Assembly: GCA_030525525.1 (NCBI GenBank)
Contig: JAUNEN010000026.1
Coordinates: forward strand, 1 to 35,401
Direction of reading: 5' to 3'
DNA length: 35,401 nucleotides
Source of the DNA: Erysipelotrichaceae bacterium
GTDB taxonomy: Bacteria; Bacillota_I; Bacilli_A; Erysipelotrichales; Erysipelotrichaceae
A model generated the notes under the pieces. The model saw only the letters and a program-made list of their open reading frames with translations. It ran no database searches and was not told the origin of the DNA. A program made the translations under genes and the position numbers. This document shows positions 1-35,401 of this stretch, in pieces. Numbering within the stretch: position 1 is the stretch's first letter; each line of letters begins with the position of its first letter.

Positions 1-2
1 TG

Positions 3-107
3 CTTTCCGGTTTCAATCCTGATCTTTGTTCTGATGATATTGTGAATGCAATTGCTGAACAGTTCAAAATCAATTCTGAAAAAGTCAGAAAGATCGTCAA
101 TTCATGA
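3..107 (+). CDS. C-terminal end of an unrecognised protein (truncated by window edge)
   Basis: An open frame runs in from the left edge and ends with TGA at 105-107, giving 34 residues that finish in a short basic, helical tail (KVRKIVNS). A rho-independent terminator follows about 25 bases later on the same strand, which supports a real gene end. The visible part is too short to assign a family. It could be the end of a small DNA-binding or regulatory protein, but I do not recognise it. Confidence 0.5.
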   Translation, partial: LSGFNPDLCSDDIVNAIAEQFKINSEKVRKIVNS

Positions 108-130
108 TCCATGTATATTTCTTTCAAAAA

Positions 131-167
131 AACCTGATCTGAAGTTCGTCTTCACTTCAGGTTTTTA
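131..167 (+). terminator. Rho-independent terminator of the truncated left-edge gene
   Basis: AACCTGATCTGAAG pairs with CTTCACTTCAGGTT across a 5-base loop, with two mismatches in the middle of the stem, and is followed by a T run. It lies just downstream of the plus-strand gene ending at 107. Confidence 0.75.
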
Positions 168-205
168 AATACCAAAAAGATGAAGGGATTCTGTTGGCCA
201 GCAAG

Positions 206-230
206 AAAAAAGCCCACCACAGTGAGCTTT
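206..230 (-). terminator. Rho-independent terminator of yneF
   Basis: On the minus strand AAAGCTCAC pairs with GTGGGCTTT over a 4-base loop (one G-T pair), followed by a T run. It starts 6 bases after the yneF stop codon. Confidence 0.85.
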
Positions 231-236
231 CAATCA

Positions 237-449
237 TTATTTCTGTAACTGCTTCATTACCTGGCGGATCTGAGCTTCGGAGGGTTTGCGGCCCATCTGC
301 ATGAACATAGCCCTGACCATTTTTTCATTAATCGGCGGATTTTCACGAAGCTGCTTTTCGAAGTATTTCTTTGTGATGAAGAATGTAGCAATTGCCGCAA
401 CGATTGCGCCTGCCACGAACCATCCAAGAGACAACCAGAATTCACTCAT
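237..449 (-). CDS. yneF: YneF family small membrane protein (UPF0154)
   Basis: A 70-residue protein with one N-terminal membrane segment (about residues 5-26, WLSLGWFVAGAIVAAIATFF), a short basic linker and the conserved cytoplasmic tail NPPINEKMVRAMF..MGRKPSE. That tail is the hallmark of the UPF0154/YneF family, which is about 70-75 residues long in Bacillota. No biochemical function is established that I know of. An SD-like AAGGTAGG lies 8 bases upstream of the ATG and a TATAAT box lies further up, so it is probably a single-gene transcript with its own terminator. The family call is firm; the function is unknown. Confidence 0.9.
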   Translation of the reverse strand: MSEFWLSLGWFVAGAIVAAIATFFITKKYFEKQLRENPPINEKMVRAMFMQMGRKPSEAQIRQVMKQLQK

Positions 450-478
450 ATAACTTACCTACCTTGCTTACAACGGGT

Positions 479-508
479 ATTATACCCTTTTTACCGATGC
501 ACATGCAA
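479..508 (-). promoter_or_regulatory. Probable sigma-A promoter of yneF
   Basis: Perfect -10 TATAAT (479-484, minus strand) with a weak -35 TTGCAT (503-508) at 18-base spacing. The -35 lies inside an imperfect inverted repeat, GATGCA(496-501)...TGCATC(519-524), which could be an operator. Confidence 0.55.
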
Positions 509-536
509 CACTGAAACATGCATCGTCTTCTGCATG

Positions 537-692
537 AAAAAAGCCGAAGGGGTGATATGTTCCCTCTTATGTAGAGGTGGGTACCCTTGGTCATTCCTCA
601 GGATTCCCGGCCGTACCGGGCATTCACAACAGAAATCGCCAGTCAGAGTTCCCTTATATCAAAATGTAGGAAAAATATGTGGTCCTTCGGCA
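537..692 (-). ncRNA. ssrS: 6S RNA (ssrS/bsrA-type RNA polymerase regulator)
   Basis: 6S RNA binds sigma-70/sigma-A RNA polymerase by mimicking an open promoter and serves as template for short product RNAs. The minus-strand sequence from about 692 to 537 closes with an 8-bp terminal stem (GCCGAAGG / CCTTCGGC) followed directly by a T run that acts as terminator. Its interior carries the distal hairpin TGCCCGGTacGGCCGGGAATCCT, which closely parallels the E. coli 6S hairpin, followed by GACCAAGGGTACCC, another 6S-like segment. A TATAAT box lies about 6 bases upstream of the 5' end. From memory, the B. subtilis 6S-1 gene lies next to aspS as well, which fits the position here. At roughly 155 nt it is a little shorter than the usual 180-200 nt. 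No ORF overlaps it. Confidence 0.8.
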
Positions 693-697
693 TTTGT

Positions 698-703
698 ATT
701 ATA
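698..703 (-). promoter_or_regulatory. -10 box of the 6S RNA promoter
   Basis: TATAAT on the minus strand, about 6 bases upstream of the inferred 6S 5' end. No good -35 is seen at 16-18 bases. There is no clear terminator between the aspS stop (745) and this box, so read-through from hisS-aspS could also supply a precursor. Confidence 0.65.
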
Positions 704-744
704 GCTGTATGAAGAGTTAAATAACAGTCTTGACAGGCTATGGA

Positions 745-2499
745 TTATTCTTTATCCTTAGCTATTTCAATACCGAGAATATCCAGCTGAGCCTGATCAA
801 CAACGTTCGGTGATTCGCTCATCAGGTCAAGTGAGCTGTTGGTTGTCGGGAATGCGACAACGTCACGGATATTGTCTGTTCCTGCCAGTACCATGACCAG
901 TCTTTCAAGACCGATACCGACTCCGCCATGAGGAGGTGTTCCATAGCGGAAGGCATCCAGGAAGAAGCCGAAGCGTTCCTTTGCCTTTTCCATGGTGAGA
1001 CCGATTGCCTCAAATACCTTCTCCTGCAGTTCCTGATCATGAATACGGATGGAACCGGAAAGCAGTTCATATCCATTCAGAACCAGGTCATATGCACGTG
1101 AGGATACATGCTCGGGATCTGTGAAGAGCTTGTCGATATCTTCTTCATGAGGAGCTGTGAACGGATGGTGGGCAGCGACCCATCTTCCCTCTTCCTCGCT
1201 GTATTCAAACATCGGGAATTCGGTTACCCATAAGAACTTGTAGATGCTGTTGTCGACAAGATCGAGTTCCTTTGCAAGTCTGACTCTCAATGCACCGAGG
1301 GCAGTATTTGCAATCTTCAGGGAGTCGGCAATGATCAGTACAAGATCGTTGTCCTTAAGATTCAGCTTCTCTGTGACAGCTGCTTTTTCTTCTTCGCTGA
1401 GAGGCTTTGCGACAGATCCGGAAAGAACGCCCTTCTCCATCTTGAGATATGCCAGAGCCTTGGCCTTGAAGCCGTGCTTGACAAATTCCTGCAGCTTGTC
1501 GAGTCCTTTGCGGCTGTAGCGGTCAGCTGCGTTTTCAAACTTCAGGGCACTGATCACGCCGCCGTTTTCGATGACATTTTTGAATACTGCAAATTCTGTA
1601 TTTTCAAAAAGCGGTGTCAGATCGGTGATTTCGTTTCCGTATCTCAGATCAGGCTTGTCGGTACCGAATCTTCTGATGCACTCCGCATAAGGAATTCTGA
1701 CAAAGTGATCTTCCAGCTCAAAGCCGATTGTTTCTTTGAAGATTGCCTTCATCAGATCTTCAACTGTCGCAAAGATTGTATCTTCATCGCCGAAGCTCAT
1801 TTCGATATCAATCTGGGTAAATTCAGGCTGACGGTCAGCTCTCAGGTCTTCGTCTCGGAAGCATCTTGCAATCTGGAAATACTTCTCAAAGCCGGAGATC
1901 ATCAGCAGCTGCTTGTAGATCTGCGGGGATTGCGGCAGCGCCCAGAAGCGGCCGTTGTAGATTCTTGAAGGAACCAGATAGTCTCTTGCGCCTTCCGGTG
2001 TGGAGCGGGCAAGAATCGGTGTTTCAACTTCGATGAATCCTTTTCCATCAAGGACACGTCTTGCGATCATGCAGACCTTGTGACGCAGAATCATATTCTT
2101 CTGAAGAACAGGTCTTCTCAGATCAAGATATCTGTATTTGAGACGTGTATCTTCATTGGTGTCTGTATCATCCGCGATTGTGATCGGGCTTGTCTCGGCA
2201 CGGTTGACGATGGTGACATCTTCAGCCAGAACCTCAATTTCACCTGTTTCAAGTTTCGGGTTCGGGTCTTTTCTCAGGACAACTGTTCCGGTGACGGAAA
2301 GAATGTATTCCGAACGGACCTCCTTCACTTTTTCAGCCATTGTCTCATCGAATGTAATCTGGACAATGCCGCTGCGGTCTCTTAAGTCCACAAATACCAG
2401 GGAGCCGAGGTTTCTTCTTTTGGAAACCCAGCCGATCAGTGTGACTTTCTTTCCCGCGTCAGTTGCTCTTAACGAGCCGTTTGCACATGTTCTTTTCAT
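745..2499 (-). CDS. aspS: Aspartyl-tRNA synthetase (AspRS)
   Basis: Class II synthetase that charges tRNA-Asp in the cytoplasm. From the ATG at 2499 it is 584 residues, the normal bacterial-type length. Order: N-terminal OB anticodon-binding domain ([22 protein letters not shown]), class II motif 2 ([19 protein letters not shown]), a GAD insertion typical of bacterial AspRS, and motif 3 ([14 protein letters not shown]) near the end. A longer frame opens at 2517, but the internal start MKRTCANG matches family N-termini, has GGGAGGAG 8 bases upstream, and forms an ATGA overlap with the hisS stop (2496-2498), implying translational coupling. It is the second gene of a T-box-controlled hisS-aspS operon. 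The sequence does not show whether it also misacylates tRNA-Asn. Confidence 0.97.
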
Positions 2500-3767
2500 T
2501 TTGTGCTCTCCTCCCATTCTGCAAGCTGATTCAGAAGTTCTTCATTTTTGAGAGTCAGCTGTGTTTTATCTGCCGAATTTTTGACATTCAGTGTTCCGGC
2601 TGCCACTTCATCCTCGCCAAGGATGACGATGTATTTCGCATTCATGCGGTCGGCGCTCTTGAACTGCGCCTTCAGGCTTCTCTTCACAAGGTTGCCTTCG
2701 CATCTGTAACCGGCATTTCTGAGGACTGAAAGTGTCTTCAGAACACTGTCCCCCACATTGCCCAGTCCAATCACATACACGTCGCATTCATCTTCCCTGC
2801 GGAACGGATAGCCTTCATCTTCAGCCAGTGAGATCAGTCTTTCAAGACCGATCGCAAAGCCGATTCCGCTCATTTCCGGACCGCCGTAGTATTCAACAAA
2901 GTGGTCATAGCGGCCGCCGGCGAAAATGGTTGCCTGGGCACCGCTGTCAGGACGTGTTGAAACGACTTCGAAGACGGTATGTGTGTAATAATCAAGACCT
3001 CTGACAAGTCTTTCATCGATTTCATACGGAATTTCCAGCGCATCAAGACATGCAAGAACACGGATGAAATATTCGGATGATTCCTCATTGAGGTATTCAG
3101 AAAGCTTCGGTGCAGTCTTCATGCACTCTTTGTCATGATCCACCTTGCAGTCAAGAATGCGGAGCGGATTCTGTTCATATCTTCTCTGACAGTCGCCGCA
3201 GAGATCTTCCAGATGCGGTGCGAAGTGCTTCTTCAGAGCTTCACGATAGGCAGCTCTTGATTCATCGTCACCGAGCGTGTTGATCAGAACCTTGATGGAT
3301 GAGATTCCCATTGATTTGACAATGTCATAGCCGACAGCGATTGTTTCGGCATCGATCTCAGGTGTCTTGGCACCGATGTTTTCAACACCGAACTGGGTAA
3401 ACTGACGCTGTCTGCCCTTCTGCGGTCTTTCATGACGGAACATCGGTCCGACATAGTAGAATCTTGCCGGCAGCTCCATCGATCCGTAAAGCTTGTGCTG
3501 ATCAAAAGCACGGATTACACCTGCAGTTCCTTCCGGACGCAGCGTGTAGGATTCGCTTCCCATGTTAAAGGTATACATTTCCTTGTTGACCATGTCGGAG
3601 GAATCGTTTTCACGTTTGAAAACGGATGTATCCTCAAAGTAAGGCGTGCGGATTTCACGGTAGCGGTAAAGGGATGTGATTCTGCGGATCACGTCTTCCA
3701 CATCATGCCATTTGTTGATGTCTGAGGGCAGGATGTCGTAGGTTCCTCTCGGTGTCTGATAGCTCAT
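2496..3767 (-). CDS. hisS: Histidyl-tRNA synthetase (HisRS)
   Basis: Class II synthetase charging tRNA-His; 423 residues, as usual for bacterial HisRS. Seen: the N-terminal start QTPRGTYDILP, motif 2 region MFRHERPQKGRQRQFTQFGVE, the HisRS-specific peptide RGLDYYTHTVFEV, motif 3 GIGFAIGLERL, and a C-terminal anticodon-binding domain (from about residue 330, DVYVIGLG). It is the first gene of the operon, about 18 bases after the T-box terminator hairpin, and overlaps aspS by four bases (ATGA). Transcription is probably controlled by the upstream T-box leader. In B. subtilis a D-Tyr-tRNA deacylase gene (dtd) sits between rel and hisS; it is absent here. Confidence 0.97.
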   Translation of the reverse strand: MSYQTPRGTYDILPSDINKWHDVEDVIRRITSLYRYREIRTPYFEDTSVFKRENDSSDMVNKEMYTFNMGSESYTLRPEGTAGVIRAFDQHKLYGSMELPARFYYVGPMFRHERPQKGRQRQFTQFGVENIGAKTPEIDAETIAVGYDIVKSMGISSIKVLINTLGDDESRAAYREALKKHFAPHLEDLCGDCQRRYEQNPLRILDCKVDHDKECMKTAPKLSEYLNEESSEYFIRVLACLDALEIPYEIDERLVRGLDYYTHTVFEVVSTRPDSGAQATIFAGGRYDHFVEYYGGPEMSGIGFAIGLERLISLAEDEGYPFRREDECDVYVIGLGNVGDSVLKTLSVLRNAGYRCEGNLVKRSLKAQFKSADRMNAKYIVILGEDEVAAGTLNVKNSADKTQLTLKNEELLNQLAEWEESTK

Positions 3768-3784
3768 GTTGCCTCCATTTCATT

Positions 3785-4008
3785 AAAAAACGTCCCTGAA
3801 TCCAAGGACGCTGTATGCGCGGTACCACCTTAGTTTACAGCAGATGCTGTACGCTTGATTCCTTAACGCGGAACACGGATATTCCTACTGCTGTTTCAGA
3901 ATATCTTCTCCCGGGTGTCTGACCTGAATCCGAATCTCAATGCTTTCACCGGACCATTGTCGCTTCTAATCATCCTATTCAGGTTTTCCCGTTCTCTGAA
4001 TTTAAGAT
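3785..4008 (-). promoter_or_regulatory. T-box riboswitch leader of hisS-aspS
   Basis: The minus-strand leader contains the T-box signature AAGGTGGTACCGCG (about 3818-3831), whose bulge pairs with the uncharged tRNA acceptor end. It ends in a terminator, CGTCCTTG-GATT-CAGGGACG plus six T (3785-3810). Stem I can be folded: TTCAGA (3995-4000) with TCTGAA (3895-3900), CGGG (3988-3991) with CCCG (3912-3915), and ACCTGAAT (3977-3984) with ATTCAGGT (3922-3929). The unpaired 3' side of the specifier loop between the last two helices is CAGACA, followed by C: it holds GAC (Asp, 3917-3919) and the overlapping CAC (His, 3915-3917). Uncharged tRNA should favour the antiterminator and let hisS-aspS be transcribed. 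Confidence 0.93.
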
Positions 4009-4014
4009 ACAACG

Positions 4015-4043
4015 ATTATAGTATTTTTCGCTTTTTTGCACAA
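4015..4043 (-). promoter_or_regulatory. Promoter of the T-box/hisS-aspS operon
   Basis: -10 TATAAT (4015-4020) and -35 TTGTGC (4038-4043) on the minus strand with a 17-base A-rich spacer. Predicted start near 4008, just before stem I of the T-box. Confidence 0.7.
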
Positions 4044-4093
4044 GAAGACATTCTGCGAATTGAATGCGTTTTTAGGCAAAAGAAAACCGCAGA

Positions 4094-6301
4094 TTAATGT
4101 GCGGTTCTTTCCACATTGATCACAGATTCGACCTTGCGCAGATTTGCGATCACATTTTCAAGATGCGCAATATCATGGACACGGATCACCATTTTGATCG
4201 TTGAAGTCAGGGTATCGTGATTGACAGCCGCATTGACACTTTCAAGCGGTGCCTTGCATTGCGAAACCACGGTCACAATATCGGTTAACAGGAAGCTCCT
4301 GTCGCGGGCTGTGACATTCACATCGGCGTCATAATAGCGCTCGACATCCCCTTCATCCCACTGCACGTCAATCAGTCTGGTTCTGGCTCCGGCAATATTG
4401 GGACAGTCGGCACGGTGCACCTTGACACCTTCCGTTTTGGTGATGAAGCCTTTGATCGGTTCGCCGTAAACCGGTAAACAGCAGTGGGCAAGCGACATCT
4501 TCATCGATTCGATTCCCGGAATCACAAGACCGCTTTTGGAAACACGGTGCTGCGCTTCTTTGCCGAGAACTCTTGACAGAGCAGCCTGTTCGGAAATATG
4601 TGCTTTCTGATTGGTCAGCCTTTCACAGACGCTGGTCGGATTGATCGATTTGACGGCAATGCCGTACATTAAATCGGTATGATTGGAAACCCGGAAATCC
4701 CTGTAGATGTTTTCGAGTTTCTTTTTCTCCATGTATTCTTTCGGATTGAAGCCGCGTTTTCTGAGTTCGTCAGCCAGTATCTTTTCGCCCTCATCCACTC
4801 TGCTCAGATGGTTTTCGGTTTCCTTCTTTGTCAGATAGTTGCGGATTTTATTGCGGGCCTGATTGGTTTTGACAAACTTCAGCCAGTCTTCGGAAGGACC
4901 TGTGCCCTTCATTGTCTTGATCTGAACGACATCCCCGGTATGCAGTTCCGTATTCAGAGGAACCATTGCGTCATTGACGATTGCGCCGACGGCAGTATGG
5001 CCGACATCGGTATGAATGCGGTATGCAAAGTCAATCGGGGTTGCGCCGTTGGGCAGGTCGATGACACGGCCTTTCGGCGTCATGACATAGACATTTGCCG
5101 AGAAGACATCATGCTGAAGAGTTTCCATATATTCGGAAGCTGTTGTATTTTCGTTTTCCTCTTCGCTGTAGACGGTCAGGTTCTTGAACCAGGAAAGCTT
5201 GTCTTCAATTTCCTTCTGCTCGGCTCTGGCATCATAAGTTTTGCCTTCCTTATAGCGCCAATGGGCAGCGACACCGCGCTCGGCGATCGCATCCATTTCT
5301 TCGGTTCTGATCTGAACTTCAAAAATTCTGCCGTTGTCACCGATGATCGTCGTATGCAGAGACTGATACATGTTCGGTTTCGGGACGGCGATATAGTCTT
5401 TCAGACGGCCGGGAATCGGATGGTATTTGGCATGGATGTAGCCGAGGATTTCATAGCAGCTCTGCTTGTTGCCGGTAACGATGCGGATGGCAAGCAGATC
5501 AAGAATTTCATCAAAGCGCTTATGCTTTGTGATCATTTTTTTATAAATCGAATACAGATGCTTGGAGCGTCCGAAAATGCGGTGCGGAATCTCATGTTCC
5601 TTCAGCATTGCCGAAATCTCTTCAATCATCTGTGAGACATTGGCATCGCGCTCTGCTTTCTTCGCTTCCACAAGTCCGGCAATCCGGTAATATTCATCGC
5701 GGTTGAGATAGTAGAAGCAGAGATCTTCAAGTTCATTCTTGATTGCACTGATACCGAGACGATGCGCAATCGGCGCATAGACATCAAGAGTCTCCTGGGC
5801 AATCCGCTTCTGGGATGCTTCAGGCTGATACTGGAGCGTGCGCATATTATGAAGACGGTCTACCAGCTTGATGATAATGACACGCACATCTCTTGCCATC
5901 GCAATGAAAATCTTGCGGTGATTGGCAGCCTGATATTCCGGATCATTCTTTCCTTTGAACTGGAGTGTTCCGATCTTTGTGACCGATTCGACAAGATCGG
6001 CAATCTCATAACCAAATTCCTGGGCGAGCTCTTCGTAGCTGATGCCGCAGTCTTCGATCGTATCATGCAGAAAACCGGCAGCGATTGTCGGCGGTCCGAC
6101 TCTTAATGTCGCAAGAATGTAAGCGACACTGTTGAGATGTACCGTATAAGGCTCACCGCTTCGGCGGAACTGTCCGGCATGATGAACGGCGGCATAATTT
6201 GCCGCGTGTTCAATCATCGTCAGACTGATCGGATCATGGATGTATTTCCGTGCTTCGTCAATCACATCATCAACCGTCGGGTTCATTCGGTCTTTTCCCA
6301 T
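4094..6301 (-). CDS. rel: Bifunctional (p)ppGpp synthetase/hydrolase (RSH, Rel)
   Basis: Makes and degrades the stringent-response alarmone (p)ppGpp. From the ATG at 6301 it is 735 residues, the length of B. subtilis Rel. Order: HD hydrolase domain with the metal-binding HD pair (GFLHDTIED, H79-D80); RelA/SpoT synthetase domain (about 230-350; RIFGRSKHLYSIYKKM, VPKPNMYQSLHTT, EVQIRT); TGS domain (about 398-460); helical and Cys-rich region (LAHCCLPVYGEPIKGF); and ACT domain (last 75 residues). With both HD and synthetase motifs intact it should be bifunctional. An in-frame start exists at 6367, but AGGAGG lies 8 bases before 6301 and not before 6367. It sits downstream of apt, as in other Bacillota. 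Confidence 0.96.
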   Translation of the reverse strand: MGKDRMNPTVDDVIDEARKYIHDPISLTMIEHAANYAAVHHAGQFRRSGEPYTVHLNSVAYILATLRVGPPTIAAGFLHDTIEDCGISYEELAQEFGYEIADLVESVTKIGTLQFKGKNDPEYQAANHRKIFIAMARDVRVIIIKLVDRLHNMRTLQYQPEASQKRIAQETLDVYAPIAHRLGISAIKNELEDLCFYYLNRDEYYRIAGLVEAKKAERDANVSQMIEEISAMLKEHEIPHRIFGRSKHLYSIYKKMITKHKRFDEILDLLAIRIVTGNKQSCYEILGYIHAKYHPIPGRLKDYIAVPKPNMYQSLHTTIIGDNGRIFEVQIRTEEMDAIAERGVAAHWRYKEGKTYDARAEQKEIEDKLSWFKNLTVYSEEENENTTASEYMETLQHDVFSANVYVMTPKGRVIDLPNGATPIDFAYRIHTDVGHTAVGAIVNDAMVPLNTELHTGDVVQIKTMKGTGPSEDWLKFVKTNQARNKIRNYLTKKETENHLSRVDEGEKILADELRKRGFNPKEYMEKKKLENIYRDFRVSNHTDLMYGIAVKSINPTSVCERLTNQKAHISEQAALSRVLGKEAQHRVSKSGLVIPGIESMKMSLAHCCLPVYGEPIKGFITKTEGVKVHRADCPNIAGARTRLIDVQWDEGDVERYYDADVNVTARDRSFLLTDIVTVVSQCKAPLESVNAAVNHDTLTSTIKMVIRVHDIAHLENVIANLRKVESVINVERTAH

Positions 6302-6329
6302 GCGGCATGCCTCCTGTAATGCACCTATA

Positions 6330-6357
6330 TTAATACAAAATTTCCAAAGCGTGTCAT
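6330..6357 (-). promoter_or_regulatory. Possible promoter of rel
   Basis: -35 ATGACA (6352-6357) and -10 TATTAA (6330-6335), minus strand, 16-base spacer, located between the apt terminator and the rel start. The -10 is weak, but a separate promoter is needed if the apt terminator works. Confidence 0.45.
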
Positions 6358-6367
6358 TTATTTTCAC

Positions 6368-6398
6368 AAAAAAACAGAAAGCCCTGCCGGACTTTCTG
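6368..6398 (-). terminator. Rho-independent terminator after apt
   Basis: Minus strand CAGAAAGTCC-GGCA-GGGCTTTCTG, a 10-bp stem with one G-T pair, then a T run. It lies 15 bases after the apt stop and separates apt from rel. Confidence 0.88.
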
Positions 6399-6412
6399 CA
6401 AATATGTTTCGA

Positions 6413-6946
6413 TTATTGATCGCTGAGTTTCAGGATATTGTAAATATCATATCCTTCGAGCACCTTGCGGCCTTCCATGCCGTTGCCGTAAAGCTCGATG
6501 ACAAATGCAATTCCTGCGACTTCTCCGCCAAGCTCTTCGACCATCTTGGCGGTTGCTTTTGCGGTTCCGCCGGTTGCCAGCAGGTCATCAACGATGAGAA
6601 CTTTCTGCCCCGGCCTGACTGCATCCTTATGCATGTGCACTTCGTTTGAACCGTATTCCAGATCGTATTTGCAGCTGATTGTTTCACGGGGAAGCTTGCC
6701 GGGTTTTCTGACCGGTGCGAAGCCGACTCCCATCTCAAGAGCGACCGGACAGCCGAACCAGAATCCTCTGCTTTCGGGACCGACAACAAGATCAGCTCCG
6801 ACTTTTCTGCCGTATTCAGCCATCAGTCTGACTGTTTCCTTATAAGCTTCGGGATTTGTCAGAATCGGTGTGACATCACGGAAGAGGATTCCTTCAATCG
6901 GGAAATCACGGATGGAAGCGATATAGTCTTCAAGATTGATTGCCAT
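6413..6946 (-). CDS. apt: Adenine phosphoribosyltransferase
   Basis: Purine salvage enzyme: adenine + PRPP to AMP + pyrophosphate. From the ATG at 6946 it is 177 residues, matching bacterial Apt (about 170-180). It shows the conserved start LEDYIASIRDFPIEGILFRDVTP, the substrate loop VVGPESRGFWFG, RKPGKLP, and the PRPP-binding signature VLIVDDLLATGGTA. A longer frame opens at 7024 but lacks family similarity; AAGGAGA sits 8 bases before 6946. It lies 61 bases downstream of recJ in the conserved recJ-apt-rel order. A TATAAT-like box in that gap may give it extra transcription. Confidence 0.96.
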   Translation of the reverse strand: MAINLEDYIASIRDFPIEGILFRDVTPILTNPEAYKETVRLMAEYGRKVGADLVVGPESRGFWFGCPVALEMGVGFAPVRKPGKLPRETISCKYDLEYGSNEVHMHKDAVRPGQKVLIVDDLLATGGTAKATAKMVEELGGEVAGIAFVIELYGNGMEGRKVLEGYDIYNILKLSDQ

Positions 6947-7007
6947 AATGATATTCTCCTTGGTTTCAGTAACAGAAATATTATAATACATCCCTGTTTT
7001 GTTGAGA

Positions 7008-8597
7008 CTAATAAATATCCTCAATTTCGACGGACATTGTCACGTTGTTGCGCCATCTGTTCAATGAAAGCGAACCGATGATTGTGTGGGGATCCTCAGC
7101 CACATCGATTTCCTTCCGCTTGTAGAGAACTGCTTCAAGCGGTCCGTTACCGTTGGCAATGCTGTATTTGATCACCTTGTCGGTTTCCTTTGATGTCAGG
7201 ATCTCACAGTCGGTGATCGCAAACATTGAATTGATTTCTTTGGGAAGCGGCTCACAGCGCTGCAGATCAAGAATTTCATCCATCGTGATATCATCGCTTC
7301 TGATGGCAATCGCCGTTTTTTCTTCATCCGCTTCAGCGAGCTTTACATCTTTCATTTTTTCATTGACATGAGCTTTGAAATCATCAAACTTTTCTGCATC
7401 GATTGCGATGCCGACGGCCTGTTCATGTCCGCCGAACGTGACGAGTTCATCAAATTCAGAGAAGAAATCAAACATATCAAAGCCTTTGACACTGCGTCCG
7501 CTGCCCTTGAGCAGATTTCCGTGCTTTGCCAGAATGAGCGCCGGCTTGTGATAGGTATTGGCAATCCTGCCGGCGATCAGTCCGCAGATGCCTTCATGAA
7601 ACTTCTCATTGTAAATAACGACGAAGTTTTCATCTTCGATCATACTGTCCGCCATTGCCGTCTGTGTTTCAGACAGTTCCCGGCGCACGCTGTTGACATG
7701 ATCCAGCTGACGCGCATAGCGGGCAATCGCCTCTTCATCTGTGGCCAGCAGAAACGGAACGAGCGTATTGACATTGGAAAGATCGTTCATACGGCCGACG
7801 CTGTTAAGCTTAGGAACAATCTGGAATGCAATGGATGTCCAGTTGACCGTACTGCCGGGTCTGAACATGCTGGCTACCGGCCGCGGGATGCGCTGCTTCA
7901 GGATTGTCATTCCCTCTTTGACAATCTTTCTTGTTTCTTTCCATAAAGGCATCACATCGCCGATACTTGCAATTGCCGCAAGTGCGATCAGATCATCCTG
8001 CCTTCCGATCAGCTTCATTGAAATTTCAAGTGCCACCCCTGCCCCGCAGAGATGTTCGTATCTGTCTTCCATATAGTCAGGATGAACGACAATATCTGCT
8101 TCGATCTTTTCTTCAATGCGGTGGTGATCGGTGACAATCACATCCATGCCGAGCCGCTTTGCTTCGGCAAGTGCTTCATGTGCTCTGACGCCGTTGTCCA
8201 CGGTGATGATCAGCTGATAGCCTTTGCGGTATGCCAGTGCAACCGTCTCTTTTGAAAGGCCATAGCCTTCCCTGAACCGGTCGGGAATATAGTAGCCGTT
8301 GGGAATCCTTAAAAGATCAAGTGTCTTCTTCATGATGGCAGTGGCCGTAATCCCGTCCGCATCATAATCACCGCCGACAAAAACCTTCTCCTGTCTTTTC
8401 GCAGCTTCGAGGATTCTTTCGCATGCCTTTGCAACGCACTCTGCGTCAGACAGTGTCAGGCTGCTGTTTCCTTCCAGCAGTTCAGCTGTTTCTTCATCGC
8501 TTAATGCATTGGCAGCGATCAGCTTGCCGAGCAGTTTTCCGGTTCTGTATTTCTGTCTGATTTCTGTTTCATCAGTTTCTTTGATTATCCATGTCAT
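7008..8597 (-). CDS. recJ: Single-stranded-DNA-specific exonuclease RecJ
   Basis: DHH-superfamily 5'-3' ssDNA exonuclease used in RecF-type recombination and base-excision repair. The 529-residue protein has the metal-binding motif VGGDYDADGITATAI (about 93-107), ITVDNG, the DHH motif VTDHHRIE, the DHHA1 region with GLIAGRIAN and GSGRSVKGFDMFD...GGHEQAVGI, and a C-terminal OB-fold-like segment. It is shorter than B. subtilis RecJ (about 786) and near the minimal core (about 560), so accessory C-terminal domains are missing. The start codon overlaps the stop of the HAD gene upstream (ATGA), suggesting coupling. Its place before apt-rel matches the Bacillus order. Confidence 0.94.
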   Translation of the reverse strand: MTWIIKETDETEIRQKYRTGKLLGKLIAANALSDEETAELLEGNSSLTLSDAECVAKACERILEAAKRQEKVFVGGDYDADGITATAIMKKTLDLLRIPNGYYIPDRFREGYGLSKETVALAYRKGYQLIITVDNGVRAHEALAEAKRLGMDVIVTDHHRIEEKIEADIVVHPDYMEDRYEHLCGAGVALEISMKLIGRQDDLIALAAIASIGDVMPLWKETRKIVKEGMTILKQRIPRPVASMFRPGSTVNWTSIAFQIVPKLNSVGRMNDLSNVNTLVPFLLATDEEAIARYARQLDHVNSVRRELSETQTAMADSMIEDENFVVIYNEKFHEGICGLIAGRIANTYHKPALILAKHGNLLKGSGRSVKGFDMFDFFSEFDELVTFGGHEQAVGIAIDAEKFDDFKAHVNEKMKDVKLAEADEEKTAIAIRSDDITMDEILDLQRCEPLPKEINSMFAITDCEILTSKETDKVIKYSIANGNGPLEAVLYKRKEIDVAEDPHTIIGSLSLNRWRNNVTMSVEIEDIY

Positions 8598-9253
8598 TGA
8601 CTGTTCCTTTCCAAAAGATCAATTACCCCGAGAAGAGTTGTTTCCGTGTGCTCGATCGCTTCGCTCATCTGCTCATCCGGAATGATCGTATCAGGGATGA
8701 AGCAGTTATGCATACCTGCCCTTTTTGATGCAAGAATTCCCTGCTTTGAATCTTCCAGCACCAGGCAGTTTTCCGGCTTCACGCCGAGAATTTCTGCAGC
8801 GGTTAAAAAGATCTCGGGATCGGGTTTTGCATGAGCGACCATGTCTCCGCATACAATCGTATCAAACTTCAGTTCGGACGACACATTATTCATCAGTGCA
8901 AGCACATATTCCTTTGAACTTGAGGAGCAGATTCCGATCAGATAATCATGCCCGTTCAGATATTGAAACAGTTCAATCAGGCCCGGTCTGTTGAGGCAGT
9001 CGGTATGAATGCTCTTCCAGAAAGACAGATCAAAGCGCTTGGCGCGGCATACTTTGAGAAGTTCATCGGCACCGGGAACGGAAGCGATATAATCCATCAG
9101 ATCCTTTCCGCCCGCACCTGTGATTTTTTCAAAGAATTCAGGCGGCAGCACAATTCCCTTTTCACGGGCACCGTCTCTCCAGATCTGCTGGGCAATGATC
9201 TCGGTGTCAAACATCAGACCGTCGCAGTCAAATAATACAGCTTTGATTTCCAT
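8594..9253 (-). CDS. HAD-superfamily hydrolase (beta-phosphoglucomutase-like)
   Basis: 219 residues from the ATG at 9253 (GGAGG 5 bases upstream; an in-frame start at 9301 adds a non-family leader). The nucleophile motif VLFDCDGLMFDTE has D9 and D11; motif II is GICSSSS, motif III K in AHAKPDPEIF, and motif IV VLEDSKQGILA. An alpha-helical cap sits between motifs I and II, which places it in the class I cap C1 group with beta-phosphoglucomutase and phosphoglycolate phosphatase. The substrate is unknown; a sugar phosphate is likely. It lies between secDF and recJ and is translationally coupled to recJ, with no obvious functional link. Confidence 0.9.
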   Translation of the reverse strand: MEIKAVLFDCDGLMFDTEIIAQQIWRDGAREKGIVLPPEFFEKITGAGGKDLMDYIASVPGADELLKVCRAKRFDLSFWKSIHTDCLNRPGLIELFQYLNGHDYLIGICSSSSKEYVLALMNNVSSELKFDTIVCGDMVAHAKPDPEIFLTAAEILGVKPENCLVLEDSKQGILASKRAGMHNCFIPDTIIPDEQMSEAIEHTETTLLGVIDLLERNSQ

Positions 9254-9304
9254 ATATTCCTCCATGAAAGAAAGCAGACAGCCAAAGCCGTCTGCCTTCA
9301 TTGA

Positions 9305-11605
9305 TTAAGCGTTGATTCCCTTGAATGTATATTCGTCAAGAGATTCTTTCTTTTCCTTCTTCTTGGATTTCTTTGTTCCGTCATCTTTGCGAAGGTTTGT
9401 ACGTGCCCATCTCCAGACTGTCGGAGCAATGAAGATTGAAGATAATGTACCGGCGATCAGACCGATGAACATTGCGAAGATGAATGTGAAGATTGCCTTG
9501 GAACCCATTGCAAGAAGCAGAATGACCGGCAGCATTGTTGTGACGGAGCTGTTCAGAGACATTCTGATTGTCGCATCAAGAGCCTGGTTGATGACCCTGT
9601 CATATCCTTCTTTGCCAAGGTGTCCGGTCTTGTCAGCCATGATCTCACGGACTCTGTCGAAGACGACGATGGAGTTGTTGATCGAGTAACCGATGATTGT
9701 CAGCAGGACTGAGATAACTTCTGTGTTGACTTCCATACGGGCAATCGCAAATACGGCAAGAACGATACCGACGTCATGAATCAGAGCGACAATACAGCCG
9801 AGTGCATAGTCCCATTCATAACGCAGTGTGACATAAGCCATCATTGCGATCCATGCAACGATTGTCAGGATAATCGCATTTCTGACAAGTTCACGTCCGA
9901 CAACCGGTGTGACGACGTTGTCGCCCGGCTCTTCGCCGTACTTCTCTTCAAGAGCATTCTTGATTTCAGTCAGCTCATCAGTCGGGATGGCTTCCTTGGT
10001 TGTTGCATAGACAGTATTTTCACCGGATGCCTGGATTGTGAATCCTGTGTATCCGAGATCATTGAAGACAGCTGTGACATCTTCGACTGTAACTGTATCT
10101 TCGGAAGTGACTGTGATACGTGTACCGGAGGAGAAGTCGATACCGAGATTGAAGAATCCCTTTCCGCCGCCCATATTCACAAATCCGAGGATCAGTGCGA
10201 GACCTGCGATGATCAGTGAAGCATAGATGTTGTACTTTGCCTTGCCTGCATAATCGAACTGCTTTGTGCCTGTATAGAACTGACTTTCGCCCTTGGAAAC
10301 ATCGGGAACCTGTGACTTCTTGACATTGAAGAGTTCAGGCTTGCCGTCAGCGATACCGCTTCCGACTAACAGATTGAGCATCCATCTGGAGAAACCGACG
10401 TTGAGAACAAGAGTACCGACAACGGTGATAATCAGCATTGTCGCAAATCCCTTGACGGCGCCATTGCCCCAGATATACATGATCAGCGCAGCGATCAGAG
10501 TTGTGAACTGTGCATCGAAGACTGCCGAGAAGGACTGTTTCTGACCTTCGGCAACCGCAGCTCTGACACTTCTGCCCTTATAGAGTTCCTGCTTGATTCT
10601 TTCGTAGTTGATGATGTTTGCGTCAACAGTCATACCGACACCGAGCACGAGAGCGCCGATACCGGACAGAGTGAAGACAGCACCCATTAATGAATACAGT
10701 CCGAAGACAGCCCAGATATATAGAACCAGCATGATTGCTGAAACAATACCCGGCAGTCTGAACATGAAGATCATAAACAGCATAACAAGGCCGACACCGA
10801 TTGCACCGGCTGTAGCTGTCTTTGTCAGAGCATCTGCACCATACTCAGCTGAAACGACGTTTGAACTGATTTCAGTCAGCTTGACAGGAAGCGAACCGGA
10901 GTTGATCAGGTTGGCAAGTGTTCTTGCTTCTTCTTCCGTGAAGTTGCCTTCGATAATGCAGTTGCCGGTGATCTCGCTTCTGACACTTGCGGCAGAAATA
11001 TACTTCGGCTCTTCACCCTGGTTTGCCTTGGCAGCTTCTGCTGTATATGTATCGCCTTCCTCCCAGTCAAGCCAGATGATCATGATATTTGATCCGCTTG
11101 CCTTTGAGGAGATATTCTTTGTAATTTCGCCGAACTTGGCCTGGTCTGCAATCTGCAGCGAAACAATCGGCATACCGTCCTGATATGCCAGGGAAGCACC
11201 GCCTTCGACAAGAATCGAAGAATCTGCGAGCTCATTGTCATCGACGTCGCGGAATGTCAGATTTGCGGTTGTACCGATCATTGAGCGGGCGGATTCCTGA
11301 TCGGAAATGCCGGCCAGCTGAACGCGGACACGGTTTGTGCCTTCGACAACGATTTCGGGTTCTGACACACCGAGAACATTGATACGTTTGGAAATACTGT
11401 TGGTGACAGCGGTCATGTCAACCTCACTGCCGTCATTCAGCGGTGTGACTTCGTAAAGAATTTCGAAGCCGCCCTGAAGATCAAGGCCGAGATTCAGGTT
11501 GTTTCTGATCGTGTTGAATGTTGTTGCCACAAGTACTGCGATTGCGGCAGCCACCACAAAGAATATGGCGAGATTCCCCTTTTTGTTCTGCTGCTTTGTA
11601 GCCAT
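9305..11605 (-). CDS. secDF: Fused protein translocase subunit SecDF
   Basis: RND-family accessory of the Sec translocon that uses the proton gradient to pull proteins across the membrane. At 766 residues it is a single-chain SecD-SecF fusion, as in Bacillus. The SecD half starts with one membrane segment (about 13-30) and NLGLDLQGGFEILYEV, has a large extracytoplasmic P1 domain (about 60-255), and then five membrane segments containing GVGMTVDANIINYERIKQEL. The SecF half begins near 440 with NLGIDFSSGTRITV and ends with GYSINNSIVVFDRVRE and several membrane segments. The tail is Lys-rich and cytoplasmic. It follows the comN-like gene, the same pairing as in B. subtilis. Confidence 0.97.
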   Translation of the reverse strand: MATKQQNKKGNLAIFFVVAAAIAVLVATTFNTIRNNLNLGLDLQGGFEILYEVTPLNDGSEVDMTAVTNSISKRINVLGVSEPEIVVEGTNRVRVQLAGISDQESARSMIGTTANLTFRDVDDNELADSSILVEGGASLAYQDGMPIVSLQIADQAKFGEITKNISSKASGSNIMIIWLDWEEGDTYTAEAAKANQGEEPKYISAASVRSEITGNCIIEGNFTEEEARTLANLINSGSLPVKLTEISSNVVSAEYGADALTKTATAGAIGVGLVMLFMIFMFRLPGIVSAIMLVLYIWAVFGLYSLMGAVFTLSGIGALVLGVGMTVDANIINYERIKQELYKGRSVRAAVAEGQKQSFSAVFDAQFTTLIAALIMYIWGNGAVKGFATMLIITVVGTLVLNVGFSRWMLNLLVGSGIADGKPELFNVKKSQVPDVSKGESQFYTGTKQFDYAGKAKYNIYASLIIAGLALILGFVNMGGGKGFFNLGIDFSSGTRITVTSEDTVTVEDVTAVFNDLGYTGFTIQASGENTVYATTKEAIPTDELTEIKNALEEKYGEEPGDNVVTPVVGRELVRNAIILTIVAWIAMMAYVTLRYEWDYALGCIVALIHDVGIVLAVFAIARMEVNTEVISVLLTIIGYSINNSIVVFDRVREIMADKTGHLGKEGYDRVINQALDATIRMSLNSSVTTMLPVILLLAMGSKAIFTFIFAMFIGLIAGTLSSIFIAPTVWRWARTNLRKDDGTKKSKKKEKKESLDEYTFKGINA

Positions 11606-11613
11606 AATGCTGC

Positions 11614-11901
11614 TTACCCTCCTATAATATCCGAGAAGTCTTCTAATTTCTGCGTTGCACCTTCAGTGATCGCCTTTTTCGCCAGAAAGCGGACCACATC
11701 CTGGTTATTCACCGCAAGGATTTCATCTGCCGCCTGATGCAGTGACTGCGGCAGCTGATTGACCCATAATTTCTCATTGATGTATTCCTCAAGATTGCTG
11801 TACCTCAATGAAGGAAGTCCGTTTCTCTTCAGCTGCTGAAGCTTGAGGACCATCGTCAGCTGAATCAATGTATTTAAAGTGTCAAATTTTTCCGATGACA
11901 T
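11614..11901 (-). CDS. ComN-like post-transcriptional regulator family protein
   Basis: A 95-residue soluble helical protein with the pattern LIQLTMVLKLQQLKRNG...LEEYINEKLW...SLHQAADEILAV...VVRFLAKKAI. This resembles the small Bacillota family that includes B. subtilis ComN (YrzD), a factor for post-transcriptional control of comE. The location immediately upstream of secDF is the same as comN in B. subtilis and strengthens the call. GGAGG lies 5 bases before the ATG and a TATAAT box lies about 25 bases upstream, so this gene probably starts the comN-secDF-HAD-recJ-apt transcript. Whether it controls competence here is unknown; no competence genes are in view. Confidence 0.72.
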   Translation of the reverse strand: MSSEKFDTLNTLIQLTMVLKLQQLKRNGLPSLRYSNLEEYINEKLWVNQLPQSLHQAADEILAVNNQDVVRFLAKKAITEGATQKLEDFSDIIGG

Positions 11902-11924
11902 GCCTTCCTCCTGACAGTTAAAGT

Positions 11925-11930
11925 ATTATA
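11925..11930 (-). promoter_or_regulatory. -10 box upstream of comN-like/secDF operon
   Basis: Perfect TATAAT on the minus strand, 24 bases before the start codon. No good -35 at 16-18 bases. It follows the mraY terminator, so a new transcript is expected here. The rest of the gap (about 11931-12055) shows nothing I can assign. Confidence 0.5.
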
Positions 11931-12055
11931 CCAAAAATAATCGTGTTTAGATACATGAAATCATTTTTGGGGACAGTTCACCGGAAAGAAACGGTTTCCG
12001 ACCGCAGACTCATCAATTTTAACGGTATTCACACGCATTTTCACCCTTTTTGCAC

Positions 12056-12082
12056 AAAAAAAGCTCTGAATTTTCAGAGCTT
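12056..12082 (-). terminator. Rho-independent terminator of the mraZ-mraY operon
   Basis: Minus strand AAGCTCTGA-AAAT-TCAGAGCTT followed by seven T. It overlaps the end of the mraY stop codon and closes the division/cell-wall operon. Confidence 0.9.
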
Positions 12083-13040
12083 AACGGGTAGCCAGCAGGA
12101 AGCCGAGCAGTGCGAATACTGCTTCAACCATCCAGAAGAGATAGACAACCGACTTTTCCGGCATTCCCTTTAAACGGAATGAATAATGAATCGGCGTATA
12201 CGGGAAGATGCGCCTGTGAATCGTTTTGACAGCCGCAACCTGAAGGATGACGCTGAGTGTTTCAATGACCGGAATTCCGGCAATGACAATCAGGGCAATC
12301 TCCTTTTTGGTAACCATCGCAATCGCCGCCAGAATACCGCCGAGGGCCAGTGCACCGGTATCACCCATGAACACCTTGGCCGGTTTCTTATTGTAGTAAA
12401 GATAACCGAGCAACGCACCGATGAGGCCCGCAATTAAGGGCGGAAGCGTTTCCGACATGCCGAGCGAAATAATCAGGAACGGAATCAGGGCAATGATGCT
12501 GACGCCTGCACATAAGCCATCCATGCCGTCGGTCAGATTGACCGCATTGCTTGAGCCTGCAAACATGAAGAGAACCAGGAAGAAATAAAGGAATCCAAGA
12601 TGCAGCACCTTGCCGCTGAGCGGCAGGACAATCTCAAGCCGGCCATGTCCCTGATAAAGGACAAAGAAGATGACGGCAAGCACTGCCTGCATGATCAGCT
12701 TTGCCTTCGGTGAAAGGCCTTCGTTGTTTTTCTTGACTGCGATCAGATAGTCATCGATGAAGCCGATCAGGCCATAGCCGACAAATGCCAGCATGACGAT
12801 CAGTGTATCAATATCCGCAAACGCTTTGATGTTGGTGAACAGCGTCACGATGAGCGGTGTCACGATGAACAGGATGCCTCCCATGATCGGTGTTCCTGCT
12901 TTCTTCTGATCATCATCGAGTGAATACTCGCTGATCGTCTGACGGAAGCTCAGTTTTTTCAGAAACTTTATAAACGGCGGCATGGTCACGAGTACAATGA
13001 CCAGGCTGATTACAAAATTCAATATCAGTTTCAAAGGCAT
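12081..13040 (-). CDS. mraY: Phospho-N-acetylmuramoyl-pentapeptide transferase
   Basis: Integral membrane enzyme making lipid I from UDP-MurNAc-pentapeptide and undecaprenyl phosphate. 319 residues with about ten membrane segments. Family signatures seen: the cytoplasmic loop KKAGTPIMGGILF, the Asp-rich GFIDDYLIAVKKNNEGLSPK, the active-site loop NAVNLTDGMDGLCAG, KPAKVFMGDTGALALGG, and the last loop RRIFPYTPIHYSF. The full set of catalytic Asp residues is present. AAAGGAGG precedes the ATG. It is the last gene of the mraZ-rsmH-ftsL-pbp-mraY block; murD, ftsW and murG, which commonly follow, are not here. Confidence 0.97.
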   Translation of the reverse strand: MPLKLILNFVISLVIVLVTMPPFIKFLKKLSFRQTISEYSLDDDQKKAGTPIMGGILFIVTPLIVTLFTNIKAFADIDTLIVMLAFVGYGLIGFIDDYLIAVKKNNEGLSPKAKLIMQAVLAVIFFVLYQGHGRLEIVLPLSGKVLHLGFLYFFLVLFMFAGSSNAVNLTDGMDGLCAGVSIIALIPFLIISLGMSETLPPLIAGLIGALLGYLYYNKKPAKVFMGDTGALALGGILAAIAMVTKKEIALIVIAGIPVIETLSVILQVAAVKTIHRRIFPYTPIHYSFRLKGMPEKSVVYLFWMVEAVFALLGFLLATR

Positions 13041-13075
13041 AAAACCTCCTTTGCATGATTAATCATACACTCTGC

Positions 13076-15244
13076 CTACTCAAAAACAACCCTGATTTCG
13101 GTTCCTTTGGTGACCGCGGTACCCGGCGGGATACTCTGGGAAACCACTTTTCCGGTGCCCGAAAGCTGGAATCCGAAGCCGGTCGCATCCCACAGTCCGG
13201 CCACATCCTTGCGCGTCCAGCCGGTTAAATCCGGCATCAGGAAGGATTGCGTGTCGGTGAGCAGGAATACCCTCTGACCTGTCGCAAGTGTTTCAAGAGG
13301 CTGCGGATACTGACGGATGACACTCTGCCCTTCGCCAAGCACATATACGGATGCACCGGCAGCGGAGAGCTTACGCTGTGCATAGTCGATGCTGTGATTG
13401 ATCAGGGACGGCATTTCACTCAGCTCAACGGTTTCGGCAGGTGTTTCCGGCTGCGGGCTTGTGCTGCTGCCCTCTGCAAAGCCATAGGTAACAGCAATCT
13501 TGCGGAAGAAGTTCTTCTGGGCATCGACATAGTAATGCGAATCCTTGGCGTTGTCTGCTTCAAATGCATAATAGGCAAGCACCTGGGGATTGTCCGCCGG
13601 CATTGCACACATGACAGATGTGATTGTTCTGGCATTTTCATAGCTGCCGTTGATCGCAACTTCAGAGGTTCCGGTCTTGGCGATCATATCGCATTCGGGA
13701 ATGCGGTACCACTTGGCAGTGCCGTCTTCATCATTGATGACACGGTACATGATCCTCTGCATATGTCTGGCTGTTTCTTCCGTAATCGGATTGCCCTTCA
13801 CGGTTGTTTCAGCTTGGTAGATGATGCTGTTGTCATAGGAATCCCTGACGCTTTCAACAAAGTAAGGCTTGACCATGGTGCCGTCTGAGAAGATGGCGCT
13901 GTAAGCCTGGAACAGCTGCAGCATGGTTGCCGTGGAACCCTGTCCGAAAGAGAGGTTCATTTTATCGTAAGCATAGGTGAAGTTGAGCAGGCCGCTTGAT
14001 TCAGGCAGACCGTCCGTATCGACATTTGAGAAGAAACCGAATTTCTTCAGATATGCAAGATAGATATCAGGTGTGATCAGCTCATTTTCAAGAGTTGCCG
14101 CAACTGTGTTGAGTGAGTAGATCATACCATGGTCCAGATCAACCATGCCGTACTGCTTTTCACCGGCATTGTAGATGCAGCCGATATTATCTGTGCTGTA
14201 GGTACGCACCGGGTTGTTGTATTCATCGCCGTTGAAACAGAACTGGTTTCCGTCGGTGACCATCGTTTCATCATATCTGTTCTCGTTGATAGTTGCCGCC
14301 CAGACAAATGACTTCATGGTGGAACCGGGTTCATAGGCCATCTGGGCACCGGTATTTGTATAGTCGGTGATATTTTCGAGTGTGTTGGGATCAAATGAAG
14401 GAGACTGGCCCCAGGCAATCACTTTGCCGGTCGCAATTTCCATTGCCCCGCCCCACACACGCTGTGTCTGATAAAGGCCCATCGTTGTCTTCATTCCTTC
14501 TTCAAGGGATTCCTGAATGCCGGCATCAAGAGTCAGATACACGTGATTGCCGTTGCGGGCCGAAATCACTTCTTCCTTCATTCCCGGCAATACATATCCA
14601 TATTCATCCGCCTGATATGTTCTTGAGCCGTCGGTTCCTGAAAGATAAGGATCAAGATAAAGCTCAATGCCCATACGGCCGGTGGTGCTGCCGGTATCAT
14701 CGGACTGGGCATAGCCGATCAGGTTTGACGCAAACTGGCCCATCGGATAGATTCTCTGCACGCTGTCGGTAAATTCAATACCGGGCAGATCATATGATTC
14801 AATTTCGTCCTTGACCGCTTTGGAGAGCTTTCTGCCCCCGTATCCGAGTTCAGTCTGGTATACATCCTGATTCAGATAATCAAGAATCTTGTCGTAATCC
14901 ATACGCAGCACTTTGGAGAGGATTTCTGCTGTTCCCTCTTTGTCTGCAACATGGGCAATCGTTCCTTCAACAGCCGGACGGTTTGGATCAAGGATACAGA
15001 TGATGTTGTAGGTGCGGCTGTCCTGGGCAATGACGCTGCCGTTGCGGTCATAGATATTGCCGCGCAGCGCCTTGTTGATCTCATGGACATAGTTTGCCGA
15101 ATTGGCATAGCCGGAAAGATCCTGCCCGCTTCTGAGATGCACCTTGGAAATTGTCACGAAAAAAACATTGGACGCGAGCAATACAATCGCTGCCAATGTC
15201 ACAAGGAATATTTCGCGTACCGAGTTATTTTTGATCCTCGGCAT
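13076..15244 (-). CDS. Division penicillin-binding protein (FtsI/PBP2X-like transpeptidase with two PASTA domains)
   Basis: Class B PBP that cross-links septal peptidoglycan. 722 residues: a short cytoplasmic N-terminus, one membrane anchor (about 11-31), a dimerisation domain starting with RGNIYDRNG (about 61-69), and a transpeptidase domain with the three active-site motifs S308-T-M-K, S377-L-N and K523-T-G. Two C-terminal PASTA domains follow (about 610-667 and 669-722; the second begins MPDLTGWTRKDVAGL). The architecture matches PBP2X / B. subtilis PBP2B/SpoVD. The position between ftsL and mraY supports a vegetative division role; a sporulation-specific paralogue cannot be excluded by sequence alone. 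Confidence 0.93.
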   Translation of the reverse strand: MPRIKNNSVREIFLVTLAAIVLLASNVFFVTISKVHLRSGQDLSGYANSANYVHEINKALRGNIYDRNGSVIAQDSRTYNIICILDPNRPAVEGTIAHVADKEGTAEILSKVLRMDYDKILDYLNQDVYQTELGYGGRKLSKAVKDEIESYDLPGIEFTDSVQRIYPMGQFASNLIGYAQSDDTGSTTGRMGIELYLDPYLSGTDGSRTYQADEYGYVLPGMKEEVISARNGNHVYLTLDAGIQESLEEGMKTTMGLYQTQRVWGGAMEIATGKVIAWGQSPSFDPNTLENITDYTNTGAQMAYEPGSTMKSFVWAATINENRYDETMVTDGNQFCFNGDEYNNPVRTYSTDNIGCIYNAGEKQYGMVDLDHGMIYSLNTVAATLENELITPDIYLAYLKKFGFFSNVDTDGLPESSGLLNFTYAYDKMNLSFGQGSTATMLQLFQAYSAIFSDGTMVKPYFVESVRDSYDNSIIYQAETTVKGNPITEETARHMQRIMYRVINDEDGTAKWYRIPECDMIAKTGTSEVAINGSYENARTITSVMCAMPADNPQVLAYYAFEADNAKDSHYYVDAQKNFFRKIAVTYGFAEGSSTSPQPETPAETVELSEMPSLINHSIDYAQRKLSAAGASVYVLGEGQSVIRQYPQPLETLATGQRVFLLTDTQSFLMPDLTGWTRKDVAGLWDATGFGFQLSGTGKVVSQSIPPGTAVTKGTEIRVVFE

Positions 15245-15249
15245 AAGTG

Positions 15250-15567
15250 TCAGTCTCCGTTTTCACCATTAGTAATTGAAATAACATTTCCGGAATTGCG
15301 TGTCAAGCCATTGTTTGCCGCAATCTCATAAATTCTGTCTGCTGAGGACAGCTGTGCTATTTCAACATTTACAGCGTCATTCTGGAGTTCAAGCATCGCG
15401 ATCTCCTGGGAGATCTCCTGTGCTCTGGTGCTCAGGGAGTTATTGTATGAGCGTAAGAAAAGTGCGCTTGTCAGATATAAAAGCATTGAGAAGCAGAAAA
15501 GTGCTCCTGCAAAATTCAGTAAAGCAAATGATCTCTTAACCTTTTTGTTCTTTGTCCCCTTAGCCAT
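15250..15567 (-). CDS. ftsL: Cell division protein FtsL-like
   Basis: 105 residues with a basic cytoplasmic N-terminus, one membrane segment (about 15-38, LLNFAGALFCFSMLLYLTSALFL) and an extracellular coiled-coil-like stretch (about 40-85, rich in E, L, I and Q). This bitopic layout and its position between rsmH and the PBP gene identify it as the FtsL/DivIC-type divisome scaffold; FtsL is poorly conserved at sequence level. The start overlaps the rsmH stop by 8 bases and the stop is 5 bases before the PBP start, so the genes are tightly coupled. Confidence 0.82.
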   Translation of the reverse strand: MAKGTKNKKVKRSFALLNFAGALFCFSMLLYLTSALFLRSYNNSLSTRAQEISQEIAMLELQNDAVNVEIAQLSSADRIYEIAANNGLTRNSGNVISITNGENGD

Positions 15568-16510
15568 GATTCTCTCCCCTGCGAATTCTTTCTATCACGC
15601 GCAGCTTTGCACTGTGCGAACGGTTGTTTTCATTGAGTTCTCCCTCACCTGCAATCACCGGTTTCTTTGTGATCAGGTGGAAGGAGGCCTGCTCCATTTG
15701 AGAAGCGACTAGCGGCAGCTTCGGCTCAACAAATGGAGCAGAGGAATAGTCTTTAAATGTATTTTTTACGATTCTGTCCTCGAGCGAGTGGAATGTTATG
15801 ACAGCACATCTGCCGCCTTCATTCAGCATTTCAAGCGCTTCCGAAAGCCCCTGTTTCAGAGCACCGAGTTCATCATTGACCTCAATGCGGATTGCCTGGA
15901 AAGTCTTTTTGCCCGGATGGCCTTTCTTTCTCAGTTCTTTTTCAGGAAGTGCTCTGCGGATGACGTCCACCAGCTCAAAGGTTGTTTCAATCGGTCTGTC
16001 AGCCCGGTTCTTCACGATCGCATTGGCAATCGATGAAGCATAGCGTTCTTCGCCATATTCCCTGAGGATCCTGATCAGTTCAGATGCAGGATAAGTGTTG
16101 ACAACCTGATATGCATCAAGCGTCTGTGTCTGATCCATCCTCATATCCAGCCGCGCATCGAAGCGGTAGCTGAATCCGCGCTGAGGATCGTCAAACTGCG
16201 GAGAGCTGACACCAAGATCCATCATGAATCCATCGACACTTCCGATCCCGCGTTTGCACAGTTCCTCCTGTGCGGAGCGGAAGTCGTTATGGATCAGCGT
16301 GATCCTGTCGGCGGCATCCGAAAGGTTAGCTTCGGATTCGCGCAATGCCTGTTCATCCTTATCGAATGCATAGAGGTGTCCGGTAGTTAATTTCGAGATC
16401 AGCAGCCTTGCATGTCCGCCTCTTCCGAGTGTTCCGTCAACGTAGATCCCGTCCGGTTTCACGTTGAGCAGATCAATTGTTTCATGAAGAAGCACACTTG
16501 TATGTTTCAT
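15560..16510 (-). CDS. rsmH: 16S rRNA (cytosine(1402)-N4)-methyltransferase
   Basis: SAM-dependent methyltransferase that N4-methylates C1402 of 16S rRNA in the P site. 316 residues, normal length. Seen: the start HTSVLLHETIDLL, SAM motif I YVDGTLGRGGHARLLI, the DKDEQAL motif, DGFMMDLGVSSPQFDDPQRGFSY, the helical insertion with FQAIRIEVNDELGALKQGL, and GGRCAVITFHSLEDRIVKN. The end RSHSAKLRVIERIR is also typical. It overlaps mraZ (ATGA at 16507-16510) and ftsL. Confidence 0.97.
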   Translation of the reverse strand: MKHTSVLLHETIDLLNVKPDGIYVDGTLGRGGHARLLISKLTTGHLYAFDKDEQALRESEANLSDAADRITLIHNDFRSAQEELCKRGIGSVDGFMMDLGVSSPQFDDPQRGFSYRFDARLDMRMDQTQTLDAYQVVNTYPASELIRILREYGEERYASSIANAIVKNRADRPIETTFELVDVIRRALPEKELRKKGHPGKKTFQAIRIEVNDELGALKQGLSEALEMLNEGGRCAVITFHSLEDRIVKNTFKDYSSAPFVEPKLPLVASQMEQASFHLITKKPVIAGEGELNENNRSHSAKLRVIERIRRGENHG

Positions 16511-16944
16511 TGCTGCAGAAACTCCGTCAGTGTTTCAGCAACTGATTCCATAGACTCGGACGCCATATCTTCATAGGAATCCCATTGCTCTTCAGACCAG
16601 ATCTCGACATGGTCTGCGACACCGACAATCACAGTACCCTTTGTAATATGGGCCTGTTCCAGAAGAAACTGAGGAAGCTGAATTCTCCCCTGACTGTCGA
16701 ATGAGCAGTCAGTTGCGTTGACAGTGAGCATTCTCAGATACATACGTGCCTCTTTCTTGGTTGCCGGAATTCTTGAAACCTGGGCAACCATTGCTTCATA
16801 TCTGTCCTGTGTATAAACGGACAGGCAGCCGTCTAGGCCTTTTGTAACAGTGAATGTTTCACCGAGTCCGTCGCGGAGCTTGGCCGGAATGATCAGTCTG
16901 TTCTTAGAATCCAGGCTGTGCCTGAATTGTCCTTTAAACATCAT
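16507..16944 (-). CDS. mraZ: Transcriptional regulator MraZ
   Basis: AbrB-like dimer-repeat protein that binds the promoter region of its own operon. 145 residues from the ATG at 16944, with two SpoVT/AbrB half-domains: residues about 2-47 (GQFRHSLDSKNRLIIPAKLRD) and about 70-115 (TVNATDCSFDSQGRIQLPQFLLE). Both contain the DxxGR-like core, one as DSKNR and the other as DSQGR. Start codons at 16944 and 16941 are both possible; an in-frame GTG at 16962 would add six residues encoded by the operator-like repeats and is less likely. It is the first gene of the division/cell-wall operon. Confidence 0.95.
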   Translation of the reverse strand: MMFKGQFRHSLDSKNRLIIPAKLRDGLGETFTVTKGLDGCLSVYTQDRYEAMVAQVSRIPATKKEARMYLRMLTVNATDCSFDSQGRIQLPQFLLEQAHITKGTVIVGVADHVEIWSEEQWDSYEDMASESMESVAETLTEFLQQ

Positions 16945-16946
16945 TC

Positions 16947-16983
16947 CCCCACTTCTCCCCACTTTCTAACACAATTCTACCAC
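16947..16983 (-). promoter_or_regulatory. Putative MraZ operator (GTG repeats at about 10-bp spacing)
   Basis: On the minus strand GTG cores occur at 16983, 16972, 16962 and 16952 (spacings 11, 10, 10). The last two are GTGGGG within near-identical contexts (AAAGTGGGGA, GAAGTGGGGG). MraZ proteins are known to bind short G-rich direct repeats with about 10-bp period in front of mraZ. The repeats span from the -10 region across the likely transcript start to the ribosome binding site. Confidence 0.65.
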
Positions 16984-17001
16984 TCAGGTGGTAGATGGCA
17001 A
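16974..17001 (-). promoter_or_regulatory. Promoter of mraZ operon with embedded inverted repeat
   Basis: -35 TTGCCA (16996-17001) and -10 TAGAAT (16974-16979) on the minus strand, 16-base spacer. The spacer and part of the -10 are occupied by a perfect inverted repeat CTACCAC-TCAG-GTGGTAG (16977-16994), a good place for a repressor. Predicted transcript start is near 16967. Confidence 0.65.
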
Positions 17002-17017
17002 GAATTATTTATGGAAT

Positions 17018-17045
17018 TTGCGATTTGGCTGACATTTTATATAAT
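17018..17045 (+). promoter_or_regulatory. Promoter of the FemX-like gene
   Basis: -35 TTGCGA (17018-17023) and perfect -10 TATAAT (17040-17045), 16-base spacer, pointing away from mraZ. GGAGG at 17057-17061 precedes the ATG by 7 bases. Confidence 0.75.
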
Positions 17046-17068
17046 GGAAGAGCTGCGGAGGTTCGCAT

Positions 17069-18316
17069 ATGAAACAGTTCTGTATTCTGAATGAAGAAGA
17101 ATACGCAAATTTTCAGAAATCAAGTGAGCAGAGAGGATTCCTCAGTTCACCCGAGGCAATTCATCTGAAGAAAAATAACGGCTGGCAGACGGAGTATGCC
17201 GGCGTCAAAGAAAACGGCAGCGTCATTGCCGCCACTCCCCTCACCTACATTCCGGTGATGAAGCTCTTTCAGTTCTGCCACGCCCAGGGCGGCTTTCTGA
17301 TGGATTATCATGATACGGATACCCTTTCCTTTTTCACGCATGAGCTGAAGAAATACCTGGCAAAAAAGAATGTCATGTACATGCTGATGAATCCGAATTT
17401 CAACTATATCGAAAGAGACATTGACGGCAATCCTGTTGAAAACGGCTACGATCACAGCGACATTCTGAAACAGCTGGAGTCTCTCGGCTATGAACATCAG
17501 GGATTCCCGACAGACTATTCAGCCTTCACGATGATCAGCTGGGTCTTTGCCCTTTCACTTGAAGGCAAGGATGAAAAACAGGTTCTCAAAGAGATGGATC
17601 AGCAGACAAGATGGTCGCTCAACCGCACCCAGAAACAGGGAATCAAAGTCAGGGAACTGGCGCATGATGAGATCAGCAAGTTTGTCACAATGGAAGAGGA
17701 AACCGCAAAGCGCAGAGGTTTTGAAATGCGCGAGAACGGATTCTATGAGAAGCAGTTAAGTGCATATGGAGAACATGCAAAGGTTCTGTTAGCCTATCTG
17801 GATCTTGATGATTTTGCTTCAAAGCTTGATGAAGAGATGGAAGGCCTGAAAAAGGAAATGGCCGAAATCGATGCAAAGCTTGCCGAAATGCCGGGATCGA
17901 AAAAATTCCAGAAGAAGAGCAAAGTCACCCAGGAAGCCATTGATCTCAATATCAAAAAAAGAGAAGAAGCAGAAGAGCTGAAAAAAGCCCACGGTTCTCT
18001 CATTGAGATGGCCGCAAGCTTCTTTATCATCTATGACAATGAAATCGTCTATCTTTACAGTGCAGCCTATGAAGAGTTCAGAAAATACTATGCGCCGTAT
18101 GCGATTCAATGGGAAATCATCAGATATGCCCTCTCGCACAATATCCCGCGCTACAATTTCTACGGTATTTCCGGCAACTTCTCCAAAGATGCGGATGATT
18201 ACGGCGTCTATGAATTCAAGAAAGGCTTTAACGGATGCGTTGAGCAATTGATCGGCGAATTCATTCTTCCCATCAACAAAGCCGCCTACAAGCTGTACAG
18301 AACAATCAAAAAATGA
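17069..18316 (+). CDS. FemX/MurM-type peptidoglycan-bridge aminoacyltransferase
   Basis: 415 residues. FemABX enzymes add amino acids from aminoacyl-tRNA to the lipid II stem peptide, building the interpeptide bridge. The two GNAT-like halves are visible: the N-terminal part has GGFLMDYHD and YEHQGFPTDYSAFTMISWVF; the middle has TRWSLNRTQKQGIKVRE, the family's substrate-binding region; the C-terminal half ends with YNFYGISGNF...YGVYEFKKGFNG, a strong family signature. A charged coiled coil (about residues 248-312) separates them, as in FemA/FemX where it is the tRNA-synthetase-like arm. Which amino acid it adds cannot be read from sequence. It is divergent from mraZ and next to lipid I and cross-linking genes, consistent with a cell-wall role. 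Confidence 0.9.
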   Translation: MKQFCILNEEEYANFQKSSEQRGFLSSPEAIHLKKNNGWQTEYAGVKENGSVIAATPLTYIPVMKLFQFCHAQGGFLMDYHDTDTLSFFTHELKKYLAKKNVMYMLMNPNFNYIERDIDGNPVENGYDHSDILKQLESLGYEHQGFPTDYSAFTMISWVFALSLEGKDEKQVLKEMDQQTRWSLNRTQKQGIKVRELAHDEISKFVTMEEETAKRRGFEMRENGFYEKQLSAYGEHAKVLLAYLDLDDFASKLDEEMEGLKKEMAEIDAKLAEMPGSKKFQKKSKVTQEAIDLNIKKREEAEELKKAHGSLIEMAASFFIIYDNEIVYLYSAAYEEFRKYYAPYAIQWEIIRYALSHNIPRYNFYGISGNFSKDADDYGVYEFKKGFNGCVEQLIGEFILPINKAAYKLYRTIKK

Positions 18317-18327
18317 GATTCATAAAG

Positions 18328-18347
18328 AACCGCTCAGGCGGTTTTTT
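18328..18347 (+). terminator. Rho-independent terminator of the FemX-like gene
   Basis: AACCGC-TCAG-GCGGTT followed by a T run, 12 bases after the stop codon. Confidence 0.9.
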
Positions 18348-18362
18348 CTTATACAGAGGCAC

Positions 18363-18394
18363 AAAAAAACAGCTCCCCGTCAAAAGAGGAGCTG
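18363..18394 (-). terminator. Rho-independent terminator of the pot operon
   Basis: Minus strand ACAGCTCC pairs with GGAGCTGT around a loop of about 10 bases, then seven T. Located 9 bases after the potD stop; convergent with the preceding terminator. Confidence 0.88.
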
Positions 18395-18402
18395 TCAGTC
18401 AA

Positions 18403-19521
18403 TCAGTCAATCTTGACCTTGTTCCAAAGGTCGGAAAGCTTTGCAACGAGGACTTCGTTGAAGCGGAAGACTTCGTCCTTGTCATAGCCGGCACGCGGCA
18501 GATAAGCATCGATGCCTTCATACTCGCCGGCAGCGACATCGTCCTTGACCTGCTTGTTGGAGGATGTATAGCCGACTGTTACAGAGTTGTCGTATGCTGC
18601 ATCATATTCGAGCATGTAGTTGATGAATGCATTGGCAAGGCCCGGGCAGCCGGCATTCTTCGGAATGACCATACCGTCGCTCCAGACGTTTGTTCCCTGG
18701 CTCGGCTCGATGTATGCCATGTTTTCATTTTCAGCAAGAATATAAGCTGCATCGCCTGAGTAGACAACTGCAAGATCCTTGTAGTTGACAGCATCCGGAT
18801 AAGCCATTGTATCGATGACTTCATCGGTCATATAGGAAGGTTCAACTGTATTGTGAACATTCTTGAGCCATTCATAAGCTTCCTGGATCTCACCCTCATC
18901 TTCAGTATTCATGGAGTATCCCAGTGCCTTGAAGGCGACCATGAATGAGTCTCTCTGTGAATCATACATGACAACTCTGCCCTTGTATTTTTCATCGTGG
19001 AGAATATCCCATCCTTTTTCTTCAATCTCAGCCGGATCAACATGTTCGGTGTTGTAGACAATACCGACGGATCCGCGGAAATAAGGAACGGAGTAGGTCA
19101 GTTCGGGATCATAGACCTTCTGCATCGCGATCACTTCCGGATCGAGATTGCCGATATTTGTAATTGCATCAAGATCAAGCTCCTGAAGCAGGTTTTCCTT
19201 GATCAGTCTTTCGATCATGTAGTCACTCGGAACAAGAACATCATATGAGCTGCCGCCGAGCAGTCTTGTATACATGGACTCGTTGGAATCGAACATGTCA
19301 TAGTTGACCTTGGCATTGTATCTCTTTTCGAAATTCGGAATGACTTCTTCGCCGATATATTCGCCCCAGTTGTAAACATTGAGGACTGCACAGCCGTATT
19401 CTGTCTGTGCATCGACTGTTTCGGAGTCTTCGGAGCCGGCGCCGCTGCCGCCGCCGCAGCCTGTGAGTGTGACTGCCATGCTGAGGGCAGCCGTGATTTT
19501 CATGATGTTCTTAAATTCCAT
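18403..19521 (-). CDS. potD: Spermidine/putrescine-binding lipoprotein PotD
   Basis: Extracytoplasmic polyamine receptor of the PotABCD ABC importer. 372 residues with a short lipoprotein signal (lipobox LTGC about 19-22, then a Gly/Ser linker). The mature part starts LNVYNWGEYIGEEVIPNFEKRYNAKV, the typical PotD/PotF opening, followed by YDVLVPSDYMIERL and YFRGSVGIVYN; VVYSGDAAYILAE and YIEPSQGTNVWSDGMVIPKNAGC are further polyamine-binding-protein regions. The start overlaps potC by 11 bases. An A-rich AAAGGA-like SD precedes the ATG at 19521; an internal ATG at 19503 would also give a signal peptide. Confidence 0.95.
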   Translation of the reverse strand: MEFKNIMKITAALSMAVTLTGCGGGSGAGSEDSETVDAQTEYGCAVLNVYNWGEYIGEEVIPNFEKRYNAKVNYDMFDSNESMYTRLLGGSSYDVLVPSDYMIERLIKENLLQELDLDAITNIGNLDPEVIAMQKVYDPELTYSVPYFRGSVGIVYNTEHVDPAEIEEKGWDILHDEKYKGRVVMYDSQRDSFMVAFKALGYSMNTEDEGEIQEAYEWLKNVHNTVEPSYMTDEVIDTMAYPDAVNYKDLAVVYSGDAAYILAENENMAYIEPSQGTNVWSDGMVIPKNAGCPGLANAFINYMLEYDAAYDNSVTVGYTSSNKQVKDDVAAGEYEGIDAYLPRAGYDKDEVFRFNEVLVAKLSDLWNKVKID

Positions 19522-20308
19522 TTTTCTTCTTTTTCCTTTCCCTGATCATAGGAACTACATTGACAAGAATCAATACAATCGTAATGACATAAACAATAAT
19601 GGCACTTAATGCGTTGATCGTCGGATTGACGCGTTTGACATTGGCGTAAACATAAATCGAAATGTTGTTGACGCCCGGCCCGGTGGTGAAGAGCGAAATG
19701 ACGAAGTCATCGAATGACATCGAGAACGCTACGAGTGCGCCGGAGATAATTCCCGGCATGATCTGCGGGATAATGACTTTCCATAATGCCTGCAAAGGTG
19801 TGCAGCCAAGATCAAGCGCCGCTTCCGCAAGGTTCGGATCAAGGGTTCTCAGCTTCGGCATGACGGAAAGAATGACATACGGAATACAGAATGCAATGTG
19901 CGCAAGCACCATCGTTGTGAATCCCGTTTTGATTCTGAGGCTGGTGAAGAACAGCATGAATCCGATCGCTGTGACGATGTCGGGGTTGAGCATCGGCAGG
20001 TTGTTGACCTGGTTGATTGCTTCCCTGAGCGCCTTTCTGCTTTTGGACATGCCGATGGCCGTCACGGTACCGACAATTGTCGACACGACGGTTGCGATGA
20101 CTGCACAGGCAACCGTGTACCAGATCGACTCCATGATCGTGCGGGTGGCAAACATCTTTTCATACCACTGCAGCGAGAATCCGGTAAAGGTTGAAAGTGA
20201 TTTGGAGCTGTTGAAGCTGAATATGACGACATAGATAATCGGCACATAGAAGAACAGCATTACAAGCCCGAGGAAGAGTTTTTCATGAAGCTTTGTCTTA
20301 TGTTCCAT
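19511..20308 (-). CDS. potC: Polyamine ABC transporter permease PotC
   Basis: 265 residues with six membrane segments. The cytoplasmic EAA loop, which docks to PotA, reads EAALDLGCTPLQALWKVIIPQ followed by MPGIISGALVAFSMSFDDFVIS, a PotC signature. The Lys/Arg-rich C-terminus lies in the cytoplasm. Its start codon shares bases with the potB stop (both at 20308-20310), so translation is coupled. PotB and PotC form the membrane channel of the importer. Confidence 0.95.
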   Translation of the reverse strand: MEHKTKLHEKLFLGLVMLFFYVPIIYVVIFSFNSSKSLSTFTGFSLQWYEKMFATRTIMESIWYTVACAVIATVVSTIVGTVTAIGMSKSRKALREAINQVNNLPMLNPDIVTAIGFMLFFTSLRIKTGFTTMVLAHIAFCIPYVILSVMPKLRTLDPNLAEAALDLGCTPLQALWKVIIPQIMPGIISGALVAFSMSFDDFVISLFTTGPGVNNISIYVYANVKRVNPTINALSAIIVYVITIVLILVNVVPMIRERKKKKNGI

Positions 20309-21093
20309 TATTCATCCCCCTGTGCCGTATATCTGTCAAGGCGTCTTGTGACATACATGGAAATCAGAATGATCACTGCCATGATCAGGCTGATTGCCGA
20401 ACCGAAGTTCCAGTCACCCGATGAGATGAAGTAATCTTCAATCAGGTTACCGATCAGGACGTACTGACCGCCGCCCAGGAGCTTCGGAATGAAGAAGCTT
20501 GATACCGCCGGCAGGAAGACGAGCGTGATGCCGCTGACAACGCCTGAGAGCGAAAGCGGCAGGATGACACGTCTGAATGTCTGCACATTGTCAGCACCGA
20601 GGTCATGTGCGGCTGTGATCAGATTGGGATCGATTTTGGAGAGCGCTGTATAGATCTGAAGAATCATGAACGGCAGAAAGTTGTATACCATGCCGACATA
20701 GACCTTCGCCTCTCCGCTTAATGCGAAATGAGCAAGAATGCCGCGCCATGCATAGGTTCTGACAAGCATATTGATCCACATCGGCAGTGTGATCAGCAGA
20801 ACTGCAACAGCCTGTGAATTGGGCTTGAGCTTTGCCATGACATAAGCACTCGGATAGCCGATCGCAATGCAGAGAACGGTTGTGATGACAGCGAGCTTAA
20901 GGCTTCTCCACAAGACTCCCGGGAATACCGGGTCGGAGAAGAAGCGGATAAAGTTATCAAAGGTGAACTGGAATGTCAGAACGGCATTCCCTTTTACCGT
21001 ACATGCATACAGTACAATCATCAGCATCGGGACGACGATCATGACGATTGCCCACAGCACGTATGGATAGACCATCTTGCTGAAGGATTTCAT
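20308..21093 (-). CDS. potB: Polyamine ABC transporter permease PotB
   Basis: 261 residues, six membrane segments; the start YPYVLWAIVMIVVPMLMIVLYA is typical of PotB. The EAA loop is AAHDLGADNVQTFRRVILPLSLSGVVSG, followed by FLPAVSSFFIPKLLGGG, conserved in PotB-type permeases. It lies 6 bases after potA. Confidence 0.95.
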   Translation of the reverse strand: MKSFSKMVYPYVLWAIVMIVVPMLMIVLYACTVKGNAVLTFQFTFDNFIRFFSDPVFPGVLWRSLKLAVITTVLCIAIGYPSAYVMAKLKPNSQAVAVLLITLPMWINMLVRTYAWRGILAHFALSGEAKVYVGMVYNFLPFMILQIYTALSKIDPNLITAAHDLGADNVQTFRRVILPLSLSGVVSGITLVFLPAVSSFFIPKLLGGGQYVLIGNLIEDYFISSGDWNFGSAISLIMAVIILISMYVTRRLDRYTAQGDE

Positions 21094-21099
21094 CAGGCA

Positions 21100-22665
21100 T
21101 TACCCCATCTTTCTCATGACATGGATATCTTCAGGATTCCATCTCAGACCGATTCTCTGTCCCTCTTCAATGACATCGGTTGTTTCGAGCTTGATTTCAC
21201 GTCCCTGAGTGGAGAATGTGACGGTATAATCGCCCTCGGTGATATTTTCATCGTCGAAGTCATACTTGACATCCCAGATTTCAACTCTTGAATTGTCCTC
21301 AGTGCTCCATGCATAGGCATCGGCCCAGCGGATGAGGTCGGTATCAAGGGCGATTGATTCCCTGATGTCATCGGCAGTGATGTAGAAATCAAATGCCTGC
21401 AGAACTTCTTCATTGCTCTGATCTTCAATGACCTGAGGCTTGACGACATTGATATTGACGGTGATTTCGGTTCCTGCATTTGTTGCGAATGTGCAGGGAT
21501 AAACGCCGACTTCAGGCTTGAGCGAATACTGGACTTTTGTCAGTGAAACAAGTTCATCATCTTCATTCCATGCCTGTGCATTTGCTCTGGCAATGACTTC
21601 CGAATCAGTCAGGTTCTCGACGTCTTCAAGATCCATATAGAATGAGGAAGCACTGATCTTTTCCTTTGCTTCGGCATTGGAAACGTCATGGTTGGCGGAA
21701 ACATGCATGGTAACTGTCTTGGATGTACCGGAGCTTGTTTCAACAATGACTTCATAGTGAACGCCCTTGAAGAGAACACTCTTGACTTCGCCGTTGAGCA
21801 GACCGTGGTTTCTGGGAACGATGTCGACATCTTCCGGGCGGATCACGATATCAACCGGTTCGTTTTCCTCGAAGCCGTAGTCAACGCATTCGTAATCAAC
21901 ATCATCGAAGCTGACAAGATTGTCCTTCTTCATGATGCCGTCAATGATATTGGAGTCGCCGATGAAGCGTGCGCAGTATTCATTGACCGGTTCGTTATAT
22001 ACCTGGGTGGGAGTGCCGATCTGTTCGATTTCACCGTCCTTCATAATGACGATCTTGTCGGACATTGTCAGCGCTTCTTCCTGGTCGTGGGTAACAAAGA
22101 TAAATGTGATGCCGACTTCTCTCTGGATTTCCTTGAGTTCAAGCTGCATTTCCTTACGCAGGTTCTTGTCAAGTGCGCTCAGGGATTCGTCAAGAAGCAG
22201 AACTTTCGGCTCGTTGACAAGAGCTCTTGCAATCGCAACACGCTGCTGCTGGCCGCCGGAAAGGCTGGTGACATCTCTGTGTTCAAATCCTTCAAGACCG
22301 ACCAGTGAAATCATACGCATGACCTTCTGGTCGATGATATCCTTCGGCTGCTTTTTGATCTTGAGACCGAAAGCGATGTTGTTGTAAACATCCAGATGCG
22401 GGAACAGTGCATAATGCTGGAAAACCGTGTTGACATCTCTTTTGTATGCCGGAATCTTTGCGATATCTTCGCCGTCCATCATGACATGGCCTTCGGTCGG
22501 ATCAAGGAAGCCGGCGATGATTCTCAGAAGCGTTGTCTTTCCGCAGCCGGACGGTCCGAGCAGAGTGACGAACTCATTTTCATAAATATCAAGCGATATT
22601 CCTTTCAGTACAACCTGGCTGTCAAATGTTTTTACAACATTTTTTACTTCGATCAGTTTTTTCAT
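21100..22665 (-). CDS. potA: Polyamine ABC transporter ATPase PotA with an inserted pair of Ig-like repeats
   Basis: 521 residues from the ATG at 22665 (GAGGAG 7 bases upstream). The ATPase half is standard: Walker A GPSGCGKT (37-44), Q-loop FQHYALFPH, signature LSGGQQQR (135-142), Walker B VLLLDES (155-161; the usual P after DE is S), H-loop H193. The C-terminal TOBE/OB part starts near 270 ([13 protein letters not shown]...[15 protein letters not shown]) and finishes at 503-521 with [12 protein letters not shown], the normal PotA end. Between these lie about 165 extra residues: two tandem repeats (about 336-410 and 422-499) sharing the pattern D-S/T-x-x-I-x-x-A-x-A-x-AW...KV.Y...G-x-Y-x-x-TF-x-T...G. 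PotA is usually 350-380 residues. The frame is intact and there is no sign of a sequencing join. Confidence 0.93.
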
Positions 22666-22681
22666 TTTGCATCTCCTCAAA

Positions 22682-23221
22682 TCAGAAAATCGGCGGCGTG
22701 CTGACCCAGAGAATTCTGGCAGCCGTGCTTCCGTTGTTTACGAGCGAATGGGTTTCATTTCCTTTGAGATAGAATGACTCCCCTTTTTTTACAATCAGTT
22801 TTCTGGTGTCGGAACCGCGCACAATCATGATCTTTCCGGCCAGAACATAACCGAATTCTTCCCCTTCGTGCGGTTCAATCTGCTGTGACTGTTCACCGGG
22901 TTCAAGCTCAAGCACCAGCGGTTCCATCCGGTTCTTCTGGGCGTTGGGCACGATCCAGTGAAGCGTTCTGCCTTCCTGTTCATCAATGAAGGCATCTTCT
23001 TTTGTGAAAACGACCTGTTCCTCATCATCTGCGAAGAATCCTGACATCGTCACACCGAGAACCTCGACGATATCCTCAAGTGTTGCAAGTGAGGGTGAGG
23101 TAAGATTTCTTTCAAGCTGTGACAGAAATCCTTTTGTCAGTTCGGTACGTGAACCCAGTTCCTCCAGGGTCAGACCGTTCTTCATTCTGAGGGCTTTGAT
23201 CCTTGCTCCGAGATCAAACAT
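22682..23221 (-). CDS. XRE-family regulator with C-terminal cupin domain
   Basis: 179 residues: an N-terminal HTH_3 domain (about 5-58; [20 protein letters not shown], then [22 protein letters not shown]) and a C-terminal cupin_2 domain (about 105-176; [40 protein letters not shown]). This HTH-cupin layout is that of PuuR-like regulators. It is the first gene of the pot operon, 16 bases before potA, so it probably senses polyamine or a related ligand through the cupin and controls uptake and itself. A 13-bp perfect palindrome lies just upstream of its start codon. The ligand is inferred from context only. Confidence 0.92.
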
Positions 23222-23236
23222 TTCATGCCTCCTTGT

Positions 23237-23249
23237 TTAGTTTTACTAA
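23237..23249. promoter_or_regulatory. Palindrome TTAGT-TTT-ACTAA, candidate operator of the XRE-cupin regulator
   Basis: A perfect 5-bp inverted repeat with a 3-base AT spacer, between the -10 box (23281-23286) and the start codon (23221). Its place in the leader fits autorepression by roadblock, but binding is inferred. Confidence 0.45.
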
Positions 23250-23280
23250 TCAGAAATTTTGCAATTCCGAAACCAAAATT

Positions 23281-23308
23281 ATTATACATAAAACGTTCTG
23301 TTAATCAA
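23281..23308 (-). promoter_or_regulatory. Promoter of the pot operon
   Basis: -10 TATAAT (23281-23286) and -35 TTGATT (23303-23308), minus strand, 16-base spacer. Predicted leader is about 50 nt. Confidence 0.7.
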
Positions 23309-23386
23309 TATATATTTGTACATTCATGCAATGTTTTTTCAGGCATGAATAAATGGAGGAAATGAGTGCCTTTTTGCGGAACACAC

Positions 23387-23416
23387 AAAAAAAGGAAGAT
23401 GCCTTAGCACCTTCCT
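23387..23416 (-). terminator. Rho-independent terminator after rpmF
   Basis: Minus strand AGGAAGGTGC-TAAG-GCATCTTCCT, a 10-bp stem with one G-T pair, then seven T; 18 bases after the rpmF stop. Confidence 0.92.
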
Positions 23417-23434
23417 AAGAGTTCAGCTGAATAC

Positions 23435-23605
23435 TCAGTTGGATTCCTTTGCCGGTCCAACGTTGCCGCAGTTCGGACAAGCATGATGAGGACGCTTCAT
23501 TTCGCCGCATACCGGGCACTTTACCAGTGTCGGAGCAACCAGCTTATAATGCGTTCTTCTCTTATCTCTTCTTGTCTTGGAATTTCTTCTCTGCTGTACT
23601 GCCAT
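23435..23605 (-). CDS. rpmF: Large ribosomal subunit protein bL32
   Basis: 56 residues, encoded from the ATG at 23605 (AGGAGG 8 bases upstream) to TGA at 23435-23437. It starts MAVQQRRNSKTRRDKRRTHY, the strongly basic L32 N-terminus, and has a zinc ribbon CPVC (30-33)...CPNC (43-46), so it is the zinc-binding (four-Cys) form rather than the Cys-less form. It is 12 bases downstream of the yceD/DUF177 gene, the classic yceD-rpmF pair, and is followed by a strong terminator. Confidence 0.97.
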   Translation of the reverse strand: MAVQQRRNSKTRRDKRRTHYKLVAPTLVKCPVCGEMKRPHHACPNCGNVGPAKESN

Positions 23606-23617
23606 GTCTTGCACCTC

Positions 23618-24124
23618 CTACCGTTTACTATCGAATTCTTTCAGAATTGCCAGCCGGGGATCTGTTTTTTCCTTCAGCATTTCCTGATATTCGGCTTCGC
23701 TGTAAATCTTCCAGCCGTTGCCTTCGGGATATTCTCCTTCGGCTGCTTCCGTCACCTGAAGCGGTACCTCAAGCAGGATATCATCAATCACTGCATCGGT
23801 CAGCTCGATGACTTCGTCCTTAACGATGCGCGCACCGTCTTCATCGGTATCTTCGAAGACATAGACTTCATCGCTGTCTGTCTCAAACGGCACTTCAATC
23901 TCTTCACCGGTGATCGCATCCGGACATAACATAACGCCCGTGATGTGAATCTCGGCATAGAAACGGTCAGCTGAATCATCCAGCCAGCCGGTGCCGTCGA
24001 CGCGGACATCCTTTACCGAATTAATCCGGCTGTTGCTGTCAAACACAGATGCATCGATCTCGACATCTTCATCGAATGTAACCTTCTGCGATTGACGCAG
24101 CAGTTCAGCTCTTGTCCACTTCAC
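23618..24124 (-). CDS. yceD: YceD family protein (DUF177)
   Basis: 168-residue acidic soluble protein with the DUF177 layout: an N-terminal strand region, a central VMLCPDAITGEEIEVPFE, where the family usually has a CxR/C-type strand, and an acidic tail ending DPRLAILKEFDSKR, typical of the family's C-terminus (DPRLAKLK). The start codon is GTG at 24124 with GGAGA 5 bases upstream. YceD is linked genetically to rpmF and thought to act in 23S rRNA or ribosome metabolism; the exact role is not settled. It is co-transcribed with rpmF. Confidence 0.9.
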   Translation of the reverse strand: MKWTRAELLRQSQKVTFDEDVEIDASVFDSNSRINSVKDVRVDGTGWLDDSADRFYAEIHITGVMLCPDAITGEEIEVPFETDSDEVYVFEDTDEDGARIVKDEVIELTDAVIDDILLEVPLQVTEAAEGEYPEGNGWKIYSEAEYQEMLKEKTDPRLAILKEFDSKR

Positions 24125-24154
24125 GACAGTCTCCTCGCTCGTTAACGCTTATAA

Positions 24155-24182
24155 ATTATAGCAAACCGTTTTTCAAAGTCAA
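24155..24182 (-). promoter_or_regulatory. Promoter of yceD-rpmF
   Basis: -35 TTGACT (24177-24182) and perfect -10 TATAAT (24155-24160), minus strand, 16-base spacer: one of the strongest promoter matches in the window, fitting a ribosomal protein operon. Confidence 0.8.
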
Positions 24183-24228
24183 CGAAATACCGCATGGACA
24201 TTCAACAAATCGGATTTTGCCCAGAAGA

Positions 24229-24254
24229 AAAGAGGTTTACCGGAAAACCCCTTT
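24229..24254 (-). terminator. Possible terminator of the alpha/beta hydrolase gene
   Basis: Minus strand AAAGGGGTTT-TCCGGT-AAACCTCTTT, a 10-bp stem with one G-T pair. The following sequence is only weakly T-rich (TTTTCTTC when counted from the stem end). Confidence 0.5.
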
Positions 24255-24263
24255 GTCATTCAT

Positions 24264-25148
24264 TCAGATATGAGCGAAAATCCATGTGCAGACATCAGCC
24301 ATGACTGTTCCGTTTTCTTTTTCATTCAGTGTCTCATGGCGCAAGCCCGGATACAGCTTTGAATCGATCTTTTCATATCCTGCCCTGCGGATTGTCTCAA
24401 TGCTTGATTCAAATCCCTCTTTACCGCCGATGCAGGGATCTTCCTCTCCTGCAAAGAAATAAACGGGAAGTGACGGCTTTGAGCATCTGTAAAGAGAAAC
24501 ATCATTCATCTGTACCATTCCGCTGAAAAGATCATAATACCCTCTGCATGTAAACGGGAAACCGCAGTCTTCATCGGCAATATAGCGGTCGACATTTTCT
24601 TCATTGACACTCAGCCAGTCAAGCGGTGTGCGCGGATTCTCGACAGCCTTTGAGAAGCCGCCGGTTGCCAGGGTGTCAAGCAGCTTTGAGTGCCCCTTCT
24701 TTCCTTTGAAACGTGATACCGTCCGCGCAATTGCCTTTCCTGCCCCGGCCGCAGAAACATATGCCGGCGCACCTGAAAGGATCAGTGCATCGATCATCGA
24801 ATCATATTTCTGGATAAAGCATCTGGCGATCATCGTACCCATCGAATGGCCAAAACAGACCAGAGGCACACCGGGGAATTCTTTGCGGGTGAGTGCAGCA
24901 ATGTCAACTGCCGAGCGGATCAGATTGTTCCAGCCGTCCTTTTCACCGAACCAGCCTCTGTCTTCACCCCTTGAAGTTTCACCGTGACCGGGCAGATCGT
25001 AAGTGACAACGCCGATTCCCTGCTCATTCAGATATTCAGCGAACGGTGCATAGCGCTCTTTGTGTTCCTGCATTCCGTGAATGATAAAAAGAGCCGCCTT
25101 GATGTCGGTTTCAGGTCTGAAAACCGTATATGCGAGATTTGTGCTCAT
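24264..25148 (-). CDS. Alpha/beta hydrolase (serine aminopeptidase S33 / lysophospholipase-like)
   Basis: 294 residues of the Hydrolase_4 type. Seen: oxyanion region FIIHGMQEHKERY (HGM-E), YDLPGHGETSRG, the nucleophile elbow GHSMGT (S102), an acid residue D237 in AGEEDPCIGG, and H271 in PGLRHETLNE, so the catalytic triad is complete. Such proteins are annotated as monoacylglycerol lipases or lysophospholipases; the substrate is not predictable. There is no signal peptide, so it is cytoplasmic. The SD (AGGAG) is about 12 bases before the ATG, a longer gap than usual. Divergent from tmcAL, 65 bases apart. Confidence 0.9.
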   Translation of the reverse strand: MSTNLAYTVFRPETDIKAALFIIHGMQEHKERYAPFAEYLNEQGIGVVTYDLPGHGETSRGEDRGWFGEKDGWNNLIRSAVDIAALTRKEFPGVPLVCFGHSMGTMIARCFIQKYDSMIDALILSGAPAYVSAAGAGKAIARTVSRFKGKKGHSKLLDTLATGGFSKAVENPRTPLDWLSVNEENVDRYIADEDCGFPFTCRGYYDLFSGMVQMNDVSLYRCSKPSLPVYFFAGEEDPCIGGKEGFESSIETIRRAGYEKIDSKLYPGLRHETLNEKENGTVMADVCTWIFAHI

Positions 25149-25213
25149 ATGATTTATAAACTCCTGTCTTTACAGAAAATATTGTATCATATGTCAGAGA
25201 AAAGGAACGAAAC

Positions 25214-26329
25214 ATGAAAGTCTGCGGAATCATAACTGAATACAACCCTCTTCATAACGGCCATCTTTACCACATTGAACAGGCCCGCAAGCAATCGGAA
25301 TGCGATGTGCTGATCGCTGTGATGTCAGGCAATTTTGTGCAGCGGGGAGAACCGGCCGTCATTGACAAATGGAAGCGGGCTGAAGCAGCAATCAGAAACG
25401 GCGTCGATGCGGTCATTGAACTGCCCTTTGTCTATGCAACACAAAGTGCATCCGTATTTGCCCATGGCGGCGTATCGATTCTTAAAAATGCAAAAGCAGA
25501 TTTCATCTGCTTCGGCAGCGAATGCGGCAATCTGGAAAACCTCATTGAGATTGCAGAGACTTCCGTCAATCCGGATCATCTGAGAGAAATGATGGACAGC
25601 GGCATGTCTTATCCGCGCGCATACAGCCTTCTGACGGGTTCCATGGCTCCCAATGATATTCTTGCCGTTTCCTATCTCAAAGAGATGCAGTCGACTGACA
25701 TCAAACCGCTCATTGTTGAAAGAACAAATGAATATCTTTCCGAGGAGCTCTCTGAGCTTGCCAGTGCCTATGCAATCCGTCTGGCACTGAAGCAAAAGCG
25801 CGATATCACCGGCACCACTCCGATGATGAGTGAACTGGCTGATTCTTTCTTATGCGACTGGGATCAGTATTATCCTTATCTCAGAACATTCCTTTTAATG
25901 ACGCCGCGGGAAACACTTCGTCAGTGTGCATTGATGAGTGAAGGAATCGAAGTGCATCTTAAGGAATGTGCTTCAAAGAGTTCAGACTGGAATGAATTTT
26001 TAAGAGAAGCGGTGACATACCGCTATACCGCATCCAGAATCAGAAGAACATGTCTCTATGCCCTGCTGCAGATCACACCGGAAGAAGTGAAAGCAGCTTC
26101 CGATACTGATCATCAGAGAATCCTTGCATTCAACGACAAAGGCCGCGCATGGCTGAAGGAAATGAAAAAGCAGGAAGTAAGTACACTCAGCCGCTTTGCA
26201 TTAATGAGTGAAGGAAGAAAGAATCTCGAATACCGGGCCGCTTTGCTTTATTCGTCAGTCATGGATGAAAAAAACAGACAGAAGCTGCTGAAAGATGAAA
26301 TCTCAGGTGCCCGTTATATTCATGAATAA
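25214..26329 (+). CDS. tmcAL: tRNA(Met) cytidine acetate ligase (TmcAL/YlbM)
   Basis: Forms N4-acetylcytidine at the wobble position of elongator tRNA-Met using acetate and ATP. 371 residues, slightly shorter than B. subtilis YlbM (about 415). The N-terminus GIITEYNPLHNGHLYHIEQAR carries the nucleotidyltransferase HxGH-type motif (H14-x-G-H17); VMSGNFVQRGEPAVIDKWKRAE and DAVIELPFVYATQSA are also characteristic. The C-terminal helical part is shorter than in Bacillus. In B. subtilis ylbM also neighbours the DUF177 gene and rpmF. Confidence 0.95.
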   Translation: MKVCGIITEYNPLHNGHLYHIEQARKQSECDVLIAVMSGNFVQRGEPAVIDKWKRAEAAIRNGVDAVIELPFVYATQSASVFAHGGVSILKNAKADFICFGSECGNLENLIEIAETSVNPDHLREMMDSGMSYPRAYSLLTGSMAPNDILAVSYLKEMQSTDIKPLIVERTNEYLSEELSELASAYAIRLALKQKRDITGTTPMMSELADSFLCDWDQYYPYLRTFLLMTPRETLRQCALMSEGIEVHLKECASKSSDWNEFLREAVTYRYTASRIRRTCLYALLQITPEEVKAASDTDHQRILAFNDKGRAWLKEMKKQEVSTLSRFALMSEGRKNLEYRAALLYSSVMDEKNRQKLLKDEISGARYIHE

Positions 26330-26333
26330 GCAT

Positions 26334-26376
26334 AAAAAAACTGTATCGGTTCTGATCTGACCGGTACAGTTTTCAT
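26334..26376. terminator. Bidirectional terminator between tmcAL and yebC
   Basis: ACTGTATCGGT (26340-26350) pairs with ACCGGTACAGT (26360-26370) around a 9-base loop with one mismatched pair. T runs follow on both strands (seven T on the minus strand, TTTTCATTTT on the plus). It lies between two converging genes. Confidence 0.85.
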
Positions 26377-26381
26377 TTTCC

Positions 26382-27110
26382 TTATTCGGGAATTCTTGCG
26401 TTTGTGTAGATCTTGTTGACGTCGTCAACTTCATTGAGCATATCCATCAGCTTATGGAATGCTTCAATGTCTTCCGGATCTGTGAGGTCGACATATTCAT
26501 TCGGCAGCATTGTAGCTTCGCATGTGTCAAACTCGACATTCGGAATGAGTTTTTCGATTGTTTCCTGTGCCTTTCCGAAATCCTGGAAACTTGTCTTGAC
26601 AGTCATTTCGCCGTCTTCAACAGTGACGTCCTGAACATCAACTTCTGCTTCCATCATCGCATCAAGCATCGCCTCTTCATCTTCATAAGGGAAAATGAAC
26701 AGACCGACATTTTCATAATTGAATGAAACAGCGCCGGCATTGGCCATCTTTGCACCGCGGCTCTTGTTGAAGGCTGTCTTGACGTTTGTCAGTGAACGGT
26801 TTGTGTTGTCAGTCAGACAGTCAACAATCAGTGTGCAGTTGCCAGGTCCGAAACCTTCATAACGTGCTTCATCATAGCTTTCATCGGAACCGCCCTTGGC
26901 TTTATCGATGGCTCTCTTGATGACATCAGCAGGAATCTGGTTTGATTTGGCCTCGGCGATCTTTCTCTTTAATGCGAGGTTCATATCCGGATCAGGAACA
27001 CCGCTCTTCGCTGCGATATACAGCTCTTTTCCAAATCTTGAGTACAGTTTGGATTTGATTGCCGCTGTCTTTGCCATGGAGGCAGCGCGTACTTCATGTG
27101 CTCTTCCCAT
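26382..27110 (-). CDS. YebC/PmpR/TACO1 family protein
   Basis: 242 residues from the ATG at 27110 (GGGAG 7 bases upstream; a longer frame from 27176 adds a leader absent in the family). The signature start MGRAHEVRAASMAKTAAIKSK is followed by YIAAKSGVPDPDMN, IDKAKGG, YEGFGPGNCTLIVDCLTDN and NRSLTNVKTAFNKSRG. Members act as transcription regulators or as ribosome-associated factors that ease translation of difficult proline stretches; which applies here is not visible. It has its own promoter and shares a terminator with tmcAL. Confidence 0.95.
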   Translation of the reverse strand: MGRAHEVRAASMAKTAAIKSKLYSRFGKELYIAAKSGVPDPDMNLALKRKIAEAKSNQIPADVIKRAIDKAKGGSDESYDEARYEGFGPGNCTLIVDCLTDNTNRSLTNVKTAFNKSRGAKMANAGAVSFNYENVGLFIFPYEDEEAMLDAMMEAEVDVQDVTVEDGEMTVKTSFQDFGKAQETIEKLIPNVEFDTCEATMLPNEYVDLTDPEDIEAFHKLMDMLNEVDDVNKIYTNARIPE

Positions 27111-27144
27111 TGAGATACTCCCTTCAGTAAATTTTAACGCAACT

Positions 27145-27173
27145 ATTATAGCAAAGACTTCTCTTCTTGTGAA
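27145..27173 (-). promoter_or_regulatory. Promoter of the yebC-family gene
   Basis: -35 TTCACA (27168-27173) and perfect -10 TATAAT (27145-27150), minus strand, 17-base spacer. Confidence 0.8.
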
Positions 27174-27292
27174 CATATTAAACTCTTTTGCGCATGCATG
27201 GTATCCTGTGCATGTTCACATATTGTTCATATTAAAACCACACAGAACACATTCAGCTCTTCTATTCTTTTAAGCGTCAGGAGGAAACTGAT

Positions 27293-27679
27293 ATGAAGAA
27301 ATTATTCCTGGCGGCGCTTGTGCTGCTTTGTGCGGGATGCACGGTGAATGCGGAAAACTCCGCAGTGACATATACGGCTACGGTCATTGAAAACTCGGAA
27401 GAAGGAGCAGTTCTTGAACTTGATGAAACAGAAGAAACTGAAGAGACCATGGATGAGGATTCATCTGAAGATGATGAGTTTGATTGTCACGACGGAAAAC
27501 TCTGTATCGGAAGCGATCAGGAAGTATTGCTCTTCAATGATGAAAGAATGATTGATTTCAAGGATCTTGAGAAAGACCAGAAGGTTTCTGTCACCTTCAG
27601 CCGCAGAAAGGCAGTGATTCATGTCATTGACTCAGAAGCTGATTTCAGTGAACACGATATGAAAGGAACCGGAAAGTAA
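27293..27679 (+). CDS. Small acidic lipoprotein of unknown function
   Basis: 128 residues with a lipoprotein signal (MKKLFLAALVLLCAGC; lipobox CAGC, lipidated C16). The mature protein has a possible beta segment TYTATVIENSEEGAVLEL, a very acidic linker (about 42-64, nearly all D, E, S, T), a C65-x5-C71 pair that could form a disulfide, and a C-terminal beta-rich part (VSVTFSRRKAVIHVID). The split ATVIE..GAVLEL / KVSVTF pattern is reminiscent of the OB-like DUF3221 lipoproteins, but the match is weak. AGGAGG lies 8 bases before the ATG. No clear promoter or terminator; the next gene is 88 bases downstream. Confidence 0.8.
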   Translation: MKKLFLAALVLLCAGCTVNAENSAVTYTATVIENSEEGAVLELDETEETEETMDEDSSEDDEFDCHDGKLCIGSDQEVLLFNDERMIDFKDLEKDQKVSVTFSRRKAVIHVIDSEADFSEHDMKGTGK

Positions 27680-27708
27680 GAAAAGTCTGTCGTGTAAAAA
27701 TCGATGTA

Positions 27709-27736
27709 TTGATGCGCAAAAGGTCATGCATATGTT
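27709..27736 (+). promoter_or_regulatory. Possible weak promoter of the metallophosphoesterase gene
   Basis: -35 TTGATG (27709-27714) and -10 TATGTT (27731-27736), 16-base spacer, in the gap before the start at 27768. Both boxes match only partly. Confidence 0.35.
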
Positions 27737-27767
27737 AAAATATTTATGATTTTTTCGAGGATATATC

Positions 27768-28502
27768 ATGTCAACCTATGTAATCAGTGATCTGCATGGC
27801 TGCAAAGAAGAATTCGATGCCATGCTGAATTTAATTGAATTCAATGAATATGATGATATGTGGATCGTCGGCGATGTCTGTGACAGAGGAAAGTATTCCA
27901 TTCCACTTCTGCGTGAAATCATGGCACACGACAATATGCATCTGATTTTCGGCAACCATGATGTCTGGCTTGCACGCTACTGCCAGGAGCTGATTGACGC
28001 AAAGAAAGATAACAATTCCATCGATATGACCGATGATCTGATGTGCTGGCTGCATTATAACGGCGGATATTCAACCATGGATCAGTTCATGGATCTTGAT
28101 TTCCCCGAATGCTATGACATCAAGCTGTTTCTGGAGGACAAGCTGCTGTACAAATATCTGAAGATCAACGGCAGAAAATTCCTTCTGGTTCATGCGGGGC
28201 TGACCGAAGAGTATACGGGCTCCAACATGAGGATGTCCCAGGTACCTGAGCAGATTCTTGTCTGGGCACATATCGGTATCGATGACAATCCGGTTCAGGA
28301 TGCGACATTGATTGTCGGCCATTCACCGACTTTCCTGTACGGTCCTGAGTATGAAGGAAAGATCATCCACGGAAAGGATGATACCATTCTTCACATCGAC
28401 TGCGGCTGCGTGTTCGGCAGAGCGCTCGGCTGTATCCGACTTGATGATATGAAAGAATTCTATATTCCTTCCACCTACCCGATCCCGGGCAGACGCCATT
28501 AA
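27768..28502 (+). CDS. PPP-type metallophosphoesterase (serine/threonine protein phosphatase-like)
   Basis: 244 residues with the full dimetal signature: D8-x-H10 in ISDLHG, GDVCDRG (35-41), GNHD (62-65), a later His in LLVHAGL, and GHSPT. This is the bacterial/phage-lambda phosphatase branch of the PPP superfamily, which removes phosphate from proteins or from small molecules. There is no signal peptide, so it is cytoplasmic. The cysteines in HIDCGCVFG near the end match the lambda-type family ending. The physiological substrate is unknown; no kinase gene is adjacent. Followed by a clear terminator. Confidence 0.92.
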   Translation: MSTYVISDLHGCKEEFDAMLNLIEFNEYDDMWIVGDVCDRGKYSIPLLREIMAHDNMHLIFGNHDVWLARYCQELIDAKKDNNSIDMTDDLMCWLHYNGGYSTMDQFMDLDFPECYDIKLFLEDKLLYKYLKINGRKFLLVHAGLTEEYTGSNMRMSQVPEQILVWAHIGIDDNPVQDATLIVGHSPTFLYGPEYEGKIIHGKDDTILHIDCGCVFGRALGCIRLDDMKEFYIPSTYPIPGRRH

Positions 28503-28511
28503 TCAGCACTG

Positions 28512-28538
28512 AAACCGACATAACCTGTCGGTTTTTTT
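28512..28538 (+). terminator. Rho-independent terminator of the metallophosphoesterase gene
   Basis: AAACCGACA-TAACC-TGTCGGTTT followed by a T run. Confidence 0.93.
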
Positions 28539-28552
28539 ATGTTGTGCGCATC

Positions 28553-28581
28553 AAAAAAGACTGCCGTTTTTCACGGCAGTC
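28553..28581 (-). terminator. Rho-independent terminator of ptsI
   Basis: Minus strand GACTGCCG-TGAAAAA-CGGCAGTC followed by six T; 17 bases after the ptsI stop and convergent with the preceding terminator. Confidence 0.93.
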
Positions 28582-28598
28582 CTGTCGGAATCTTCTGA

Positions 28599-30302
28599 TT
28601 ATTTCAGTGTTTCAGCGCAGAGAGCGGAAACATCTTCCATGGTGTCGCACTCGATTGCCTTATCAGCAAGAGCCTTCATTTCCTCATAGGAGAGACCGTT
28701 GATGATCTGTCTTGCCTTGAGGATGGAAGTTGCGGACATGGAGAATTCATCAAGTCCGAGACCCAGCAGCAGCGGAGCAGCTGTTTCGTCACCGGCCATC
28801 TCACCGCACATACCGCACCACTTGCCATTCTTGTGAGCGCCATCGATTGTCATCTTGACAAGGCGGAGAATGGACGGGTTCAGCGGCTGATACAGATAGG
28901 AGACAGGCTGGCTCATACGGTCAGCAGCCATGGAGTACTGAATCAGGTCGTTTGTACCGATTGAGAAGAAGTCTGCATACTTGGAGAGCTTGTCAGCGAG
29001 AACTGCTGCAGCCGGGATTTCGATCATGCAGCCGACTTCAACGTCGTCACCGACCTTGACGCCTTCAGCGATCAGTTCAGCACGTGCTTCTTCGTAGCAT
29101 GCCTTTGCATCCTTGAATTCCTGAACAGTTGCGATCATCGGGAACATGATGCAGAGTTTTCCGTAAGCGGAAGCTCTGAGCAGAGCTCTCAGCTGGGTGC
29201 GGAAGATGTCCTTGCGCATTAAGCAGAAACGGACAGCACGAACGCCGAGGAACGGGTTCATTTCTTCTTCGAATTCATAGTACTTCAGCTTCTTGTCGCC
29301 GCCGATGTCGAGTGTACGGATGACAACCGGCTTGCCGTTCATTGTTTCAAGAACTGCCTTGTAAGCTTCATACTGTGTATCTTCATCGGGCCAGTCTTCG
29401 CTCTTCATGTAGAGGAATTCTGTACGGAAGAGACCTACGCCTTCGCCGCCGTTTTCAACAACGCCTTCAGCATCCTTCGGGGAACCGATGTTGCCGACTA
29501 AGAGAACTTTGTGTCCGTCTGTGGAGATGGACGGCTGATCCTTGAGAGCCTTGAGAGCTTCTTTCTGAGCCTTGAATTCTTCTGCCTTCTTTGTATATTC
29601 AGCAACCTGCTCAGCTGTCGGGTTCAGAATAACTTCGCCGCTGATTGCGTCGAGGATGACTTCATCGCCTTCTTTTGCTGCATCAAGAATTCCTGTAACA
29701 CCGACAACTGCCGGGATTTCCAGGGAACGAGCCATGATTGCACTGTGGCTTGTACGGCCGCCGATTTCGGTAGCGAAGCCTTTTGCGAATTCCTTGTTCA
29801 GGGAACCTGTATCGGAAGGTGTCAGGTCCTTGGCAACGATGACAACCGGTGTGTCGATTGTAGCCAGGTTCGGGATGACCTTACCGCAGAGGTTGCACTT
29901 TAAGCGGAAAGTAACGTCCTTGATGTCGGCAGCTCTTTCTCTCATATAAGCATCTTCCATGGACTCGAAGATTGTGACCATCATATTGGCAACCTGCTCA
30001 GTTGCATATTCAGCATTCACCTTGTCATTCTTGATCATGTCTTCGATCTGGGAACGAAGTTCAGGATCGTTTGCCATCATCAGATGCGCATCAAAGACTG
30101 CGAGTTCTTCAGCAGCCAGAGACTTGGAAGCGACTTCCTTGATTTTTTCAATGTCAGCTACTGTTTTAACAAAAGCAGCATCCAGTTTTGCGAGTTCTTC
30201 TTCCGGCTCGGATGTCTTCATGACAATGTCCAGAACCGGCTGTTCAAGCTTGTAGACCTTTGCAACAGCAATACCCTGTGAAGCAGCAATACCTTTCAGC
30301 AT
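28599..30302 (-). CDS. ptsI: PTS Enzyme I (phosphoenolpyruvate-protein phosphotransferase)
   Basis: Transfers phosphate from PEP to HPr at the head of the PTS. 567 residues, normal length. N-terminal swivel domain with the active-site His in GGRTSHSAIMARS (H186); HPr-binding helical domain (about 30-140); C-terminal TIM barrel with GGEGVGLFRTEFLYM, IRTLDIGGDKKL, NPFLGVRAVRFCL, MFPMIATVQE, GCMIEIPAAA, FFSIGTNDLIQYSMAADR and the catalytic Cys in KWCGMCGEMAGD. GAGGAGG lies 10 bases before the ATG. ptsH usually precedes ptsI in Bacillota; no HPr gene is present in this window. Confidence 0.97.
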   Translation of the reverse strand: MLKGIAASQGIAVAKVYKLEQPVLDIVMKTSEPEEELAKLDAAFVKTVADIEKIKEVASKSLAAEELAVFDAHLMMANDPELRSQIEDMIKNDKVNAEYATEQVANMMVTIFESMEDAYMRERAADIKDVTFRLKCNLCGKVIPNLATIDTPVVIVAKDLTPSDTGSLNKEFAKGFATEIGGRTSHSAIMARSLEIPAVVGVTGILDAAKEGDEVILDAISGEVILNPTAEQVAEYTKKAEEFKAQKEALKALKDQPSISTDGHKVLLVGNIGSPKDAEGVVENGGEGVGLFRTEFLYMKSEDWPDEDTQYEAYKAVLETMNGKPVVIRTLDIGGDKKLKYYEFEEEMNPFLGVRAVRFCLMRKDIFRTQLRALLRASAYGKLCIMFPMIATVQEFKDAKACYEEARAELIAEGVKVGDDVEVGCMIEIPAAAVLADKLSKYADFFSIGTNDLIQYSMAADRMSQPVSYLYQPLNPSILRLVKMTIDGAHKNGKWCGMCGEMAGDETAAPLLLGLGLDEFSMSATSILKARQIINGLSYEEMKALADKAIECDTMEDVSALCAETLK

Positions 30303-30352
30303 TCTAATATATCCTCCTCACTGCATTCTTCACCAATGTCCAGCTTCATTTC

Positions 30353-30366
30353 TGTAAGCGCTTACG
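30353..30366. promoter_or_regulatory. cre-like CcpA site upstream of ptsI
   Basis: TGTAAGCGCTTACG matches the catabolite-responsive element consensus TGWNANCGNTNWCA at every position but the last, and is almost perfectly palindromic. It lies about 50 bases upstream of the ptsI start. The remaining gap up to 30600 shows only a weak promoter-like pair on the minus strand (TTTACC, 17-base spacer, TAAGAT near 30510-30540) and no ORF. Confidence 0.65.
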
Positions 30367-30600
30367 AGGCTGAGTCTGAGTGATAACAAACCGCGCATAT
30401 GCCTGAAAGGCAAATGAGTCATACAAGCCGATGCGTATGTATTACCCGTCAATGATCAGTTTTGAATCAGCCCAATTCACACTTAATATGCAGGACACTT
30501 TGTGAAATAATCTTATCACATTCGTACAAAACGGTAAACATCTCTTCACCCGCACTGCCCCTGCCTTTTCTGAATTTTCGCTGAACATCACGGTAAATCT

Positions 30601-30930
30601 TCAGTTCAGATCAATCGAATGCAGGAATTCATCAAGGGCCTTGCGCTTCAGGCGGTAATAGCTGCTTGTTGCATAATAATTCAGATACCAGTATTTGTCG
30701 GATTTCTTCAGATAATCGTTTGTCAATATCCGGATACTCTCCTGTGAACAGTCTCTGAGTGCCCTTTCCAGAAACCATTTCATTTCATAGTCATCCTTGA
30801 GGATTTCATGCTGATACTTCGAGCCGCTGTGCTCGGTGATTTCAATCCGGCGCAAGGATCTCTGATATGCATCGCCGATCTCTTTGACGATGCTGCGCTT
30901 CTGCTGATATGTCATTTCATTCAGATTCAT
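30601..30930 (-). CDS. Small protein resembling MG284/MPN403 family, HTH-like
   Basis: 109 residues, charged and helical, with no membrane segment. The C-terminal stretch SDKYWYLNYYATSSYYRLKRKALDEFLHS resembles the sigma-region-4/ArpU-like helix-turn-helix pattern (aromatic residues, then S-x-YYRLKRKA). I associate this with the MG284/MPN403 proteins of Mollicutes and Erysipelotrichia, whose role is unknown; the assignment is from memory and not firm. GGAGG lies 7 bases before the ATG. It reads toward ptsI and is divergent from the CPBP-like gene. No terminator is seen after it, so some read-through to ptsI is possible. Confidence 0.7.
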   Translation of the reverse strand: MNLNEMTYQQKRSIVKEIGDAYQRSLRRIEITEHSGSKYQHEILKDDYEMKWFLERALRDCSQESIRILTNDYLKKSDKYWYLNYYATSSYYRLKRKALDEFLHSIDLN

Positions 30931-30974
30931 AACATAACCTCCGGACTCAACATATCACTGCTTTTAAAAGCTTC

Positions 30975-30993
30975 TGTTACAAAAACCGTAACA
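30975..30993. repeat. Inverted repeat TGTTAC-N7-GTAACA in a divergent promoter region
   Basis: A perfect 6-bp inverted repeat with a 7-base spacer, between the HTH-like gene (starts 30930) and the CPBP-like gene (starts 31073). The shape is that of a dimeric repressor operator. A second palindrome, CTTTTAAAAG, lies at 30961-30970. Confidence 0.5.
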
Positions 30994-31072
30994 CCCCGGG
31001 ATTTTTCAGTTTGTGTGCATTCAGCTGTCTATGATAAGATAAAAAAGCTATCTGTTTCATTTGGAGTAATTT

Positions 31073-31732
31073 ATGTCAAACAAGACAGTTTCAACCCTGT
31101 CGGGTAAACATATACTGATATCAGTGTTTCTGATCATCCTGATCAGACCTCTGTCATATGCCGTCAACATGCTGACAACCGATTACTGGATTGCATTGAT
31201 GGCAAGTGTGAATCTATGCTCTTCGGCACTGATCGCCTACAACTGGCCGCTGATTGAGCGCCATACCGAGCGCTCCCGCAATATGATCGGGGATTCGCTG
31301 CTGTTTACGGGAATCGGCATCGTTCTGATCACTGCCCTGACCTGGTTTGCAGGCTCTTTCCTGAAAGCGGAACTTCTGCTTCCCTCAGGCCAGCTGCTGA
31401 TCGGTGTCGGATATGCAAGACCGGGCATGATGATCGCCTTCTCCATCATGGAGGCGTGCATGATCAACATCGGATTCAAAAATCTGACCGATCATATGGA
31501 TGTGCGGAACAAAGAGCTGCAGGCAATCCTGATCTCGGCAATCATATTCGGCTTATTCACAACGATCGTATTCACAACATGGGATCTGATGGTTCTTGTA
31601 CGGACCCTTCCCTATTGGCTGCTGCTGACGGCAGTTCTCTCCTATCTTTACAATCAGTGCCATTCGATCATTCCGGGCATCGTATCCTTCACGATCGTCA
31701 ATCTGGCAGTCATGATTATGGCAATCATCTGA
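31073..31732 (+). CDS. Multi-pass membrane protein, CPBP/Abi-like with degenerate active site
   Basis: 219 residues with about seven hydrophobic segments. The second half follows the CPBP (CAAX protease/bacteriocin-processing, Abi) layout: a helix with IMEACMINIGFKN where the family has EExxxR, then IFGLFTT, and a last segment SYLYNQCHSIIPGIVSFTIVNLAV resembling the family's final motif. The catalytic residues do not match: EExxxR reads MEACMIN and the final H-x3-N His is Phe/Thr. If it belongs to this family it is probably not a protease. It could instead be an unrelated membrane protein. A TATGAT/TAAGAT-like -10 lies about 45 bases upstream. It ends with its own terminator. Confidence 0.75.
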   Translation: MSNKTVSTLSGKHILISVFLIILIRPLSYAVNMLTTDYWIALMASVNLCSSALIAYNWPLIERHTERSRNMIGDSLLFTGIGIVLITALTWFAGSFLKAELLLPSGQLLIGVGYARPGMMIAFSIMEACMINIGFKNLTDHMDVRNKELQAILISAIIFGLFTTIVFTTWDLMVLVRTLPYWLLLTAVLSYLYNQCHSIIPGIVSFTIVNLAVMIMAII

Positions 31733-31756
31733 ACAGGCTTCACAGCCTGTTTTCAT
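31732..31756 (+). terminator. Rho-independent terminator of the CPBP-like gene
   Basis: AACAGGCT-TCAC-AGCCTGTT then TTCATTTT, starting right at the stop codon. Confidence 0.85.
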
Positions 31757-31767
31757 TTTCAGGCACC

Positions 31768-31796
31768 AAAAAAGGGAAGCACTGCTGCTTCCCTTT
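31768..31796 (-). terminator. Rho-independent terminator of hpf
   Basis: Minus strand AAAGGGAAGCA-GCAG-TGCTTCCCTTT followed by more T (six in total); 13 bases after the hpf stop. Confidence 0.92.
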
Positions 31797-31809
31797 GGCT
31801 CACATCAGG

Positions 31810-32349
31810 TCAGTCTTCCTGCTCAACCTCAATCAGACCGTAGCCTTCGGAACTTCTTCTGTAAACAACAGAAATTCTGCCGCTTTCCTCATCGGTATAG
31901 ATGTAGAAGTTATGTCCCGACAGTTCCATCTGCATGATCGCATCATCAAGTGTCAGCTCATCTGCCGTGACTGTCTTTGTTCTGACCGGAATATCATATT
32001 CGGCCCTTTCAACCTGCTCAGCTTCGTCAATGAATGCTTTTGCGAGATGTTCACGATGCTTTTTGGATAGTCTTGTTTTCTGCCTGCGGATCTGGTCCTC
32101 AAGCTTGTCGATTGCGGCATCAAGAGCGGCATAGAAATCGTCTTCGACGACCTCCGCTCTCAGGATTCCTACTTTGGTGGGAATGGTCACCTCTACTTTC
32201 TCTGAATCCGGATAAACACGAGCGACAACTCTTGCGATCGTGTCGGGATTGATCAGAAGATACTTGTCCAGGTTGGACAGCTTCAGTTCAATTCTCTCCC
32301 TCATCGTGTCCGAGATTTCAACATTTTTTCCTACAATTTCAAACCGCAT
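31810..32349 (-). CDS. hpf: Long-form ribosome hibernation promoting factor (HPF)
   Basis: Dimerises 70S ribosomes into inactive 100S particles in stationary phase or stress. 179 residues: an N-terminal S30AE domain (1-100; start MRFEIVGKNVEISDTMRERI, and DDFYAALDAAIDKLEDQIRRQK), a linker, and the C-terminal dimerisation domain (about 125-179; KTVTADELTLDDAIMQMEL, GHNFYIYTDEESGRISVVYRR). The C-terminal extension makes it the long form usual in Bacillota. GGAGG lies 6 bases before the ATG. No clear sigma-A promoter is visible; an inverted repeat at 32429-32468 lies in its upstream region. Confidence 0.96.
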   Translation of the reverse strand: MRFEIVGKNVEISDTMRERIELKLSNLDKYLLINPDTIARVVARVYPDSEKVEVTIPTKVGILRAEVVEDDFYAALDAAIDKLEDQIRRQKTRLSKKHREHLAKAFIDEAEQVERAEYDIPVRTKTVTADELTLDDAIMQMELSGHNFYIYTDEESGRISVVYRRSSEGYGLIEVEQED

Positions 32350-32428
32350 ATTCTGCCTCCATTTCTACTGCATATTGCGGCAAACGGAAAGAAACCTTTC
32401 CGGGTTATTCAATGATTTTTTGGTACTG

Positions 32429-32468
32429 TTTTTTCCTGATTTCATTTTAACTTAATCAGGAGAAAAAA
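32429..32468. repeat. AT-rich inverted repeat upstream of hpf
   Basis: TTTTTTCCTGATT (32429-32441) is repeated in inverse as AATCAGG-AG-AAAAAA (32454-32468) around a 12-base AT-rich centre, with one extra base. It lies about 80 bases upstream of the hpf start. It could be an operator or a weak hairpin; no function is shown. Confidence 0.4.
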
Positions 32469-32513
32469 CATATATGTATTTTGATTTTTGTTGACAGGAT
32501 CGGTGCAGGAATG

Positions 32514-32549
32514 AAAAAAGGCAGTCTGCCGTTTTCAGGCACAACTGCC
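32514..32549 (-). terminator. Terminator of the DUF2779 gene (overlaps its 3' end)
   Basis: Minus strand GGCAGT (32544-32549) pairs with ACTGCC (32520-32525) across an 18-base loop, followed by six T (32514-32519). The stem begins inside the coding sequence. Confidence 0.65.
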
Positions 32550-34013
32550 GTCAAGTTTTTTCAGCCACTCAAACACCACGGTCATCGCATAGGAATCCAT
32601 ACCGCAGTACGCCTTGAGGTTTTCGATGATCTGCTCGCGGTTTTCGACATCTTCGGAAAGATCGAGATGGCGCCATTCGAAGACAGCGTCCATTCCCTGC
32701 TGGATATCAAGATCATGATATCCGGGATCGTCCATCATGCTCATCAGAATCTTGAGCGACCACTGCCCTCTCATTCTGACATCATAGATGACGCCGTTTT
32801 CAAACGGAAGCTGCAGATCCTCCATTCTCTCATTGATATCAAGCAGAGGTTTGGAAAGATCTTCAAACAGATCTGCAAGCTCGCGGATTCTGATTTTTTC
32901 AGCGCCTTCCGCATTGTATGCCATGACGCTTCCTTCACGCGGTATATCCTTCAGAAGATTTTCCGCCATATCCCGTCTGTCATCGCCTGTTGAAAGATAA
33001 ACCTTGTGATCGCGGGTTCCGTCTTCATGAAGAATATCGATTGAGTATTCAAAGGGAAGCACATCGTAGGGCTTCATTCCTACATACGGCGGAATGGCGA
33101 ATCTTTCCCACTCAAAGTCGATGAATGTAATCGGAAACTGAACGGATTCAAGCCATGCATGAAGCGCAGGCCGATCGACAAACAGTCCGTCCGGATTTTC
33201 ATCCGCCTTGATCTGCGCATATTGCTGGCGGGTTCCTTCAATCAGTCTGCTGTCGGCATCCTTCAGTCTGGCAAGTCCGTGCTTCTTCATCTCAAAGCGG
33301 TGCTGGGAGCCGATCAGATGAATGATCGAGCGGTCATCCTCTTCCTTTTCACCCGGGAAGCACTCTGCATAGTGGCGGCATTTCGATCTGCCGGTGCAGG
33401 CATTTGTGCGCACTGCTTCAGGTGCCCCGTCTTTGAGAAGCTGATCCATCTTTTCGATATCGCCGCTGAGATCTCTCATACGGGAAGTGATCGCTTCATC
33501 GACCCGTACGGATGGATTGCCCTTATGGTTATAGAACCTGTCGCTGATGATAAACAGCTTCTCAGGATCGAGTTCTTCTTCACGGACATAGGATCCATTG
33601 AGATGGATGATATACCAGTCTGTGATATTGAGACCGATTCCTTTGAGTACCCATGCACTGTCGCAATAGAACTGCATATCATCGCTTCTCGGATTCAGTC
33701 CGGCAAACAGGAAGTAGACTTCCCAGCCTTCGGGCGTGCGGTGAAGAAAAGGAATCTTCACTCTGAGTCCCTTGTATTCAAATCTGGCCTTCATCAGCCA
33801 TTCTTCCGTCTCAAGAGCCTGCAGTGTACGCTCAAACGGATCGCCCCGTTCCCCTTTGAAGCAATCTCTGATGCCGAGCTTTTCTTTGGCTAACAGCGTA
33901 ACTTCTTCATCAAGTCTTACATACGGGCGGTATTCCTGCTTTTCACTTTCCGTTTCCAGAACAAACAGGCGCTGACAGCGGCTGTATTTTTTACAGTCGG
34001 AAATATGATACAT
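32535..34013 (-). CDS. DUF2779 protein: RecB/Cas4-like N-terminus with DEDDy exonuclease-like C-terminus
   Basis: 492 residues from the ATG at 34013 (AAAGGA 5 bases upstream; a GTG-initiated frame from 34046 overlaps rimO and is less likely). The N-terminal half looks like a RecB/Cas4-type domain: C7 and C13 near the start and a cluster C206-x5-C212-x5-C218 that could hold an Fe-S centre. The PD-(D/E)xK catalytic residues expected between them are not recognisable. The C-terminal half (from about 295) is the DUF2779 region with FIDFEWERFAIPPY (D299, E301), MAYNAEGAEKIRI (N367), LLDI (D392) and YCGMD (Y469, D473): a D-E / N / D / YxxxD pattern like DEDDy 3'-5' exonucleases. The function is unknown; a nucleic-acid nuclease is the best inference. 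It lies 10 bases downstream of rimO, so it is probably co-transcribed. Confidence 0.85.
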   Translation of the reverse strand: MYHISDCKKYSRCQRLFVLETESEKQEYRPYVRLDEEVTLLAKEKLGIRDCFKGERGDPFERTLQALETEEWLMKARFEYKGLRVKIPFLHRTPEGWEVYFLFAGLNPRSDDMQFYCDSAWVLKGIGLNITDWYIIHLNGSYVREEELDPEKLFIISDRFYNHKGNPSVRVDEAITSRMRDLSGDIEKMDQLLKDGAPEAVRTNACTGRSKCRHYAECFPGEKEEDDRSIIHLIGSQHRFEMKKHGLARLKDADSRLIEGTRQQYAQIKADENPDGLFVDRPALHAWLESVQFPITFIDFEWERFAIPPYVGMKPYDVLPFEYSIDILHEDGTRDHKVYLSTGDDRRDMAENLLKDIPREGSVMAYNAEGAEKIRIRELADLFEDLSKPLLDINERMEDLQLPFENGVIYDVRMRGQWSLKILMSMMDDPGYHDLDIQQGMDAVFEWRHLDLSEDVENREQIIENLKAYCGMDSYAMTVVFEWLKKLDGSCA

Positions 34014-34023
34014 AGAGTTCCTT

Positions 34024-35331
34024 TCATTGCATGTCGATTGCTTCACCGATCAGATTATGACCGGCAGCCCTCTTGATTCTCACGAATGCAAAATCTCCGG
34101 CTTCATAGATACGGTCGCTTCTGAAGCGGACGCAGCCATCCACCCCGTCCGGGGCAAACATCGCACTTCTGCCGACATACATCCGGCTGAGATCATCCCT
34201 GCTTTCGACAAGGACTTCCATCACGGTGCCGCATCTTTCATTCAGAAGTTCTTCAGAGATTTCAGCCTGCAGAGACATGATCTCGGAAAGTCTTCTTTCC
34301 TTGACTTCGGGACTGACGTTATCTTCCATTTCATAGGCAGGCGTATCTTCTTCGCTTGAATAGGTAAATGCGCCGAGATGATCAAAGCGCACTTCCTTCA
34401 TCAGGCTGAGCGTATCTTCATGTTCGGCTTCGGTTTCACCCGGGAAGCCGGTAATCAGGGTTGTTCTTAAAACTGCTTCGGGCAGTTCTTCACGGATTCT
34501 GCGGCATCTTTCAATGATCAGCTCACGGCTTCCTCTTCTGTGCATTTCTTTCAGAAGGCGGTTGTTTCCATGCTGAACAGGGATATCAAAATAAGGCAGT
34601 ACGTGTGTGCACTCCTTCATCGTGCCGATCAGATCATCGGGAATTTCATCCGGGTAGAGATAGAGAACACGGATCCACTTCACACCTTCAAGTGCATCAA
34701 GTTTTCTTAACAGACCGGAAAGATGAAGCTGTCCGTCAAGATCATAGCCGTAGCGTGAAGAATCCTGGGCAATCAGATTGAGTTCTTTGACACCGCCCTC
34801 AATCAGACGCTTTGCTTCAGCGATCAGTGTTTCCTCATCAACCGAATGCATGTCTCCTCTGATCAGAGGAATTGCACAATAGCTGCATCTGTTGTCGCAG
34901 CCATCCGCAATCCTGAGATAAGCCATCCATGGCTTGCCGGAGAGAATACGCTGTGTTTTGCCGTAGTTATTGACAATCCGCACACCGAGCGTTTCGGAAA
35001 GAATCCGGCCGAGCTCTGAATATTCTCTGATTGAAATAAAACGGTCAACTTCCGGCATTTCCTCAACCAGCTGTTCCTTGTAGCGGGTGGAAAGACAGCC
35101 CATGACAATCAGCTTTTTCAGATTGCCTTCCTTGAGATCCGCAGTTGAGAGGATGGTGTCGATCGCTTCGGTTTTTGCACTTTCAATAAAGCCGCATGTA
35201 TTGATAATAATCGCTTCTGCTTCTTCATAGTCAGTCACAATCTCCTGCGAACTTGCCGAGAGAATTCCCAGCAGATTTTCCGTATCCACAAGATTTTTGG
35301 CACAGCCAAGTGAAATTACACCGATCTTCAT
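34024..35331 (-). CDS. rimO: Ribosomal protein uS12 methylthiotransferase RimO
   Basis: Radical-SAM enzyme that adds a methylthio group to an Asp of ribosomal protein S12. 435 residues, family length. N-terminal UPF0004 domain with three cluster cysteines (C10 in SLGCAKNLVDTE, C46 in INTCGFIESAK, C79 in VMGCLS); radical SAM domain with C145-x3-C149-x2-C152 (CDNRCSYC), then LIAQDSSRYGYDL and LPYFDIPVQHGN; C-terminal TRAM domain. SLGCAKN-VD and AQD(S/T)-YG separate RimO from MiaB. GGAGG lies 7 bases before the ATG and TATAAT is just upstream. Confidence 0.95.
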   Translation of the reverse strand: MKIGVISLGCAKNLVDTENLLGILSASSQEIVTDYEEAEAIIINTCGFIESAKTEAIDTILSTADLKEGNLKKLIVMGCLSTRYKEQLVEEMPEVDRFISIREYSELGRILSETLGVRIVNNYGKTQRILSGKPWMAYLRIADGCDNRCSYCAIPLIRGDMHSVDEETLIAEAKRLIEGGVKELNLIAQDSSRYGYDLDGQLHLSGLLRKLDALEGVKWIRVLYLYPDEIPDDLIGTMKECTHVLPYFDIPVQHGNNRLLKEMHRRGSRELIIERCRRIREELPEAVLRTTLITGFPGETEAEHEDTLSLMKEVRFDHLGAFTYSSEEDTPAYEMEDNVSPEVKERRLSEIMSLQAEISEELLNERCGTVMEVLVESRDDLSRMYVGRSAMFAPDGVDGCVRFRSDRIYEAGDFAFVRIKRAAGHNLIGEAIDMQ

Positions 35332-35357
35332 AAATCTTCCTCCGAACCCGTTATGCC

Positions 35358-35363
35358 ATTATA
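35358..35363 (-). promoter_or_regulatory. -10 box of the rimO promoter
   Basis: Perfect TATAAT on the minus strand, 26 bases before the start codon; the -35 region is T-rich without a good match. Confidence 0.55.
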
Positions 35364-35370
35364 GCATTTA

Positions 35371-35401
35371 AAAATGAAAAGGAAGAGAGAACTCTTCCTT
35401 T
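35371..35401 (-). terminator. Probable terminator of the gene beyond the right edge
   Basis: AAAGGAAGAG (35378-35387) pairs with CTCTTCCTTT (35392-35401) around AGAA, followed on the minus strand by TTTTCATTTTT. It most likely ends a minus-strand gene lying outside the window. Confidence 0.75.

Follow-up and report, generated by a model that had tools for sequence, protein, structure and literature searches.

Left open in the T-box literature is the question of whether one leader might read two tRNAs on behalf of an operon that encodes two synthetases. That question is raised by the window under study here, a 35,401-nucleotide stretch of Erysipelotrichaceae DNA in which a T-box precedes hisS and aspS on the minus strand. 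A sequence-only reading of the window had drawn attention to the bases GACAC at 3919-3915 (minus strand), in which an aspartate codon, GAC, and a histidine codon, CAC, overlap. It favored GAC as the specifier, and suggested that CAC might serve as a second one. On the basis of the sequence evidence described below, the answer appears to be that tRNA-Asp alone is sensed, and that hisS follows aspS.

The features of the locus are provided in Table 1. The leader is matched over the full length of the RF00230 covariance model from Rfam (model positions 1-219) with a score of 108 bits versus a gathering score of 93 and an E-value of 3.7e-23. Together with the TIGR00442 and TIGR00459 assignments of the two genes, this match upholds the earlier placement of a T-box ahead of hisS-aspS. 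The plus strand reads cccgggtgtc from 3910 to 3919, and thus the minus strand displays GAC (3919-3917), A (3916), and CCCG (3915-3912), in keeping with the overlap that had been described. Among the relatives of the window's HisS protein, those that bear names are Erysipelotrichaceae, including Bulleidia extructa and Lactimicrobium massiliense.

Table 1. Features of the hisS-aspS locus in the window, and leaders from other genomes that are referred to in the text.
Feature	Position or leader	Strand	Basis and remarks
T-box riboswitch, leader of hisS-aspS	3801..4005	-	RF00230; class I layout with long Stem I, Stem II, stem IIA/B, stem III, and antiterminator
hisS, histidine--tRNA ligase	2496..3767	-	TIGR00442, 459 bits, cutoff 287
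aspS, aspartate--tRNA ligase	745..2517	-	TIGR00459, 760 bits, cutoff 374; hisS ends inside this ORF
Specifier codon GAC (Asp), unpaired	3917..3919	-	Sequence, MFE fold, consensus fold, GAG spacing
Overlapping CAC, judged incidental	3915..3917	-	Its final C (3915) opens the 3' strand of the Stem I lower helix
Stem I lower helix, 3' strand CCCG	3912..3915	-	Partner of 3991-3988; helix covaries across 58 relatives
Stem I lower helix, 5' strand CGGG	3988..3991	-	Sequence, MFE fold, consensus fold
Stem I helix above specifier loop, 3' strand AUUCAGG	3923..3929	-	MFE fold
Stem I helix above specifier loop, 5' strand CCUGAAU	3977..3983	-	MFE fold
Stem II hairpin (GAUAUUC...GAAUAUC) with GAA/AGUA S-turn sequence	3878..3905	-	Rfam alignment, fold
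T-box core GGUGGUACCGCG	3818..3829	-	Sequence and Rfam; UGGU at 3827-3824, predicted site for the tRNA 3' end
Intrinsic terminator hairpin GUCCUUG..CAGGGAC, then U6	3785..3809	-	Read from sequence
Promoter-like TTGTGC-17 nt-TATAAT, just upstream of leader	4015..4043	-	Read from sequence; putative
GACAU variants	L105, L337, L352, L381		
GACGC variants	L119, L123, L160		
GACAG variants	L127, L128, L157, L347		
GACAA variants	L172, L173, L297, L298, L338, L358, L367, L384, L385		
GACGA variants	L296, L376		
GACCU variant	L382		
Miniature T-boxes, hisS-aspS	L448:1321-1456; L449:2781-2916 (-); L451:2778-2913 (-); L452:1332-1459; L453:1327-1454; L454:1326-1453		
Miniature T-boxes, aspS	L461-L464		
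Miniature T-boxes, mostly tyrS	L466, L468, L469, L472-L474, L476		

In the minimum free energy (MFE) fold of the 212-nt leader, the bases CAGACA are unpaired between the CGGG/CCCG helix and the ACCUGAAU/AUUCAGGU helix, which is the arrangement that had previously been folded by hand. Single-sequence MFE folds that include upstream sequence misfold Stem I, and the RNAalifold consensus was taken instead. In the consensus for 58 distinct related leaders, GACA is unpaired and the fifth base, a C, is paired with a G in every leader (58/58). The three pairs below this C-G pair in the lower helix covary (AU/GC; GC/AU/GU; GC/AU/GU/CG/UA). The GAC of the window is unpaired in Stem I, is followed by a purine (A), and lies above the covarying helix, whereas the last C of CAC is located at the helical edge, again as the sequence-only reading had it.

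The closing pair between 3915 and 3988 (C-G) is invariant in the hisS-aspS leaders of the group, and it is the next three pairs that covary. At the same position, the tyrS leaders of the same genus contain either a C or a U (18:10) and the hisZ leaders a U (22/23), and thus a U-A pair is tolerated there. Judging from these alignments, some constraint acts on the fifth C in the hisS-aspS leaders of the group; that a strong pair is favored for closing the loop is offered here as a guess.

GAC holds the specifier position in the covariance alignment, and of the 149 distinct T-box-bearing hisS leaders from the class Bacilli, 126 have GACAC at this position, a frequency that is not due to chance. 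The specifiers of L090, L119, and L127 were read by eye, automatic picking being unreliable there. In L119 the specifier is GACGC, and the GACAC scored by the script sits farther downstream.

The conservation of GACAC was considered as an argument for dual reading and rejected, given that ileS leaders keep AUCAC to a similar degree. Indeed, within the same genus AUCAC is observed in 27 of 30 ileS leaders (22/25 aligned by script and five by eye) and UACAC in 18 of 28 tyrS leaders, neither of which has any link to histidine. In the genome from which the window is derived, NNCAC also occurs in the Tyr, Asn, and Leu T-boxes and in two Ile T-boxes. Whatever the amino acid, CAC results when an NNC specifier is joined through the usual A to a helix that starts with C, and a conserved GACAC thus does not count as evidence that histidine is read.

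A comparison of leaders reveals that the specifiers GAC (hisS), UAC (tyrS), and CAC (hisZ) mostly lie six nucleotides before the conserved GAG of the kink-turn. The GAC of the window displays this same spacing and is in the standard frame. The CAC of GACAC, on the other hand, is positioned two bases closer to the GAG than the tyrS, hisZ, and hisS specifiers to which it was compared, which places it out of frame, and its last base is paired. It also falls outside of the three neighboring frames that are considered by TBDB.

The antiterminator bulge also bears on the choice between the two codons. The conserved T-box core, GGUGGUACCGCG, contains a UGGN bulge complementary to the NCCA end of tRNA-Asp, with U opposite G73. 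Across the 149 hisS leaders the N is either U (99) or C (50), such that UGGU or UGGC is present in 149/149; in the tyrS leaders of the genus it is U in 30/30. The tRNA-Asp of the window genome ends in G73-CCA and its tRNA-His in C73-CCA with a G-1. Both U and C pair with G73, the U of the window by wobble, and neither pairs with C73. The T-boxes of hisZ, which are dedicated to His in this genus, carry CAC in the frame held by GAC in hisS-aspS, and UGGA in 26/26. The bulge of the hisS leaders is thus never the A of these 26 His T-boxes, although a discriminator rule for tRNA-His is not established. TBDB does not match the discriminator for His T-boxes, as C73 can be paired; since His is left out of its bulge rule, it is the hisZ comparison that carries the weight of the argument, which for His is an empirical one. 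A candidate His T-box with UGGA has also been described in Corynebacterium (PMC3896937).

The invariant UGGA was observed in the hisZ leader of the window genome (L004, G000:C49:7407-7648) and in 25 same-genus leaders among L218-L243. It is present despite the C73 of tRNA-His, and the A would have to face either C73 or G-1, which is puzzling.

Natural variants bear on the matter as well. Approximately 23 of the 149 hisS leaders lack CAC yet keep GAC (Table 1), and no hisS leader in which CAC is kept and GAC lost was found among the 149 distinct leaders from the class Bacilli. The variants are spread over several GTDB families (f1, f4, f5, f6, f12, f14, f17, and f21), and thus the loss of CAC has recurred many times, whereas GAC was retained throughout. 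The aspS gene lies downstream in all of them except L347 and L376, for which the stretch examined ends ∼400 nt past hisS; these two are unusual leaders and the least certain of the set. The frame, the bulge base, and the persistence of GAC all point to hisS being under Asp control, as the sequence-only reading had favored. CAC as a second working specifier is not supported by these comparisons: it is two bases out of frame, its last base belongs to a covarying helix, the bulge never carries the A of the hisZ T-boxes of the genus, and it is CAC that is repeatedly lost.

Other explanations nevertheless require consideration. A dual T-box can be envisioned in which the loop slips by two bases and opens the first C-G pair, thereby allowing either uncharged tRNA-Asp (through GAC) or uncharged tRNA-His (through CAC) to induce hisS-aspS. 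The operon does encode both HisRS and AspRS, GACAC is widely conserved, and its fifth base never departs from C in the group. Moreover, Gutierrez-Preciado et al. (2009), as cited in PMC4342826, suggested that both tRNAs might be sensed by the hisS-aspS element through alternative structures, and there is a precedent for a two-codon T-box in Saad et al. (2013), as cited in PMC7778990. Such a dual T-box is improbable here, however, in light of the bulge base, the one-sided loss of CAC, the similar conservation of NNCAC in ileS, the position of CAC outside both the frame of the compared T-boxes and the three TBDB frames, and the separate His T-box that the genome carries on hisZ. In the window leader the second codon is shifted by two with its last base paired, and the two codons are not conserved jointly. 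Slightly less probable again is a sliding double specifier, whereby the helix breathes by one pair, the fifth C being invariant in the genus, and uncharged tRNA-His functions as a weak second inducer.

The invariance of the C-G pair while its neighbors covary, the pair below being mostly A-U, could also mean that the T-box is specific for Asp and that the pair is kept in this lineage for the stability or the folding kinetics of the specifier loop, with only weak, nonspecific tRNA cross-talk. A Lys T-box is partly induced by reduced charging of tRNA-Asn (PMC2916919). Given that, within this genus, leaders of tyrS and hisZ accept U-A at the position in question, such an explanation is quite unlikely. 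There is hardly any likelihood that the element is a His-specific T-box reading CAC only, even though hisS is the first gene and the hisS-aspS element of S. aureus was labeled a histidine T-box in one paper (PMC7927825). Its CAC is out of frame and partly paired, its bulge is unlike those of true His T-boxes, and the ∼23 natural leaders without CAC already contradict it.

The element is, very probably, a class I transcription-antitermination T-box with GAC as its single specifier, which puts hisS under Asp control. The T-box itself, its frame, its helix, its bulge base, and its pattern of conservation are all evident from sequence and covariation. In a related genus, aspS lies behind the same GAC loop as hisS-aspS, and this was counted in favor of the Asp reading. 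As for function, we infer that tRNA-Asp binds and brings about antitermination, and that tRNA-His elicits no useful response. The GUC anticodon of uncharged tRNA-Asp would pair with GAC in the specifier loop of Stem I, and the UGGU of the antiterminator bulge with the G73-CCA end of this tRNA. The antiterminator would thereby be stabilized, and RNA polymerase would pass the terminator into hisS-aspS. HisRS would then be made in step with the charging of tRNA-Asp, and the His codon two bases downstream would be a by-product of an NNC specifier, an A, and a C-starting helix.

Several other unusual T-boxes were encountered. One group, from related families, comprises miniature T-boxes with a short, kink-turned Stem I, a specifier in a seven-nucleotide apical loop, and no S-turn Stem II (Table 1). 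In one GTDB family they precede hisS-aspS (G142, G161, G179, G214, G281, and G283) or, in its genus g82 (G155, G185, G277, and G279), aspS. The Stem I of the Asp miniatures is composed of an outer helix, a UGA/GAG kink-turn, an inner helix of 4-5 bp, and the loop CUGACAA. Covariation supports this hairpin: compensatory change is seen at three of the four inner-helix pairs in a set of six sequences, 99.2% of cells pair, and the covariation score was matched by no shuffle. In another family the same layout is found mostly ahead of tyrS, and ahead of a few further genes as well; here the loop is YU-UAC-RA, enclosed by a mismatch of the A-C or C-C type. As a consensus the loops read YU-NNN-RA, much like the anticodon loop of a tRNA. 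Some 18-45 nt upstream of the loop is a TATAAT-like -10 element, and the distance between Stem I and the CGUUA box is 9-23 nt, such that neither a long Stem I nor an S-turn Stem II would fit easily. Given the terminator-like U-run after the T-box, these leaders probably act through transcription termination. Of the four T-box classes described in PMC10482949, class III is the one in which a short Stem I presents the specifier in an apical loop, but it is described as mostly translational, has a loop of 5-6 nt, and needs Stem II; as judged by sequence, the miniature leaders match none of the four.

In five hisS-aspS leaders (L136, L137, L138, and L139 of GTDB family f9, and L306), a long Stem I with GACAC is followed after 46-50 nt, measured from the specifier, by the T-box core. 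There appears to be no Stem II or stem IIA/B in them, just a linker and stem III. This would correspond to the class II layout, which is glycine-specific according to PMC10482949, here with apparent Asp specificity. Finally, contig C50 of the window genome (G000:C50; L002, L014, and L011) contains two T-boxes (Val GUC and Ile AUC) near a Leu-type T-box before a LeuA-like gene. As read from the translations, on which the LeuA-like call is based too, the genes behind the Val and Ile T-boxes combine an XRE/cupin-like start with an AMP-ligase-like part.

With respect to known systems, the suspicion that GACAC had already been described proved correct: it is characteristic of the specifier loop of hisS-aspS T-boxes (PMC5313534), and Gutierrez-Preciado et al. 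(2009), as cited there, viewed it as interacting mainly with tRNA-Asp. The element of bacilli and lactobacilli considered by those authors shares with the window the operon, GACAC, and the preferred tRNA-Asp, and, as far as the citing papers relate, nothing sets the window element apart. The sequence evidence presented here favors the Asp-only reading, and adds to the published picture the bulge base, the natural variants, and the ileS, tyrS, and hisZ controls. Since CAC invariably arises when A and C come after an NNC specifier, the bulge base, the frame, and natural variants should be consulted before an overlapping His specifier is called from sequence. The window leader shares with the class I T-box of the B. 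subtilis tyrS type (PMC10482949) a long Stem I with an internal specifier loop, an S-turn Stem II, a stem III, and an antiterminator/terminator. It differs in its predicted specificity for Asp, and the AGUA loop-E opposite the specifier is not obvious in it. The two-codon T-box of Saad et al. (PMC7778990) is, as in the dual reading, one leader proposed for two tRNAs; there, to judge by the title, the binding of both was shown biochemically, whereas the second codon of the window fails the available sequence tests. The closest contrast is provided by the hisZ T-box of the same genome and riboswitch family, in which CAC occupies the standard frame and the bulge is UGGA, as opposed to GAC and UGGU in the window.
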